A DNA stretch of 64,000 nucleotides from Cupriavidus respiraculi (lineage in GTDB: Bacteria; Pseudomonadota; Gammaproteobacteria; Burkholderiales; Burkholderiaceae), in assembly GCF_914271545.1 (NCBI RefSeq), contig NZ_CAJZAH010000003.1:575660-639659 (forward strand), written 5' to 3'. A program made the position numbers and the translations under genes. Below the pieces are notes generated by a model. That model had not been told where the DNA came from. It saw only the letters and a list, made by a program, of their open reading frames with translations, and ran no database searches. Of this stretch, positions 1-64,000 are shown piece by piece. How positions within the stretch are numbered: the stretch's first letter is position 1; every line of letters starts with the position of its first letter.

Positions 1-2
1 AC

Positions 3-353
3 TTCGACCAGCTGCGGGTCGGCGACATGGTCACCGTGGAATACCGGGAGGCGCTCGCGATGAGCCTGGAAAAGGGCAGCGGGCCGCTGTCCGTCCAGAC
101 GCGGCCCATCGAGGAACGCTCCGCGCCCGGCGCGCGGCCGGGCGGCATGATCGGCCAGGAGGTGACCGTGGTGGCCGACGTGGTGGCGGTCAGCCCCAGC
201 AAGCATGCCGTCACGCTGAAGGGGCCCGGCGGCAATGTCGTGGACCTGCTGGTGGACGATCCCTCGCAGCTGGCGAGCGTAAAGAAGGGCGATCGCGTCA
301 AGGCCGTGTACACCGAGGCCATTGCGGTTGCGGTGCAGCCCGCGGCGAAGTAA
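3..353 (+). CDS. 3' part of a hypothetical protein, cut by the window edge
   Basis: The gene starts upstream of the window; 116 codons and the TAA stop are visible. The first methionine in view (position 27) is internal, because the frame is open to the left edge and reads FDQLRVGDMV. I do not recognise the function. The visible part has no membrane segment and carries two similar stretches, RVGDMVTVEYREALAMSL near the start and KKGDRVKAVYTEAIAVAV near the end. This suggests a duplicated small beta domain (pattern GDxVxVxYxEA). A small exported protein follows 17 bp downstream on the same strand, so this may be a periplasmic or envelope protein; that is inference. Confidence 0.6.
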   Translation, partial: FDQLRVGDMVTVEYREALAMSLEKGSGPLSVQTRPIEERSAPGARPGGMIGQEVTVVADVVAVSPSKHAVTLKGPGGNVVDLLVDDPSQLASVKKGDRVKAVYTEAIAVAVQPAAK

Positions 354-370
354 TCAGCGAGGAGTCCGCC

Positions 371-754
371 ATGCGCAGTCCGCTTGCAAGGCAATGGGTT
401 GGCCTGACGCTCGCTGCCTGGGCGATGCCGGCCCTGGCCTTTTTCGACCACTACCTGAGCAACACCATCGTGGGCCAGCTCAGCCGCGCGCAGACCGAGA
501 CGCTGGTCGCCATCTGGCACCAGGCGCTGTCGGAGAAGGGCGATGGCGAGAGCACGGAGTTCCAACTGGCGGCCGACCGGGACGCCAGGGCCACCGAGGG
601 AACCATGACGCCCGTGAAGACCACCGTCGACGGCGACCAGCGCTGCCGCCAGGTCCGCTCGGAGTTCCGGCAGGCGGGCCGGCAGGAGAAATGGTCCGGC
701 TGGTACTGCCGGCAGGGCGACGGGCCCTGGCGGGTGCGCCAGCAGAAGGGGTAG
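371..754 (+). CDS. Small exported protein, possible 17 kDa surface-antigen-like
   Basis: The product is 127 residues. Residues 1-23 form a signal peptide with a basic start, a hydrophobic core and an A-L-A cleavage site before FFDHY. The mature part is hydrophilic and has two cysteines, in QRCRQ and WYCRQGDGPW. The C-terminal pattern, a Cys-containing strand followed by a CRQ-DG-WR motif, resembles the surface-antigen domain of small rickettsial-type outer membrane proteins; I regard that assignment as tentative. A good ribosome site (AGGAG, about 8 bp upstream) supports the start. It follows the preceding gene by 17 bp, so the two are probably co-transcribed. Confidence 0.75.
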   Translation: MRSPLARQWVGLTLAAWAMPALAFFDHYLSNTIVGQLSRAQTETLVAIWHQALSEKGDGESTEFQLAADRDARATEGTMTPVKTTVDGDQRCRQVRSEFRQAGRQEKWSGWYCRQGDGPWRVRQQKG

Positions 755-1057
755 CTGGCGGGTCTCGCCCGCGCCCCTTGCCTTTGCGTCGCGCCACCCG
801 CAACAGGCGGTGGCAGCCTTGCGCATGACTTCCGTGTCGACCGCTTTCGCCTGACCGCAGACCCGTGGCAACGGAAGGCGCAGGCGAGGCACTGCGCTCG
901 CGCGGTGCCGGCGAAGTGCTTCTCGTCTACCATAAGGTCCCGCCGCGGGACGGTTTCCAGGGATCCGCGGCGCCAGGCATGGACCACGCATGACGCAAAA
1001 CATCACACGACGCACTACAGGGGCAAGGGGAAAGGGAAAAGCCGTGACCAATGACCA
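755..1057. other. Intergenic gap, no gene seen
   Basis: This is a 303 bp stretch between the small exported protein and the COG4648-like membrane gene. I see no credible coding region and no strong intrinsic terminator. A purine-rich tract (about 1021-1040) lies shortly before the downstream start and may hold its ribosome site. Confidence 0.5.
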
Positions 1058-1675
1058 ATGCCTCGCCAGGATCTGAGGCGGATGTTGGACGGCCACGACT
1101 CGCGCGATGCGCGGCACGTTCGATGGAGCGGCGTGCTCGCTGCCGGCGCGACGATGCTCTATCCGCTGGCGATCTACGGGGGCCTGCAGGTGTGGTCGCC
1201 CCGCGTGATGGCGCTGGCGCTGGTGGTGCTGATCGTGCTGCGGCTGGGCGCGCTGTCCCGCGCCGGCTTGTTTCGCACGCCTGGCCTGGGGCTTGCCGCC
1301 GGCGCCATCGCACTGCTGGTCGCCCTGTCCAACGAGGCGCTCCCGCTCAAGCTCTATCCGGCCGCCGTCAATGTCGCGATGCTGGCCGTGTTCGGCTGGA
1401 GCCTGTGGCACCCTCCCACCGTCGTGGAGCGCCTGGCACGGATGCGGGACCCCGATCTGCCGCCGCGCGGCGTCGCCTATACGCGCCGTGTCACGCAGGC
1501 CTGGTGCGTGTTTTTCGTTTTCAACGGCGGGGTCGCCGCGGCGACGGCGTTCCTCGCCAGCAATCGGATCTGGGCGCTGTACAACGGCGGCATCGCCTAT
1601 GTGCTGATCGGCGCGATGTTCGCTGGCGAATGGCTGGTGCGCCGGCGCGTGATGGGCCGCAGCGCGGCACCCTGA
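1058..1675 (+). CDS. COG4648-like inner membrane protein
   Basis: The product is 205 residues with about six predicted membrane helices, near residues 25-45, 50-68, 76-95, 104-120, 145-168 and 172-192. The sequence resembles the COG4648 family of small membrane proteins, which are often found in aryl polyene, xanthomonadin and related pigment clusters. Their biochemical role is not established. Here it is the first gene of a unit with a flavin halogenase-like enzyme (67 bp downstream) and a FabG-like reductase. An ATG seven bases upstream is in another frame. The spacing to the purine-rich ribosome site is not ideal, so the start is only fairly secure. Confidence 0.75.
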   Translation: MPRQDLRRMLDGHDSRDARHVRWSGVLAAGATMLYPLAIYGGLQVWSPRVMALALVVLIVLRLGALSRAGLFRTPGLGLAAGAIALLVALSNEALPLKLYPAAVNVAMLAVFGWSLWHPPTVVERLARMRDPDLPPRGVAYTRRVTQAWCVFFVFNGGVAAATAFLASNRIWALYNGGIAYVLIGAMFAGEWLVRRRVMGRSAAP

Positions 1676-1742
1676 ACATCCGACTGGGGCGCCTCCCGAG
1701 CGGCGCGACCAACGAAGCGGCGAAGTCCCAAGGAATAACGAC

Positions 1743-2981
1743 ATGAATCAGGGCAAGGAAGAAAACGTCGACGTCCTCGTCATCGGTGCCGGTCCGGCCG
1801 GCTCGGTGGCCGCGGGCCTCTTGCGCCAGCGCGGCATCGACGTGCTGGTGCTGGAAAAGGAAGTCTTTCCGCGCTTCTCGATCGGCGAGAGCCTGCTGCC
1901 GCAGAGCATGGAATATATCGAGCAGGCCGGCATGCTGCGCGCCGTCGTCGAGGCGGGCTTCCAGTACAAGAATGGCGCGGCCTTCGTGCGCGGCGACCGC
2001 TACACCGATTTCGACTTCCGCGACAAGTTCTCGCCCGGCTGGGGCACGACCTATCAGGTGCAGCGCGCCCGCTTCGACGACGTGCTCGCGCGCGATGCCG
2101 TGAGGCAGGGCGCCGAGGTGCGCTTCCGCCATCAGGTCACAGCGCTGGACGTCGAAGGGCGGGGCCCGGTCGCCACCGTCGCCGACGCGGACGGCGCCAG
2201 CTATCAAGTGCGGGCTCGCATCGTGCTGGACGCATCGGGCTTCGCGCGCGTGCTGCCGCGCCTGCTGGACCTGGAGTCGCCGTCGAACTTCCCGGTGCGC
2301 GGCGCCATCTTCACTCACGTCGAGGACCGCATTCCCCCTGGCACCTTCGACCGCAACAAGATCCGCGTCAGCATCCACCCCGAGCATGTGGACGTGTGGT
2401 ACTGGACCATTCCGTTCTCCGACGGGCGCTGCTCGCAGGGCGTGGTGGCCGAGCAGAGCTTCCTGTCGCGCTACGCCGGCACCGAAACCGAGCGCCTGCG
2501 GGCGCTGGTCGAGGAGGAACCCGCGCTGGCGAAGCTGCTCGCCAACGCCAACTGGGACACGCCGGCGCGGCAGATCGTCGGCTATTCGTCCAATGTGAAA
2601 TCGCTGTGGGGCAAGGGCTATGCGCTGCTGGGCAATGCCGGCGAATTCCTCGATCCGGTGTTCTCGTCGGGCGTCACCATTGCCTTCAAGTCCGCCAGCC
2701 TCGCCGTGGACTGCATCGCGCGCGAATTCAACGGCGAGACAGTCGACTGGGAAACCGACTATGCCCGCACGCTCAAGGACGGTGTGGATTGTTTCCGTAC
2801 CTATGTCGAGGCATGGTACGAGGGCCGCTTCCAGAGCGTGATTTTTCATTCGAATGCGTCGCCCGAGATTCGCCGCATGATCTCGTCGATCCTGGCCGGC
2901 TACGCCTGGGACCGGCAGAACCCCTTCGTGGCCGAATCCAGGCGCCGCCTGCGCGTGCTGGAGCAGATCTGCGGCGCCTGA
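1743..2981 (+). CDS. FAD-dependent oxidoreductase, flavin-dependent halogenase-like
   Basis: The product is 412 residues. It begins with a dinucleotide-binding fold (VIGAGPAG, residues 13-20) and the FPRFSIGESLLP motif (42-53) shared by halogenase-type flavoproteins. Three halogenase signatures are visible: a lysine in FQYKNGAAF (Lys76) at the position of the catalytic Lys, WYWTIP (219-224, fitting WxWxIP), and FLDPVFSSG (302-310, fitting FxxPxxSxG). Related proteins occur in aryl polyene and flexirubin-type clusters, where many are annotated as halogenase-like oxidoreductases. Such enzymes use FADH2 from a partner reductase, and no flavin reductase is seen nearby. The substrate is unknown; a non-halogenating oxidoreductase remains possible. 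Confidence 0.8.
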   Translation: MNQGKEENVDVLVIGAGPAGSVAAGLLRQRGIDVLVLEKEVFPRFSIGESLLPQSMEYIEQAGMLRAVVEAGFQYKNGAAFVRGDRYTDFDFRDKFSPGWGTTYQVQRARFDDVLARDAVRQGAEVRFRHQVTALDVEGRGPVATVADADGASYQVRARIVLDASGFARVLPRLLDLESPSNFPVRGAIFTHVEDRIPPGTFDRNKIRVSIHPEHVDVWYWTIPFSDGRCSQGVVAEQSFLSRYAGTETERLRALVEEEPALAKLLANANWDTPARQIVGYSSNVKSLWGKGYALLGNAGEFLDPVFSSGVTIAFKSASLAVDCIAREFNGETVDWETDYARTLKDGVDCFRTYVEAWYEGRFQSVIFHSNASPEIRRMISSILAGYAWDRQNPFVAESRRRLRVLEQICGA

Positions 2982-3078
2982 GCGTCCATGCCGCGTGGTG
3001 CCGCGCGTCGGCGACGCTGGCCCATTTTTCCGTATTCCAGCCTGCGCATGCGCAGGCCCTCTTGCAGGGAGCACAACC

Positions 3079-3810
3079 ATGACGAATCCCACCGTGCTGG
3101 TCACGGGCTCGTCCCGCGGCATCGGCCGCGCCATCGCGCTGCGGCTGGCCCGGGACGGCCACGACATCGTCGTGCATTGCCGCGCCGCGCACGACGAAGC
3201 GCGCTCCGTCGCGGACATGGTGCGCGGCCTGGGCCGCAATGCGCGCGTGTTGAGCTTCGACGTAAGCCGCCGCGAGGAGGCCGCCGAGGCGCTCGCGCGC
3301 GATATCGAGGCGCACGGTGCCTACTACGGGGTGGTGTGCAATGCCGGCATCGCGCGCGACGCCGCCTTTCCGGCGATGAGCGGCCAGCAGTGGGACGAGG
3401 TCATCCACACCAACCTCGACGCCTTCTACAACGTGCTGAACCCGGTGGTGATGCCGATGGTGCAGCGGCGCGCGCCCGGCCGCATCGTGACGCTGTCGTC
3501 CGTGTCCGGGCTGGTGGGCAACCGCGGCCAGACCAACTACAGCGCCGCCAAGGCCGGAATCATCGGGGCCACCAAGGCGCTGGCCATCGAGCTGGCCAAA
3601 CGCAATATCACCGTCAACTGCGTGGCGCCGGGACTGATCGATACCGACATGGTCGACGACGCCGTGCGCGACGAGGCGCTGAAGATGATTCCCGCACGGC
3701 GCATGGGCACGCCCGACGAGGTCGCCGCCACCGTGGCGTTCCTGCTGTCGCCCGACGCCGGCTACATTACGCGGCAGGTCATTTCGGTCAATGGCGGGAT
3801 GTTCGGCTGA
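3079..3810 (+). CDS. fabG: 3-ketoacyl-ACP reductase-like SDR (FabG family)
   Basis: The product is 243 residues, the usual length for FabG. It has the SDR cofactor motif TGSSRGIGRA near the N-terminus, CNAG, a catalytic serine in TLSSVSG, and the YSAAKAG Tyr-Lys pair. The ATG at 3079 is preferred over a longer upstream frame because AGGGAG lies 7 bp before it and homologues begin at this point. It would reduce 3-oxoacyl-ACP with NADPH. Being third in a unit with a COG4648-like protein and a halogenase-like flavoprotein, it resembles the dedicated FabG of aryl polyene clusters rather than the fatty-acid synthase enzyme. No ketosynthase or ACP gene is visible here. Confidence 0.88.
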   Translation: MTNPTVLVTGSSRGIGRAIALRLARDGHDIVVHCRAAHDEARSVADMVRGLGRNARVLSFDVSRREEAAEALARDIEAHGAYYGVVCNAGIARDAAFPAMSGQQWDEVIHTNLDAFYNVLNPVVMPMVQRRAPGRIVTLSSVSGLVGNRGQTNYSAAKAGIIGATKALAIELAKRNITVNCVAPGLIDTDMVDDAVRDEALKMIPARRMGTPDEVAATVAFLLSPDAGYITRQVISVNGGMFG

Positions 3811-3846
3811 GGCGAACGGCACCGTTCCAGTGCCGTCCATGCGCCC

Positions 3847-4632
3847 TCAGCGCGCCCGCAACACCGCCTCGATGCGCCCGGCGGCCGCGCGCAGCGGCGC
3901 CAGATAGCGCTCGCGCAGTTGCTCCGCATTGCGGCTGCCGAGCACCATGCTGAAGCCGATGCCGGCCACCACCTTGCCGGCCTGGTCGTGCAGCGGCACC
4001 GAGATGCCCGCAAAGCCGTCCACCAGTTCGCTGACCAGCGTGCAGTAGCCGTCCTCGCGCACCTGCTCCAGCGTGCGGGCTAGCGCCGCGCGCGTGCGTA
4101 CCGTGAAGGGCGTCAGCGGCCGCAGTTCCGCGCGCGCGAGATACGCCGCGCGCGCCTCGTCGTTCAGCCCGGCCAGCAGCACCCGCCCCAGCGAGTGGGC
4201 ATAGGCGGGCATGCGCCGGCCGATCGCCATGTCGACGCGCAGCAGCTGGCTCGGTTCCTCGCGCGCGACCAGCACCACCGATTCGCCGTCGAGCATCCCG
4301 ACCGAACAGGTCTCGCCGCAGTCCGCCGCGAGCGCCTTCAGGTGCGGCATGGCCAGCCGCGGCAGGCTCATCGAGGCGAAATACGCGTAGCCCAGGTCCA
4401 TTACCCGCGGCGTCAGCGCGAACTGGCGGCCGTTCTGGGACAGATAGCCGTTGTGCTCCAGCGTCAGCAGCAGGCGGCGCGCGGCCGCCCGGGTTACCTC
4501 CAGGCGCTCGGCCACTTCCTGCATGGTCAGCGTTTCGGTGCCCTGTGCGAACAGGCGCAGCAGGGCCAGGCCCTTGGTCAGGGAATCGAGCAGTTCTTCC
4601 TTCTTTTGTGGCTGGGCGTCCGCTTCCGGCAT
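3847..4632 (-). CDS. IclR-family transcriptional regulator
   Basis: The product is 261 residues. A winged helix-turn-helix spans about residues 16-75 (LTMQEVAERLEVTRAAARRL), followed by the IclR effector domain with characteristic motifs (AHSLGRVLLAG, GFAGISVPL). Members of this family sense small aromatic or organic acids and act as repressors or activators. It is transcribed away from a CoA-transferase and a Bug-type binding protein, and the 181 bp between them holds a palindrome. It probably controls those two genes and itself. The effector cannot be read from the sequence. Confidence 0.92.
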   Translation of the reverse strand: MPEADAQPQKKEELLDSLTKGLALLRLFAQGTETLTMQEVAERLEVTRAAARRLLLTLEHNGYLSQNGRQFALTPRVMDLGYAYFASMSLPRLAMPHLKALAADCGETCSVGMLDGESVVLVAREEPSQLLRVDMAIGRRMPAYAHSLGRVLLAGLNDEARAAYLARAELRPLTPFTVRTRAALARTLEQVREDGYCTLVSELVDGFAGISVPLHDQAGKVVAGIGFSMVLGSRNAEQLRERYLAPLRAAAGRIEAVLRAR

Positions 4633-4725
4633 CTCAGTCGGCGTCTTTCTAAAGATTTGGCAGGGTTTCTACGGCCACATCCGTCTTGCGTGGTAGGGCC
4701 GGTCGTCCGTATGATAGGCGTTTTG

Positions 4726-4739
4726 CGAACACTTGTTCG
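4726..4739. promoter_or_regulatory. Palindrome, candidate IclR operator
   Basis: The 6-2-6 inverted repeat CGAACA-CT-TGTTCG lies in the divergent intergenic region, 87 bp upstream of the CoA-transferase start and 93 bp upstream of the regulator start. The position and symmetry suit a dimeric repressor site. Binding by the adjacent IclR protein is inference. Confidence 0.5.
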
Positions 4740-4813
4740 GGAATTGCGGTTCGAGATCGGGCCCGCCCGCAAGGCCGCGACACAGAACAGAACAAGACGA
4801 GACGGAGACAGCG

Positions 4814-6448
4814 ATGAAAGTCATCACCGCGCAGCAGGCCGCCGGCCTGGTACAGGACCGCTGGACCGTGGCCAGCGCGGGCTTTGTCGGCGCCGGCCAC
4901 GCCGAGGCGGTGACCGAGGCGCTGGAGCAGCGCTTCCTGCAGACCGGACTGCCCCGTGACCTGACGCTGGTGTACTCGGCGGGACAGGGGGACCGCGGCG
5001 CGCGCGGGGTCAACCATTTCGGCAATGCCGGCATGACGGGCGTCATCGTCGGGGGCCACTGGCGCTCGGCCACGCGGCTGGCCACGCTGGCCATGGCCGA
5101 GCAATGCGAGGGCTACAACCTGCCGCAGGGCGTGCTGACCCACCTGTATCGCGCGATCGCGGGCGGCAAGCCCGGCGTGCTGACCAAGATCGGCCTGCAT
5201 ACCTTCGTCGATCCGCGCACCGCGCAGGACGGCCGCTATCACGGCGGCGCGGTCAACGAGCGCGCCCGCGCGGCGCAGCGCGAGGGGCGTGCGAACTGGG
5301 TCGAGGCGGTGGACTTCCGCGGCGAGGAATTTCTGTTCTATCCGAGCTTTCCGATCCACTGCGCGCTGATCCGCTGCACCGCGGCCGATACGCGCGGCAA
5401 CCTGAGCACGCACCGCGAGGCGTTCCATCACGAGCTGCTGGCGATGGCCCAGGCCGCGCACAACTCCGGCGGCATCGTGATCGCGCAGGTCGAGCAGGTG
5501 GTCGATCACCACGAGAACCTGCAGGCCATCCACGTGCCCGGCATCCTGGTCGACTATGTGGTCGTCAGCGAAGACCCCGCACACCACCAGATGACCTTCG
5601 CGGAGACCTTCAATGCCGCCTACGTGACGCCGTGGCAGGGCGAGGCCGCGAGCGCACGCGAGGAAGCGGCGCACGCGCCGGCGCCGGCGGCAGTGCTCGA
5701 CGCGCGCACGATCGTGCAGCGCCGCGCGGTGATGGAGCTGGCCGCGCGTGGGCCGCGCGTGGTGAACCTCGGGGTCGGCATGCCCGCCGCGGTCGGCATG
5801 CTGGCGCACGAGGCGGGACTCGGCGGCTTTACGCTGACCGTGGAGGCCGGCCCGATCGGCGGCACACCGGCCGACGGGCTGAGCTTCGGCGCCTCGGCCT
5901 ATCCGGAGGCGGTGGTGGACCAGCCGGCGCAGTTCGATTTCTACGAAGGCGGCGGCATCGACCTGGCCATCCTCGGCCTGGCCGAGCTGGACGGCCACGG
6001 CAACGTCAACGTCAGCAAGTTCGGCGCCGGCGAGGCCGCGCTGATCGCCGGCGTGGGTGGCTTCATCAATATCACGCAGAGCGCCAAGGCGGTGGTCTTC
6101 ATGGGCACGCTCACCGCGGGCGGGCTGGAGGTGCGCGCCGAGGACGGGCAGCTGCGCATCGTGCGCGAAGGCGCGGTCAAGAAGATCGTGTCCGAGGTCT
6201 CGCACCTGAGCTTCAACGGCCCCTACGTGGCATCGCTGGGCGTGCCCGTCGTCTATATCACCGAGCGGGCGGTGTTCGAGATGCGTCCCGACGCGAGCGG
6301 CGAGGCGCGGCTGACGCTGATCGAGATCGCCCCCGGCGTCGACCTGCAGCGGGACGTGCTGGACCAGTGCGCGACGCCCGTCGCGGTGGCGGCGGACCTG
6401 CGCACCATGGACGAGCGGCTGTTCCGCCCCGGCACCATGCGCCTTTGA
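4814..6448 (+). CDS. Acyl-CoA:carboxylate CoA-transferase (YdiF/propionate CoA-transferase type)
   Basis: The product is 544 residues, the length of fused alpha-beta family I CoA-transferases. The N-terminal half carries the CoA-binding Rossmann-like domain and the C-terminal half carries the catalytic motif VEAGPIGG. Glu344 there is the residue expected to form the glutamyl-CoA thioester. Such enzymes move CoA between short acyl-CoAs and free acids such as acetate or propionate. The start at 4814 (MKVITAQQAAG) is chosen because homologues begin there; the frame is open further upstream. It sits between a divergent IclR regulator and a downstream Bug protein, suggesting activation of an imported carboxylic acid. 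The substrate is unknown. Confidence 0.92.
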   Translation: MKVITAQQAAGLVQDRWTVASAGFVGAGHAEAVTEALEQRFLQTGLPRDLTLVYSAGQGDRGARGVNHFGNAGMTGVIVGGHWRSATRLATLAMAEQCEGYNLPQGVLTHLYRAIAGGKPGVLTKIGLHTFVDPRTAQDGRYHGGAVNERARAAQREGRANWVEAVDFRGEEFLFYPSFPIHCALIRCTAADTRGNLSTHREAFHHELLAMAQAAHNSGGIVIAQVEQVVDHHENLQAIHVPGILVDYVVVSEDPAHHQMTFAETFNAAYVTPWQGEAASAREEAAHAPAPAAVLDARTIVQRRAVMELAARGPRVVNLGVGMPAAVGMLAHEAGLGGFTLTVEAGPIGGTPADGLSFGASAYPEAVVDQPAQFDFYEGGGIDLAILGLAELDGHGNVNVSKFGAGEAALIAGVGGFINITQSAKAVVFMGTLTAGGLEVRAEDGQLRIVREGAVKKIVSEVSHLSFNGPYVASLGVPVVYITERAVFEMRPDASGEARLTLIEIAPGVDLQRDVLDQCATPVAVAADLRTMDERLFRPGTMRL

Positions 6449-6640
6449 TCTTCCGTTTCACGCGCGGGCACGCCCTTTGGCGGGCGCCCGCCGCTTCCAT
6501 CCGATAAGCGATAAAGGGCCGGCCACGACCGCCCATGGAGGAGACCAACGAAGCCATGTCCTGACTGACCAGATGTTCCTGAATTGCGACGCGCGCGGTC
6601 CGCCGGCGCGTCATTGTCGGATGACGTTTCCTTGTCGTAT

Positions 6641-7669
6641 ATGCACAGCCATCACCACACCCAACGCAACACCGGTCGTAGTACCCCCGCCCCGCGCCGC
6701 CGCCTGGCCGTCGCGCTGATCCTGGCTGCCGCGCTGCCGTTCGGCGCCGGCCACGCCATGGCGGACACCTATCCCTCCAAGCCGATCCGGCTGGTGGTGC
6801 CTTTCCCGCCGGGCGGCCCGACCGACACGGCGGCCCGCATCATCGGCCAGAAGATGAGCGAGGCGCTCAAGCAGCCGGTGGTGGTCGACAACCGGCCGGG
6901 CGCCTCGGGCACGATCGGCGCCGACACGGTGGCCAAGAGCGCCCCGGACGGCTACACGCTGATGGTGCTGGCCACGCCCACGCTGATCGCCCCGCATCTG
7001 ATCGCCCGCAAGAGCTATGACCTGTTCAAGGACTTCACGCCCATCGGCGCGGCCTACGACTTGCCTATCGTCATGGTGGTCAACCCGCAGGCGCTGCCGG
7101 ACGTCAATGACCTGCAGCAGTACATCGCCAAGGCGAAGGCCAAGCCGGGCGCGATGAACTACACCAGCGCGGGCAATGGCAGCTTCGGCCACCTGTCCAC
7201 GGAACTGCTGAAGAACCTCGGCGGCTTCGACGTGCAGCACGTGCCGTACAAGGGCAGCGCGCCCGCCATCTCGGACTTGCTGGCCGGCCAGGTGCCGATG
7301 ATGTTCTCGGACATGATCGCCGCGCTGTCGCATATCAAGGCGGGCAAGCTCAAGCCGGTGGCGGTGGGCTCGGCCAAGCGCGTGAGCTTCACGCCGGAGG
7401 TCAAGACCGTGGCCGAGCAGGGTTTTCCCGGCTTCGAGGCCACCGCCTGGGGCGGCCTGCTGGCGCCCGCCGGCACGCCCAAGGACGTAGTCGTCAGGCT
7501 GTCGGCAGAGCTGAAGAACGCGCTGGCCGATCCCGTGGTCCAGGAAAAGATGCTGGGCGCGGGCACCGTCGCCGCCTATATGCCGCCGGAGCAGTTGGCC
7601 GCGCGCATGCGGGCCGATGACAAGAAGTGGGGCAAGGTCATCAAGGACAACGGCATCAAGGGCGACTGA
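6641..7669 (+). CDS. Bug-type periplasmic solute-binding protein (TctC family)
   Basis: The product is 342 residues from the ATG at 6641; an upstream ATG at 6584 would add 19 residues. A basic N-terminus and hydrophobic segment (about residues 21-40) end at the A-M-A / DTYPSKPIRL junction, which is typical of Bug proteins. The body has the family signatures PFPPGGPTD, DNRPGASG and NYTSAGNGS. Bug proteins bind carboxylates, amino acids or aromatic acids in the periplasm. No TctA/TctB permease genes are adjacent, so this is an orphan receptor, as is common in Cupriavidus and Bordetella. Its neighbour CoA-transferase suggests an organic-acid ligand. Confidence 0.9.
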   Translation: MHSHHHTQRNTGRSTPAPRRRLAVALILAAALPFGAGHAMADTYPSKPIRLVVPFPPGGPTDTAARIIGQKMSEALKQPVVVDNRPGASGTIGADTVAKSAPDGYTLMVLATPTLIAPHLIARKSYDLFKDFTPIGAAYDLPIVMVVNPQALPDVNDLQQYIAKAKAKPGAMNYTSAGNGSFGHLSTELLKNLGGFDVQHVPYKGSAPAISDLLAGQVPMMFSDMIAALSHIKAGKLKPVAVGSAKRVSFTPEVKTVAEQGFPGFEATAWGGLLAPAGTPKDVVVRLSAELKNALADPVVQEKMLGAGTVAAYMPPEQLAARMRADDKKWGKVIKDNGIKGD

Positions 7670-7717
7670 TACGCCCGCCGCCCGTACGGGCTGCCGGATT
7701 TTTTCGTTTCGCGGGGT

Positions 7718-7757
7718 GGTGCGAGGGCCGGGACCGAAGGGTTCCGGCCCTTGCGCC
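7718..7757 (+). terminator. Hairpin terminator after the Bug gene
   Basis: A long, slightly imperfect GC-rich hairpin (GGTGCGAGGGCCGGGACC pairing with GGTTCCGGCCCTTGCGCC) is followed by a short T run. It lies about 50 bp after the Bug stop codon. Confidence 0.6.
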
Positions 7758-7848
7758 TTTCCGGGCGGCATTGCCGTGCGGGCATGCCGCCGCAACCTTC
7801 GCTACCATACGGGTCGGCCCTGCACTATCTATCGATAGCGCAGTGTTG

Positions 7849-8098
7849 TAGAATCTAAGTCTTTGATTCTCAAGAGCTATTGATCGGCTCCCGAGACGAC
7901 GCAGGAAGTGGCCATGGTTGTGCCGCGACACGCGCTCGACGATCGGCCGGTCACCGGGGCGGGGCAGGGCGGAAACGCCCGTAAACAGTGCCTCTCCGGG
8001 CTACACCAGCCGCGCTCGATCCCGTCGTTTCATTCGCTGCCCCCGTTTCAGACGCGTGTCCGCTGGCGCCGGGTTCGCTCCCGCCACACACCGAAAAC
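7849..8098 (+). promoter_or_regulatory. Promoter -10 and long leader of the helicase gene
   Basis: A TAGAAT -10 box lies at 7849-7854 just after a CTATCGATAG palindrome (about 7829-7838); the -35 region is weak. If transcription starts near 7861, the helicase mRNA has a leader of about 240 nt with no credible upstream reading frame. Long leaders are common on RNA helicase genes that are cold-induced or autoregulated. No specific structure was recognised here. Confidence 0.4.
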
Positions 8099-9652
8099 AT
8101 GACCACGACTACCGCACCCGCACAGACCGACCCCCAGATCACGTTCGACAGCTTCGGCCTGGATGCCCGCATCCAGCGCGCGCTGGCCGAGCAGGGCTAC
8201 ACCAAGCCCACGCCGATCCAGGCGCAGGCCATTCCCGTGGTGCTGCTGGGCAAGGACGTGATGGGCGCCGCCCAGACGGGCACCGGCAAGACCGCGGGCT
8301 TCGCCCTGCCGATCATCCAGCGGCTGCTGCCGATGTCCAATGCCAGCGCCTCGCCCGCGCGGCATCCGGTGCGCGCGCTGATGCTGACGCCGACCCGCGA
8401 ACTGGCCGATCAGGTCTACGACAACGTGGCCCGCTACGCGCGCCATACCGACCTGCGCAGCACGGTGGTGTTCGGCGGTGTCGACATGAACCCGCAGACG
8501 GAAGCCCTGCGCCGCGGCGTGGAAATCCTGGTGGCCACGCCGGGCCGCCTGCTGGATCACGTGCAGCAGAAGTCGGTCAACCTGTCGCAGGTCCAGATGC
8601 TGGTGCTGGACGAAGCCGACCGCATGCTGGACATGGGCTTCCTGCCCGACCTGCAGCGCATCATCAACCTGCTCCCCGCGCAGCGCCAGACGCTGCTGTT
8701 CTCGGCGACCTTCTCGGCGGAAATCAAGCGGCTGGCGGCGAGCTATCTGCGCCAGCCGGTCACCATCGAAGTCGCGCGCAGCAACTCGGCCAACGAAAAC
8801 GTGCGCCAGGTGGTGTACCAGGTGCAGGACGGCCAGAAGCAGGAGGCCGTGGTCCATCTGCTCAAGGCCCGCGCGGCGCAGGGCCTGTCGCGCCAGTGCA
8901 TCGTCTTCGTCAACAGCAAGATCGGCTGCTCGCGCCTGGCGCGCCACCTGGAGCGCGAGGGCATCAACGCCGCCGCGATCCACGGCGACAAGACGCAGAC
9001 CGAGCGGATGCAGACGCTCGAAGGCTTCAAGCAGGGCACCATCGACGCGCTGGTGGCCACCGACGTGGCGGCGCGCGGCCTGGATATCGCGGACATGCCC
9101 TGCGTGATCAACTTCGACCTGCCGTTCAGCGCCGAGGACTATGTGCACCGCATCGGCCGTACTGGCCGCGCCGGCGCCACCGGCGACGCGCTGTCGGTGT
9201 TCGTGCCGAGCGAGGAACGGCTGCTGGCCGATATCGAGAAGCTGCTCAAGCGCGCCATTCCGCGCGCGACGATCGAAGGCTTCGACCCCTCGCGCTACGA
9301 GGGCCGCACGGGCGGCCGGGAAGGCCGTGACGACGACCGCCGCCGTCCGCGTGCCGATGGCCGGGGCGATTCGCGCGAAGGGCGTTCCGATGCGCGCCGT
9401 ACGCGTGGCGAGGGCGATGAGCGTCCGCGCAAGTCCGAATACACGCCGGCGCGCGGTGGCGCGTTCCGCCCCTCCGACGATCCGTTCTTCTCGCGTCCCT
9501 ACGAGCCGGGCAACGGTTCGGCCGGCACGGGCGCCGGCGCGCAGGCCGAGCAGAACGGCGCCGATGCCAATGCCGTGGGCTTCGGCCGCGCGCGGCCCGT
9601 ATCCAAGCGCCCGCTGGCGGCGCTGCTCGGCGGCGGCGCCCGCAAGAGCTGA
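8099..9652 (+). CDS. rhlE: DEAD-box ATP-dependent RNA helicase, RhlE type
   Basis: The product is 517 residues. The Q motif runs from Phe16 to Gln41, Walker A is AQTGTGKT (58-65), motif II is DEAD (171-174), motif III is SAT in LLFSATFS, and motif VI is HRIGRTGRAG (350-359). A basic, low-complexity tail rich in Arg, Gly and Asp follows from about residue 400. It unwinds short RNA duplexes in ribosome assembly and RNA turnover. The ATG at 8099 is chosen because the conserved N-terminus begins there; upstream open frame is leader sequence. A second helicase of the same group lies at 26.0-27.9 kb, so the exact rhlE paralogue number is not assigned. Confidence 0.93.
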   Translation: MTTTTAPAQTDPQITFDSFGLDARIQRALAEQGYTKPTPIQAQAIPVVLLGKDVMGAAQTGTGKTAGFALPIIQRLLPMSNASASPARHPVRALMLTPTRELADQVYDNVARYARHTDLRSTVVFGGVDMNPQTEALRRGVEILVATPGRLLDHVQQKSVNLSQVQMLVLDEADRMLDMGFLPDLQRIINLLPAQRQTLLFSATFSAEIKRLAASYLRQPVTIEVARSNSANENVRQVVYQVQDGQKQEAVVHLLKARAAQGLSRQCIVFVNSKIGCSRLARHLEREGINAAAIHGDKTQTERMQTLEGFKQGTIDALVATDVAARGLDIADMPCVINFDLPFSAEDYVHRIGRTGRAGATGDALSVFVPSEERLLADIEKLLKRAIPRATIEGFDPSRYEGRTGGREGRDDDRRRPRADGRGDSREGRSDARRTRGEGDERPRKSEYTPARGGAFRPSDDPFFSRPYEPGNGSAGTGAGAQAEQNGADANAVGFGRARPVSKRPLAALLGGGARKS

Positions 9653-9691
9653 ACCCGCGGCTGGGCCGGCGGGCCGCCTGGTCCGCGACGC

Positions 9692-10621
9692 CTACCGCGC
9701 GACCCGCCGGGCCGCCGGCACCGCCAGCCATTGTGTGGCCGCCTCGGCGAGCCACGCGTCCACATCGCCCGCCGCGCTGGCCACGCCCAGATGCCGGCCC
9801 GCGGCGCGCAACGCCTCCAGCGGCGCCATGGCATCGATGGATTCCGCGCCGCTCTGCTTGCTCAGTTTCTCCCCCAGCGCATTGACCACGACCGGCACGT
9901 GCAGATAGGCCGGCGTCGGCCATCCCAGCAGATGCTGCAGATGGATCTGCCGCGGCGTGGAGTCCAGCAGATCGGCCCCCCGTACGATATGGGTGATGCC
10001 CTGCAGGCCATCGTCCACGACCACCGCGAGTTGATAGGCCCACAGGCCGTCGGCGCGCCGCAGCACGAAATCCCCCAGTTCGGTTTCCAGGTCCTGGCAT
10101 TGGCGGCCCTGCCAGCGGTCGTCGAAGCAGAGCGTCGCCGCGTCGCCCGTCGGCACCCGCACGCGCCATGCGCGCGGCGGCTTGCCGTGCAGCCCGTTGC
10201 GGCAGGTGCCCGGATAGGCCAGGGTCTGGTGGCGCTCGCGCGCGTGCACCAGCGAGTCGGCAATTTCCTTGCGCGAGCAGCCGCAGGGATAGAGGTGTCC
10301 CGTCTCTTCGAGCTGGCGCAGCGCGGCCGCGTAGTGCGCCTCGCGCTGGCTCTGCCAGACCGGCGGTTCGTCGGGATGCATGCCGAGCCGGGCCAGGGTT
10401 TGCAGGATCTGGCCGTCGGCGCCGCGCACGCAGCGGGGATGGTCGATATCCTCGATACGGACCAGCCATTTGCCGCCGTGGGCGCGCGCATCGAGCCAGC
10501 TGGCGAGCGCGGTGACCAGCGAGCCCATGTGCAGCGGACCCGTGGGGGAGGGGGCGAAACGACCGCGGTACAGGGCGGCAGGGACGGCCGGCGCGGCGGA
10601 GTCTGACGGGTGCGACGACAT
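9692..10621 (-). CDS. gluQ: Glutamyl-Q tRNA(Asp) synthetase
   Basis: The product is 309 residues, much shorter than glutamyl-tRNA synthetase and lacking the anticodon-binding domain, which is the hallmark of GluQ. The HIGH-type signature lies in [12 protein letters not shown] (about 25-35) and the KMSKS-type signature is EKLSKQSGA. Zinc-binding cysteines are visible in [10 protein letters not shown] and YPGTCRNG. The enzyme activates glutamate without tRNA and transfers it to queuosine-34 of tRNA-Asp. The start at 10621 gives the normal length. It lies 13 bp downstream of the LysR-family gene on the same strand, so some read-through is likely. Confidence 0.95.
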
Positions 10622-10634
10622 GCGGCCCGCCTCG

Positions 10635-11558
10635 TCAGTCCTGCGCGCCCGGCTGTTGCTGCAGCAGCGCCTGCGCCAGGCGCGGATCCTCCAGCTTGCC
10701 GGTCCACCACTGCAGTGCCTTGCCGCGCATGCTGGTGCGCCAGGCGACGTTGAAGGTGCCCGGCGCGCGTACCTCCACGGTTTCCCTGACCTGCAACACG
10801 CCGCTCTCGATATAGGGCTGCGCCATCGGCGCGGGCAGCCAGCCGCAGCCCAGGCCGCGGATCTGCGCCTCGACCTTGTCGCGCATCGTCGGCACCACCA
10901 GCACGTCCTGTCCGGCGAGTACACCGCGCGTGCGCGCCGGCAGGTTGCGCGAGGTATCGCCGACCGCGACGATCCGGTGCTTGGCGATCTGCGTGCTGGT
11001 CAGCGGGCCCGCCTCGCTGGAGAGCGGATGGTGCGCGGCGACGGCGAACACGAACGGGATGGTGCCCAGCGGACGCAGCTGGAAGCCCTGCGTGCTCGGC
11101 GCCTCGTAGGCCGCGCCGATCACCAGGTCTGCCCGGTTGCTCATCAGCGCATCCCAGCTGCCGCCCAGCACTTCCTTGCCGAAGCGCAGCCGCGTGGCGC
11201 TGTTCTCGGCGTAGAAGTCCTGGATCACCGGCAGCAGCGCGCGGAAATTGATCAGGTCGTCCACCACGATGGTCAGGTCCGACTCCCAACCCGAGGCCAG
11301 CCGCTTGACGCGCCGCTCCAGTTCTTCGGCCGCGTGCAGCAGGTGGCGTCCCTCGTCGAGCAGCGCCCGGCCGGCCGGGGTCAGTTCGGCGCGGTGGCGG
11401 CGCCGGTCGAACAGCAGCACGTCCAGGTCTTCTTCGAGCCGGCGCACCACATAGGTCAGCGCCGAGGGCACCTTGCCCATTTCGTGCGCGGCGGCGGCAA
11501 AGCTGCCGCGGCGTTCGATGGCGTCCAGCACTTCCAGGGATTCGAGCGAGAGTGGCAT
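10635..11558 (-). CDS. LysR-family regulator divergent from pirin
   Basis: The product is 307 residues. The N-terminal winged helix-turn-helix ([20 protein letters not shown] and on to about residue 60) is followed by the periplasmic-binding-like effector domain. The start ([10 protein letters not shown]) is the canonical position, but no Shine-Dalgarno site precedes it: an inverted repeat begins one base upstream of the ATG. The mRNA may therefore be leaderless or read weakly under autorepression. It diverges from a pirin gene and probably regulates it, as similar pairs do in Burkholderiales. The effector is unknown. Confidence 0.9.
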
Positions 11559-11575
11559 ATTCAGAAATACTGAAT
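11559..11575. promoter_or_regulatory. Inverted repeat between LysR gene and pirin
   Basis: The perfect repeat ATTCAG-AAATA-CTGAAT (6-5-6) touches the LysR start codon and lies 124 bp from the pirin start. Its size and spacing fit a LysR-type site. The location over the regulator's start suggests autorepression. Confidence 0.55.
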
Positions 11576-11698
11576 GACTGATTGCAAGTCGGAGCCAGCC
11601 AATATAACCGAAGCGGCCTAAACTTCCTAGCATCAACACGGCGCGGCAAGCCAGGCCAAGGGGTCAGGCCCCGTTCCGGGGAAACAGGAGCCATCAAA

Positions 11699-12397
11699 AT
11701 GATTGAAATCAGAAAATCCGCAGAGCGTGGCTATGCCGACCATGGCTGGCTGAAGTCGTATCACAGCTTTTCGTTCGCCGACTACTTCGACCCGCGCCAC
11801 ACCCAGTTCGGTCCGCTGCGCGTGATCAACGAAGACCGCGTCGCGCCCGGCATGGGCTTCGGCACGCACGGCCACCGCGACATGGAGATCATCAGCTATG
11901 TGCTGTCGGGCGAGTTGGCGCACAAGGACAGCATGGGCAACGGCAGCGTGATCCGCCCCGGCGACGTGCAGCGGATGAGCGCCGGCACGGGCGTGCGCCA
12001 TTCGGAGTACAACCATGCCGCCGATGACACCACGCATTTCCTGCAGATCTGGATCATGCCGCAGCAGAACGGCATCGAGCCGGGCTACGAGGAAAAGCAC
12101 TTCGAGCCGGCCGACAAGCGCGGACGCCTGCGCCTGGTGGGCAGCCCCGACGGCGCCGACGGCTCGGTGGTGATCCACCAGGACGTGCGGCTGTACGCTG
12201 GTCTGTTCGACGGCGACGAAGCGGCCACGCTGGCTCTGGCCCCGCAACGCCGTGCCTATGTGCACGTGGCGCGCGGCCGCGTTACGGTCAACGGGCAGGC
12301 GCTCGAGGCCGGCGACGCCGCGAAGCTGGAAGGCGTGGAGTCCATCGAGCTGGGCCGCGGCAGCGACGCCGAGGTGCTGGTGTTCGACCTGCCGTGA
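11699..12397 (+). CDS. Pirin family protein (YhaK/YhhW-like bicupin)
   Basis: The product is 232 residues. The N-terminal cupin has all four metal ligands expected for pirins: His57 and His59 (GTHGHRDMEI), His101 and Glu103 (GVRHSEYN). Bacterial pirins bind Fe or similar metals; some degrade quercetin in vitro, and others affect central metabolism or redox sensing. The C-terminal half is the second cupin (residues about 150-232). ACAGGAG 10 bp before the ATG fixes the start. Its divergent LysR partner suggests inducible expression. The physiological substrate is unknown. Confidence 0.93.
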   Translation: MIEIRKSAERGYADHGWLKSYHSFSFADYFDPRHTQFGPLRVINEDRVAPGMGFGTHGHRDMEIISYVLSGELAHKDSMGNGSVIRPGDVQRMSAGTGVRHSEYNHAADDTTHFLQIWIMPQQNGIEPGYEEKHFEPADKRGRLRLVGSPDGADGSVVIHQDVRLYAGLFDGDEAATLALAPQRRAYVHVARGRVTVNGQALEAGDAAKLEGVESIELGRGSDAEVLVFDLP

Positions 12398-12592
12398 GCG
12401 GGCGCAAGCCCCCGGGCGCGTGCGTGAGTACGCGCTCGCATGCGCCGCCGCGCCTGTAAAGGCGCGGCGCGCGGCCGCCGGGGCGGGCCATGTCTGGAAT
12501 GCCTCATCGCTGTGCTATCTTCTCGCTATCGAGAAGCGCCCGGGCCGGCACATGCCCATTGGCGCCATGGCTCCAGCCTTACCAGACCTGAG

Positions 12593-13585
12593 ATGACCTT
12601 CGTTGCCGTACTTCTTGCGCTGATCGCCGAGCAGTTCCGGGCCCTGGGCCGAGACAATCCGATCTACGACATCGTGCGCGCGCTGGCCGAGCGCGCCGAG
12701 CGCGCCTTCGACACGGGACGCCCCCGCGATGCCGCGCTCGCCTGGCTGACGGTGGTGCTGCCGCTGACGCTGGCCGCCGCCGGCGTTCACTACCTGCTCG
12801 CTTCGATCAGCATCGCGCTCACCGTCGCGTGGAACGTGCTGGTGCTGTACCTCACGCTCGGCTTCCGGCAGTTCAGCCACTTCTTCACCGATATCCACGA
12901 GGCGCTCAATCGCGACGACACGGCGACCGCGCGCGCGCTGCTGCACCAATGGACGGGGCTCGACACCGTGGACATGCCGGTCAGCGAGATCGTGCGCCAT
13001 ACGCTGGAGGCCGCCATCATCGCCGTGCACCGCCACGTCTTCGGCGTGTTCTTCTGGTTCCTGGTGCCGGTGGGACCGGCCGGCGTGGTGCTCTACCGCA
13101 TCTCCGAATACCTGGCGCGGCACTGGACCCGCCCGTCGCCCGAGCGCAGCCTGGCGCTGGGCCGCTTCGCCGCGCGCGCCTTCTATGCGATGGACTGGAT
13201 TCCGTCGCGGCTGACCGCCATCGGCTTTGCCATCGTTGGCAATTTCGAGGACGCGGTCTACGCCTGGCGCAACCATGCGCGCAAGTGGAGCGACGAGACC
13301 AACGGGATCCTGCTCGCCAGCGGCGGCGGGGCGCTCGGCGTGCGGCTCGGCGTGCCGCTGCCCGAGGACGATACCAGCGTGGTGCTGCGCAGCCGGCTGG
13401 CCGGCGCGGCGTTCGACTACGCGCCCGGGATGGAGGACGAGAACGGCCCCGAGCCGAGTGCGCCGGAATACGGCGCCGAGCCCGGCGTGCGGGCGCTGCA
13501 GTCGGCGGTGGGCCTGGTGTGGCGCGCCGTGGTGCTGTGGATGCTGCTGCTGGCGATGCTGTCGCTGGCGATCTGGCTGGGCTGA
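12593..13585 (+). CDS. CobD/CbiB family membrane protein
   Basis: The product is 330 residues with several hydrophobic segments (about 48-80, 145-170, 308-328). The N-terminus (MTFVAVLLALIAEQFRAL) and the central region match the CobD/CbiB adenosylcobinamide-phosphate synthase family. No other cobalamin genes are nearby. Stand-alone copies like this in Burkholderiales may have another role, so enzymatic function is not claimed. A 7-bp stem-loop (CTTCTCG-CTAT-CGAGAAG, 12519-12536) lies 57 bp upstream. It ends tail-to-tail, without a gap, with the DUF2007 gene on the opposite strand. Confidence 0.8.
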   Translation: MTFVAVLLALIAEQFRALGRDNPIYDIVRALAERAERAFDTGRPRDAALAWLTVVLPLTLAAAGVHYLLASISIALTVAWNVLVLYLTLGFRQFSHFFTDIHEALNRDDTATARALLHQWTGLDTVDMPVSEIVRHTLEAAIIAVHRHVFGVFFWFLVPVGPAGVVLYRISEYLARHWTRPSPERSLALGRFAARAFYAMDWIPSRLTAIGFAIVGNFEDAVYAWRNHARKWSDETNGILLASGGGALGVRLGVPLPEDDTSVVLRSRLAGAAFDYAPGMEDENGPEPSAPEYGAEPGVRALQSAVGLVWRAVVLWMLLLAMLSLAIWLG

Positions 13586-13891
13586 TCAGTCCCGCGCGGC
13601 GCCGCAGCGCCAGCACGAGCCGAACTGCGGCTCGTGCCATTCCCCGCAACGATCGCATTGCCAGCGCGGCCCCGGCGCGGGATGCGCGGCCGCGTGCAGC
13701 ACGGCGCGCGCCTGCTCTTCCATCCCGTCGTCCAGCAGCCATACCTGGGGAGCGCTTTCCTGGAACGGAATATCGCCGGTGGCGCCCGCCAGCCAGGTAT
13801 TGCGAACCTCCGCGCGGATGCCCGCGGCCTGCAGCACGTTGCAGCAGTGCGTCGCGTGCACGAGGGAGGCCGTCGAGAGCAGCAGCTTCAC
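13586..13891 (-). CDS. DUF2007-type protein with C-terminal zinc ribbon
   Basis: The product is 101 residues from a GTG start at 13891 (VKLLLSTASLVHATHC). Residues about 1-65 match the DUF2007 'putative signal transducing' fold. The end has a zinc-ribbon pair, CDRCGEWH and CWRCGA. A GTG start is preferred because the open frame upstream overlaps the end of rsgA and lacks conservation-like features. It follows rsgA by 10 bp and is the last gene of the M48 peptidase-rsgA operon. Its role is unknown. Confidence 0.8.
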   Translation of the reverse strand: MKLLLSTASLVHATHCCNVLQAAGIRAEVRNTWLAGATGDIPFQESAPQVWLLDDGMEEQARAVLHAAAHPAPGPRWQCDRCGEWHEPQFGSCWRCGAARD

Positions 13892-13901
13892 GGGCGCTCC
13901 G

Positions 13902-14876
13902 CTACCACGGCTTCTGCTGCCGCGACTCGTGCAGCAGCTGCGTGTAGAGCTGGTGCCGGCGCGGCGAGATATCGCCGGCCGCCATGGCCTCCAGCACGCC
14001 GCATCCCGGCTCGTTGACATGGTGGCAGTTGTAGAAGCGGCATGCCGTCAGGCGTGGGCGAAACTCCGGAAACGCGCGCTCCAGCATCCCTTCGGACAGA
14101 TGGTGCAGGCCGAACTCCTGGAAGCCCGGCGAGTCGATGAGGCTGCCGCCGTCGCCCCAGTCGCCGGGCAGGTGGTACAGCCGCGTAAAGGTCGTGGTGT
14201 GCTTGCCCGAATCGAGCTTGGCCGAGATCTCGCGCGTTTGCGCATCGACGCCGGGGATGAGCAGGTTCAGCAGCGACGACTTGCCCATGCCGGACTGGCC
14301 GATGAGGATGGTGGAGCGGCCGGCGGTCTGCGGCTTGAGCAGCGCCAGCGCGGCCGCGGGGTCGGCGTGCACCGACAGCGCCAGGGTCTCGTAGCCCAGG
14401 CCCCGGTACAGTTCCAGGCGTGCCCGTGCCTCGTCCAGCCGTTCGGTCAGGTCGGTCTTGTTGAGCAGGATCAGCGGGCGGATATGCAGCGCCTCGGCAG
14501 ACACCAGCGCGCGCCCCAGCAGGTCCTCCGAAAAGCCCGGCTCGGTGGCCAGCACGATGATGACCTGGTCGATATTGGCCGCCAGCAGCTTGGACTTGAA
14601 CTGGTCCGAGCGGTGCAGCAGGTTCTTGCGCGGTTCGATGCCGGCGATCACGCACTGGTCCGACGCCATGCGCTCGACCATCACGTGGTCGCCCACCGCG
14701 CATTCGCTCTTCTTGCCGCGCGGGAAGGCGTGCAGCCGCACGCCGGGTTCGTCGTGCAGCTCGATCACGTAGTGGCGACCGTGCGCCGCCACCACCAGCG
14801 CGCGCTCCACCGCCGCGCCGCCCGCCTTTCCCGCCTGCTTTCCCGCGCCTGCGCGCCCGCGTGCGGGCCGGCTCAT
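13902..14876 (-). CDS. rsgA: Ribosome small subunit-dependent GTPase A
   Basis: The product is 324 residues. An OB-fold (about 25-85) precedes a circularly permuted GTPase: G4 NKTD (139-142), G1 GQSGMGKS (193-200), G3 DSPG (248-251). A zinc-binding knuckle follows with Cys279, Cys284, His286 and Cys292. RsgA checks late 30S maturation and releases RbfA. The start codon overlaps the stop of the upstream peptidase gene by 4 bp (ATGA), indicating translational coupling. Confidence 0.97.
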
Positions 14877-16120
14877 GCGTGCGCCATCAGGCGATCGATC
14901 CGCTGGGCCGCCGGCGGATGCGAATAGTAGAAGGCGCTGTAGACCGGGTCCGGCGTCAGGGTCGACGCGTTGTCCTTGTAGAGCTTGACCAGCGCCGAGA
15001 CCAGATGGCCGGCCTGGGTCTGCTGCGCGGCGAATTCGTCCGCCTCGAACTCGTGCTTGCGCGAGCTCAAACTGGAGATCGGCCCGAGCAGGAAGGTAAA
15101 GACGGGCAGCGTCAGGAAGAACAGCACCAGCGCCAGCGCATGGTTGTCGGCCACCAGGTTGGGCAGCACGCCGAGGCCGGTATAGAACCAGGCCTGCGTG
15201 GCGAGCCAGCCCAGCACCGCGAGGAACAGCAGGCTGAGCGCGAACGTCACGACGATGCGCTTCAGGATATGGCGGCGCTTGAAGTGGCCAAGCTCATGGG
15301 CCAGCACCGCCTCGATCTCGTCGCCGTCCAGCCGCGACAGCAGGGTGTCGAAGAACACGATGCGCTTGGCCGCGCCGAAGCCGGTGAAATAGGCGTTGCC
15401 GTGGGCGCTGCGCTTGCTGCCGTCCATCACGAACAGACCCTTGCTGGCAAAGCCGCACTTGCGCATCAGAGCCTCGATGCGCTGCTTCAGCGACTCGTCG
15501 GTCAGCGGTTCGAACTTGTTGAACAGCGGCGCGATATAGGTGGGAAATACCACCAGCAGGAACAGGTTGAAGCCCATCCATACCAGCCAGGTCCAGAACC
15601 ACCAGAGCTGGCCCGTGCGCTCCATCAGCCAGAGCACCGCCAGCAGCAGCGGCAGGCCAAGGGCGCTGGCCACCACCATCATCTTGAGCGCGTCGGCCAG
15701 CCACAGGCGCCAGGTCATCTTGTTGAAGCCGAAGCGCTGCTCGATGCCGAACTGCCCATAGAGCGAGAAGGGCAGTTCGGCCAGCCCGCCGATCAGCGCC
15801 ACGCTGGCGATCAGCGCCACGCCGTAGGCATAGCCGGGGCCGAACACGCCCAGCCAGAACTGGTTCAGCCAGTGCAGGCCGCCCAGCAGCGTGAAGCCGA
15901 TCAGCACCGCGGCGCCGCCGAGCACTTCCAGCATCGACAGCCGGGTGCGGGCGATGGTGTAGTCCGCCGCCTTCTGGTGCGCGGCCAGCGAGATAGTGTC
16001 GGCAAAGCGCGCCGGTACCGCGTTGCGATGCTGTCCGACGTGGCGCACCTGGCGGGCGGCCAGCCAGAGCTTGGTCAGCACCATCACGACCAGGGCGGCG
16101 AGGAAGATCACTGTGAACAT
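14873..16120 (-). CDS. M48 family zinc metallopeptidase (Ste24-like)
   Basis: The product is 415 residues with about seven membrane helices, the first at the extreme N-terminus. The zinc motif HELGH is at 275-279 and the third ligand lies in HEFEAD (Glu357). The length and N-terminal architecture match the CAAX-protease Ste24 group rather than the smaller HtpX. It is an inner-membrane protease of unknown target. It is the first gene of an operon with rsgA (4 bp overlap) and a DUF2007 gene, and diverges from orn. Confidence 0.93.
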
Positions 16121-16328
16121 CGGGCAATGCCTTGTGGGTTTGCGGCGCTGGCGGCCCGGGAAGGGCGCGCCGCGCGCAAGGGATCGGGCCCAAAGGACAC
16201 ACGCGACCGGCGCGCCCTGGACGATATGCGAGAATTATAAATTGTTCGCGCCCGGCGACCCGCCCGGCGCACCGGCGGCCCGCCGGTGCCTCGCCCTATC
16301 TCTACCGATGTCTTCTCACGCAGTCCAC

Positions 16329-16967
16329 ATGACCAGCCAAAACACCCACACCGCCGCCACGTCAGTCAAGAGCGAAAACAATCTCGTGTGGATCGACATG
16401 GAAATGACGGGCCTGTCGCCCGAACAGGACCGCATCATCGAGGTGGCCGTGGTGGTCACGGACTCGGAACTCAATATCCTGGCCCAGGGGCCGGTGCTGG
16501 TGATCCACCAGGAAGACGCCGTGCTGGACGGCATGGACAACTGGAACAAGGGCACCCACGGCCGCTCCGGCCTGATCGACAAGGTCAAGGCCTCGACGCT
16601 GACCGAGGCGCAGGCCGAAGCCGAACTGCTCGCCTTCATCAAGCGCTGGGTGCCGGCGGGCAAGTCGCCGATGTGCGGCAATTCGATCTGCCAGGACCGC
16701 CGCTTCATGGCGCGCTACATGCCCAAGCTCGAAGGGTTCTTCCACTACCGCAACCTGGACGTCTCGACGCTGAAGGAGCTGTGCAAGCGCTGGGAGCCCG
16801 CGGTGCACAAGGGCTTCGTCAAGCGCCAGTTGCACACCGCGCTGGCCGACATCCTGGAATCGGTGGAAGAGCTGCGCTACTACCGCACGCATTTCCTGCG
16901 CCAGCCGGCCGCCGCTGCTTCGGCCCCGGCCGCGGCGCCCGCCGACGCCGCGCCCGGCCAGCAGTAA
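16329..16967 (+). CDS. orn: Oligoribonuclease
   Basis: The product is 212 residues from the ATG at 16329; an in-frame ATG at 16308 would add 7. The later one is preferred because orthologues start close to it, although neither has a clear ribosome site. DEDDh exonuclease residues are visible in [18 protein letters not shown] and HTALADI. Orn degrades 2-5 nt RNAs, including pGpG from cyclic-di-GMP breakdown, and is usually essential. The C-terminus ends in an Ala/Pro-rich tail of about 20 residues not needed for catalysis. Confidence 0.96.
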
Positions 16968-17060
16968 GAGAGGCGGCCGTCCGCGGCATCGTGCGCGGCC
17001 GTCGAACCCTCACGGTCTGATCCTCCCTTCGCCGGGCACGCGCCCGTACGCTCCCGTCCC

Positions 17061-17942
17061 ATGCTCGCGCGCATCGTCTCGATCATCACGCCGGTCATCC
17101 TGATCATCCTGGTCGGCTGGCTCTATGGCCGCAAGGCGCATCCCGACATGGCGGGCATCAACCGCGCCACCCTCGACGTGATTGCGCCGCTGCTGGTGGT
17201 GTCCGCGTTCGTCAGCAAGGATTTTGCGCTCGGCGACCATCTGGCGCTGCTCGGGTGCGCGGTGGCGGTGGTGCTGGGCTCTGGCGTGCTGGCGTGGGGC
17301 GTGGCACGCATGCTGGGCGTCGATGCGCGGACCTTCGTGCCGCCGATGATGTTCAACAACTCCGGCAACATGGGCCTGCCGCTGTCGGTCTTCGCGTTCG
17401 GGCCGATCGGGCTCGCGCCGGCGGTGGCGCTGTTCGCCGCATCCAACCTGATGCACTTCACGCTGGGCCTGAAGATCGTCAACCGGCACGCCTCGCTCGC
17501 GCAGATCGCGCGCAACCCGATGGTGCTGGCCACGGTGGCCGGCGTGGCGCTGTCGCTGGCCCGGCCATGGTTCTCGCTGCCCGAGCCGGTCTACCAGTCG
17601 ATCCGCCTGCTGGGGGATGCTACCGTGCCGCTGATGCTGTTCGCGCTGGGCGTGCGGATGAAGGACGTGAGCCTGCGCAACTGGGGGATGGGTGTGGTCG
17701 GCGCGGTGGTCTGCCCGCTGACCGGCATTGCCTGCGCGCTGCTGCTGGTGCAAGTGGTGCCGCTGACCGAGCTGCAGCGGGGGCTGCTGTTCGTGTTCGC
17801 GTCGCTGCCGCCGGCCGTGCTCAATTTCCTGGTCGCCGACCACTTCCGGCAGGAGCCGGACCAGGTGGCGTCCATCGTGCTGCTCGGCAATATCGGCGCG
17901 GTGGTCTTCGTGCCGATCGGGCTGTATCTGGGCCTGCGCTAG
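17061..17942 (+). CDS. AEC-family transporter (auxin efflux carrier type)
   Basis: The product is 293 residues with about ten hydrophobic segments. The fold has two five-helix halves, and the family motif FNNSGNMGLPLSVFAFG lies at about 95-111. Bacterial AEC members export malate, malonate or amino-acid-related compounds. The substrate here is unknown. It stands alone between orn and the convergent mog gene. Confidence 0.9.
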   Translation: MLARIVSIITPVILIILVGWLYGRKAHPDMAGINRATLDVIAPLLVVSAFVSKDFALGDHLALLGCAVAVVLGSGVLAWGVARMLGVDARTFVPPMMFNNSGNMGLPLSVFAFGPIGLAPAVALFAASNLMHFTLGLKIVNRHASLAQIARNPMVLATVAGVALSLARPWFSLPEPVYQSIRLLGDATVPLMLFALGVRMKDVSLRNWGMGVVGAVVCPLTGIACALLLVQVVPLTELQRGLLFVFASLPPAVLNFLVADHFRQEPDQVASIVLLGNIGAVVFVPIGLYLGLR

Positions 17943-17960
17943 GCAGGCCGGTGCCGGCCC

Positions 17961-18602
17961 TCACGACTTGGCGCGGATCGCGTGCTTGGGCCGCCAAGCC
18001 TTGACCACGGCCTCGTCGGTCTCCACGTAGGGCCCGCCGATCAGGTCGATGCAGTAGGGCACCGCGGCGAAGATGCCCTGGACGAGCGCCTTGCCATCGT
18101 CGCCGCGCAGCCCTTCGAGCGTTTCGCGGATCGCGCGCGGCTGGCCGGGCAGATTGATGATCAGCGCCGCGCGGCTGGCCGTCTCGCGGATCACCGCCAC
18201 CTGCCGCGACAGGATCGCGGTCGGCACGAAATGCAGGCTCACCTGGCGCATCTGCTCGCCGAATCCCGGCATCTCCTTGGTCGCCACGGCCAGCGTGGCT
18301 TCCGGCGTCACGTCGCGGCGCGCGGGGCCGGTACCCCCCGTGGTCAGCACCAGATCGCAGCCGGCCACGTCCACCAGATCGATCAGCGTGCGCGAGATCA
18401 GCGCCTGCTCGTCCGGAATCAGCCGCTCCACGGCCTGCCACGGCGAGGTGAGCGTGCGCGACAGCCAGTCGCGCAGGGCCGGGATGCCCTCGTCCTGATA
18501 GGTGCCGGACGAGGCCCGGTCGGAGATCGAGACCAGGCCCACCACCAGTTCGTCGGGATGCTTGCGGGCGATGGGTTGGGTCGGTTGCGTGGCTGGCGTC
18601 AT
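17961..18602 (-). CDS. mog: Molybdopterin adenylyltransferase
   Basis: The product is 213 residues of the MoaB/Mog fold. The signature TTGGTGPARRDVTPEAT (about 88-104) and the substrate-loop motif NLPGQPRAIRE are present. It adenylates molybdopterin before molybdate insertion. A short N-terminal extension precedes the first strand (VVGLVSISDRAS). No other molybdenum-cofactor gene lies in the window. It shares its strand with darP, 38 bp away. Confidence 0.93.
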   Translation of the reverse strand: MTPATQPTQPIARKHPDELVVGLVSISDRASSGTYQDEGIPALRDWLSRTLTSPWQAVERLIPDEQALISRTLIDLVDVAGCDLVLTTGGTGPARRDVTPEATLAVATKEMPGFGEQMRQVSLHFVPTAILSRQVAVIRETASRAALIINLPGQPRAIRETLEGLRGDDGKALVQGIFAAVPYCIDLIGGPYVETDEAVVKAWRPKHAIRAKS

Positions 18603-18640
18603 GGGTAGGCTTGGGGTGGTTGGTGCGATGCGGACGCCCG

Positions 18641-19258
18641 TCAGTCCTGCGCGTCGTCCGCCGGCGGCGGGGCGGCGGCCGCGGTGGCGGCGTCCTTGTC
18701 CTCCAGCGCGGTCTTGATGGCCTGGAACAGCTCGCGGAAATACTTGGGCGGCTTGCCCGACTGCTGTTCCTTGCGCGCGTTGCGGATGATATTGCGCAGC
18801 GCCTGCGCGTCGTTCACCGGATGCTCGCCGAGGAAGCGGGTCAGCGCATCGTCGTCCTTGAGCAGCAGTTCGCGCCAGCGCTCGATCAGATGCAGCCGCG
18901 CGGTCTCGGCCTTGCTGGTGCCCTTGAACGCATCGAGCGCGCTACGGATGGCCTGGACCTCGTCGTCGTCCAGGCTGCGCATCACCTTGCCCACATACTG
19001 CATCTGCCGGCGCTTGCCTTCGTGGCTGGTGATGCTGCGCGCGGCGCGCACCGCGTCCTCGAGCGCTTCGGGCATCGGTACGCGGGCGAAGCGGTCTTTG
19101 GGCAGGGCTTCCAGTTCGGCGCCCAGGTCCTGCAGCGCCAGCATGTCGCGCTTCTTCTGCGACTTGCTCTTGGGTTCGTTGTCATCCTCGGACGGCTCGG
19201 GGGCGAACGCGCCGGGGAAGCGGGGGGAATTGCGGGAGTTTCGCGTCATGGCCGGCAT
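18641..19258 (-). CDS. darP: Ribosome-associated protein DarP (YjgA, DUF615)
   Basis: The product is 205 residues of the DUF615/YjgA family, a dimeric protein that binds late 50S precursors. The conserved core runs from about residue 30 ([16 protein letters not shown]) to 185; the ends are low-complexity. Two in-frame ATGs (19258 and 19249) are possible. The outer one has a weak AAG-type ribosome site 7 bp upstream and is kept. The gene diverges from pmbA, a pairing widely conserved in proteobacteria. Confidence 0.94.
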
Positions 19259-19303
19259 TTTATCTTGCTATGATTCCGCTTTGGACTTTTGATACCCGTG
19301 CCC

Positions 19304-20662
19304 ATGACCGATTCCACCGTGCATTTCACCTACACCCAGGCTCAGCTCAGCGAGATGGCGGCCGATGTGCTCCGCGTGGCACGCGAACTGGGTGCCACCG
19401 ATGCGGCCACGGAGATCTCCGAAGGCAGCGGCCTGTCGGTCACGGTGCGCAAGGGGCAGGTGGAAACCATCGAGCAGAATCGCGACAAGGTCGTGGGCGT
19501 CACGGTGATGATCGGCAAGCGGCGCGGCAATGCCAGCACCTCCGACTTCTCGCCCGCCGCACTGCGCGCGACCGCCGAGGCCGCCTACAACATCGCGCGC
19601 TTCACCGCGGAGGACGATTGCGCGGGACTGGCCGAGGAAGAGCTGCTGGAGCGCGATCCGCAGGACCTGGACCTGTTCCACCCCTGGGCCGTCGATGCCG
19701 AGCAGTGCATCGATATTGCGCGCCGTTCCGAGGCCGCGGCGCTGGCCGTGTCGCCGCGCATCCGCAACAGCGATGGCGCCAGCGTGTCCGCCCAGCATTC
19801 GCAGTTCGTGCTGGCCACCTCGCGCGGTTTCATGGGCGGCTACCCGTATTCCCGGCATTTCATCTCGTGCGCGCCGATCGCCGGCACCGGCGGCGGCATG
19901 CAGCGCGACGACTGGTATTCGTCCAAGCGCGACCCGGCCGCGCTGGCCGCGCCCGAGGACATCGGCCGCTATGCCGCCGAGCGGGCGCTGGCGCGCCTGA
20001 ACGCGCGCAAGCTGAGCACCCGCCGCTGCCCCGTGCTGTTCGAGGCTCCGCTGGCCGCGGGACTGCTGGGCGCCTTCGTGCAGGCGGTGTCGGGCGGCGC
20101 GCTGTATCGCAAGTCGACCTTCCTCTACGACACGCTGGGCAAGGCCGTGTTCGGCCCGCATATCGATATCCAGGAGCGGCCTCACGTGCCCGGCGCCATG
20201 GGCAGCGCGCCGTTCGACGAGGAAGGCGTCAAGACCAACGCGCGGCAGGTCGTGCGCGATGGCGTGGTCGAGGGCTACTTCCTGTCCACGTATTCGGCCC
20301 GCAAGCTGGGCATGCGCACCACCGGCAACGCGGGCGGCTCGCACAATCTCGCGCTGACCAGCAAGCTGACGCAGCCGGGCGACGATTTCCCCGCCATGCT
20401 GGCCAAGCTCGGCACCGGGCTGCTGGTGACCGAGCTGATGGGGCAGGGGGTGAACTACGTGACCGGCGACTACTCGCGCGGCGCGTCGGGCTACTGGGTG
20501 GAGAACGGCGTGATCCAGTATCCGGTGGAGGAGATCACCATCGCGGGCAACATGGCGGAGATGTTCCAGCAGATCGTGGCCGTGGGCGCCGACACGCTGG
20601 TGCGCGGCACCAAGGAAACCGGCTCGATCCTGATCGAGCAGATGACCATCGCGGGCAACTGA
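19304..20662 (+). CDS. pmbA: Metalloprotease subunit PmbA/TldE
   Basis: The product is 452 residues of the TldD/PmbA family. The characteristic C-terminal motif YSRGASGYWVENG (about 395-408) and N-terminal core are intact. PmbA lacks its own zinc site and forms a heterodimer with TldD, processing peptides such as microcin B17 precursors and CcdA. TldD is not in this window. The ATG at 19304 is preferred over an upstream TTG (19289). Confidence 0.95.
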   Translation: MTDSTVHFTYTQAQLSEMAADVLRVARELGATDAATEISEGSGLSVTVRKGQVETIEQNRDKVVGVTVMIGKRRGNASTSDFSPAALRATAEAAYNIARFTAEDDCAGLAEEELLERDPQDLDLFHPWAVDAEQCIDIARRSEAAALAVSPRIRNSDGASVSAQHSQFVLATSRGFMGGYPYSRHFISCAPIAGTGGGMQRDDWYSSKRDPAALAAPEDIGRYAAERALARLNARKLSTRRCPVLFEAPLAAGLLGAFVQAVSGGALYRKSTFLYDTLGKAVFGPHIDIQERPHVPGAMGSAPFDEEGVKTNARQVVRDGVVEGYFLSTYSARKLGMRTTGNAGGSHNLALTSKLTQPGDDFPAMLAKLGTGLLVTELMGQGVNYVTGDYSRGASGYWVENGVIQYPVEEITIAGNMAEMFQQIVAVGADTLVRGTKETGSILIEQMTIAGN

Positions 20663-20701
20663 GCGTTGCCCGGGCGGGCCGCCAGGCCCGCCTTTCTCTA
20701 T

Positions 20702-21202
20702 CTATTCCTCGCCCGACGGCGGACGATCGTAGGTGACGAAGGCGTAGTCCAGCCCGCTCTTCTCCGAACGATGCGATTCCCGCGCGGTCACGATCCACTT
20801 GCCGGGGTCGATGGGCGGGAAGAAGGCATCGCCTTCCACGTCCGCATCGATTTCCGTCACGACCAGCCGGTCCGCGCTCGGCATGGCTTCCGCGAAAAGC
20901 TGGCCTCCGCCGATCAGGAACACCTGATCCACTCCCGCGCACAGCCGCTGTGCGTCTTCCAGCGATGCCGCCATCTCGCAGCCCTCGATACGCAGGTCCG
21001 CGTTGCGCGTCACCACGATATTGCGGCGGCCCGGCAGCGGCCGGCCGATCGAGTCATAGGTCTTGCGGCCCATGATGATTGGCGCGCCCATGGTGGTGCG
21101 CTTGAAATGCGCCAGATCCTCCGGCAGATGCCACGGCAGCGCGTTATTGCGGCCGATGGTGCCATTGCGGGCTTTCGCCACGACCAGCGTCAGCAACGTC
21201 AT
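20702..21202 (-). CDS. folA: Dihydrofolate reductase
   Basis: The product is 166 residues. The substrate-binding region is [15 protein letters not shown] with the catalytic acidic residue at Asp29. Cofactor motifs are [16 protein letters not shown] and FLIGGGQLF. It reduces dihydrofolate with NADPH, recycling the product of ThyA. The start overlaps the thyA stop by 4 bp, so translation is coupled. Confidence 0.97.
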
Positions 21203-21993
21203 ACCGCCACCGGGGCCTTGATGGCCGGATGCGATTCGTAGCCCACCAGCGAGAAATCCTCGTACCGGTAGTCGAACAGGCTGTCGGGCCTGCGCGCGAT
21301 CTGCAGCTTCGGCAGCGCCATCGGCGCGCGCGCCAGCTGGGTCTCGACCTGCTCGAAGTGGTTGCTGTACAGATGGCAATCGCCGCCCGTCCAGACGAAA
21401 TCGCCCACTTCGAGGTCGGTCTGCTGCGCGATCATGTGGGTCAGCAGCGCGTAGCTGGCGATATTGAACGGCACGCCGAGGAAGATATCGGCGCTGCGCT
21501 GGTAGAGCTGGCACGACAGCCGGCCGTCGGCCACGTAGAACTGGAAGAACGCGTGGCAGGGCGGCAGCTTCATGCGGGGAATGTCGCTGACATTCCATGC
21601 CGACACGATCAGCCGGCGCGAGTCCGGGTTGGCGCGGATCTGCTGCACCAGCTCGGCGATCTGGTCGATATGCCCGCCATTGGGCGCGGGCCAGGAGCGC
21701 CACTGGTAGCCATAGATCGGGCCCAGTTCGCCGTTCTCGTCCGCCCATTCGTCCCAGATGGTGACGCCGTTGTCCTGCAGCCACTTCACGTTGGTCGAGC
21801 CCTGCAGGAACCACAGCAGCTCATAGACGATGGACTTCATATGCAGCTTCTTGGTGGTCACCACCGGGAAGCCTTCGCGCAGGTCGAAGCGCATCTGGTA
21901 GCCGAACACCGAGCGCGTGCCGGTGCCGGTGCGGTCGGCCTTTTCGGTGCCATGCTCGTACACATGGCGCATGAAGTCGAGATACTGTTTCAT
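21199..21993 (-). CDS. thyA: Thymidylate synthase
   Basis: The product is 264 residues, identical in length to the E. coli enzyme. The catalytic nucleophile is Cys146 ([10 protein letters not shown]), and the dUMP-binding segment [14 protein letters not shown] is intact. It methylates dUMP using methylene-tetrahydrofolate. The ATG at 21993 ([10 protein letters not shown]) gives canonical alignment; the open frame extends 16 codons further without support. It is the first gene of a thyA-folA pair. Confidence 0.98.
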
Positions 21994-22097
21994 CGGCGCG
22001 GGGAGGAAATAGGGCGGGCCGCAGCGGCCGCAAGCCGGCATTCTAGCCGATGCGCCGCCCCGGGGTTCCGGCCCGCCGCGCTGGCGGCGGGCCCATG

Positions 22098-22130
22098 AAA
22101 AACGGCGGCCCGCACAGGGCGGGCCGCCGT
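22098..22130 (-). terminator. Terminator of the terC-family gene
   Basis: A near-perfect GC hairpin (ACGGCGGCCCGC with GCGGGCCGCCGT, loop about 5 nt) is followed on the minus strand by a run of five T. It lies about 50 bp after the terC stop codon. Confidence 0.8.
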
Positions 22131-22180
22131 CGATGCGGTGGCCACCGTCCGGGAACGGCGGCCGCCTCGGTTGGTGCCGC

Positions 22181-22885
22181 TTAGTGGCTGTCGGCCATCT
22201 GGCTGCCTTCGCGGCGCTTCTGCACCAGGTAGCCGGCGCCGAGCACGCCGCCGACGATCAGCACGTACAGGCCCCAGTTGATGACCGGGTTGGCGTTGAA
22301 GAAGTCGCGGATCAGCGGCTCGTGCACGATCATCTTGACGGCGGTGAAGGCCAGCACGCCAGCGCCGATGTAGATGATGAACGGGTAGCGCGCCATCAGC
22401 TTGAGCACCAGGGTCGAGCCCCACACCACGATGGGGATGCTGATCAGCAGGCCCAGCACCACCAGCAGGAAGCTGCCGTGGGCCGCGCCGGCGACCGCCA
22501 GCACGTTGTCCACGCCCATCACCGCGTCGGCGATGATGATGGTCTTCATCGCGCCGGCCAGGGTGCTGGCGCTTTGGCCGTGCTCGTCCTCGCCGCTGTC
22601 GTCGGACAGCAGCTTGTACGCGATCCAGACCAGTGCCAGACCGCCGACCAGCATCAGGCCAGGGATCTTCAGCAGCCAGACCACGCCAATGGTCATTGCC
22701 GAACGCACCACCACGGCACCTACCGTGCCCCAGATGACCGCCTTCTTTTGCAGATGCGGGGGCAGGTTACGCGCGGCGAGCGCAATCACGATGGCGTTGT
22801 CGCCGGCAAGCACCAGGTCGATGACGACGATCGACAATAGCGCTGTCAGGAACTGCATCGTGAACAGATCGGTAAGCCACTCCAT
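22181..22885 (-). CDS. TerC-family membrane protein, probable Mn(II) exporter
   Basis: The product is 234 residues with about seven membrane helices. Conserved acidic helix motifs are present: [13 protein letters not shown] near the start and [15 protein letters not shown] in the middle. The family includes Alx/YkoY-type manganese exporters and tellurium-resistance TerC. GAGGAG lies 6 bp before the ATG. The roughly 290 nt leader holds a yybP-ykoY type riboswitch, which strongly favours a manganese role over tellurite. Export of Mn(II) is inferred from that context. Confidence 0.92.
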
Positions 22886-22962
22886 GAAAACTCCTCAGAT
22901 ACGCAAATCGTTGTGGGAAACGCCGGATTCGCCTGGAGTCATGCAGCAGTAGACGGGAGGGC

Positions 22963-22992
22963 CTTTGCGAACCATGAATCCAGGTTGCAAAG
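22963..22992 (-). promoter_or_regulatory. Candidate expression-platform hairpin of the riboswitch
   Basis: CTTTGCAACC pairs with GGTTCGCAAAG across a 9-nt loop. The 5' arm is also the conserved 3' end of the aptamer, so the hairpin and the aptamer cannot form together. No T run follows, so control by anti-sequestration or Rho rather than simple intrinsic termination is likely. Confidence 0.55.
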
Positions 22993-23156
22993 GTCTTGCT
23001 CGACCGTGTTTGCCACATGCCTGCTCGCATGGATTGGACGGCCAGCACAACCGGAGCGGCCAAATCGCGAATCATCGCGGGCAACGGCGCATCTCGGAAT
23101 GACGATTGTGCTAAGGGCAACGAGGCCCCTGGAGCTACTCCCCTTTGAAGGGGCTT
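22983..23156 (-). ncRNA. yybP-ykoY (manganese) riboswitch
   Basis: Read on the minus strand, the leader contains the two most conserved parts of this riboswitch class. These are AAAGGGGAGTAGCTC near the 5' end (about 23133-23147) and GCAAGACCTTTGCA near the 3' end (about 22985-23000), with ATCGTCA between them (23100-23107). In known members these loops dock to form the Mn(II) site. Its location directly before a TerC-family gene is the usual context. The exact 5' edge depends on the closing stem, which I could not fold. Confidence 0.88.
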
Positions 23157-23184
23157 GGCCGCGGACGGCCCAGCTTGGGGACGG

Positions 23185-23214
23185 ATTATAAACGAGAGGC
23201 CCCGGTTTTGTCGC
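23185..23214 (-). promoter_or_regulatory. Promoter of the riboswitch-terC transcript
   Basis: A perfect -10 box (TATAAT, plus-strand 23185-23190) and a GCGACA -35 box (23209-23214, matching four of six positions) are separated by 18 bp. Transcription would start near 23178, just upstream of the aptamer. Confidence 0.65.
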
Positions 23215-23464
23215 GTCGCAGCCACCGCGTTTACCCCAGTTGGCGGGTTATCGCAAGGCGGTTGCGGGATGCCTGCCGTCCACCCGGTGTGGCGATGCAG
23301 CAGGCGCATGTGGCTGGTGATCGGCTATCCTGTAGCGATCGGCGGAGCCGATGTGCCGCCAGACAGCCACGGCGGGCCTTCTCCGAGCCGTGGCCGGCGT
23401 CCCGCCGCGCCGGCCGAACAGCCATCGGGGGTCATGCAGTGCCATCGACCAATAAGGAAACCAC

Positions 23465-24559
23465 ATGCCGGCTCTTCCGACACCGCTGAACCCAAGACAA
23501 GCCGACCGAGAATCCACCACCCATCCCCGCCACACCCGTACCGCCACCCAGGGCGCACCTGCCACGGCAGCCGCGGTCGTGCCCCTCGCCAACGGCCATG
23601 CCGGCCCGGGCAGGCTCCAGTTCGTACAGCAATACCACGAGGACAACGCGGCGCTGCGCGCCGAGGTCCTGCACGGCCTGCAGTCGGAGCGGGCCAGCAT
23701 CAGCCCCAAGTTCTTCTACGACGTGCTCGGATCGCGCCTGTTCGAGGCGATCACCGAGCTGCCCGAGTACTACCCGACCCGCACCGAAGCCAGGATCTTC
23801 AGCGATTCGGCGGCCGATATCGCCGCGCGCGCCGGGCGCGGCGGCGTGCTGATCGACCTGGGCGCGGGCAACTGCCAGAAGGCGGCGCGCCTGTTTCCAT
23901 CGCTGCAGCCGGCGCAGTACGTCGCCGTCGATATATCGGTCGAGTTCCTGCGTGGCACGCTGACCGGGCTGCAACAGCAACATCCGCAGATCCCGATGCT
24001 CGGCCTCGGCGCGGACCTGTGCGCGCCGCTGGACCTGCCGCCGACGGTACGGCGCGGGCGCAGGCTGTTCTTCTACCCTGGCTCGAGCATCGGCAATTTC
24101 GCCCCCGTGGAAGCGCTGGCCCTGCTGCAACGGCTGCGGGCCGCGGCGGAGCAGGGTGACGGCGTGCTGATCGGCGTGGACCTGCTCAAGGACGAGGCGC
24201 CGCTGGTGGCCGCCTATGACGATGCGCTGGGCGTGACGGCCGCCTTCAATCGCAACGTGCTGCGCAACGTCAACCGGATCGTCGGCAGCGATTTCTCGCT
24301 GGGAGACTGGCGCCATGTGGCACGCTTCGACCGCGAGTCGTTCCGGATCGAGATGCTGCTGGAGGCCGAGCGCGATATCGCGGTGGCGTGGCAGGGTGGG
24401 GCGCGGACGTTTCGCAAGGGCGAACGCATCCACACGGAGGATTCGTACAAGTACCGCCCCGAGGATTTCTCTCTGCTGCTGGAGGCGGCGGGCTTTTCCG
24501 ACCCGGTTTGCTGGACCGATCCGGCCGGCTGGTTCGCCATGTTCCACGCCCGGGCCTAG
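23465..24559 (+). CDS. egtD: L-histidine N-alpha-methyltransferase-like EgtD
   Basis: The product is 364 residues. The SAM-binding motif is LIDLGAGN (Asp131-Asn136 region), preceded by SPKFFYDVLGSRLFEAIT, a signature of EgtD. FYPGSSIGNF and the C-terminal EDSYKYRPEDF also match the family. EgtD trimethylates histidine to hercynine, the first step of ergothioneine or selenoneine synthesis. It is about 40 residues longer than typical because of a low-complexity N-terminal extension, so a later start is possible but no good internal ATG is present. It precedes an egtB-like gene by about 140 bp. Confidence 0.92.
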   Translation: MPALPTPLNPRQADRESTTHPRHTRTATQGAPATAAAVVPLANGHAGPGRLQFVQQYHEDNAALRAEVLHGLQSERASISPKFFYDVLGSRLFEAITELPEYYPTRTEARIFSDSAADIAARAGRGGVLIDLGAGNCQKAARLFPSLQPAQYVAVDISVEFLRGTLTGLQQQHPQIPMLGLGADLCAPLDLPPTVRRGRRLFFYPGSSIGNFAPVEALALLQRLRAAAEQGDGVLIGVDLLKDEAPLVAAYDDALGVTAAFNRNVLRNVNRIVGSDFSLGDWRHVARFDRESFRIEMLLEAERDIAVAWQGGARTFRKGERIHTEDSYKYRPEDFSLLLEAAGFSDPVCWTDPAGWFAMFHARA

Positions 24560-24697
24560 CCCGGCGGCCGGGACCACGGTGTCATAATGGCCCGATCGGC
24601 CCCCCGCATCGCGGGGCCCGGCTATTGCAACCCGTTGCCGCCGCCGCGGCGCCCGCCCAAGGCGGCGCCCCGCGCGGCAACTCAACTGATTCCTCCT

Positions 24698-25957
24698 ATG
24701 AGCGGCTTTACCATGCTCCCCGATCTGCACTTCAGCGGCGGCCAGCGCGACTGGGCGGACCCGCGCCGGCTGCCGCGCGAGGGATTGGCCAGTGCCCTGG
24801 TCGAGAGCCGCAACCGCACGCTGGCATGGCTGGCCGCGTTCGGCCAGTCGCGGCGCGGCTGGATGGTGACGCGCCAGTACGATGCCGATCCGCCGCTGTG
24901 GACGCTGGGCGCCATCGCCTGGCACGCCGAGTGGTGGACCCTGCGCGACGTGCATCCGGTCAGGCGCAACGGCGTCCAGTTGCTGGCGCCGGCCGCGCCC
25001 CCGCTGCTGCAGGGGGCTGACGAATGGTTCGATCCGGATCGCATCGGTCCGGACGAGCGCTGGGAGGCGACCCTGCCCGAGGTCGCGGTAGTCAAGCAGT
25101 ACGCCGCCGACGTGCTCGACGGCATGCTGCGCCGCCTCGCCGTGCTCCCTGACGATTCCGACGATACGCTGTACGGCCTGCGCCGCGCGCTGGCCTACGA
25201 AGACGAGCAGGGCGAGCGTATCGCGGCGCTGCTGCAGGCCCTTGGCCTGCCCCCGGTCGAGCCCGCCGCGGCGTGGCCCTCGGTGTCGGTGCCCAGCGGC
25301 GGCACGCTGCAGTTTCCGGGCGGCCGTTTCGTGCAGGGATGGACCGAGCCCGATGGCTTCGCCCTGCCGGACGAACTGCCGCCGCAGACCACCTATGTGC
25401 CGGCCTTCGAAATCGATGCCGCGCCGGTGACCAACGCGCAGTTCCTGGAATTCGTCGAGGACCGGGGCTACGAGCATCCTGCCTGGTGGTCGGAAGCCGG
25501 GCGCCAGTGGCTGATGACGCAGGAGCGCTCGGCGCCGCGCTACTGGACGCGCCACGCCGAGTCGCGCGCGTGGATGGCCGAGCGCTTCGGCATCCTGCGC
25601 ACGCTCAACCCCGACGAGCCGGTGCGCCATGTCAGCCTGTTCGAGGCCCAGGCGTGGTGCCGCTGGGCCGGGCGCCGGCTGCCCGCCGAGGTCGAATGGG
25701 AGCTGGCCGCCGTGCAGAACCGCGGCGGATTCCGCTGGGGCATGGTGCGGGAGTGGACGGCGACCCCATACGAACCGTATGAGGGCTTCCAGCCCGGTCC
25801 CGTCGACATGGCTCTTGTGCGGCGGTTCGGCGAGGACCAGGCCGTGCGGGGGACCTCCTTCGCCAGCCCCGACCGCCTGAAGCACCCTCGCGCGCGCTGG
25901 GCGTTGCCGCCGGAGGACGATATCGCCTTCGTGGGATTTCGTACGTGCGCGCTGTAG
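24698..25957 (+). CDS. EgtB/SenA-like protein with altered iron-ligand positions
   Basis: The product is 419 residues with an N-terminal DinB-like domain (about 20-180) and a C-terminal FGE-sulfatase (SUMF1) domain (about 210-419; GRRLPAEVEWE, REWTATPY, RGTSFAS, GFRTC). EgtB and SenA normally bind iron through one His in an LGHxxW motif and two in HxxxHxE. Here these read LGAIAW (Ala72) and YEDEQGE (Tyr167, Gln171, Glu173). The fold is kept but all three expected histidines appear replaced. It may be inactive, use other ligands, or have changed function. Genes for EgtC or SenB/SenC are absent nearby. The start among ATGs at 24587, 24698 and 24713 is uncertain. Confidence 0.8.
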   Translation: MSGFTMLPDLHFSGGQRDWADPRRLPREGLASALVESRNRTLAWLAAFGQSRRGWMVTRQYDADPPLWTLGAIAWHAEWWTLRDVHPVRRNGVQLLAPAAPPLLQGADEWFDPDRIGPDERWEATLPEVAVVKQYAADVLDGMLRRLAVLPDDSDDTLYGLRRALAYEDEQGERIAALLQALGLPPVEPAAAWPSVSVPSGGTLQFPGGRFVQGWTEPDGFALPDELPPQTTYVPAFEIDAAPVTNAQFLEFVEDRGYEHPAWWSEAGRQWLMTQERSAPRYWTRHAESRAWMAERFGILRTLNPDEPVRHVSLFEAQAWCRWAGRRLPAEVEWELAAVQNRGGFRWGMVREWTATPYEPYEGFQPGPVDMALVRRFGEDQAVRGTSFASPDRLKHPRARWALPPEDDIAFVGFRTCAL

Positions 25958-26000
25958 TCCCGCTGTACCGCCGCCGTCGCGGCTTCGTTCCCCCAAAAGC

Positions 26001-26031
26001 AAACAAGGCACCCGAGGGTGCCTTGTTGCAT
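26001..26031. terminator. Bidirectional terminator between egtB-like and helicase genes
   Basis: The perfect stem CAAGGCACCC / GGGTGCCTTG with a 2-nt centre is followed by T-rich DNA on the minus strand (TTTGCTTTT) and a weaker TTGCATT on the plus strand. It mainly serves the minus-strand helicase. Confidence 0.85.
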
Positions 26032-26046
26032 TAGCGAAGCCGGAGC

Positions 26047-27903
26047 TTAGCGATCGTAGCGCGAGCGGTTGGGACGCTGGCCGCCGAAGCCGCCGCGGTT
26101 GCCGTCGCCGAAGCTGCGCGGCGCGCCGTCGCGGCTGCCGCCGGCACGATTGCCGAAGCCGCGGTTGTCACCCTGGCTGCGGTCGCCGAAGCTGCGGTCA
26201 CCGAACGAACGGTCGCCGAACGAGCGGTTGCCGTCACGGTCGCCGAACGAGCGATTGCCGTCGCGGTTGCCGAAGCCACGGTTGTCGCCGGTGCGCGGTG
26301 CGCCTTCGACGCCGAAGGTGCGCGGGGCGCCGTCGTTGGCGAACGGACGCGGGTTCTGTCCGCGGTAGCCGCCGGCGCCTTGCTCGGCGCCACGGTTGCC
26401 GTAGCCGCGGCTTTCGCCGCCGCCGAACTTGCGGTCGCCGAAGCTGCGCGCCTCGCCGCTGCGATTGCCGCCGTAGCCACCGCCGTAGCCGCCGCCGTTA
26501 CCACGGCCGCCACCACCGCCCGGCTTGCCGCCGAAGCCGGTGCGCGGCTTGGGCGTGCGACGCGGCTCCAGGCCCTCGATCACCGATGCGGTGACGCGAT
26601 GGTTGGTAAAGCGCTCGATGCGCTTCCACTGGAACGTGTCGTTGTGGTTGACCAGGTTGATGGCCACGCCCGAGCGTCCCGCGCGGCCGGTACGGCCGAT
26701 GCGGTGCACGTAGTCCTCGGCCTGCTTGGGCAGGTCGAAGTTCACCACGTGGGTGATATCGGGCACGTCGATGCCGCGCGCGGCCACGTCGGTGGCCACC
26801 AGCACGCGCAGGTTGCCGCGACGCAGCGCGGTCAGCGTACGGTTACGGGCGCCCTGCGTCATGTCCCCGTGCAGCGCGCCGGCGGCGAAGCCGGTGTCCG
26901 ACAGGCGCTCGGCCAGCGAATCGGCGTCGCGCTTGGTGGCCGTGAAGACGATGGCCTGCTTCAGCGTGGCGTCGCGCAGCAGATGGTCGAGCAGCTTTTC
27001 CTTGTGCGACATGTCGTCGGTGAAGTGCAGGCGTTGCTCGATATGGCTCTGGTCGGCGCGCGCGGCGGCGATTTCGATGCGTTGCGGATCACGCAGCTGG
27101 CGCGTGGCCAGTTGCGCGATGCGGCCGTCCACCGTCGCCGAGAACATCAGCGTCTGGCGCGTGGCCGGCGTGGCGGCGACGATCGCGTCGATGTCGTCCG
27201 AGAAGCCCATGTCCAGCATGCGGTCGGCCTCGTCGAAGACGAGCATGTCCAGCTGCGACAGGTCGATGCGGCCGGCGTCGATGTGGTCGAGCAGACGGCC
27301 CGGCGTTGCCACCAGGATGTCCGGCATCTTCGACAGCATCGCGAGCTGCTTCGGATAGGGCATGCCGCCCAGGATGCTCGCGCAGATGATGCGGCGCATA
27401 TGGCGGCCATACTTGGCTGCGGCTTCGGTCACCTGCAGGGCCAGTTCGCGCGTCGGCGTCAGCACCAGCAGCGACGGCTGGGCCGGGGCCGGGCGAGGAC
27501 GCTTGCCCTTCATGCGCTTGATGGGCTCGTCCGCGCGCGGACGGTTCGGCGCTTCCTTCTCGCTGATCTTCTGGATCGCGGGCAGCATGAAGGCGGCGGT
27601 CTTGCCCGAGCCGGTCTGGCTGGAAACCAGCAGATCGCGGCCGGCCAGGAAGGCGGGGATCGCCTGGGCCTGGACCGGGGTCGGGACGGTGTAGTTCTGC
27701 TCGGTCAGGGCGCGGACGATGGCCGCATCCAGGCCGAGTTCGGCAAAGGCGTTGTTGCCAACGGCTTCCACGGCGGGCGCCGCGATGGCGTCCTGCGGGT
27801 TCAGCATCGCGTCGAGGCGATCGAGCGGGCTGGCGGCCGGGATATTGGAAGCGTTGTCTGCGGAGGCAAAAGGCTGCTCCGCACGAAGTTCGTGCTGGGT
27901 CAT
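26047..27903 (-). CDS. DEAD-box RNA helicase, RhlE type, with Gly/Arg/Phe-rich repeat tail
   Basis: The product is 618 residues. Walker A is SQTGSGKT (95-102), motif II is DEAD (224-227), and HRIGRTGRAG is present near 400. The tail from about residue 480 is low complexity: GGG-rich blocks, then repeated RSFGDRDGN and RSFGD units, then RGFGNR. Such tails bind RNA and can drive phase separation. The ATG at 27903 (MTQHELRAEQ) gives the expected N-terminus. A -10 box about 410 bp upstream implies a very long leader. It is the second RhlE-group helicase in the window (first at 8.1 kb), with an extra 35-residue N-terminal linker. Confidence 0.93.
   Translation of the reverse strand: MTQHELRAEQPFASADNASNIPAASPLDRLDAMLNPQDAIAAPAVEAVGNNAFAELGLDAAIVRALTEQNYTVPTPVQAQAIPAFLAGRDLLVSSQTGSGKTAAFMLPAIQKISEKEAPNRPRADEPIKRMKGKRPRPAPAQPSLLVLTPTRELALQVTEAAAKYGRHMRRIICASILGGMPYPKQLAMLSKMPDILVATPGRLLDHIDAGRIDLSQLDMLVFDEADRMLDMGFSDDIDAIVAATPATRQTLMFSATVDGRIAQLATRQLRDPQRIEIAAARADQSHIEQRLHFTDDMSHKEKLLDHLLRDATLKQAIVFTATKRDADSLAERLSDTGFAAGALHGDMTQGARNRTLTALRRGNLRVLVATDVAARGIDVPDITHVVNFDLPKQAEDYVHRIGRTGRAGRSGVAINLVNHNDTFQWKRIERFTNHRVTASVIEGLEPRRTPKPRTGFGGKPGGGGGRGNGGGYGGGYGGNRSGEARSFGDRKFGGGESRGYGNRGAEQGAGGYRGQNPRPFANDGAPRTFGVEGAPRTGDNRGFGNRDGNRSFGDRDGNRSFGDRSFGDRSFGDRSQGDNRGFGNRAGGSRDGAPRSFGDGNRGGFGGQRPNRSRYDR
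26190..26300 (-). repeat. Tandem coding repeats in the helicase tail
   Basis: Imperfect repeats of about 15 and 30 bp encode RSFGD and RSFGDRDGN units, at least five copies in a row. Slippage here would change tail length in steps of five or ten residues without a frameshift. Confidence 0.7.
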
Positions 27904-28427
27904 GTCGTATGTCTTGAATGCATGGCACCCCGTGCCGGTGGCGTAGGGGTGGGCGCAGTGCAAAGTCTTAAAAAGGCTTCGGCGCCAATCGGTGAGGCCG
28001 TTACGACAGACTCAGCAGGAGCTGGCAGTACGGCAGCAGGCAGGGGAGAAACCGGTACGAGACCGGAAACCATTTCCCTGGCAGGCAAACAACCACAACG
28101 GATTGTTCAACAGGATCGGAGACGAGGCGGCGTCAGGTGAGATTGGCGGTCTGCGGGGGTCGACGCCGGTGGCCTGGGCCGGTGGCGATAACGGAAGCAG
28201 AGCTTGAGAGCGGAGGCGGGATCGCCATCTGGCCGCGGTGGGGAGTACTGGGGCGTACAAACCGTTGCGGTCTTTCGGCGCATGCACAGCTCGCATTGCG
28301 AACTCACGGGGCGCATTCTAGCAGAGGATTGCCGGCAATGCTGCGGTGCGAGATGAAAAAAATCACGGATGGCTCTACAAAGTGCCGGCCCGGACCCGTA
28401 AACGGCGCGGACGCGGCAAGCTATGGT
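27904..28427 (-). promoter_or_regulatory. Long helicase leader with candidate promoter
   Basis: No gene is credible here. On the minus strand a TAGAAT -10 box lies at plus-strand 28315-28320, giving a start near 28308 and a leader of about 405 nt before the helicase ATG. The -35 region is weak. E. coli deaD also has a very long leader, so post-transcriptional control is plausible. Confidence 0.4.
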
Positions 28428-28455
28428 TTGAATGCGATATACCGTTGCCTATACT
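28428..28455 (+). promoter_or_regulatory. Promoter for a candidate small RNA
   Basis: TTGAAT (28428-28433) and TATACT (28450-28455) are separated by 16 bp, a good sigma-70 match in GC-rich surroundings. No reading frame with a ribosome site follows. Confidence 0.55.
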
Positions 28456-28461
28456 CGGAAA

Positions 28462-28730
28462 CGCCGGCACCCGTTGCCGGCACGGAGCGGACGAGCACAA
28501 CCGGTGACCCAGCTTCAGCAAGCGACTTGCTGCTCGCCGTCAGCCCCTTGGCAACACCAGCCGCGGCAGTCCTTCCTCGCCTCCCGGATAGTCCGGAAGA
28601 CGTCCGCGTCATGGGCGGAATCATGGAAGGCGCGCACGCGTCACGGTTTGCCAAGCCGCTGAGGGTGCCGACCTAGTTGGTCCGGCCCGTCCGCCCCAAG
28701 CCCGCCAGGACATTGGCGGGCTTTTCTTTT
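28462..28730 (+). ncRNA. Candidate structured small RNA, about 270 nt
   Basis: A good promoter and a strong intrinsic terminator bracket this non-coding stretch. Visible structure includes a 5' hairpin (GCCGGCA-CCCGT-TGCCGGC) and a long-range helix of GCGGACG (28487-28493) with CGTCCGC (28688-28694). The helix would close the molecule just before the terminator. I do not recognise it as 6S, tmRNA, RNase P or SRP RNA. It lies between the helicase leader, on the other strand, and tRNA-Arg. Confidence 0.5.
28698..28730 (+). terminator. Strong intrinsic terminator of the candidate small RNA
   Basis: The perfect stem AGCCCGCCA / TGGCGGGCT with a 6-nt loop is followed by TTTTCTTTT. No protein gene on this strand ends upstream. 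Confidence 0.85.
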
Positions 28731-28904
28731 GGGGCCCGTGGCGGACTCGTGCAAACTCCGATGAGCGTGTCCGCGGGCGCTTCGGCCGGACGAAGGAGAG
28801 CCCTGCGGTTCTCCTGCCGGCATCCTGTTTGATATACTCCGCCCCTGCTTTCGCATCCGACGCGGTCCGGGCCGTATTCCGCCCCGATCCACGCGTCAGT
28901 CCCG

Positions 28905-28979
28905 CTCGCCGTAGTTCAATGGATAGAACGAGCGCCTCCTAAGCGCTAGATACAGGTTCGATTCCTGTCGGCGGGACCA
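28905..28979 (+). tRNA. tRNA-Arg (anticodon CCT)
   Basis: The cloverleaf is complete. The acceptor is CTCGCCG/CGGCGGG with one G-U pair, the D-stem is GTTC/GAAC, the anticodon stem is AGCGC/GCGCT with loop CTCCTAA, and the T-stem is ACAGG/CCTGT with TTCGATT. The CCA end is encoded. It reads AGG codons. A TATACT -10 box lies at 28833-28838. The unusual first base (C1-G72 rather than G1) follows from this folding. Confidence 0.95.
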
Positions 28980-29014
28980 GGCCATCCGGTGGCGCTGGTC
29001 CCACATCAATTCCT

Positions 29015-29386
29015 TCAGGCGTCCACCGGTTCGCCGATCAGCACCTCGGCCGGAATCTTGAGTTCTCGGTTCAGCCGCCGGATCATCGCCAGGCTCAGCG
29101 GCCGTTTTCCGTTCAGTACTTCGTAGACCCGGTTCAGGTTTCCCAGATACGGCTGCATGTCCCGCGGTGTCAGTCCTTCCTGCTCCATCCGGAAGCGGAT
29201 GGCCGCTACGGGATCCGGCAAGTCCAATGGGAAATGTTCGGCCTCAAAGCGCTCCACGAGCATGGCCAGGACCTCGAGGCGATCCCCGTCTTCACTGCCG
29301 GGTGCCGGATCGGCGTCGACAAGGACGGACACGGCCGCCAGTGCCTCCTGGTAGTCCGCTTCAGTATGCAGAGGGCGGATGTCCAT
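29015..29386 (-). CDS. higA: HigA-like antitoxin with HTH domain
   Basis: The product is 123 residues. The C-terminal half is an XRE-type helix-turn-helix (LTPRDMQPYLGNLNRVYEVL, then MIRRLNRELKIPAEVL), as in HigA antitoxins. The N-terminal half (DYQEALAAVSVLVD through EAEHFPLDLPDP) matches the HigA toxin-binding region. It neutralises HigB and represses the operon. It follows higB by 2 bp. The ATG at 29386 starts the conserved MDIRPLHTEADY. Confidence 0.92.
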   Translation of the reverse strand: MDIRPLHTEADYQEALAAVSVLVDADPAPGSEDGDRLEVLAMLVERFEAEHFPLDLPDPVAAIRFRMEQEGLTPRDMQPYLGNLNRVYEVLNGKRPLSLAMIRRLNRELKIPAEVLIGEPVDA

Positions 29387-29388
29387 GC

Positions 29389-29694
29389 TTATTGCTCCAA
29401 TTCGACGGTGGCGGCATCGATGTGATCGTATTGGCGGTGAGTGCCAATGAACTTCACGTAGACGATTCCGACCCAATAGGCGACGGCGGCGACCAAACGG
29501 TACTTGTTGCCGCCAATGTTGAATACCACGCGGTTGTTGCCTATGAAACTGGCGCTTACGTAGCGGTCCTTGATGTCCTGGGGCGTGGCCCACTTTGCCC
29601 TTGAAGCTTCTTCGTGCCACGCAAGGAGAGGTTGCCTGGCGTCGGGATGCGCGGCGAAGAAGTCCAGCAGCGGCTTTTTTGCGACGATTCGCAT
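29389..29694 (-). CDS. higB: HigB-like mRNA interferase toxin
   Basis: The product is 101 residues of the HigB branch of the RelE fold (FIGNNRVVFNIGGNKYRLV, then IVYVKFIGTHRQYDHID). HigB toxins cleave ribosome-bound mRNA. Toxin-first order and close spacing to the antitoxin are typical of higBA. The operon promoter region holds an inverted repeat 11 bp upstream of the start. Base composition is lower in GC than the neighbours, consistent with transfer. Confidence 0.93.
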   Translation of the reverse strand: MRIVAKKPLLDFFAAHPDARQPLLAWHEEASRAKWATPQDIKDRYVSASFIGNNRVVFNIGGNKYRLVAAVAYWVGIVYVKFIGTHRQYDHIDAATVELEQ

Positions 29695-29705
29695 CGGTGG
29701 TAGTT

Positions 29706-29724
29706 TAGTCCCAATATGGGACTA
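29706..29724. promoter_or_regulatory. Inverted repeat, candidate HigA operator
   Basis: TAGTCCCA-ATA-TGGGACTA is an 8-3-8 repeat directly upstream of higB. HigA-type antitoxins bind such palindromes to repress their own operon. Binding here is inferred. Confidence 0.65.
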
Positions 29725-29920
29725 TGGGCAAGTGCGGTGGATGAGAGGCGGTTCCCGGAACTGCGGGATGGCCCAATGGCGTTCCATTGGAATTCGCGCG
29801 CCCCTTTTCCGTCGCGCGATTGCTCGCACCTTCTTGCGAATTCTCCGCAACAAGCTCCGCGGCCTTGGGGTGAGCCGTGTTGGCTGCCCTGTCCGGACCT
29901 AGGCTGTTTGCCGGTGCCGG

Positions 29921-31102
29921 TCAACCTCCAGCCCGCGGCCGCAGCACGAACAGCGCCACCATGCCTCCCACCACCCCCCAGAACGCCGACCCGATCCCGG
30001 CCAGCGTCATCCCCGACGCCGTGATCATGAAGGTCAGCAGGGCAGATTCGCGCTCGGCCGGTGTCTGCATGGCCGTGGTCAGGCCGCTGGCGATCGAGCC
30101 CAGCAGGGCGAAGGCCGCCACGGCGATCACCAGGGCCTTCGGAAACGCGGCGAACAGCGCGGCGATGCTCGCCGCCAGCACGCCCGCGACCAGGTAGCCG
30201 ATACCGCAGACCACCGCCGCCGTGTAGCGGCGCGCGCGGTCCGGATGGGCCTCCGGCCCGGTGCAGATCGCGGCGGTGATGGCCGCCAGATTGATGCCGT
30301 GCGAGCCGAACGGTGCGAGCAGCGCGGAAGCGATGCCGGTGACGCTGATCAGCGGCGAGGCGGCAACGTGATAGCCGTCGGCGCGCAGCACCGCCAGGCC
30401 AGGGATGTTCTGCGACGCCAGCGCGACGATGAACAGCGGAATGGCGATGCTGACGAAGGCGGAGACCGAGAACGCCGGGGTGGTCCACACCGGCACGGCC
30501 ACCGCGAAGTGGAACTGCTCGAAATGGAGCTGGCCCAGCGCGCCCGCCAGCGCCACGCCCACCACCAGCACGCCCGGCACGGCGTAGCGCGGCCACCAGC
30601 GCTTGCCGACCAGATACACGGCGAACATGGTGAGCAGCAGGAGGGTCTGGTCCTGCGCCTGCACGAAGACATCGATGCTGATGCGGAACAGGATGCCGGC
30701 GAGCAGGGCCGACGCAATGCTCGCGGGCAGCGCGCGCATCAGTTTGTCGAACCATCCTGTCAGGCCCGCCGCGGTCATCAGCAGCGCCGCCATCAGGAAG
30801 GCGCCGATCGCCTCGGGATAGGGCACGCCGGGCAGGCTGGCGATCAGCAGCGCGGCACCGGGCGTGGACCAAGCCACCACGATGGGCGCTCGCGTGAGCA
30901 GCGACAGCCCGATGGTGGTCACGCCCATGCCGATCGACAGCGCCCAGATCCACGACGAGATCTGCGCATCCGTCAGGTGCGCGGCCTGGCCCGCCTGGAT
31001 CATCAGCACCAGCGAACTGGTGTAGCCGGTGAGCATGGCAACGAAGCCGGCCACCAGCGAGGAGACGGACAGATCGGAGAGCTTGAGCGTGGCGGAGGTC
31101 AT
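29921..31102 (-). CDS. BenE-family benzoate/H+ symporter-like protein
   Basis: The product is 393 residues with about eleven or twelve membrane helices. BenE family features include the N-terminal LVAGFVAMLTGYTSS, WSTPGAALL, GILFRISIDVF and FGSHGINLAAITAAIC. E. coli YdcO and Acinetobacter BenE are relatives; BenE imports benzoate. No benzoate catabolic genes lie nearby, so the substrate is uncertain. It ends about 200 bp from the higBA promoter. Confidence 0.88.
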   Translation of the reverse strand: MTSATLKLSDLSVSSLVAGFVAMLTGYTSSLVLMIQAGQAAHLTDAQISSWIWALSIGMGVTTIGLSLLTRAPIVVAWSTPGAALLIASLPGVPYPEAIGAFLMAALLMTAAGLTGWFDKLMRALPASIASALLAGILFRISIDVFVQAQDQTLLLLTMFAVYLVGKRWWPRYAVPGVLVVGVALAGALGQLHFEQFHFAVAVPVWTTPAFSVSAFVSIAIPLFIVALASQNIPGLAVLRADGYHVAASPLISVTGIASALLAPFGSHGINLAAITAAICTGPEAHPDRARRYTAAVVCGIGYLVAGVLAASIAALFAAFPKALVIAVAAFALLGSIASGLTTAMQTPAERESALLTFMITASGMTLAGIGSAFWGVVGGMVALFVLRPRAGG

Positions 31103-31316
31103 GGCGCGAACGAATGAGACGACCGGGACGATGCCCGAACGGGCGCCAGTTTCTCATGACTCGTGGCGCACCTCCCGCATCGCGCGCTTGAGAGCCGCGC
31201 CTCCATCCGAGGGTTGACGGGGCTTTCCCTTACGGAGTTGTCCGACTACATCGCCGCGCGCCCCATCGTTATGCTTCCTCCCGTGCCTTGTGAGCAGGGC
31301 ACCGAGGAGAGACTCT
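31103..31316. other. Intergenic gap upstream of an orphan terminator
   Basis: No coding region is supported. A TTGACG hexamer (31214-31219) lacks a matching -10 box. A TTATGC box lies at 31269-31274, and a hairpin GTGCCTTG/CAGGGCAC (31282-31301) precedes the terminator described next. A short plus-strand RNA from about 31280 is possible but its promoter is not convincing. Confidence 0.4.
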
Positions 31317-31317
31317 T

Positions 31318-31350
31318 GGGCCCGCGCGTTCCGCGGGCCCTTCTTTTTTG
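31318..31350 (+). terminator. Strong intrinsic terminator with no gene upstream
   Basis: GGGCCCGCG / CGCGGGCCC with loop CGTTC is followed by TTCTTTTTT. The nearest upstream genes are on the minus strand, so this terminator must serve an unannotated short plus-strand transcript or be a relic. Confidence 0.8.
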
Positions 31351-31445
31351 CGCTGGTCTACAATGCGGCCTGACCGCGGGGCAGCCCTCCTGGCTTCGTC
31401 ATCGCCTCGCATCCGCTTCCCGTCCGCCCTCACCGCATCGCTCCC

Positions 31446-33365
31446 ATGGCCCTGTTTTCCATCTCCGACGCCCAGCTCGCCTTCGGGCACGTGGCGCTGC
31501 TCGACCACGCCGACTTCGCGCTGGAGGCGGGCGAGCGCGTCGGCCTGATTGGCCGCAACGGCTCGGGCAAGTCTTCGCTGCTCAAGATCGTCGCGGGACT
31601 GTCCGCGCCCGACGATGGCCTGATCGCGCGGCAAAGCGGTGTGCGCACGGCCTACGTTCCGCAGGAGCCTCAATTCGGCGCGGGCCTGTCGGTGTTCGAC
31701 GCGGTCTCGCAGGGCATGGGCGAAGCCCACGACCTGCTGGTGGCCTACGAGGCGGCGGCGGCCCGGCTGGCCGAGACGCACGACGACGCCACGCTGGCCG
31801 AACTGCACCGGCTGCAATCGGAGCTGGACGCCGCCGATGCGTGGCAGTTGCGCACCCGCGTGGAAACGACCTTGGCCAAGCTGGAGCTCGATCCGGCGGC
31901 AACGGTCGACGCGCTGTCGGGCGGCACGCAGAAGCGCGTCGCGCTGGCGCAGGCGCTGGTGGCCGAGCCCGACATCCTGCTGCTGGACGAGCCGACCAAC
32001 CATCTCGACGTCGAGGCGATCCGCTGGCTCGAGGACCTGCTGCTGGCCTTCCGCGGCAGCGTGCTGCTGATCACCCACGACCGCGCCTTCCTCGATCGCG
32101 TCGCCACGCGCATCGTCGAACTGGACCGCGGGCGGCTGGTGTCCTTCCCCGGCAATTTCGCCGCCTACCAGGTGCGCAAGGCCGAGATGCTGGCGGCCGA
32201 ACAGGTCGAGCAAGCCAAGTTCGACAAGCTGCTGGCGCAAGAGGAAGTGTGGATTCGCAAGGGCGTGGAAGCCCGGCGCACGCGCAGCGTGGCGCGTATC
32301 CAGCGGCTGGAGACGATGCGCGGCGAGCGTGCAGCGCGGCGCGAGGTGCAGGGCAACGTCAAGCTGGAGGTGTCGCAGGGCGACCGCTCCGGCAAGATCG
32401 TCGCGGAGCTGGTCGACGTCAGCAAGGGTTTCGGCGGGCGCGCGGTGGTGCGCGATTTTTCCGCGACCATCATGCGCGGCGACAAGGTAGGCGTGATCGG
32501 CCCCAACGGCGCGGGCAAGACCACGCTGCTGAAGCTGATCCTGGGGGAACTCGCGCCCGACTCGGGCACCGTGCGCAACGGCAGCAACCTGCAGGTCGCG
32601 TACTTCGACCAGATGCGCACGCAGCTCGATATGGAACGGTCGCTTGCCGACACCATCAGCCCCGGCAGCGACTGGGTCGAGGTCAACGGCCAGCGCAAGC
32701 ACGTGATGAGCTATCTGGGCGATTTCCTGTTCGCGCCCGAGCGCGCGCGCTCGCCGGTGAAGTCGCTGTCGGGCGGCGAGCGCAACCGCCTGCTGCTGGC
32801 GCGGCTGTTCGCGCGGCCCGCCAATGTGCTGGTGCTGGACGAGCCGACCAACGACCTGGATATCGATACGCTGGAACTGCTCGAGGAACTGCTGCAGGAC
32901 TACGGCGGCACGGTCTTCCTGGTGTCGCACGACCGGGCCTTCCTGGACAACGTGGTGACCTCGACCATCGCCGCGGAGGGCGAGGGCCGCTGGCGGGAAT
33001 ACGTGGGCGGCTATTCGGACTGGCAGGTGCAGTCGGCCCGCAGCGCGGCGCTGCAGGAGCAGCGCATGGCAGCGGAGCGCAAGCCGGTGGAGGCGCCCAA
33101 GGCGCGCGATGCGCGCGGCGCCAATCGCACGGTCAAACTGTCGTACAAGGAGCAGCGGGAGCTGGACGGGCTGCCGGAGCGCATCGCCGCGCTCGAGACC
33201 GAGCAGAAGACGCTGTCCGCGCAGCTGGAGGACGGGTCGCTCTATGCGAACGATCCGCCCAGGGCGGCGGAGCTTGCCGCCCGGTTCGACGAGATCGAGA
33301 TGGAATTGCTCGAGGCGCTGGAGCGGTGGGAAGTGCTGGAGGCGAAGACGAAGGGCGAGGCGTAG
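31446..33365 (+). CDS. uup: ABC-F ATPase, Uup type
   Basis: The product is 639 residues with two ABC domains: Walker A at 36-43 (GRNGSGKS) and GPNGAGKT near 357, signatures LSGGTQKR and LSGGERNR, and Walker B/D-loops EPTNHLD and EPTNDLD. A charged linker separates them, and a C-terminal coiled-coil-like arm (about 565-639) is typical of Uup. ABC-F proteins act on ribosomes, not in transport. No ribosome site is obvious before the ATG. Confidence 0.93.
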   Translation: MALFSISDAQLAFGHVALLDHADFALEAGERVGLIGRNGSGKSSLLKIVAGLSAPDDGLIARQSGVRTAYVPQEPQFGAGLSVFDAVSQGMGEAHDLLVAYEAAAARLAETHDDATLAELHRLQSELDAADAWQLRTRVETTLAKLELDPAATVDALSGGTQKRVALAQALVAEPDILLLDEPTNHLDVEAIRWLEDLLLAFRGSVLLITHDRAFLDRVATRIVELDRGRLVSFPGNFAAYQVRKAEMLAAEQVEQAKFDKLLAQEEVWIRKGVEARRTRSVARIQRLETMRGERAARREVQGNVKLEVSQGDRSGKIVAELVDVSKGFGGRAVVRDFSATIMRGDKVGVIGPNGAGKTTLLKLILGELAPDSGTVRNGSNLQVAYFDQMRTQLDMERSLADTISPGSDWVEVNGQRKHVMSYLGDFLFAPERARSPVKSLSGGERNRLLLARLFARPANVLVLDEPTNDLDIDTLELLEELLQDYGGTVFLVSHDRAFLDNVVTSTIAAEGEGRWREYVGGYSDWQVQSARSAALQEQRMAAERKPVEAPKARDARGANRTVKLSYKEQRELDGLPERIAALETEQKTLSAQLEDGSLYANDPPRAAELAARFDEIEMELLEALERWEVLEAKTKGEA

Positions 33366-33402
33366 CCGGGTCCGCAGGATGGCGACCGCACACTCACTCC
33401 AT

Positions 33403-33540
33403 TCAGCCGCACCACGCCAGCACCATATTGGTCAGATCGACCATGAACGCCGGCCGCAGATACGCGAGAAATCCGGCCACGAGCAATAGCCCGGACGCCG
33501 CATAGAGCGAGACGCGAAACGCCGGTGACCGGTTATTCAT
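33403..33540 (-). CDS. 45-residue single-span membrane protein
   Basis: Translated by hand, the frame begins MNNRSPAFRVSLYAAS, continues with one hydrophobic segment (about residues 12-28), and ends DLTNMVLAWCG. The pattern YLRPxFxxDLxN resembles small hypothetical proteins I associate with Burkholderiales; this is from memory. The start lies 4 bp after the stop of the MFS gene on the same strand, so the two are probably co-translated. Function is unknown; it could be a small partner of the transporter. Confidence 0.65.
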   Translation of the reverse strand: MNNRSPAFRVSLYAASGLLLVAGFLAYLRPAFMVDLTNMVLAWCG

Positions 33541-33544
33541 GGCC

Positions 33545-34756
33545 TCAGGCCGCCGCGGGCTGCACGCGCGTCACCGCCTGTTCGCGGATCGGCAGGTTGA
33601 CCAGGGCCGCGACCACGCCGAGCGCGATGGCGATCATCCACACGATGTCGTAGGCGCCGGTGCGGTCGTACAGGAAGCCGCCCAGCCACGCGCCGAGGAA
33701 GCTGCCGATCTGGTGCGAGAAGAACACGACGCCCGACAGCATCGACAGGTACTGCACGCCGAACACCTGGGCCACGATGCCATTGGTCAGCGGCACGGTG
33801 GACAGCCACAGCGCGCCCATCACCGCGGCGAACACCCACGTGCTCCACGCCGTCAGCGGCAGCAGCAGGTAGGCCGCGATCACGAAGGAACGGCTCAGGT
33901 AGATGAAGGCCAGCAGATAGCGCTTGGGCAGGCGCTGGCCGAGCGAGCCGGCGGTGTAGGTTCCGATCACGTTGAACAGGCCGATCAGCGCGAGCGCCAC
34001 GGTGGCGATCTTCGGGTCCGTCAGGCCGCGGTCCTTCAGGTACGGCGCGAGGTGCACGCCGATGAAGACGACCTGGAAGCCGCAGACGAAGTAGCCCAGG
34101 GTCAGCAGCTGGAAGCTGCGGTTGCCGAACGCCTCGCGAATGGCCTGGCCGACGGTCTGGTGGTGCCCCGTGTGGGTGTAGCCGTCCTTGGGCTCGCGCA
34201 GCGCAAAGGCCAGCGGCAGCATCATGCAGGCCATCACGGCGAGCACGAACAGCGCGTTCTGCCAGCCCACGGTGGAGATCAGCCCCTGCTCGACCGGAAT
34301 CATCAGGAACTGCCCGAACGAGCCGGCTGCCGCGGCGATGCCCATGGCCCACACGCGCTTGTCGGGGCTGGCGACGCGCCCGATCACGCCATAGACCACG
34401 CTGTACGTGGTGCCGGACTGGGCGATGCCGATCATGATGCCCGCGCCGGAGGCGAAGGCGGTCCCGGTGGTGGCCATCGCCATGACGACCAGCCCGGCGA
34501 CATACAGCGCCACGCCGACCAGCATGATGCGGTAGGCGCCATACTTGTCCGCCAGCGCGCCGGCGAAGGGCTGGGTCGCGCCCCACATCAGGTTCTGCAG
34601 CGCCAGCGCGAAGGCGAAGGTCTCGCGGGTCCAGCCGTGCGTCTGCGTGATGGGCAGGTTGAACAGGCCGAAGCCGTGGCGGATGCCCATCGAAAGGGTG
34701 ACCAGCAGGCCGCCGCAGATCAGGACGGTGGTCAGGGAAAGTTGTCTCTTTGGCAT
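33545..34756 (-). CDS. Major facilitator superfamily transporter
   Basis: The product is 403 residues with twelve predicted helices. The loop 2-3 motif appears as GALADKYGAYR. The first helix (LICGGLLVTLSMGIRHGFGLF) resembles the oxalate/formate antiporter-like and monocarboxylate-type MFS group. The substrate is unknown. The ATG at 34756 (MPKRQLSLTT) is chosen over an open frame 69 codons longer. A 45-residue membrane protein gene follows 4 bp downstream. Confidence 0.9.
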   Translation of the reverse strand: MPKRQLSLTTVLICGGLLVTLSMGIRHGFGLFNLPITQTHGWTRETFAFALALQNLMWGATQPFAGALADKYGAYRIMLVGVALYVAGLVVMAMATTGTAFASGAGIMIGIAQSGTTYSVVYGVIGRVASPDKRVWAMGIAAAAGSFGQFLMIPVEQGLISTVGWQNALFVLAVMACMMLPLAFALREPKDGYTHTGHHQTVGQAIREAFGNRSFQLLTLGYFVCGFQVVFIGVHLAPYLKDRGLTDPKIATVALALIGLFNVIGTYTAGSLGQRLPKRYLLAFIYLSRSFVIAAYLLLPLTAWSTWVFAAVMGALWLSTVPLTNGIVAQVFGVQYLSMLSGVVFFSHQIGSFLGAWLGGFLYDRTGAYDIVWMIAIALGVVAALVNLPIREQAVTRVQPAAA

Positions 34757-35059
34757 GTCTGGCTCGACGCTTGGGAGTGTTGTTCGTTGTTGTTCTGGCT
34801 TGTGCGCCGGCTGGCGACCGCGGCTGGTCCGGCGTGTCGCGAGTGTACTCCGCATCGAATAACCGCGTTCGGCCCGGTAAAACAGGCCCAGTCCGGCATG
34901 CCGGCCCGCCGGGAACAGCGGGACACTTGGCCGCCTGCATGGCGGTTTGACGTCATCGGCCATCCATTACAATGCAGGCTGCCCGGCCCCCCGGCAGGCA
35001 GCCGCATGCTGCGCATGCGGCCGCGAGGCGGCCGAGAATCTCACTATTACAACGACTCC
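34757..35059. other. Intergenic gap holding the parE promoter
   Basis: This is 303 bp between the divergent MFS and parE genes. Apart from the parE promoter (separate entry) and GC-rich inverted sequences near 34898-34925 I see no gene. The MFS promoter could not be placed. Confidence 0.5.
34947..34973 (+). promoter_or_regulatory. Promoter of parE
   Basis: TTGACG (34947-34952) and TACAAT (34968-34973) are 15 bp apart, or 16 if the -35 is read as TTTGAC. The start would be about 80 bp before the parE ATG. Confidence 0.5.
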
Positions 35060-37051
<1,992 letters not shown>

Positions 37052-37089
37052 GCGGTATCCGAGCCGTAACGCACGGCAGGGAGCGGACC

Positions 37090-37896
37090 ATGGTGTCGAG
37101 CGGACCAGCGGAACAGACCAGGCGCCCGGGCACGCAGCGCCTGAAGACCGTGACGCTCGCCGCCGCCGCGGCCTGCTGCCTGCTGGGCGCGCCGCTGGCC
37201 CACGCCGACGTGTATGGCTATGTCGACGAGGACGGCGTCGCGCACTTCGCGGACAGCCGGCTCGATGACCGCTACACGCTGTTCCTGCGCAACGCCAGCG
37301 TCGAGCGGCCGGTACCGCAGGCCGACGAGACGGAGCACGGGGACCTGACCCGGCACAAGCTCTATCGCTATGTCGTCAATCACCCGCGCATCGCCACGGT
37401 GCAGCCGATCATCGACCGCGTCGCGCGCCGCCACGACGTGGACCCGGCGCTGGTCAAGGCAGTGATGGCGGTGGAGTCGGGCTTCAATCCTGGCGCGGTC
37501 TCGCCCAAGGGCGCGATCGGGCTGATGCAGGTGATTCCGGACACTGGCGCGCGCTTCGGCGTGACCGCGGACGCCCGGCGCAGCATCGAGCAGAAGCTGG
37601 CCGATCCGCACACCAATATCGCGGCTGGCGTGCGTTACCTGCGCTGGCTGATGGAGCAGTATCCGGACGACCTCGAGCTCACGCTGGCTGCATACAACGC
37701 GGGCGAGGGCGCGGTGCGCCGCCATCACAACCAGATTCCGCCTTATCCCGAGACCCGGCAGTATGTCAGCACCGTCATGCAGTTCTATCGCTTCTACCGA
37801 CCCGACGCCCGGCCCGCAGGCCGCGGCGCCGTGGTGCAGGCCAGCCAGCCCGGCCGCGTCAAACTGGTGATCGGCGGCCGCCGCAACATGCCCTGA
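37090..37896 (+). CDS. Lytic transglycosylase with DUF4124 domain
   Basis: The product is 268 residues. The signal peptide is residues 1-39 ([16 protein letters not shown]). A DUF4124-like strand pair ([15 protein letters not shown]) is followed by an SLT domain with catalytic Glu129 ([21 protein letters not shown]) and [10 protein letters not shown]. It cleaves peptidoglycan between MurNAc and GlcNAc in the periplasm. It sits 38 bp after parE and 76 bp before parC, a placement I associate with Burkholderiales. GGGAG before the ATG supports the start. Confidence 0.93.
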
Positions 37897-37972
37897 ATCC
37901 CGGCCCACACAAGCAACCCGGCGCGCCGGAGCCCCGCAAGGGCAAGCGCGCGCGCCGTCTTCGTGTCAATCC

Positions 37973-40312
<2,340 letters not shown>

Positions 40313-40319
40313 GCGGCAA

Positions 40320-40362
40320 TCAGGCGGCACGCAGGCCGCAAGCAGGCCGCAAGCAGGCCGCG
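40320..40362 (+). repeat. Short GC-rich tandem repeat after parC
   Basis: The unit GCAGGCCGCAA is repeated about three times, following related GGCGGCA units. It lies between the parC stop and its terminator, outside any gene. Confidence 0.6.
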
Positions 40363-40375
40363 TTGCCGACGTCGG

Positions 40376-40409
40376 GCCCCATGCAATGCGCGTGGGGCTT
40401 TTTTTTGCC
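40376..40409 (+). terminator. Terminator of the parE-parC operon
   Basis: GCCCCA / TGGGGC, with further pairing in the loop, is followed by eight T. It is placed 64 bp after parC. Confidence 0.8.
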
Positions 40410-40488
40410 GGCGGGCGAGCGAGCGGCCGTGCGCAAGCGTCGCTATGATGCCGGCATTCCCACTTTTCCATTTTCAGGACGGACCGAT

Positions 40489-41091
40489 ATGCCGACTCCC
40501 TTCACGCTGCTCGACCTCGCCGGCGCCAGCCGCGCCCCTTCGGCTTGGGAAGCCGCCACGCTGGTGCTGATCGACCACCAGCGCGAGTACGTCGATGGCA
40601 AGCTGCCGCTGACCGGCATGCCGGCCGCGGTCGCCGCCTGCCGCGAGCTGCTGGCGCTGGCGCGCGAACACGGCAGTCCCGTCGTGCACGTGGTCCATCA
40701 TGGCCGGCCGGGTGGCGGCGTGTTCGATCCACAGGGGCCGTATGCGGGGATCGTCGAGGGACTGGAGCCGCGCGACGGCGAGCACACGGTGGTCAAGGGA
40801 CTGCCGAACAGCTTCGCGGGCACCACGCTGGCGAAGCTGCTGGAGCAACTGGGCCGTAAGGAGTTGATCGTGGGCGGTTTCCAGACGCATATGTGCGTCA
40901 GCGCCACGGTGCGCTCGGCGCTGGATCACGGCTATCGCAGCACGGTGGTGGCCGCGGCCTGTGCCACGCGCGATCTGCCGGATGCGCTGGGCGGCGCGCC
41001 CATCGATGCGGCCCAGGTGCACCGGGTCGCGCTGGCGGGCCTGCACGATCGCTTCGCCACGGTGGTCGCCGATGCGACGGCGTGGCGCTGA
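40489..41091 (+). CDS. Isochorismatase-like cysteine hydrolase
   Basis: The product is 200 residues. The catalytic triad of this superfamily is visible as Asp29 (LIDHQREY), Lys103 (VVKGLPNSF) and Cys136 (THMCVSATVRSA). Members hydrolyse isochorismate, nicotinamide, ureidocarbamates or other amides. The substrate is not determined. The ATG at 40489 (MPTPFTLLDLAG) is chosen because the frame before it belongs to the parC shadow. Confidence 0.9.
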   Translation: MPTPFTLLDLAGASRAPSAWEAATLVLIDHQREYVDGKLPLTGMPAAVAACRELLALAREHGSPVVHVVHHGRPGGGVFDPQGPYAGIVEGLEPRDGEHTVVKGLPNSFAGTTLAKLLEQLGRKELIVGGFQTHMCVSATVRSALDHGYRSTVVAAACATRDLPDALGGAPIDAAQVHRVALAGLHDRFATVVADATAWR

Positions 41092-41306
41092 CGGTGCGGT
41101 CCGGCGAAGGCAAACGCTCTTTTCCCCTTTCGTGGCGCCGATAACGGCCATGCAAATCTGAAGTGAATTCGATCTTGCGGCGCGCGCAGCCGGCCGGCCT
41201 ATGCTTATTGCGATCCCGGCGTGCCGGTGTAGAGCTTGCCGGCGGCGGCCGGGTTCGCGGTGTCGCGGCCACACCGTGATCTGGCCGGCGAAATAGGAGG
41301 TGGACG

Positions 41307-41624
41307 ATGGACGAGCCCTTTCTATACAAGAGTGCCGAACCCATGACATGGACCTTCGGCCAGGTGGTGGAACTGGTCCGCGACCTCGAGGAACTCGGTT
41401 GCCTGAACGAGTTGGTCGCCGAGGCTGACCGCACCGGCATCGTGCTGAGCGTGCCGCCCGAGGCAGTGAATCACGTCAAGCGCTATCTGTTTCAGCATCA
41501 CCACCACAAGACGTCCGAGAAGGCGAAAGGCCTGATCCGCAGCGCCGCCTGCGGACCGCGGCCGCCCAGCGGGCCGCCGGTGTTTCCGCCGCCCGGCCCG
41601 GGCGATCCGCCCCCGCATATGTGA
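41307..41624 (+). CDS. Small hypothetical protein with His and Pro runs
   Basis: The product is 105 residues with an excellent ribosome site (AGGAGG 7 bp before the ATG). Residues 1-75 are probably helical. A QHHHHK run lies at about 63-68, then the C-terminal 30 residues are Pro/Gly-rich (PPSGPPVFPPPGPGDPPP). No domain was recognised. The His run could bind metal, but that is speculative. An intrinsic terminator follows directly. Confidence 0.75.
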   Translation: MDEPFLYKSAEPMTWTFGQVVELVRDLEELGCLNELVAEADRTGIVLSVPPEAVNHVKRYLFQHHHHKTSEKAKGLIRSAACGPRPPSGPPVFPPPGPGDPPPHM

Positions 41625-41645
41625 ACCGCGCCGGCAACGAGCCGG

Positions 41646-41682
41646 CATGAAAAAGCCGCGCACGAATGCGCGGCTTTTTTAT
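41646..41682. terminator. Bidirectional terminator between the hypothetical gene and lldP
   Basis: AAAAGCCGCGCA / TGCGCGGCTTTTTT with a 4-nt loop has A and T runs on both sides, so it can act on both strands. It is 22 bp after the small gene and 16 bp after lldP. Confidence 0.9.
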
Positions 41683-41697
41683 CGTCGTGGGGACGGC

Positions 41698-43374
41698 CTA
41701 GTGAATCACCATCCGCGTGAACGGATCCACATACGCCTGCAAGGTCACGAAGAGGCCGACCAGGATGGCGAGCACCACCGAGTGGAAGAACACGTAGCGC
41801 AGGATGTCGCCCTCGTGGCCGTACCACTTGGTCGCGGTGGAGGCCACCACGATGGACTGCGCGTCGATCATCTTGCCCATCACGCCGCCCGAGCTGTTGG
41901 CCGAGGCCATCAGCACCGGCGACAGGCCAAGCTGCTCCGCCGTGGTCTTCTGCAGGCCGCCGAACAGCACGTTCGATGCCGTGTCCGAGCCGGTCAGCGC
42001 GACGCCCAGCCAGCCCAGCATGGTGCCGAACAGCGGGTAGAACACGCCGGTGTGCGCGAACGCGAGGCCCAGCGTGGCATCCAGGCCCGAGTAGCGGGTC
42101 AGGTAGCCGACGCCGAACATGGCGCAGATGGTCAGCAGCGAGTAGCGCACCAGCTTGATGGTGTTCCAGTACTCCTTGAGCAGCGTGGGCAGCGAATAGC
42201 CCATCAGCAGGCCGCCGAGCACGGCCGACGCCAGGATGCCGGTGCCGGCCATCGACAGCACGTTGAAGTTGAACACCGCGCCTTCGGCGATCTCGGCGGG
42301 CACCACCGGGGGCACCTTGATCACCGCCTTGTCCAGGCCCGGAATCGCGTACTTCCACGACCACAGGCCGTCCATCAGCTTCTTGAATTCCGGCACGCCC
42401 CAGACGAACACGAAGACGGTCAGGATGATCCAAGGCATCCACGCCTTCATCGTCGAGATACCCGCGGCGGCGGCACTGGCACGCTTCTCCGCGGCCACCG
42501 CCTCGGGGTCGTCCACTTTCGAATCATCGTGGCGGCCGATGATCTTGGTGGTGGTCCAGATTTCCTTGGGGCGCCAGACCTTGAGGAACAGCGTCAGCGA
42601 GCCCATCGACACCAGCGCGGCGATCACGTCGACCAGCCACGGGCCGTGGAAGTTGGACACCAGGAACTGCGGGATCGCGAAGCTCACGCCGGCCACCAGG
42701 ATGGCGGGCCAGATGGCGATCATGCCGCGGAAGCCCGCGAACGCCCAGATCAGCCAGAACGGCACGATCACCGAGAACAGCGGCAACTGGCGGCCGATCA
42801 TCGCGGACAGGTCGAGCAGGTCGAGCCCGGTCACGGCCGACAGCGCGATGATGGGCGAGCCCAGCGCGCCGTAGGCCACCGGCGCGGTATTGGCGATCAG
42901 CGCGAGGCCCGAGGCGGCCAGCGGCGAGAAGCCCAGGCCGATCAGGATGGCGCCGGTCACGGCCACCGGGGTACCGAAGCCGGCCGCGCCCTCGAAGAAG
43001 GCGCCGAAGCTGAACGCCACCAGCAGCAGTTGCAGGCGGCGGTCCTCGGTGATGCCGGCGATGGAGCCCTGCAAGACCTTGAACGACCCGTTCAGCGTCG
43101 TGAGCCGGTGCAGGAAGATGATGTTCAGCACGATCCAGCCGATGGGGAACAGGCCCGCGGCGATGCCGAAGCCCGCTGCCTTGCCGGCCATGGCCGCTGG
43201 CATCCCGAAGATCGCCGAGGCGACCACGATGCCGACGACCAGGGCGAGCCCGGCTGCGAGATGCGCCTGCAGATGGAAAAACGCCAGGGCGCCGAGCAGT
43301 ACGGCGACCGGAACGCCCGCGGCCAGCGTGGACAGTGCCATGCTGCCGAGCGGGTCGTAAACTTGACTCCACAC
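41698..43374 (-). CDS. lldP: L-lactate permease
   Basis: The product is 558 residues with about 12-14 helices. It begins at a GTG (VWSQVYDPLGSMALS), which is supported by GAGGAGG 7-8 bp upstream. The lactate permease family features include FFEGAAGFGTPVAV, ANTAPVAYGALGSPI and TGSDTASNVLFG. It imports lactate or glycolate with protons. No lactate dehydrogenase gene is adjacent. Confidence 0.95.
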   Translation of the reverse strand: MWSQVYDPLGSMALSTLAAGVPVAVLLGALAFFHLQAHLAAGLALVVGIVVASAIFGMPAAMAGKAAGFGIAAGLFPIGWIVLNIIFLHRLTTLNGSFKVLQGSIAGITEDRRLQLLLVAFSFGAFFEGAAGFGTPVAVTGAILIGLGFSPLAASGLALIANTAPVAYGALGSPIIALSAVTGLDLLDLSAMIGRQLPLFSVIVPFWLIWAFAGFRGMIAIWPAILVAGVSFAIPQFLVSNFHGPWLVDVIAALVSMGSLTLFLKVWRPKEIWTTTKIIGRHDDSKVDDPEAVAAEKRASAAAAGISTMKAWMPWIILTVFVFVWGVPEFKKLMDGLWSWKYAIPGLDKAVIKVPPVVPAEIAEGAVFNFNVLSMAGTGILASAVLGGLLMGYSLPTLLKEYWNTIKLVRYSLLTICAMFGVGYLTRYSGLDATLGLAFAHTGVFYPLFGTMLGWLGVALTGSDTASNVLFGGLQKTTAEQLGLSPVLMASANSSGGVMGKMIDAQSIVVASTATKWYGHEGDILRYVFFHSVVLAILVGLFVTLQAYVDPFTRMVIH

Positions 43375-43701
43375 GATTGAATCCTCCTCTGGTTGGCGGC
43401 AAGCCGTCATTCTTCGTGCCTTCGCTTGCCGGTATTGCCGTTGCTGACGCATGGGACCGCAGGGAGCGGTCTTGCGAACAGGCGTTCGATTCTAAGGACG
43501 CATTCAGCAGGTGGCCGTACATCCCGTCATGTCGCTGGTGAATCGCTTTCACGGATCAGGGTTAGCCCTGACGCGGCGGCCAGTGTGGAGGGTATACCAA
43601 TCACGCCCTCGCGCAAATGTATGCGAAACGCCCTCACGGGCGCAGTGGCTGGCACAATGACTCCTTGCGCCAAGGGGGGCGATGCCGAAACGGAGAACAT
43701 C
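43375..43701. other. Intergenic gap upstream of lldP and a LysE exporter
   Basis: This is 327 bp between divergent genes. It holds the GAGGAGG ribosome site of lldP and an 8-bp palindrome GGTATACC (43591-43598) that resembles GntR-family half-sites loosely. No promoter is firm and no small gene is seen. Confidence 0.4.
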
Positions 43702-44361
43702 ATGACCAGCGTATTGCCTGCCTGGCCGCTGCTGGCGGCCTTCCTCACCGCCAGCCTGGTGCTGGCGGTAACGCCGGGACCGGCCGTGGTGTATATCGTC
43801 ACGCAGACCCTCGGGCGAGGGCGCAAGGCCGGTCTCGCGTCGGTGGCGGGGGTGGCCCTTGGCAACTTCGGCAATGCGGCGGGCGCCGCCATCGGGCTCG
43901 CGGCGCTGTTCGCGGTGTCGTCGCTGGCGTTCTCGGTGGTCAAGTACGCGGGCGCGGCCTATCTGATCTATCTGGGCATCCGCGCCTGGCGGGCGCCGCA
44001 GGATATGGCGCAGGCGGGCGCCGCGCCGGGACGGCAAGGCGCGAAGCCGATCGGCACCATGTTCCGCGATGGTTTCGTGGTGGCGCTGCTGAACCCCAAG
44101 ACGGCGCTGTTCTTCGCGGCCTTCCTGCCGCAATTCATGAATCCGGCGGCCGATCCGATGGCGCAAAGCCTGTTGTTGGGGGCGATCTTCGTGCTGGTGG
44201 CGGCGGCGAGCGATGTCTGCTATGTGCTGACCGCCGCCGCGGTGCTGCCCCGGCTTGCCGGCTCGCGCAAGGCGGTCGCGGCCGGGCGCTATCTGACGGC
44301 CGGCGCCTTTATCGGGCTGGGCGTGTTTACCGCGATCTCGGGCGGGCGTCGCGCGGCCTGA
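43702..44361 (+). CDS. LysE/RhtB-family amino-acid exporter
   Basis: The product is 219 residues with about six helices. The family start is FLTASLVLAVTPGPAVVYIVTQTLGRGRKAG, and FRDGFVVALLNPKTALFFAAFLPQF is diagnostic. It probably exports neutral amino acids or homoserine lactone-like compounds. A second LysE-type protein is at 48.3 kb on the other strand. A 9-bp repeat block follows the stop. Confidence 0.92.
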   Translation: MTSVLPAWPLLAAFLTASLVLAVTPGPAVVYIVTQTLGRGRKAGLASVAGVALGNFGNAAGAAIGLAALFAVSSLAFSVVKYAGAAYLIYLGIRAWRAPQDMAQAGAAPGRQGAKPIGTMFRDGFVVALLNPKTALFFAAFLPQFMNPAADPMAQSLLLGAIFVLVAAASDVCYVLTAAAVLPRLAGSRKAVAAGRYLTAGAFIGLGVFTAISGGRRAA

Positions 44362-44366
44362 GCGGC

Positions 44367-44402
44367 TTCAGCCGCTTCAGCCGCTTCAGCCGCTTCAGCC
44401 GC
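44367..44402. repeat. Four tandem 9-bp repeats between convergent genes
   Basis: TTCAGCCGC is repeated four times exactly. With the preceding GCGGC the first copy forms a small hairpin. It separates the convergent LysE and GST genes. Confidence 0.85.
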
Positions 44403-44410
44403 CGGAGGCG

Positions 44411-45055
44411 TCAGCGCAGCGGCAGTTCCAGGATGCCCGCTGCCGCGGGCCGGGCGCGCATGGCGGCCAGCCAGCGCTCGAGGTGGGGACGCGGCGCGTG
44501 CTGAGCCGGCATGCCCATCCAGCGGTGCGCGGCGCAGGCCAGCGAGATATCGGCCATCGAGAAGCGGCCGTCGCAGATGAAATCGCGGCCCTCCAGCGCC
44601 CGGTCGAGCACGGCGGCCAGCGGTTCGGTCTTCTCGCACGAGCGCTTCACCACCGCGGCATCGCGCTCGGCCTCTGGCTTGCGCACCAGCTGGATGAAGG
44701 CGTCCACCATCGCAGGCGTAAAGGCCGTGGCCTGCCAGTCCATCCAGCGGTCCGCCGACGCGCGCGTCCTGACGTCGCCAGGCCACAGCGTGTCCTCGCC
44801 ATAGCGTGCGCACAGGTAGCGCACGATGGCATTGGACTCCCACAGCACGAAGGGCTCTCCGCCCACATCGGTGCCGCGAAAATCCTCGATCACCGGGATC
44901 AGCCGGTTCGGATTCAGCCGGATATAGGCCTCGGTGTCCAGGTCGCCCTTGTTGACGCCGATATCGATGCGCTCGTGATCCAGATGCAGCTCACGCGCGC
45001 ACCACACGACCTTCTGCACGTTGATGGAGGAAAGGCGGCCCCAGATGCGCAGCAT
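44411..45055 (-). CDS. Glutathione S-transferase family protein
   Basis: The product is 214 residues. The N-terminal thioredoxin-like domain (residues 1-80) has SSINVQKVVW in the catalytic loop and the conserved LIPVIED and WESNAIVRYL. The C-terminal helical domain follows. It conjugates or reduces electrophiles with glutathione. It is the last gene of the run transcribed leftward from 50.4 kb, 94 bp after the aminotransferase. Confidence 0.92.
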   Translation of the reverse strand: MLRIWGRLSSINVQKVVWCARELHLDHERIDIGVNKGDLDTEAYIRLNPNRLIPVIEDFRGTDVGGEPFVLWESNAIVRYLCARYGEDTLWPGDVRTRASADRWMDWQATAFTPAMVDAFIQLVRKPEAERDAAVVKRSCEKTEPLAAVLDRALEGRDFICDGRFSMADISLACAAHRWMGMPAQHAPRPHLERWLAAMRARPAAAGILELPLR

Positions 45056-45149
45056 GATGGACGTCTCCTTGCGATATCGGATCGTTGGGAAAAGCATGGC
45101 CGAAGCCCCGGCCGCAGGGAAAAGGGCGGGCCGCGAGGGGCCCGCCCGC

Positions 45150-46337
45150 TCAGGCGGCCTTCGCTCCCGGCGCGTGCGCCGCGATGGCTTCGCGGAACAG
45201 TTCGCCCAGGATCGCCACGCCCTGCTCGATGCGGTCCGGCGCGACCGTGACGAAGGCCAGACGCAGCGTATTGCGGCGCGGATTGCTGGCATAGAAGGGC
45301 GCGCCCGGCACGTAGGCCACGTTGCGCTTCACCGCCTGTTCCAGGATCGCCATGCTGTCCAGCCCCTCGGGCAGCTCCATCCAGATGAACATGCCGCCTT
45401 CCGGCCGGTTCCACGTGACGCCCGCCGGCATATGGCGCTGGAGCGAATCCAGCATGGCCTGGCACTGGCTGCCGTAGAGCTGGCGGATGGTCGGGATATG
45501 CGTGTCGAGCAGCCCGTCGCGGATGGTCTCGTAGGCCAGGCGCTGGGTAAAGCTGGGCGTGTGCAGGTCGCTGGCCTGCTTGGCCTGGCACAGCTTGAAA
45601 TGCAGCTCGGGTGGGGCGATCACGTAGCCCAGGCGCAGGCCCGGCGCCAGCACCTTGGAGAACGAGCCCATGTAGATCACGCCGTCCGGATTCATCGACA
45701 GCAGCGAGGGCAGCTGGTCGCCGGTGTAGCTGAGCTCGCCATAGGGATCGTCCTCGACCAGCAGCACGCCCAGCTCCTTCGCGCGCGCCACCAGGGCCTG
45801 GCGGCGCTCCAGCGGCATGCGGCGGCCGGTGGGGTTCTGGAAATTCGGCAGCGCGTACAGGAAGCGCGCGTTGGCCGTCAGCTCCGGCGTCAGCGCCTCG
45901 GGCAGCAGGCTCTTGTCGTCGCCCGGGACCGAGACGAACTCGGGCTCGAACAGCGAGAAGGCCTGCAGGGCGCCGAGGTAGCTCGGCGTCTCCACCAGCA
46001 CCGGGCTGCCCGGGTCGATCAGCACCTTGGCCAGCAGGTCCAGCGCCTGCTGCGAGCCGGTGGTGATCAGCACGCGCTCGACATCCACGTTGTGGCGGCG
46101 CGCCACGAACTCGCGCAGCGGCAGATAGCCTTCGGTGGCGGCGTACTGCATTGCGCCCTGCGGGTTGTCGGCGAATACGCGGGCTACCGCTTGCTCCATG
46201 GCCGCTACCGGGAAGGTGGCCGGCGAAGGCAGGCCGCCGGCGAAGGAAATGACCTCCGGCCGCTCGGTGACTTTCAGGATTTCGCGGATGGCCGAGCTGG
46301 TCAGCTGCTGTGCCCGGCGGGAGATTGCCCAATGCAT
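45150..46337 (-). CDS. PLP-dependent aminotransferase, class I/II (LysN/Aro8-like)
   Basis: The product is 395 residues. The PLP lysine is Lys228 (MGSFSKVLAPGLRLG), with NPTGRRM and EDDPYGELSY as cofactor-binding segments. It is close to the stand-alone aminotransferases related to 2-aminoadipate transaminase and to MocR C-domains. It has no DNA-binding domain. The ATG at 46337 is chosen; 26 upstream codons in frame look non-conserved. It lies 70 bp after the cupin gene. Confidence 0.92.
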   Translation of the reverse strand: MHWAISRRAQQLTSSAIREILKVTERPEVISFAGGLPSPATFPVAAMEQAVARVFADNPQGAMQYAATEGYLPLREFVARRHNVDVERVLITTGSQQALDLLAKVLIDPGSPVLVETPSYLGALQAFSLFEPEFVSVPGDDKSLLPEALTPELTANARFLYALPNFQNPTGRRMPLERRQALVARAKELGVLLVEDDPYGELSYTGDQLPSLLSMNPDGVIYMGSFSKVLAPGLRLGYVIAPPELHFKLCQAKQASDLHTPSFTQRLAYETIRDGLLDTHIPTIRQLYGSQCQAMLDSLQRHMPAGVTWNRPEGGMFIWMELPEGLDSMAILEQAVKRNVAYVPGAPFYASNPRRNTLRLAFVTVAPDRIEQGVAILGELFREAIAAHAPGAKAA

Positions 46338-46407
46338 GATGGTCTCTTTTTCAGGGGTGGGGCCCCCGGCGCGCGGCGCCGGGGTGTGATCGGTATTGTC
46401 GGTCTTG

Positions 46408-46737
46408 TCAGTCAACGATGAACAGGCGCGCGCCGGTCGGGGTGAAGGACCGGTGCGGCTCCGCCTGGTCGGCGACCTGGTAGCTCATGCCCGTCTTGAG
46501 CACGAAATGCCGGCCGTCTTCCAGTTCGGTGTGCAGCTCGCCCTGCAATACCAGCAGGATATGGCCCTTGGTACACCAGTGGTCCGCGAGGTAGCCGGCC
46601 GAATACTCGACCATGCGCACGCGCAGGGGGCCGAACTGGCGCGTGCGCCAGAGCGCCTCGCCGACTTCGCCCGGATGGCGGGTCGGCTCGATCTCGGACC
46701 AGTCGGTGGTGCCGAAGGGCAGGTTGTCGATTTGCAT
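46408..46737 (-). CDS. DHCW-motif cupin protein
   Basis: The product is 109 residues forming a single cupin barrel with the motif ADHWCTKGHIL. This is the conserved D-H-(C/W) cluster of a small uncharacterised cupin family. His and Cys there could bind a metal. The biochemical role is unknown. It sits between RidA- and aminotransferase-encoding genes in one direction, suggesting amino-acid-related use. Confidence 0.85.
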   Translation of the reverse strand: MQIDNLPFGTTDWSEIEPTRHPGEVGEALWRTRQFGPLRVRMVEYSAGYLADHWCTKGHILLVLQGELHTELEDGRHFVLKTGMSYQVADQAEPHRSFTPTGARLFIVD

Positions 46738-46765
46738 GAACGGCGCGCTCGCTCGTGGCGACGCG

Positions 46766-47221
46766 TTACTGCACTTCGACGATCATTTCGATCTCGACGC
46801 AGGCGCCCATCGGAATCTGCGCCACGCCGAATGCGCTGCGGGCGTGCTTGCCCTTGTCGCCGAAGATCTCGACCAGCAGTTCGGACGCGCCGTTGGTCAC
46901 CAGATGGTGCTCGGTGAATTCGAGGCTGGAGTTCACCAGGCTCATGACCTTGACGATGCGGGTCACGCGGTTCAGATCGCCGACGTGCCCGTGCAGCGTC
47001 GCCAGCAGGTCCACGGCGATGGCGCGCGCGGCGGTCTTGCCTTCCTCCGTGGTCATGGTCTGGCCGAGCTTGCCTACCCAGGGCTTGCCGTCCTTGCGGG
47101 CGATATGGCCCGACAGGAAGACCGTGTTGCCGGTCTGCGCGGCCATCACATAGGCGGCGGCGGGCGCGGAAGCGGTGGGCAACTCGATGCCGAGGCGGGC
47201 AAGCGTGTCGTAGACGGACAT
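46766..47221 (-). CDS. RidA/YjgF family protein lacking the deaminase arginine
   Basis: The product is 151 residues with the trimeric RidA fold. Archetypal RidA enzymes hydrolyse 2-aminoacrylate using an Arg in VARLP. Here that segment is VAQIP (Gln135), as in Rid subgroups that lack imine deaminase activity. It may therefore bind or act on another metabolite. It is in the same transcription unit as exporters and an aminotransferase. Confidence 0.9.
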   Translation of the reverse strand: MSVYDTLARLGIELPTASAPAAAYVMAAQTGNTVFLSGHIARKDGKPWVGKLGQTMTTEEGKTAARAIAVDLLATLHGHVGDLNRVTRIVKVMSLVNSSLEFTEHHLVTNGASELLVEIFGDKGKHARSAFGVAQIPMGACVEIEMIVEVQ

Positions 47222-47294
47222 GAACTCTCCTGTGGATGCGTTCGTCGGGGAACGGTGAGGTTAGGGGTTGAGGCGGCCGGCCATGCGGCGCGGC

Positions 47295-48272
47295 TCAGGA
47301 CGACCGTGCCGGCCGGGCAGGCCCGGTTTCCGGCGCGGTAACCGGCGCGGTAACCGGCGCCGCGCGCACCGCGGTGCGCCGGCCCAGCGCCACGACGGCG
47401 ATCACGGCCACCGCGAACGCCACGGTCGGCGCGTCCAGCGACTCGCCAAGCAGCAGCGCGCCGCCGGCCAGCGTCAGGAACGGTTGCAGCAATTGTATCT
47501 GCCCGACGCGGGCCACGCCGCCTTTTGCCAGCCCGGCGTACCAGAACAGGAAGCCGATGAACATGGAAAAGACGGAGACATAGGCCATGCCGAGCCAGGC
47601 CCGCGGCGACGCGGCGACGATGGCCGGCACGTGCTGCGCCGCCAGCCATGCCACCACGGGCGCCAGCACCGGCAGCGAAATGACCAGCGCCCAGCTGATG
47701 GTTTCGAGCCCGCCGAGCTCGCGCGCCAGCTTGCCGCCTTCGGCATAACCGAGGGCCCCCAGCACCATCGCGGCGAACAGCAGCCAGTCGGCGTGCTGCA
47801 GGCCGCCGGCGCCCTGCCACAGCGCGAAGCCGACCACCAGCGCGCTGCCGGCGAGTGCCGAGACCCAGAAGCCGGCCGAAGGCCGCTCGCGGCCGAACCA
47901 CGCGGCGAACACCGCGGTGGCCAGCGGCAGCAGTCCGATGACGATGGCGCCGTGGCTGGCCGGCACCTCCCGCATGGCCAGCGACGAAAACAGCGGAAAG
48001 CCCACCACCACGCCCACCGAGGTCACCGCCAGGCGCCACCATTGCGCGCCGCGCGGACGGCGCCCGGCGGCGAGCGCGCCGCGGTGCCACAGCAGCGCCA
48101 GCGCCAGCAGGGCGGCGACGATGGCGCGGGCGAGCGCGACGAAGATCGGGTCGAGCTCGGCCACCGCCATGCGCGTAAAGGGCAGGGTCTGGCTGAAGAT
48201 GGCCACGCCGATGAAGCCGAGCAGCATGCCGCCGGACTGCGGCGCCACGGGGGACAGGGAGGTACGCGTCAT
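47295..48272 (-). CDS. EamA (DMT) family transporter
   Basis: The product is 325 residues with ten predicted helices in two EamA repeats, the length of YdcZ/RhtA-like exporters. EamA transporters often export amino acids such as cysteine, O-acetylserine or threonine. The C-terminal tail (RAAPVTAPVTAPETGP) contains a duplicated six-residue-coding unit. It lies 11 bp after the LysE gene on the same strand. Confidence 0.9.
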   Translation of the reverse strand: MTRTSLSPVAPQSGGMLLGFIGVAIFSQTLPFTRMAVAELDPIFVALARAIVAALLALALLWHRGALAAGRRPRGAQWWRLAVTSVGVVVGFPLFSSLAMREVPASHGAIVIGLLPLATAVFAAWFGRERPSAGFWVSALAGSALVVGFALWQGAGGLQHADWLLFAAMVLGALGYAEGGKLARELGGLETISWALVISLPVLAPVVAWLAAQHVPAIVAASPRAWLGMAYVSVFSMFIGFLFWYAGLAKGGVARVGQIQLLQPFLTLAGGALLLGESLDAPTVAFAVAVIAVVALGRRTAVRAAPVTAPVTAPETGPARPARSS

Positions 48273-48283
48273 GGTCACTCGCC

Positions 48284-48922
48284 TTACGCCGCCGCCGGCC
48301 GTACGCCGACCGCGATCCAGAGCGCGGTCAGGCCCAGCGCCAGGCCCATCGCGCGATTGAACCAGCGGATGCGCTGGCCCACCTTGAGCCACTGCCGCAG
48401 CGAGGCCCCGATCAGTCCGTACACGCCGTTGCTGACGAAGCCGAACACCCCGAACACCACGCACACCAGCAGCGCGCGCTGCGCGGGCGATTCGGCGCCG
48501 GCCATGTACGAGGCGGCGGTCGCCAGCGCCAGCATCCACGCCTTGATATTGGCGTACTGCAGCGCGGCCGACTGCCATACGGTCAGCGGCTTGAGCACCT
48601 GCTTTTCCGCGAGTGTGGCGCTGCGCCCGATCTTGTACGCGAGCCACAGCAGGTAGGCCACGCCCACCACATGCAGCAGCGTGGCCAGCACCGGGCTGGC
48701 CAGCACCAGGGCGCCCACGCCGGCCGCGCACAGCACCAGGATGCTGGCAAAGCCCAGCGACACGCCGATGCAGTGGGGCAGCGTGGCGCGCAGCCCGAAG
48801 TTGGCGCCGGTGACGGCGGCGATGGTGGTGTTGGGGCCGGGCGTAAAGGAGCCGACCGTCATCAGGGTCAGCAATGCCACGAATTGCGCGGCGCTCAGGC
48901 CGGTAAGAAGGCTGGGGTCCAT
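48284..48922 (-). CDS. LysE/RhtB-family amino-acid exporter
   Basis: The product is 212 residues with about six helices and the family start LLTLMTVGSFTPGPNTTIAAVTGANFGLR. The substrate is unknown. The ATG at 48922 (MDPSLLTGLS) is favoured. It is 13 bp downstream of the AlaX gene and 11 bp upstream of the EamA gene, an arrangement that implies one message. This is a different branch from the LysE protein at 43.7 kb. Confidence 0.92.
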   Translation of the reverse strand: MDPSLLTGLSAAQFVALLTLMTVGSFTPGPNTTIAAVTGANFGLRATLPHCIGVSLGFASILVLCAAGVGALVLASPVLATLLHVVGVAYLLWLAYKIGRSATLAEKQVLKPLTVWQSAALQYANIKAWMLALATAASYMAGAESPAQRALLVCVVFGVFGFVSNGVYGLIGASLRQWLKVGQRIRWFNRAMGLALGLTALWIAVGVRPAAA

Positions 48923-48935
48923 GATCGGGGGCGCT

Positions 48936-49727
48936 TCAGGCGGGCAGGCCGGCGGCCGGCGCGAACCCGACGACGATGCGCCGGTTGGTGCGGCTCTTCT
49001 TCTCGATCTTGGTGACCACCACCGGTCCGATCTCCGCGACGCCGGCCACATGGGTGCCGCCGCACGGCTGGCGGTCCACGCCGGGGATCTCGATGATGCG
49101 GATGCTCTGCATGCCGGCGGGCGGCGCGGCGCCGATGGTGCGCACCAGGTCCGGCTGCTGCGCGAGCTGCTCGGGCGTGATGCGGTCGATGCGCACCGCG
49201 GTGCCGGCCGCGATCAGCGCGTTGAGCTGCCCGGTCAGCACCGTCTTGTCCAGCGTGGATTCCGGCAGGTCGAAGTCGATGCGGGCGGAGTCGGGCGAAA
49301 TGCCGCAGCCGGTAACCGGCACGGGGATCAGCGAGCCCAGCAGGTGCAGGCAGGTATGCAGCCGCATCAGCCGGTGGCGGCGCTCCCAGTCGATGGTCAC
49401 GGTCACGGTGTCGCCTGGGCGCGGCAGGTCCGCCGCGCTGTCCGCGGCGGCCGGGACGTGCAGGATATGGGTGCGGTCGGCCGAGTAGACAGTCTCGGCC
49501 AGCGGCACGGCGCGGCCGTGGGCCAGCGCCAGGGTGCCGGTGTCGCCGGCCTGGCCGCCGCTGCGCGCATAGCAGACGGTCTGGTCGAGCACGATGCCCT
49601 CGGGCAGCACGGCCAGCACGGTGGCCGTGCAGGTGCCCAGGTAGGCGTCGTCGTCGAAGCGCTTGCGGGTCGGCGGGAGGGCGGCGGGCATCGCCGGCGC
49701 CGTGGCCGGCTGGAATGCGGTCTGCAT
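48936..49727 (-). CDS. alaX: Alanyl-tRNA editing protein AlaX
   Basis: The product is 263 residues. The zinc ligands of the editing site are His124 and His128 (RLHTCLHLL) and Cys222 and His226 (PCGGTHVAG). The conserved TVCYARSGGQAGDTG also matches. AlaX hydrolyses Ser-tRNA-Ala or Gly-tRNA-Ala. Its presence next to amino-acid exporters and a MocR regulator suggests protection when a serine-like amino acid accumulates. GGAGAAAG precedes the ATG at 49727. Confidence 0.95.
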   Translation of the reverse strand: MQTAFQPATAPAMPAALPPTRKRFDDDAYLGTCTATVLAVLPEGIVLDQTVCYARSGGQAGDTGTLALAHGRAVPLAETVYSADRTHILHVPAAADSAADLPRPGDTVTVTIDWERRHRLMRLHTCLHLLGSLIPVPVTGCGISPDSARIDFDLPESTLDKTVLTGQLNALIAAGTAVRIDRITPEQLAQQPDLVRTIGAAPPAGMQSIRIIEIPGVDRQPCGGTHVAGVAEIGPVVVTKIEKKSRTNRRIVVGFAPAAGLPA

Positions 49728-49774
49728 GGGGCTTTCTCCGGGAATTGGTTCTTTTTGGTTTTGTTGTCTTGTGG

Positions 49775-50452
49775 TCAACGCAGGGTGCGGATGCCCTGCG
49801 GCGTTTCGATGTCGGCGCGCAGCGCCGGCACGTCGCCGGCCTCGACGTCGATCAAGCCGTCCGCGCCGAGCCACGCCAGCGCCTGGCCGATCTCCCCGGA
49901 CCGCGGATGCGTGGCGACCAGCCCGCGCAACGCCAGGTCCTGCTTCGGCAGCAGCGCGGACGGGTGCGTCGGCACATCCCACTGGATCAAGGTCGGCAGC
50001 ACGCCATCGCCCGCCAGCTCGGGATCGCAGGCCGGCCATCCGGGCAGGCTGCCGTCCGCCGGCACGGTGATGCGCCAGCGCAGATCGCCGCGCGTCATCG
50101 GGATGACCGGGGCGATCCGCTCCGGATACTGCCCCTGCCAGGCGGACAGGTCGGCCGGACGCTCCACGCGCGCGACCCAGTGCGCGAGAAAAGGCCCATG
50201 CGCCAGCCGGCGCTGCATTTCCCCGGCGTCCAGGCCGAACCAGCGCGGCCGCGCGGGTGCTTCGGCGTCCGGGTCGATGGCGATGACCTCCAGGTAGACG
50301 CCGCCGTAGAGTCCCAGCAGACGGTTGTGCGTGCCCATGGCGGTGTGCTTGCCGCCGCCGGCGGGCGTCACGCCGAGCGTGTCGGCGACATACTGGGCGC
50401 CGGCATCCAGCGTGGCGGCGGCGATCACGAGGTGGTCGAGGGCTAGTGGCAT
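49775..50452 (-). CDS. VOC-family protein (glyoxalase-like)
   Basis: The product is 225 residues. The start MPLALDHLVIAAATLDAGAQYV and HTAMGTHNRLLGL match the glyoxalase_3 branch of the vicinal oxygen chelate superfamily. His and Glu residues (DHLVI, YLEVIAID) may bind a metal. The substrate is unknown. It is the first gene of the leftward run and diverges from the MocR regulator, with 84 bp between starts. Confidence 0.88.
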   Translation of the reverse strand: MPLALDHLVIAAATLDAGAQYVADTLGVTPAGGGKHTAMGTHNRLLGLYGGVYLEVIAIDPDAEAPARPRWFGLDAGEMQRRLAHGPFLAHWVARVERPADLSAWQGQYPERIAPVIPMTRGDLRWRITVPADGSLPGWPACDPELAGDGVLPTLIQWDVPTHPSALLPKQDLALRGLVATHPRSGEIGQALAWLGADGLIDVEAGDVPALRADIETPQGIRTLR

Positions 50453-50481
50453 CGTGGCTCGATCTTAGACAAGGTTGGCGG

Positions 50482-50522
50482 TACAGTACCGATACAGTTA
50501 ATCTACTCGTATTCAGTACAGT
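50482..50522. promoter_or_regulatory. Three TACAGT direct repeats, candidate MocR operator
   Basis: TACAGT occurs at 50482-50487, 50493-50498 and 50517-50522, at start-to-start spacings of 11 and 24 bp. The site is in the 84 bp between the VOC and MocR starts. MocR/GabR proteins bind direct repeats, so autoregulation and control of the divergent operon are inferred. Confidence 0.6.
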
Positions 50523-50536
50523 TTCGGGAGCACGGC

Positions 50537-52114
50537 ATGGGTGGCAGGGAAGGCGTGGAAAGGGCGGGCCCGGACATGGCGGGCGTGCCCGCGGGAGCGT
50601 CGCCGCGCGCTGCGTCGCCGCGCGCGCCGGCCGCGCTGCGGATGGTCGGCTCCGGCATGCCGCCCGCCGGCAGCCTGCCCGACCCGGTGCCCTCGACCCA
50701 GATGACACTGGTGGGGCAGCTCACCGAATGGGCGCGCATGCGCATCGACGAACGCGTGTTCCGCGCCGGCATGCGCATGCCGTCCATCCGCCAGCTCGCG
50801 CAGGACAAGGGCATTTCGCGCTTTACCGTGGTCGAGGCCTACGAACGGCTCGTGGCGCTGGGGTATCTGGAGTCGCGGCGCGGCTCCGGCTTCTACGTGC
50901 GCGAGCAGCCGGGCCTTGCCGCGCAGGCGGGCGAGGGTGCATGGGGACAGACGGGCGGCAAGGGCCAGGGCGCCGAGGCCGTCGTGCCGCGCAACATCGA
51001 CGTCACCTGGCTGCTGCGCAGCATGTACCACACCGCGGAGCCGCACAAGGCGCCCGGGCTGGGCTTCCTGCCGAACACCTGGCTGGACGGCGAACTGATC
51101 TCCAGCGCCCTGCGCGGGCTGGGCCGCCAGCCCGGCAACCACTTTCTCGCCAGCGGCACGCCGCAGGGCTTCCTGCCGCTGCGCCAGCAGCTGCGCACGC
51201 GCCTGGCCGAGCTGGAGATCGGCGCCACGCCCGAGCAGATCCTGCTGACCTCGGGCATCACGCAGGCGCTGGACCTGGTCGCGCGGCTGTACGTGCGGCA
51301 GGGCGATACGGTGCTGGTCGGCGATCCCGCCTGGTTCGTGATGTTCGCGCGCTTCGCGGCGCAGGGGGCGCAGGTCATCGGCGTGCCCTATACCGCCGAA
51401 GGGCCGGACCTGGAGGCGTTGGAGCGCATCGTCCAGGCCCATCGGCCGCGCCTGCTGGTGCTCAATACCGTGCTGCACAACCCGACCGGCACCTCGCTGT
51501 CGGCCGCGCGCGCCTTCCAGGTGCTGCGGCTCGCCGAGCAGTACGACTTCCTGGTGGTCGAGGACGATATCTACTGCGATCTCAGCCCGCCGGGCCATCC
51601 GGCCACCCGGCTCGCGAGCCTGGACCAGCTGCGCCGGGTCATCTACATGGGCAGCTTTTCCAAGACGCTGGCCGCCAACCTGCGCGTGGGCTTCGTCGCC
51701 GCCAGCCCCGAACTGGTGTCGTCGCTGACCGACGCCAAGCTGCTGGCCGGCCTGAGCACGCCCGAGATCAACGAACGGGTGCTGTACAAGGTGTTGACCG
51801 AGGGCCACTACCGCAAGCATGTGGAACGGGTGCGCGGCCGGCTGGACCGCGCGCGCGACGAGACGCGCCGCGCGCTGGAGGACCTGGGCCTCGCGCTGTT
51901 CCCCGGCCAGCACGCCGGCATGTACCTGTGGGCCGATACCGGCCGCGATACCAACGCCATCGCCACCGCCGGGCACGAGGAGGGCTATCTGTTCGCGCCG
52001 GGCAGCCTGTTCTCGCCGTCGCAGCTGCCCTCGGGCTGGATGCGCTTCAACGTGGCTTGCAGCCAGGACCCGGCGATGCTGGACTTTCTCGCCCGCCAGC
52101 TCGACCGCCGGTGA
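50537..52114 (+). CDS. MocR-type regulator (GntR HTH fused to aminotransferase)
   Basis: The product is 525 residues. A 50-residue variable N-terminus precedes a GntR winged helix (about 55-125; FRAGMRMPSIRQLAQDKGIS then YLESRRGSGFYV). The rest is an aminotransferase-fold domain with PLP lysine Lys376 (GSFSKTLAANLRVGF). Members such as GabR and PdxR sense an amino acid or PLP as an external aldimine. It faces the VOC-AlaX-LysE-EamA run and likely controls it. Later ATGs (such as 50576) are possible starts. Confidence 0.93.
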   Translation: MGGREGVERAGPDMAGVPAGASPRAASPRAPAALRMVGSGMPPAGSLPDPVPSTQMTLVGQLTEWARMRIDERVFRAGMRMPSIRQLAQDKGISRFTVVEAYERLVALGYLESRRGSGFYVREQPGLAAQAGEGAWGQTGGKGQGAEAVVPRNIDVTWLLRSMYHTAEPHKAPGLGFLPNTWLDGELISSALRGLGRQPGNHFLASGTPQGFLPLRQQLRTRLAELEIGATPEQILLTSGITQALDLVARLYVRQGDTVLVGDPAWFVMFARFAAQGAQVIGVPYTAEGPDLEALERIVQAHRPRLLVLNTVLHNPTGTSLSAARAFQVLRLAEQYDFLVVEDDIYCDLSPPGHPATRLASLDQLRRVIYMGSFSKTLAANLRVGFVAASPELVSSLTDAKLLAGLSTPEINERVLYKVLTEGHYRKHVERVRGRLDRARDETRRALEDLGLALFPGQHAGMYLWADTGRDTNAIATAGHEEGYLFAPGSLFSPSQLPSGWMRFNVACSQDPAMLDFLARQLDRR

Positions 52115-52283
52115 GCGCCGGCTGGCCTGCGGGGGCGCCCCGCATCTTGAAAACCGGCCGCGGCGCCCCTATTTCGGCTCCCAACGGTAGGCCGCGCGAC
52201 GAGCGACGCCCGCGTACCCGTACCACCGGGCACCGGCCACCGGTCCAATACCAGTCTTTCCCGCTTTATCCACGAGGAGAACC

Positions 52284-54185
52284 ATGACCGCACCGCACGA
52301 GACGATGAGCTTCCAGGCGGAAGTGAAGCAGTTGCTGCACCTGATGATCCATTCGCTGTACAGCAACAAGGAAATCTTCCTGCGCGAATTGATCTCGAAC
52401 GCTTCCGACGCCACCGACAAGCTGCGCTTCGAGGCGATTGCCGATCCGGCCCTGCTCGAAAACGACGCCGACCTGGCCATCCGGCTGGAGCTGGATCCCA
52501 AGGCGCGCACGCTGAAGATCACCGACAACGGCATCGGCATGAGCCGCGACGAGGCGATACGCAACCTCGGCACCATCGCCCGCTCGGGCACCAAGGAATT
52601 CTTCCAGCAGCTCTCCGGCGACCAGCAGAAGGATGCGGCGCTGATCGGCCAGTTCGGCGTGGGCTTCTACTCGGCGTTCATCGTGGCCGACCGCGTCACG
52701 GTGGAGACCCGCCGCGCGGGCCTGCCGGCGAGCGAGGCGGTGCGCTGGGAAAGCACCGGCGACGGCGAGTTCTCGGTCGACGCCATCGAGCGCGCCGAAC
52801 GCGGCACCACCATCACGCTGCACCTGCGCGAGGGCGAGGACGATTTCCTGTCGGCGTGGAAGGTCAAGTCCATCATCCAGAAGTACTCGGACCATATCTC
52901 GCTGCCGATCCGCATGCCCAAGGAAGTGTGGGACGCCGAGGCGAGCGCGTACAAGAGCACCGGCGAGTGGGAAAGCGTCAATCAGGCCAGCGCGCTGTGG
53001 ACCCGCTCCAAGACCGATATCACCGACGAGCAGTACACCGCGTTCTACCAGCACATCGCCCACGACAACGAGGCGCCGCTGGCCTGGACCCACAACCGCG
53101 TGGAAGGCCGCAGCGAATACACGCAGCTGCTCTATATCCCGGCGCGCGCGCCGTTCGACCTGTGGGACCGCAATCACCGCGGCGGCCTGAAGCTGTATGT
53201 GAAGCGCGTCTTCATCATGGACGACGCCGAACAACTGCTGCCGAACTACCTGCGCTTCGTCAAGGGCGTGATCGACTCGGCCGACCTGCCGCTGAACGTG
53301 TCCCGCGAACTGCTGCAGGAAAGCCGCGACGTAAAGGCGATCCGCGAGGGCAGCACCAAGCGCGCCCTGTCGATGCTCGAAGCGCTGGCCGAGAGCGACG
53401 ACGAAGCGCAGCGCGCCAAGTACGCGACGTTCTGGCAGCAGTTCGGCCAGGTGCTCAAGGAAGGCATGGGCGAGGACACTGCCAACCAGGAGCGCATCGC
53501 CAAGCTGCTGCGCTTCGCCTCCACGCACAACGACACCGCCGAGCAGAACGTATCGCTCGACGACTACGTGGGCCGCATGAAGGAGGGGCAGGACAAGATC
53601 TACTACGTCACGGCCGATACCTGGACCGCCGCGAAGTCGAGCCCGCATCTGGAGGTCTTCCGCAAGAAGGGCATCGAGGTGCTGCTGCTGACCGACCGCG
53701 TGGACGAATGGATGCTGTCGTTCGCGCACGAGTTCGACGGCAAGGAACTGGTGTCGGTGGCGCGCGGCGGCCTGGACCTGGGTACGCTGGCCGATGCCGA
53801 GGAAAAGGCCGAGCAGGAGAAGGCCGAAACCGAATGGAAGGACGTGGTGTCCCGCGCCAAGGACGTGCTCAAGGACAAGGCCAAGGATGTCCGCATCACG
53901 CTGCGCCTGACCGACTCCGCCTCCTGCCTGGTGTCCGACGAAGGCGAGATGAGCGGCTACCTGCTTCGCATGCTCAAGCAGGCCGGGCAGAAGGCGCCCG
54001 AGGTCCATCCGATCCTGGAGCTGAACCCGGAGCACGCGCTGGTGCGCAAGCTGCGCGACGTGGCCGACGACGCGTCGTTCGAGGACCGCGTGCGCATCCT
54101 GTTCGACCAGGCGCTGCTGGCCGAGGGCGGCATGCTGGAGGACCCGGCGGCCTACGTGCAGCGGATCAACCGGCTGCTGGCCTGA
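52284..54185 (+). CDS. htpG: Molecular chaperone HtpG (Hsp90)
   Basis: The product is 633 residues. N-terminal ATPase motifs are [33 protein letters not shown] and [11 protein letters not shown]. The middle domain and the C-terminal dimerisation region ([16 protein letters not shown]) are complete. A strong ribosome site (GAGGAGA) lies before the ATG. It assists folding under heat stress. A repeat array follows the stop. Confidence 0.98.
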
Positions 54186-54234
54186 GTCGGTTGTCGCCGG
54201 GGTGCGGTGGGCTGGTCGCTATTGCGGGCGGTCA

Positions 54235-54405
54235 CCCTCACCCCGGCCCTCTCCCGCCCGCGGGAGAGGGAGCAAACCCCGGGTGTTCCCGCCCGCGGGA
54301 GAGGCAGCAAACCCCGGGGTGTTCCCGCCCGCGGGAAAGGGAGCAAACCGCGGGTGTTCTCCCCTCTCCCGCCCGCGGGAGAGGGGCGGGGGTGAGGGTG
54401 AACGG
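54235..54405. repeat. REP-like palindromic array after htpG
   Basis: Four copies of a palindrome of about 22 bp (CTCCCGCCCGCGGGAG core) are separated by short GCAAACC...GTGTTC linkers. The outer copies are flanked by complementary CCTCACCCC / GGGGTGAGG tails, so the whole block can fold. A related copy lies at about 63183-63210. This is a REP/BIME-type element. No other feature lies between htpG and the glycosylase gene (54186-54488). Confidence 0.9.
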
Positions 54406-54488
54406 TCGCAGCAGGACGAAGGCCGGCAGGACGCGGTCCCCATGCCTGTCCCCGTGACCCCATGCGCGTTGGCGTTATCCTGTTGACC

Positions 54489-55013
54489 ATGTCCTCGTCT
54501 CCAGAACTTCCGTCCGATCCGCCCGATCTTCAACAGGGCCTTCCCCCCGTGATCGACCGCCAGACCCGCGTGCTGGTGCTCGGCAGCTTTCCCGGCGCGG
54601 CCTCGCTGGCCGCGCGCCAGTACTACGCGCATCCGCGTAACCAGTTCTGGCCGCTGATGGGCGCGCTGCTGGGCGAACCATTGGTGGAACTGCCCTATGC
54701 GACCCGCCTGACGCGGCTGCTTGCGCATCGCGTCGGGGTGTGGGACGTGCTGGGCGCCTGCGTCCGGCAGGGCAGCCTGGATTCCAATATCCGCCATCCG
54801 CAGGCCAACGACTTCGAGCGCCTGCGCCGGCTGGCTCCGGAGCTCAAGCGCGTCGGCTTCAATGGCGGTACCTCCGGCCGCTTCGCCCCGGCCTTCGCCG
54901 CGGCCGGCTACGAAACCGTGGTGCTGCCGTCCTCCAGCCCCGCCCACGCCGCGCGCAATTTCGAGCAGAAGCTGGAGTTGTGGCGCGCGCTTCTGTCACA
55001 ATCGCGCCCTTGA
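54489..55013 (+). CDS. DNA-deoxyinosine glycosylase (Mug-like)
   Basis: The product is 174 residues of the uracil-DNA glycosylase fold. The signature VLVLGSFPGAASLAARQYYA, then HPRNQFWPLMG, matches the hypoxanthine/uracil-DNA glycosylase subfamily. SSSPAHAARN near the end is the second active-site loop. It removes deaminated bases from DNA. An upstream ATG at 54462 would add nine residues. It is 54 bp before a spermidine-synthase-like gene. Confidence 0.9.
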   Translation: MSSSPELPSDPPDLQQGLPPVIDRQTRVLVLGSFPGAASLAARQYYAHPRNQFWPLMGALLGEPLVELPYATRLTRLLAHRVGVWDVLGACVRQGSLDSNIRHPQANDFERLRRLAPELKRVGFNGGTSGRFAPAFAAAGYETVVLPSSSPAHAARNFEQKLELWRALLSQSRP

Positions 55014-55067
55014 AACCGGACGCCATCGCGCCGCTCCGGCCTTATCGTTTGCCCTGATCGTCGCCCC

Positions 55068-55949
55068 ATGACCCTGTTGAAAAGAAGATCCATCGAAGCC
55101 GTGGCCTCGCGCCGTCCCGCGCGCGGCGAGCGCGAGCGCGGCGGGCGCGCCAATGGCACGCCCCGCGAGGAAAAGCGGATGACGCCCCGTTTCGCGCCGG
55201 TGACGTTCTCGGAGATGGACGGCGTGCGCTATCTGCATTTCGGCACGGAGTGGGTCCAGGGTGCGATGCGCCTGCGCAAGCCCGATGCGATCGAGCTGGA
55301 GTACGCCCAGCAGATGATGGCGTGGCTGCTGTTCCTGTCGCCGTCGCAGGACGGCTTCCATGTCGCGCAACTGGGGCTGGGCGCCGCCGCGCTGACCAAG
55401 TTCTGCCACCGGCATTTCCGCCAGGCCCGCGTTACCGCCGTCGAACTGAACCCGGCCGTGATCGTCGCCGGGCGCAGCATGTTCGGACTGCGCGAGGACG
55501 ATGCGCGCCTCGCCGTGCGCGAGCAGGACGCCTGGGATTACGTGATGGACGCCGCGCACACCGGCGCCCACGACGTGCTGCAGGTGGACCTGTACGACGC
55601 CACCGCGCGCGGGCCGGTGCTCGATACCACGGCCTTCTACAAGGCGTGCCGGCGCGTGCTGAAAACGCCGGGCATGATGACCATCAACCTGTTCGGGGAC
55701 CACGACAGCTTTCCCAAGAACATCGTGCGCATCTGCGAGGCCTTCGACGACCGCGTGCTGGTGTTTCCCGAGGTGCACGACGGCAATATCATCGCGCTCG
55801 CGTTCAACGGGCCGGCCATCGATATCGGCTGGGACGAACTGGATGCGCGCGCCGCCGTGGTGGAAAGCGCCACGGGCCTGCCGGCCCGCGCCTGGGTCAA
55901 GGGACTGCGCGCGGCCAATGCGCGCCAGGAAGAGCGGCTGCGGATCTGA
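55068..55949 (+). CDS. Spermidine synthase-like protein
   Basis: The product is 293 residues. The SAM-like Rossmann core includes HVAQLGLGAAALTKFCHRHF and VTAVELNPAVIVAGRSMFGL. The N-terminal 40 residues are basic and poorly structured. The family includes aminopropyltransferase homologues in Burkholderiales that lack some substrate residues. I do not assign polyamine synthesis with certainty. The start could be the ATG at about 55179 (MTPRFAPVTF). Confidence 0.8.
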   Translation: MTLLKRRSIEAVASRRPARGERERGGRANGTPREEKRMTPRFAPVTFSEMDGVRYLHFGTEWVQGAMRLRKPDAIELEYAQQMMAWLLFLSPSQDGFHVAQLGLGAAALTKFCHRHFRQARVTAVELNPAVIVAGRSMFGLREDDARLAVREQDAWDYVMDAAHTGAHDVLQVDLYDATARGPVLDTTAFYKACRRVLKTPGMMTINLFGDHDSFPKNIVRICEAFDDRVLVFPEVHDGNIIALAFNGPAIDIGWDELDARAAVVESATGLPARAWVKGLRAANARQEERLRI

Positions 55950-55998
55950 GCCTTCCGCAAGCGGGCCGCGGGCCGCGTATCGCGCCCGCGCGCCGGCC

Positions 55999-57663
55999 TT
56001 ACTCCTTCGTGAAGAACTGCGCGAGCGACCATTCGTCGGTGCGCGCCTCGTAGCGCACGCCCTTGCGCATGGCCCACATCGCGAGCTGGCTGTGCGAAGG
56101 GATGATGGCGTGCTGCTCCAGCGCGAACTTCGCCGCGGCCTTGGCGGCGTCCTCGCGCGCCTTCAGGCTGCTGACCGTGGTCAGCGAGGTCTCGATCATC
56201 TGGTCCAGCTTCGGGTTGCTGAACTTGCCCCAGTTCCACGTGCCGTAGCCCGTCTTCGGATTGGGCGTGCCTGTGATCGAGCGCAGCGCCACGTCGGAGG
56301 CGGCCGAGCCCCAGCCCAGCATCTGGAAGGCGAACTCGCCCTGGCGCGCCCGCGTGAAGTAGGTGGCCACCGGCATGGTTTCGACCTTGGTCTGGATGCC
56401 GATGCGGGTCAGCATGCTGGCCGTGGCCTGTGCCACCGCGGCGTCGTTCAGATAGCGGTTGTTGGTCGCGTGCAGCGTCAGGCCGAAGCCGTCCGGATAG
56501 CCCGCCTCGGCCAGCAGTTTCTTCGCGCGCGCCGCGTCGTAGGCGTCCGGCTTGGTGCCCGGATGGCCGAAGATCTGCGGCGACACGATCGATGAGGCCG
56601 GCACCGCCAGCCCTTCCATGATGCGGCTGACGATGGCGTCGCGATTGAGCGAATGGCTGATCGCCGCACGCACGCGCGCGTCCTTGAACGGATTCTTGCC
56701 CAGCGGCTTGCCGGCCTTGTCGGTCACGAAGGGTGGGTTGTCGCGCGACTGGTCCATCTGCCAGAAGATGGTGCGCCACGATACCTGCTGTTCGATGCGG
56801 AACTTCGGGTTCTGCTTGAGCTTGGCCACGTCGGCCGACGGCACGCCCTCGATCACGTCGACATCGCCGGCGAGCAGCGCGGCGGTGCGCGCGCCGCTGT
56901 CGGTGATGATGCGGAACACCGCCCGGTCCCACGCCGGCTTCGGTCCCCAGTAGTCCGGATTGCGCTCCATGACGATTTCCTGCCCGCGCGCGAAGCGCAC
57001 GAACTTGTACGGGCCGGTGCCGATCATCACCTTGCCCGAGTCGAAATCGTTCTGCGCCAGCGTCGAGGCGACCTTCTTCGGCATGATGGGGATGCTGTTG
57101 AGGTCGTTGGCGAGGTTGGCGTAGTTCTGCACGTTCATCGTCAGCCGCACCGTCAGCGGGTCGGGCGTGTCGATGCGCGCGATGGGTTTGGTGTAGCTGG
57201 TGAACGAGCCCGGCGCGTTGGTCAGCTTTTCCGGGCGCTCCAGCGACGCCTTGACGTCTTCGCTGGTAAACGGCGTGCCGTCGTGCCATTTGACGTTGGG
57301 CCGCAGCTTGACTTCCCACGTGGTGGCGTTGACAGGCGTCCATGACAGCGCCAGGCCGGGAATATAGCGGGCGTTCTTGTCCATGAACACCAGCGACTCG
57401 AACACGTGCAGGGCGATCGCGTTGTTCGGCCCGGCGTTGTTCCAGTGCGGGTCCATCGAGGTCACGTCGGCGGACAGGCCGATGCGCAGGTCCTCGGCAC
57501 GTGCCGCGGTGGCCGGCACCAGCGTCAGCGCAGTCCATGCGGCAAGGCCCAGCGCGGCGGAGGCGCCGGTGCGCAGCAGCGTGCGGCGCGACGGCGAGCG
57601 GGCGGGCAGGGCGGCATGGGTGGCGTGGCGGGAGGGGGCGGGCTGGGTGCGGCGGGTCGTCAT
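55999..57663 (-). CDS. ABC transporter solute-binding protein, family 5, Tat-type signal
   Basis: The product is 554 residues. The N-terminus has a twin-arginine motif (SRRTLLRTG) before a hydrophobic stretch that ends ARAEDLRIG, suggesting Tat export. The mature part is an SBP_bac_5 protein (YIPGLALSWTPVNATTWEVKLRPN pattern and onward), the family binding oligopeptides or nickel. No ABC permease or ATPase genes adjoin it, so it is an orphan. The stop is 49 bp past the end of the convergent spermidine-synthase-like gene. Confidence 0.9.
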   Translation of the reverse strand: MTTRRTQPAPSRHATHAALPARSPSRRTLLRTGASAALGLAAWTALTLVPATAARAEDLRIGLSADVTSMDPHWNNAGPNNAIALHVFESLVFMDKNARYIPGLALSWTPVNATTWEVKLRPNVKWHDGTPFTSEDVKASLERPEKLTNAPGSFTSYTKPIARIDTPDPLTVRLTMNVQNYANLANDLNSIPIMPKKVASTLAQNDFDSGKVMIGTGPYKFVRFARGQEIVMERNPDYWGPKPAWDRAVFRIITDSGARTAALLAGDVDVIEGVPSADVAKLKQNPKFRIEQQVSWRTIFWQMDQSRDNPPFVTDKAGKPLGKNPFKDARVRAAISHSLNRDAIVSRIMEGLAVPASSIVSPQIFGHPGTKPDAYDAARAKKLLAEAGYPDGFGLTLHATNNRYLNDAAVAQATASMLTRIGIQTKVETMPVATYFTRARQGEFAFQMLGWGSAASDVALRSITGTPNPKTGYGTWNWGKFSNPKLDQMIETSLTTVSSLKAREDAAKAAAKFALEQHAIIPSHSQLAMWAMRKGVRYEARTDEWSLAQFFTKE

Positions 57664-57831
57664 CGGGTGGGGCTCCTCGCGCGTGCCGGCATCGAGGGCA
57701 CGCTGATTTCCAGGGTTTCGCGCAATTGTGCCGTCAAACCGGCGCTCGCGTGCAATGCGTCCGTCATATCCATATGCCCGCGGGCAGGGCGCCCGGACGG
57801 CTGCAGCGGGGCCAGCCGGTAGAATCGCGCC

Positions 57832-58506
57832 ATGTTTGCCAACTCCCGCACCATCGCCTCCGCGCAGACCGGCGCGCACGAGCATCTCGCCGCCCGCGTG
57901 GCCCGCCATCTCGCCGAACCGTTCCGCAAGCCCATCGGCGCGCCCAGCGCCCGCGCGATGGAGCAGGCCCTGCAGGCCTGGCAGCGCGCCGGCGGCGCGC
58001 CGCTGATCCTGGATGCCGGCTGCGGCGTGGGCGAAAGCACGCTGCGGCTGGCCACCGCCCATCCCGGCCACTTCGTGATCGGCGTGGACCAGTCGGAGAA
58101 GCGCCTGACCGCCGGCAAGGACTGGTGGGGCGAAGCGATGCCGCCCAACTTCACCTGGGCGCGGGCCGATCTGGTCGACGTCTGGCGCATCCTGCAGGCC
58201 GATGCCATCGCGGTGGCGCGGCACTACGTGCTCTATCCCAATCCCTGGCCCAAAATCGGCCACCTCGGCCGGCGCTGGCAGGGGCATGCGGTATTCCCGG
58301 CGCTGGCGGCCTGCGGTGACTATCTCGAATGCCGCAGCAACTGGGGCATCTATATCGAGGAATTCGCGCAGGCTTTGCATCTGGTGGGACGGCAGGCGCG
58401 CGTGGAGCCCTGGCAGCCGGCGCAGCCCATCACGCCGTTCGAGCGCAAGTACGCGGCATCGGGCCATGCGCTGTGGCGCTGTGTCAGCGAGAGGGCGAGG
58501 GCCTGA
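57832..58506 (+). CDS. TrmB-like SAM-dependent methyltransferase
   Basis: The product is 224 residues with the SAM motif LDAGCGVGESTLRLA and GVDQSEKRL. VLYPNPWPKIGHLGRRWQGH resembles the TrmB tRNA (m7G46) methyltransferase motif. It has YPNPWPK where the family usually has FPDPWPK. A main trmB is probably elsewhere. Function as a tRNA methyltransferase is likely but unproven. Confidence 0.85.
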   Translation: MFANSRTIASAQTGAHEHLAARVARHLAEPFRKPIGAPSARAMEQALQAWQRAGGAPLILDAGCGVGESTLRLATAHPGHFVIGVDQSEKRLTAGKDWWGEAMPPNFTWARADLVDVWRILQADAIAVARHYVLYPNPWPKIGHLGRRWQGHAVFPALAACGDYLECRSNWGIYIEEFAQALHLVGRQARVEPWQPAQPITPFERKYAASGHALWRCVSERARA

Positions 58507-58513
58507 AAGCGCA

Positions 58514-58536
58514 ACGGCCCGCACAGGGCGGGCCGT
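58514..58536. terminator. Hairpin between convergent genes
   Basis: ACGGCCCGC / GCGGGCCGT forms a 9-bp stem with a 5-nt loop. T runs are poor on both sides, so strength is uncertain. It lies just after the TrmB-like stop codon. Confidence 0.5.
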
Positions 58537-58589
58537 CGGATTGGCGGGGAGTCGTCGCCCCCGCGGCGGCGGGGCCGACAGGAGGCCGG

Positions 58590-59792
58590 CTAGTGGAACA
58601 GCGGCTGCTGCGTCGGCGCGTCCTCCGGCAGCTCGGCATGCACGATCTCGCCGGAGCGGTCGGCATACAGCGGCGTGCCGCAGTCCTCGCAGTACTCGGG
58701 GTCGAACAGGGAGGCATGGCGGAAGATGTCCTCCACGCCGGCATTGCGCAGTTCCTCGCAGATCTGCTCGAGCGGATTGCCCTGCGCGCTTTCCTCGACC
58801 TCGCCGGCCTCGCGGCCATACACGGGCCAGACGATGCCGTAGATGACGTCCTTCTCGCCGCGCATGGTGAAGCCGACCCGGTATTCCTCGATCTCTTCCT
58901 CGCCGAACGCGGCGGTGACGGCGGCCAGCTGGCCGGCCTGCACGTCCAGCGTGCCGCACAGGTAATTGACGGCGGCGCGCACGGTCAGCGGGCGGATGCT
59001 CTTGTCCGACTCGCGGCACGACAGGAAGAACGCGTCCGGCAACAGCAGCTCGAACTCGCACCCGGGCAGCAGCATCGCCAGCGACGGTTGCACCTGCTTG
59101 CGCCATTGCTCCAGGCAGGCCGAGCGTTCGGCGTGGTGCTCCTTGGCTTCTTCCTGCCAGCGGAACAGCGGACCTTCGTGCGGCGCCACGACCACCGCCA
59201 GCAGGTAGCGCGGGTCGGCCAGGATCGGCGCGGTCTCGGGCAGGTCTCGCAGGTCCACCTTGGGCGCGACGCCGGCCAGCGCGGCCGCGATCAGCTTGTG
59301 GGTCAACGCGAACGTGTCGCTGTGCGTGCGCGGCAGCTGATCGATGCTGTACAGGTAGGGCGACAGCGCCATGCGCGCGTCCGCCGCCAGCACGTGCGCC
59401 TTCAGGTGCACGGCCAGCGTCTGGGCCAGTTCGGGCTTGAGACCGCCTGAGGGAATGGCGTACCGGGTATGCGCGAGAATGGGCGCCGCGATCAGCAGCG
59501 CGTCGTACGTCACGCCGTCGACTTCGACGGTGGCGGATTCGGCCAGTGTCTCGGCCTGTTCGGCCAGCACGTCCGAGGCGTCCGCGTTGTGCTTGAACAG
59601 ATGCTCCAGCGCCGCGTCCAGTGCGGACTGGCTGCCGTTCTTCAGCAACCGGCCGAGGCGCAGCGAGAGCCTGCGCTCCCAATACGCGTCTTCCATGCGG
59701 CTGCCCGAAGCGTCAAGGGCGAGGGCATCGGCCACGAGCCGCTCGGCGTCGGGCGAAAGACGTTGGGAAGCCTTGGGGCGAAAACCTGCCAT
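58590..59792 (-). CDS. DUF2863 family protein
   Basis: The product is 400 residues matching a family largely restricted to Burkholderiales. It has no signal peptide or clear membrane span. A CEDCGTPLYADRSGE segment near the C-terminus (about 368-382) suggests a zinc site. The function is unknown. It is read toward the TrmB-like gene on the other strand. Confidence 0.88.
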   Translation of the reverse strand: MAGFRPKASQRLSPDAERLVADALALDASGSRMEDAYWERRLSLRLGRLLKNGSQSALDAALEHLFKHNADASDVLAEQAETLAESATVEVDGVTYDALLIAAPILAHTRYAIPSGGLKPELAQTLAVHLKAHVLAADARMALSPYLYSIDQLPRTHSDTFALTHKLIAAALAGVAPKVDLRDLPETAPILADPRYLLAVVVAPHEGPLFRWQEEAKEHHAERSACLEQWRKQVQPSLAMLLPGCEFELLLPDAFFLSCRESDKSIRPLTVRAAVNYLCGTLDVQAGQLAAVTAAFGEEEIEEYRVGFTMRGEKDVIYGIVWPVYGREAGEVEESAQGNPLEQICEELRNAGVEDIFRHASLFDPEYCEDCGTPLYADRSGEIVHAELPEDAPTQQPLFH

Positions 59793-59937
59793 ATGCTGAG
59801 ATCATCCGTTTTACGGTAAAACGGTATTCTACTCGCTGGCCCGCCAAATTCAGCCGCAAATAGGGGGTATTCGCCAGAGAACCGGCGCCCGCGGGGCTGA
59901 CGCCCCCGGTAGGGGCCCGTCCCGCCCGGCGGGCGGC

Positions 59938-60087
59938 CTACTTCGCGGCCGCGGGCTCGGACGCGGCGGGCGCGTGCGTCTCGACGCCGTGCTGCTCGCC
60001 GCCCATCGATACATCGCCTCCCCCCTTCATCAGCAGGTACAGCGCCGCGCCGGCAATCACGAGGAAGGCGATAAGGATCTTTGCCAT
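59938..60087 (-). CDS. 49-residue single-span membrane protein
   Basis: The protein begins MAKILIAFLVIAGAALYLLM (helix about 3-19), then a Gly-rich segment and an Ala/Pro/Glu-rich tail. AGGAGA lies 6-7 bp upstream of the ATG, a good ribosome site. It sits between DUF2863 and acnA. A longer in-frame open region (to 60210) is not needed. Its function is unknown. Confidence 0.75.
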   Translation of the reverse strand: MAKILIAFLVIAGAALYLLMKGGGDVSMGGEQHGVETHAPAASEPAAAK

Positions 60088-60212
60088 GGTGTCTCCTGGG
60101 CTGGTGGCCGCGCGCAAGGGCAGGCGCGCGGGCCGTCGATGTCGTTGTGGTGACAGTGTGGCAGCGCAGCCTTGCGCGGAACTTACAGGCGGCCAGTACC
60201 GGCCCGCCATGC

Positions 60213-60240
60213 AAAACGCCCCGCCTTGGGGGCGGGGCGT
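60213..60240 (-). terminator. Terminator of acnA
   Basis: ACGCCCCGCC / GGCGGGGCGT with a 5-nt loop is followed on the minus strand by four T. It lies 20 bp past the acnA stop. Confidence 0.8.
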
Positions 60241-60260
60241 CGCGGCTTGCAGGGGCTGGA

Positions 60261-62966
60261 TCAGGCTGCCAGCAGCTGGCGCAGCACGAAGGGCAGGATG
60301 CCGCCGTGGTTGTAGTAGTCCACCTCGATCGGCGTATCGATGCGCAGCAGCACTGGCACGCGCTGGCTGTCGCCGTTGCTGCGGTGGATCACCAGGGTCA
60401 CGTCCTGCTGCGGCTTCAGGTCGCCCTCGATGCCCTCGATATCGAAGGTCTCGTTGCCCACGATGCCCAGCGTCTGCGCGCTGTCCGCGCCCTTGAACTG
60501 CAGCGGCAGCACGCCCATGCCGACCAGGTTGGAGCGGTGGATGCGTTCGAAGCTGCGGGCGATCACGGCCTTGACGCCGAGCAGCTGCGTGCCCTTGGCG
60601 GCCCAGTCCCGCGAGGAGCCGGTGCCGTATTCCTCGCCGCCGAATACCACCGTCGGCGTGCCCTCGGACACGTACTTCATCGCGGCGTCATAGATCGACA
60701 TCTGCTCGCCCGTGGGCTGGTGCAGCGTGAAGCCGCCCTCGACGCGCGAGCCGTCGTCCTTGGGCGGGATCATCAGGTTCTTGATGCGCACATTGGCGAA
60801 GGTGCCGCGCATCATTACCTCGTGATTGCCCCGGCGCGAGCCGTAGCTGTTGAAGTCGGCCTTGAGCACGCCGTGCGACAGCAGGTACTTGCCGGCGGGC
60901 GAGCTTTCCTTGATCGAGCCGGCGGGGGAGATGTGGTCGGTGGTGACCGAGTCGCCGAACACGCCCAGCGCGCGGGCCCCGCGGATGCTGCTGCCGGCCG
61001 ACGCGGGCTCCATGCCGAAGCCTTCGAAGAAGGGCGGCTCGGCGATATAGGTGGATTCCGGCCAGTCATAGACCTGCCCGCTCGTGCCCTGCACCTTGGC
61101 CCACAGCGGGCTGGGCTTCATCACCTTGTCGTAGTTGGCCTTGAACGTCTTGTCGTTCATCGCGAAGCGCATCAGCGCGTTGACCTCCTCGGAGGTCGGC
61201 CAGATGTCGCCCAGGTAGATGTCGTAGCCGTCCTTGCCCTTGCCGACCGGCTCCGTCATCAGGTCGCGCGTGACATTGCCTGCGATGGCGTAGGCGACCA
61301 CCAGCGGCGGCGAAGCCAGGAAGTTCGCGCGGATATTCGGATGGATGCGCGCCTCGAAATTGCGGTTGCCCGAGAGCACGGCCGCGGCGACCAGGTCGTT
61401 CTCGACGATGGCCTCGTTCAGCGACGGCGCGAGGTCGCCGGCGTTGCCGATGCAGGTGGTGCAGCCATAGGCGGTCACGCCGAAGCCGAGCTTTTCCAGG
61501 TAGGGCAGCAGGCCGGCGGCGGTCAGGTACTCGGTCACCACGCGGCTGCCCGGCGCCAGCGAGGTCTTGATGTGCGGCGCCACTTCCAGCCCGGCCTCCA
61601 CCGCCTTCTTGGCCAGCAGGCCGGCGGCCAGCATCACGCTGGGGTTGGACGTGTTGGTGCACGACGTGATGGCGGCGATCAGCACATCGCCGTTGCGCAC
61701 CTGCACGCCGTCCGAGGTGGTGTAGGTCTGGTCGAGGTCCGCGATGTCCTTGTTGAAGCCGTTTTCCTGCACCGGCTTGGCGAACAGCGTCGAGAAGGTG
61801 CTCTTGACATTGCCGATCTCGATGCGGTCCTGCGGACGCTTCGGGCCGGCCAGCGACGGCGCCACGGTGGCCAGGTCCAGCGACAGCACCTTGCTGTAGT
61901 CGATATCGCCCGCCTGCGGCACGCCGAACATCTCCTGGGCGCGGAAATAGGCCTCGAAGGCGGCGATCTCCTCTTCGGTGCGGCCGGTGCCCACGAAGTA
62001 GTCGATGGTCTTTTCATCGACCGGGAAGAAGCCCATGGTGGCGCCGTACTCGGGCGCCATGTTGCCGATGGTGGCGCGGTCCGGCACGGTCAGGCTGGCG
62101 GTGCCTTCGCCGAAGAACTCGACGAACTTGCCCACCACCTTCTCGCGGCGCAGCATCTCGGTGATGGTCAGCACCAGGTCGGTAGCCGTCACGCCCTCGC
62201 GCAGGCGGCCGGTCAGCTCCACGCCCACCACGTCCGGCGTCAGGAAGTAGACCGGCTGGCCCAGCATCCCGGCCTCGGCCTCGATGCCGCCCACGCCCCA
62301 GCCGACGACGCCGATGCCGTTGATCATCGTCGTGTGCGAATCGGTGCCGACCAGGGTGTCCGGGTAGTAGACGCCGTCCTTGTTATGTACGCCGCGGGCC
62401 AGGTATTCCAGATTCACCTGGTGCACGATGCCGAAGCCGGGCTGCACCACGCCGAAGGTATCGAACGCCTGCATGCCCCACTTCATGAACTGGTAGCGCT
62501 CGTTGTTGCGCTGGAATTCCAGGCGCATGTTCAGGTCCAGCGCCTTCTTCTCGCGGAAATGGTCGATCTGCACCGAGTGGTCGACGACCAGGTCCACGGG
62601 CACCAGCGGCTCGATCTTCTTCGGGTTCTGGCCCATTTTCTCGGCCACGTTGCGCATCGCCGCCAGGTCGGCCAGCAGCGGCACCCCGGTAAAGTCCTGC
62701 AGCACCACGCGCGCCACGACGAACGGGATCTCGTCGGTGCGGTCGGCGACCGGCTGCCAGCCGGCCAGCTGCTTCACGTGTTCCTCGGTGACCTTCTTGC
62801 CGTCGCAGTTGCGCAGCACGGACTCCAGCACCAGCCGGATGGACACGGGCAGGCGCTCCACCGCCACGCCCAGTTCCTTGCCCAACTCGGGCAGGGAATA
62901 GAACCGACCCTTGGCCTTGCGGCCGATATTGAATTCCTTGAGCGTGTTATTGAGGTTGTGGGGCAT
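60261..62966 (-). CDS. acnA: Aconitate hydratase A
   Basis: The product is 901 residues, the size of AcnA. The iron-sulfur ligands are Cys436, Cys502 and Cys505 ([18 protein letters not shown]), matching E. coli AcnA Cys435/501/504. It interconverts citrate and isocitrate in the TCA cycle and may also act on 2-methylaconitate. prpD follows upstream on the same strand. AcnD-type enzymes are shorter, which favours AcnA. Confidence 0.97.
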
Positions 62967-63178
62967 TGCCTGACTCCGATCGAAGAGGATGCTGCTGCTG
63001 GGACTCTGACTGCGGGATTCTTGTGCCGTTCAGCCGGCGGGGCCGCTGCCGCGGCCGCCCGGCGGCGCGCAAAACGGTGCCGGGCGAGGGATGGCGGCAA
63101 CTTGCCATGTAATGAGTTTGCTACTTTATGCCGCTCCCGGCGAGACGGCAACCAGACGGAGGGATATGCGGCCGGGTT

Positions 63179-63215
63179 TTCTCCCCTCTCCCGCCAGCGG
63201 GAGAGGGAGCGCGCC
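63179..63215. repeat. Single REP-like copy between acnA and prpD
   Basis: CTCCCGCCAGCGGGAG with flanking CCCCTCT / AGAGGG is the same palindrome family as the array after htpG, differing by one or two bases. It lies 24 bp downstream of the prpD stop. Confidence 0.85.
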
Positions 63216-63238
63216 TTCAGCGTACGGCCGCCATCGTG

Positions 63239-64000
63239 TCAGATCACATACAGATCCACATACTCGTGCACCGGCATGGCCTCGAGCCGGGCCTGGTCCA
63301 GCGACACGGCCAGGATCGCCTCCTTTTGCCTGGCCGGGAAGCGGCGCGCCAGGTTGGTGCGGAATTTCTCCACCAGCAGCGGAATGCCGTCGGCGCGCCG
63401 GCGCTTGTGGCCGATCGGGTATTCCACCACCACCTCCGGCAGCACCGTGCCGTCATTGAGCTCCACCGTCATCGCGTTGGCGATCGAGCGCTTCTCCGGG
63501 TCGTGGTAGTCGGCGGTGAAGGCCGGGTCTTCCACGCACACGATCTTGTCGCGCAGCGCGTCGATGCGCGGGTCCGCGGCCACCTTGTCCTCGTAGTCCT
63601 CGGCCGTCAGGCGCCCGAACAGCAGCGGCACGGCCACCATGTACTGGATGCAGTGGTCGCGGTCGGCCGGGTTGGCCAGCGGGCCCTTCTTGTCGATGAT
63701 GCGGATGCACGCCTCGTGGGTGCGGATGGTCACCCGCTTGATATCGGCCGCGCTCTTGCCGGCCGCGGCCAGCTGCCCGTGCAGCGTCATGGCCGCTTCC
63801 ACCGCGGTCTGCGAGTGGAATTCGGCCGGGAAGCTGATCTTGAACAGCACGTTCTCCATCACGTAGGAGCCGTAGGGGCGCTGGAACTGGAACGGCTGGC
63901 CCTTGAACAGCACGTCGTAGAAGCCCCAGGTCTTGGCCGAGAGCACCGACGGATAGCCCATCTCGCCGGTCTTGGCGATCAGCGCCAGGCGCACCGCGCG
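63239..64000 (-). CDS. prpD: 2-methylcitrate dehydratase, C-terminal part
   Basis: The 3' 762 bp are visible; the gene begins beyond the right edge. The 253 residues include the MmgE/PrpD core (AKTGEMGYPSVLSA, VMENVLFKISFPAEFHSQTA) and the C-terminal domain ending EYVDLYVI. PrpD dehydrates 2-methylcitrate in propionate degradation. Placement beside acnA fits a methylcitrate route. prpB and prpC must lie outside if present. Confidence 0.93.
   Translation of the reverse strand, partial: RAVRLALIAKTGEMGYPSVLSAKTWGFYDVLFKGQPFQFQRPYGSYVMENVLFKISFPAEFHSQTAVEAAMTLHGQLAAAGKSAADIKRVTIRTHEACIRIIDKKGPLANPADRDHCIQYMVAVPLLFGRLTAEDYEDKVAADPRIDALRDKIVCVEDPAFTADYHDPEKRSIANAMTVELNDGTVLPEVVVEYPIGHKRRRADGIPLLVEKFRTNLARRFPARQKEAILAVSLDQARLEAMPVHEYVDLYVI

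Follow-up and report, generated by a model that had tools for sequence, protein, structure and literature searches.

In Cupriavidus and related bacteria, a MocR-type regulator appears to control a modular gene run through a single conserved DNA element

Results

Eight genes run divergently from a MocR-type regulator

We analysed a 64 kb stretch of the Cupriavidus respiraculi genome, referred to here as the window, in which eight minus-strand genes lie divergent from a gene encoding a MocR-type regulator. Recomputed coordinates agreed with those of an initial annotation of this DNA, as did the gaps between successive genes (47, 13, 11, 73, 28, 70 and 94 bp), and all eight open reading frames, from VOC to GST, start with ATG. 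The features are as follows.

50537..52114, plus strand: MocR-type regulator, GntR DNA-binding domain and aminotransferase-like domain with PLP lysine K376
50482..50522, no strand given: putative operator of three direct TACAGT boxes at 50482, 50493 and 50517, with the tandem TACAGT-N5-TACAGT at 50482-50498
49775..50452, minus strand: VOC/Glyoxalase_3 protein, first gene of the run (PF13468, 1e-39)
48936..49727, minus strand: AlaX-M-like stand-alone alanyl-tRNA editing protein (AlaXM, 1.4e-52; zinc motifs HTCLH and CGGTH)
48284..48922, minus strand: LysE-family exporter (Pfam LysE; the best NCBIfam model, though under its cut-off, is the cysteine/O-acetylserine model EamB)
47295..48272, minus strand: EamA/DMT-family exporter (PF00892, 9.9e-30)
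46766..47221, minus strand: Rid1-like imine deaminase (YjgF/Rid; Arg128 lines up with the PA0814 Arg)
46408..46737, minus strand: DHCW-motif cupin (NF038084, 178.9 bits, cut-off 70)
45150..46337, minus strand: PLP aminotransferase of LysN type (Aminotran_1_2; 2egy, 3.5e-110)
45124..45147, minus strand: terminator-like hairpin with TTTT, just 3' of the aminotransferase stop (9-bp G+C stem)
44411..45055, minus strand: glutathione S-transferase (GST), last gene of the run (Pfam GST)

The family names given in the initial annotation were borne out by Pfam and NCBIfam (Glyoxalase_3, tRNA_SAD/AlaXM-like, LysE, EamA, YjgF/Rid, DHCW cupin, Aminotran_1_2 and GST). The regulator matched GntR (6.1e-14) and Aminotran_1_2 (2e-34), and thus has the domain combination of the MocR subfamily, a GntR DNA-binding domain joined to a fold-type I aminotransferase domain with its PLP lysine. 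Lysine was found at position 376 in all 58 rows that cover the site, among 59 aligned. The NCBIfam model PdxR (NF052282) gave 254.4 bits, below its cut-off of 320, and was still the best-scoring model. The regulator probably senses amino acids via vitamin B6 (PLP).

The AlaX protein scored 178.8 bits against the AlaXM equivalog NF040865, under the cut-off of 300, and carries the HxxxH motif, the CxxxH motif and the conserved Thr expected of a trans-editing protein. In an alignment of 121 rows, H124 and H128 were present in 121, C222 in 120 and H226 in 119, and residue 50 was Thr in 113, Ser in 6 and Ala in 2. At position 52 of the editing motif, two residues beyond its conserved Thr, Cys replaces Phe in 52 of the 121 rows, from Cupriavidus and Achromobacter.

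EamA and EamB of Escherichia coli export O-acetylserine and cysteine, and both carrier families are found in the run. The LysE protein scored best with EamB (NF007653), as did LysE in 8 of 8 cases scanned, but at 79.3 bits it lay below the equivalog cut-off of 193. The nearest solved relative of the aminotransferase is a 2-aminoadipate aminotransferase (2egy); since LysN-like aminotransferases are broad in substrate, this gene does not point to serine. The Rid protein matched the uncharacterised 3d01 (9.9e-30), PA0814 (2.9e-22), ACIAD3089 (4e-17) and the enamine/imine deaminase 8v8r (0.0067), and its catalytic Arg (R128) was conserved in 49 of 49 rows. Its placement in Rid1 follows from a similarity ranking of its nearest relatives and from the active-site Arg. 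The Rid1 proteins PA0814 and ACIAD3089, its closest named relatives, share the conserved Arg, and Rid1 proteins deaminate 2-aminoacrylate in vitro (PMC5619798); in 2015 the in vivo substrates of Rid1-3 were described as unknown and Rid1 as having no known cellular task (PMC4433059).

The TACAGT boxes form a probable operator

The three TACAGT repeats reported earlier between the MocR and VOC genes were located at the positions listed above. The window contains four TACAGT in total, a number reached in 49 of 100 shuffles; the case for the boxes was therefore made from their conservation and not from their frequency. Three of the four are packed within 41 bp, and no second tandem at 0-1 mismatch was detected elsewhere in the window. 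The three boxes, at fixed spacings of 24 and 11 bp, were present in all 30 Cupriavidus-type rows, and in all ten Ralstonia-type rows boxes 1 and 3 were exact and the middle box had one mismatch. Of 24 regions from the regulator's own clade, covering five Burkholderiales families, 23 have the tandem with at most 2 of 12 mismatches. By comparison, four further MocR genes in this genome show 3-5 mismatches, and three that fall outside the clade show 3-4. The fixed spacing in Cupriavidus-type rows and the retention of the tandem across the clade suggest a genuine operator, and repeated operator boxes near a divergent promoter are a further feature of the MocR subfamily.

Two genome-wide pattern scans returned one perfect tandem site. 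A larger set of targets within this genome was rejected: the only one-mismatch site lies just 5' of a phage-integrase gene, and the two-mismatch sites are background as a class (28 in total versus 87 for the reversed pattern). One two-mismatch site, TACAGTACCTGTACACA at C1:1210224, is exempt from this rejection and closely matches the operators of the f8 type. It lies within a larger inverted repeat near a small HTH gene, 41 bp 5' of the ATG of a 120-residue protein for which no Pfam match was found, and may be a second MocR target or a site of another regulator.

The regulator and the run are inherited together

The MocR tree contained a supported clade of 30 rows (100/100). Among 29 loci found by MocR similarity, 15 had at least two of LysE, EamA, Rid and aminotransferase on the divergent side, and all 15 fell within the best 16 of 29 by MocR score. 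L133, a locus within the clade, has the operator at 3 mismatches only and no cluster. Together with the operator in the clade regions, this co-inheritance supports the control of the run by MocR that the initial annotation had proposed, and in Cupriavidus and related bacteria MocR appears to act through a single conserved DNA element. Elsewhere, a MocR from another branch lies opposite a dehydratase-AlaX pair in Roseospira, Roseospirillum and genome G562, and a MocR lies opposite AlaX-LysE in genome G588.

The initial annotation would have been contradicted by a gene order confined to close relatives; the divergent run recurs in several Burkholderiales families. What the sequences show is a single MocR clade with a conserved tandem operator and a divergent gene run of modular content. 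The recurrent genes are the EamB-like LysE, EamA, the Rid1-like imine deaminase and the LysN-like aminotransferase, and the variable ones are AlaX, VOC, GST, cupin, PhzF and a threonine/serine dehydratase. VOC was present in 26 of 39 related loci and the DHCW cupin in 13 of 39; cupin, VOC and LysE are optional even within Cupriavidus and Ralstonia. Among the Burkholderiales clusters fetched from outside these two genera, none was found to contain AlaX. In Achromobacter the VOC-AlaX pair is kept, and MocR and the other genes were not found there, suggesting that VOC and AlaX can travel as a pair and counting against an obligate eight-gene unit. The eight genes are not a fixed set, which weakens the initial reading, and GST may lie behind the terminator-like hairpin.

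That hairpin (45147-45124) directly follows the aminotransferase stop, so GST may be uncoupled from the run in this genome; with a script stricter than the scan of the window, a comparable hairpin was found in 0 of 36 relatives. GST also follows the aminotransferase in four of seven f49 clusters, which were selected for their PRK06110 dehydratase. The short gaps and the lack of TACAGT inside the run would suit a single transcript reaching from the operator to GST; the hairpin speaks against it, as does a sigma-70 consensus scan of 43400-52400, which gave 0 promoter-like sites (0.7 expected by shuffling).

The gene htpG adjoins MocR in all 39 related loci, and also in f1, f10 and some f8 loci, so that part of the conservation could reflect a frozen neighbourhood around htpG. 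Against this reading, clusters in which htpG was not found in the fetched stretches (f49, f4 and four of six f8 clusters) still keep the cluster genes.

Links to serine and cysteine metabolism

A PRK06110 threonine/serine dehydratase, scoring above cut-off, joins clusters of the same MocR clade, occurring in L125 and in all seven of the f49 clusters. It was absent from the C. respiraculi genome and from the two congeners in the search (G158 and G604), Rid was not found in the dehydratase-bearing f49 clusters, and 10 of 20 fetched dehydratase loci had no MocR. Separately, a cysteine synthase gene lies at most 4 kb upstream of AlaX in 31 of 40 fetched loci, which come from few families and are non-independent; L192 and L193 have a serine acetyltransferase-like gene between the two. 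Since the dehydratase is missing from these three Cupriavidus genomes and no Rid was found with it in f49, the serine theme is assembled from different genomes.

Discussion

Our preferred reading, which we consider an even call, is that MocR governs a regulon directed at serine-type amino acids, namely serine, threonine, cysteine, O-acetylserine or close analogues; with the same reserve we define the proposed substrate as an alanine with a beta-OH, beta-SH or beta-O-acyl group. The dehydratase that joins the clusters and the separate link of AlaX to cysteine synthase favour such a substrate; with the serine acetyltransferase-like gene of two loci, they lend support to the serine-like target suggested in the initial annotation. 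In the proposed mechanism, MocR-PLP would form an external aldimine with the amino acid, and the aldimine would alter its grip on the head-to-tail boxes and switch the run on. The EamB-like LysE and EamA carriers would expel the amino acid, and the LysN-like aminotransferase, or the PRK06110 dehydratase in relatives, would remove it. The Rid1-like protein would hydrolyse the imines that PLP enzymes set free, 2-aminoacrylate among them, and AlaX would clear serine or an analogue misloaded on tRNA-Ala. VOC, GST and cupin would be accessory and may deal with electrophilic by-products.

The closest described systems are the MocR regulons predicted by comparative analysis by Suvorova and Rodionov in 2016 (PMC5320631), especially PdxQ and groups with RidA or threonine dehydratase. 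They overlap parts of this cluster, which weakens the earlier statement that no system with this set was known: they have direct-repeat operators and targets including DMT and LysE carriers, a PLP aminotransferase, a GloA-type lyase, PhzF, RidA and threonine dehydratase, and a metabolic-damage response is also suggested there. The main text of that study contains neither 'AlaX' nor any word starting 'alanyl' or 'glutathione', and its supplementary tables may list this regulog. We found no description or test of this exact combination in the literature, counting the main text of PMC5320631. The parts are already known, and what appears new is their combination under one MocR operator.

PdxQ regulons have DMT or LysE carriers and a PLP aminotransferase beside MocR, as does the window, and were described with pdxO, pdxO2 or pdxH (PMC5320631). 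A PLP-homeostasis regulon of this kind, in which MocR senses PLP itself and the exporters, the aminotransferase, VOC and PhzF all work in vitamin B6 metabolism, would account for PdxR being the best model for the regulator and for the DMT, LysE, aminotransferase, GloA lyase and PhzF genes that PdxQ regulons include. We regard it as improbable: the eight genes of the window include no pdx gene, and the regulator scores below the PdxR cut-off. We also know of no role in PLP supply for AlaX, Rid or the dehydratase. In a reading of ordinary amino-acid catabolism or overflow, the run would transaminate and export while the cell grows on some amino acid, tRNA editing and imine deamination would come along as housekeeping functions, and there would be no role in defence. 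This would fit the carriers and the aminotransferase being the most widely recurring genes, and the general tie of MocR activators to catabolic pathways stated in PMC8067088. It, too, seems quite improbable, as the eight genes include neither an importer nor an enzyme for downstream oxidation and two exporters speak against nutrient use.

Another reading is a defence aimed at one particular non-proteinogenic amino acid that plants or competing organisms make, and not at serine or cysteine of the cell itself; candidates are a vinylglycine, BMAA, diaminopropionate and a cycloserine-like or cyanoalanine-like compound. Two exporters, imine quenching and tRNA editing fit an antimetabolite, and the Phe-to-Cys change of AlaX in Cupriavidus and Achromobacter might mean an altered substrate. 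In Pseudomonas fluorescens WH6, the MocR protein GvgR controls a cluster with an aminotransferase and three LysE genes, and at least one of two LysE genes is required for export of a toxic amino acid and survival; however, that cluster is biosynthetic, making formylaminooxyvinylglycine, and its gene table has no AlaX, Rid or EamA (PMC8067088). CtdA likewise is a stand-alone tRNA editor, placed with a canavanine degradation operon whose genes remove the harmful amino acid, but it has the B3/B4 fold and acts on tRNA-Arg, and the part of that account considered here describes no regulator alongside (PMC10018355). The wide conservation in Burkholderiales and the linkage between AlaX and genes for making serine and cysteine better suit an internal metabolite, and we judge a foreign target rather unlikely.

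Among the groups surveyed in PMC5320631, Betaproteobacteria rank first in MocR regulators per genome, with 7.44. A ligand is known for few of these regulators. The present cluster is conserved, compact and open to test, since its operator is sharply defined and its candidate ligands are few. Within the serine-type reading, we put forward only tentatively a complete ligand-sensing MocR circuit that meets one amino acid by export, removal, imine quenching and repair of mischarged tRNA-Ala, the last by an AlaX with a lineage-specific Phe-to-Cys change. Such a circuit would, to our knowledge, be the first known regulon in which a PLP-aldimine sensor induces both tRNA trans-editing against a serine-type amino acid and the disposal of that amino acid, and Rid1 proteins would gain a physiological role. 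If proofreading is induced together with amino acid disposal, quality control of the genetic code would be part of the metabolic stress response in these bacteria.

The gene run and its divergent regulator

Eight minus-strand genes lie opposite a MocR gene, and the positions and intergenic gaps (47, 13, 11, 73, 28, 70 and 94 bp) reported in the initial annotation were confirmed. The window is part of contig 3 of a 5.59-Mb genome, and its features are as follows.

Features of the run and its flanks
First gene of the run, minus: VOC (Glyoxalase_3)
48936-49727, minus: AlaX (tRNA_SAD/AlaXM-like)
Carrier 1, minus: LysE family
Carrier 2, minus: EamA family
Rid, minus: YjgF/Rid family
Cupin, minus: DHCW cupin
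Aminotransferase, minus: class I/II aminotransferase
End of the run, minus: GST family
Opposite the run: MocR regulator (GntR and aminotransferase domains)
43702-44358, plus: second LysE-family gene, homoserine/threonine exporter-like, convergent to GST

The second LysE gene was found in 14 of 39 related loci. By eye, a tandem repeat (44362-44402, about four copies of a unit of approximately AGCCGCTTC) lies between it and GST, and G+C-rich repeated units lie downstream of htpG (54240-54390).

Intergenic gaps in relatives were short (medians -4 to 47 bp, estimated from tblastn ends), except for 115 bp from Rid to the aminotransferase where the cupin is missing, and a strict script detected no terminator-like stem in the relatives' gaps. 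The window itself has a 9-bp G+C stem and TTTT right after the aminotransferase gene; since the region contains three terminator-like sites against a shuffle mean of 3.0, only its place gives this stem weight. A search of the same region for sigma-70-like promoters was negative. Membership of GST is supported by its position after the aminotransferase in four clusters of the Burkholderiales family f49.

A TACAGT tandem accompanies one MocR clade

In a tree of 45 MocR proteins, the window MocR fell into a clade of 30 rows (support 100/100) with the MocRs of Burkholderiales clusters, and four other MocRs of the same genome and those of loci L137, L138 and L140 fell outside it. Small DUF2917 proteins are encoded beside MocR genes in L126, L127 and L128 (Pfam) and, by eye, in the own-genome locus L144.

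The TACAGT switch looks real, as a predicted operator. Its three boxes were present at 24- and 11-bp spacing in all 30 rows of the Cupriavidus type, which comprise the window and 29 loci. In the ten Ralstonia-type rows, boxes 1 and 3 were exact and 35 bp apart and the middle box had one mismatch; the remaining three rows of that comparison (L063, L064 and L075), with an unrelated MocR, had no boxes. When the tandem TACAGT-N5-TACAGT was searched in a first set of 22 regions, comprising the window and 21 loci from families f1, f8, f10, f4 and f49, every region had a copy that differed at 0-2 of the 12 positions, a result that at most 4 of 300 shuffles equalled in any single region. Two clade members tested later had one (L139) and three (L133) mismatches, so that 23 of 24 clade regions keep the tandem at two mismatches or fewer, which strengthens the earlier proposal that MocR regulates the run. 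Outside the clade, the best tandem had 3-4 mismatches in L137, L138 and L140, with 19-107 of 300 shuffles as good, and 3-5 mismatches at four further MocR genes in the window's genome.

A pattern scan of the whole genome found one perfect tandem site, and the sole single-mismatch site precedes a phage integrase gene. Two-mismatch sites are background as a class because they number 28, versus 87 for the reversed pattern. One of them, on contig 1 (C1:1210224; L142:8225-8241), closely matches f8-type operators and may be a second target or belong to another regulator. It sits within a larger inverted repeat and 41 bp upstream of the ATG for a 120-residue protein with no Pfam match, near a small HTH gene. 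Taken most simply, these results point to a local regulator whose main target is the run. As to its mode of action, passages of PMC8567248 suggest a repressor, whereas passages of PMC8067088 suggest an activator.

The cluster is conserved yet modular

AlaX is universal by construction in the 39 loci whose MocR is more than 70% identical, since the loci were fetched through it. EamA was present in 39, Rid in 38, the aminotransferase and GST in 36 each, LysE in 29, VOC in 26 and the cupin in 13; contig edges cut off L004, L018 and L046. The nearest AlaX relatives among named genomes were from Cupriavidus. L033 and other Achromobacter loci have a VOC-AlaX pair with no MocR found; in L033 a secF-like gene flanks it on one side and a miaB-like gene, one gene further away, on the other (names by eye).

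A second search used MocR similarity without AlaX as its start and gave matches at 1e-60 in 66 of 300 genomes of the order, paralogues counted. Leaving aside the window's own locus, the 29 highest-ranking loci were inspected with 1.5-kb flanks, and 20 of them as long stretches, omitting nine lower-scoring ones without a partner gene in those flanks. Two or more of LysE, EamA, Rid and the aminotransferase stood on the divergent side in 15 of these 29 loci, every one of them within the 20 viewed as long stretches and within the top 16 by MocR score. Their content varied: VOC-EamA-aminotransferase-Rid-PhzF in L122, dehydratase-LysE-EamA-Rid-aminotransferase in L125, LysE-EamA-Rid-aminotransferase in L127 and L128, and EamA-LysE in L134-L136. 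L133 had Rid only, 7 kb off, and L139 LysE only; none of the four partners was found in the long stretches of L137, L138 and L140.

Neighbouring genes and serine-type amino acids

In L125 the additional gene encodes a threonine/serine dehydratase of the PRK06110 model, scoring 538 bits against a cut-off of 317. In a search at 1e-100 of 398 genomes of the phylum, this dehydratase was found in 38 and was absent from the window's own genome. Twenty of the 38 were examined, and MocR and dehydratase shared a stretch in 10 of these 20. In the seven of f49, MocR faces LysE-EamA-aminotransferase-(GST, 4/7)-PhzF-(VOC, 6/7)-dehydratase, with no Rid found; the dehydratase is there by construction because these genomes were chosen for it, and the other genes are not. 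In L257, L258 and L265, MocR is directly opposite the dehydratase. No MocR was found by tblastn in the other ten, four of which have LysE close by.

AlaX relatives occurred at 1e-40 in 65 of 398 genomes. Of these, 40 proteobacterial loci (L177-L216) were examined, and in 31 a cysteine synthase gene stood upstream of AlaX, in the same orientation and at most 4 kb away; in 11 the distance was no more than 76 bp. The synthase was called by similarity to the enzyme of L186, which passes the NCBIfam cut-off, or to the cysteine synthase-like one of L189, which falls below it. The intervening gene in L192 and L193 had serine O-acetyltransferase as its best model, below cut-off; many others had a large membrane protein gene there (two read by eye). 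The nine loci without cysteine synthase include L195 (genome G562), where MocR faces dehydratase-AlaX-PhzF, and L211 (G588), where it faces AlaX-LysE. In Roseospira and Roseospirillum, MocR faces a dehydratase and AlaX, with PhzF also in L064. Since the MocRs of these loci and of G562 fall in another deep branch of the tree, similar parts seem to have been assembled more than once.

AlaX keeps its zinc motifs in the alignment. Cys replaces Phe at residue 52, two positions beyond the editing motif's conserved Thr, in 52 of 121 rows. These rows all come from loci of the Cupriavidus type or from Achromobacter; Ralstonia-type rows, like every other row, have Phe or no Cys. The best NCBIfam model for LysE, always below cut-off, was EamB, a cysteine/O-acetylserine exporter, in the window and seven other loci (ten candidates; L127, L130 and L253 omitted for unclear frame start). 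Rid matched 3d01 best, followed by the Rid1 proteins PA0814 and ACIAD3089, and all 49 aligned rows keep its catalytic Arg. In vitro, 2-aminoacrylate is deaminated by Rid1 proteins (PMC5619798); threonine dehydratase genes cluster with RidA genes, and what Rid1-3 act on in vivo was not known in 2015 (PMC4433059). For the aminotransferase, the closest match was the alpha-aminoadipate aminotransferase 2egy. In B. subtilis, too much serine is toxic; more serine deaminase relieves this, and more threonine dehydratase does so in part, with toxic degradation products only a minor factor in the authors' account (PMC8226366).

A candidate function and its precedent

Sequence comparison establishes the gene set, a predicted operator, the MocR clade and modular conservation. 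In the proposed mechanism, MocR would sense an amino acid via an aldimine and so switch the run, whose products may export the amino acid, remove it, quench imines and repair tRNA. The toxic amino-acid defence first proposed is thereby narrowed to serine-type amino acids (serine, threonine, cysteine, O-acetylserine or close analogues) as the putative target, a reading about as probable as its opposite.

No publication recognisable as describing this cluster was found in the open-licence literature. The nearest precedent, in PMC5320631, is a set of predicted MocR regulons whose targets include DMT, LysE, aminotransferase, GloA lyase, PhzF, RidA and threonine dehydratase, and for which a response to PLP-enzyme damage was suggested; the regulog may already figure in its supplementary tables. 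The cluster is a variant on a known MocR regulon type.
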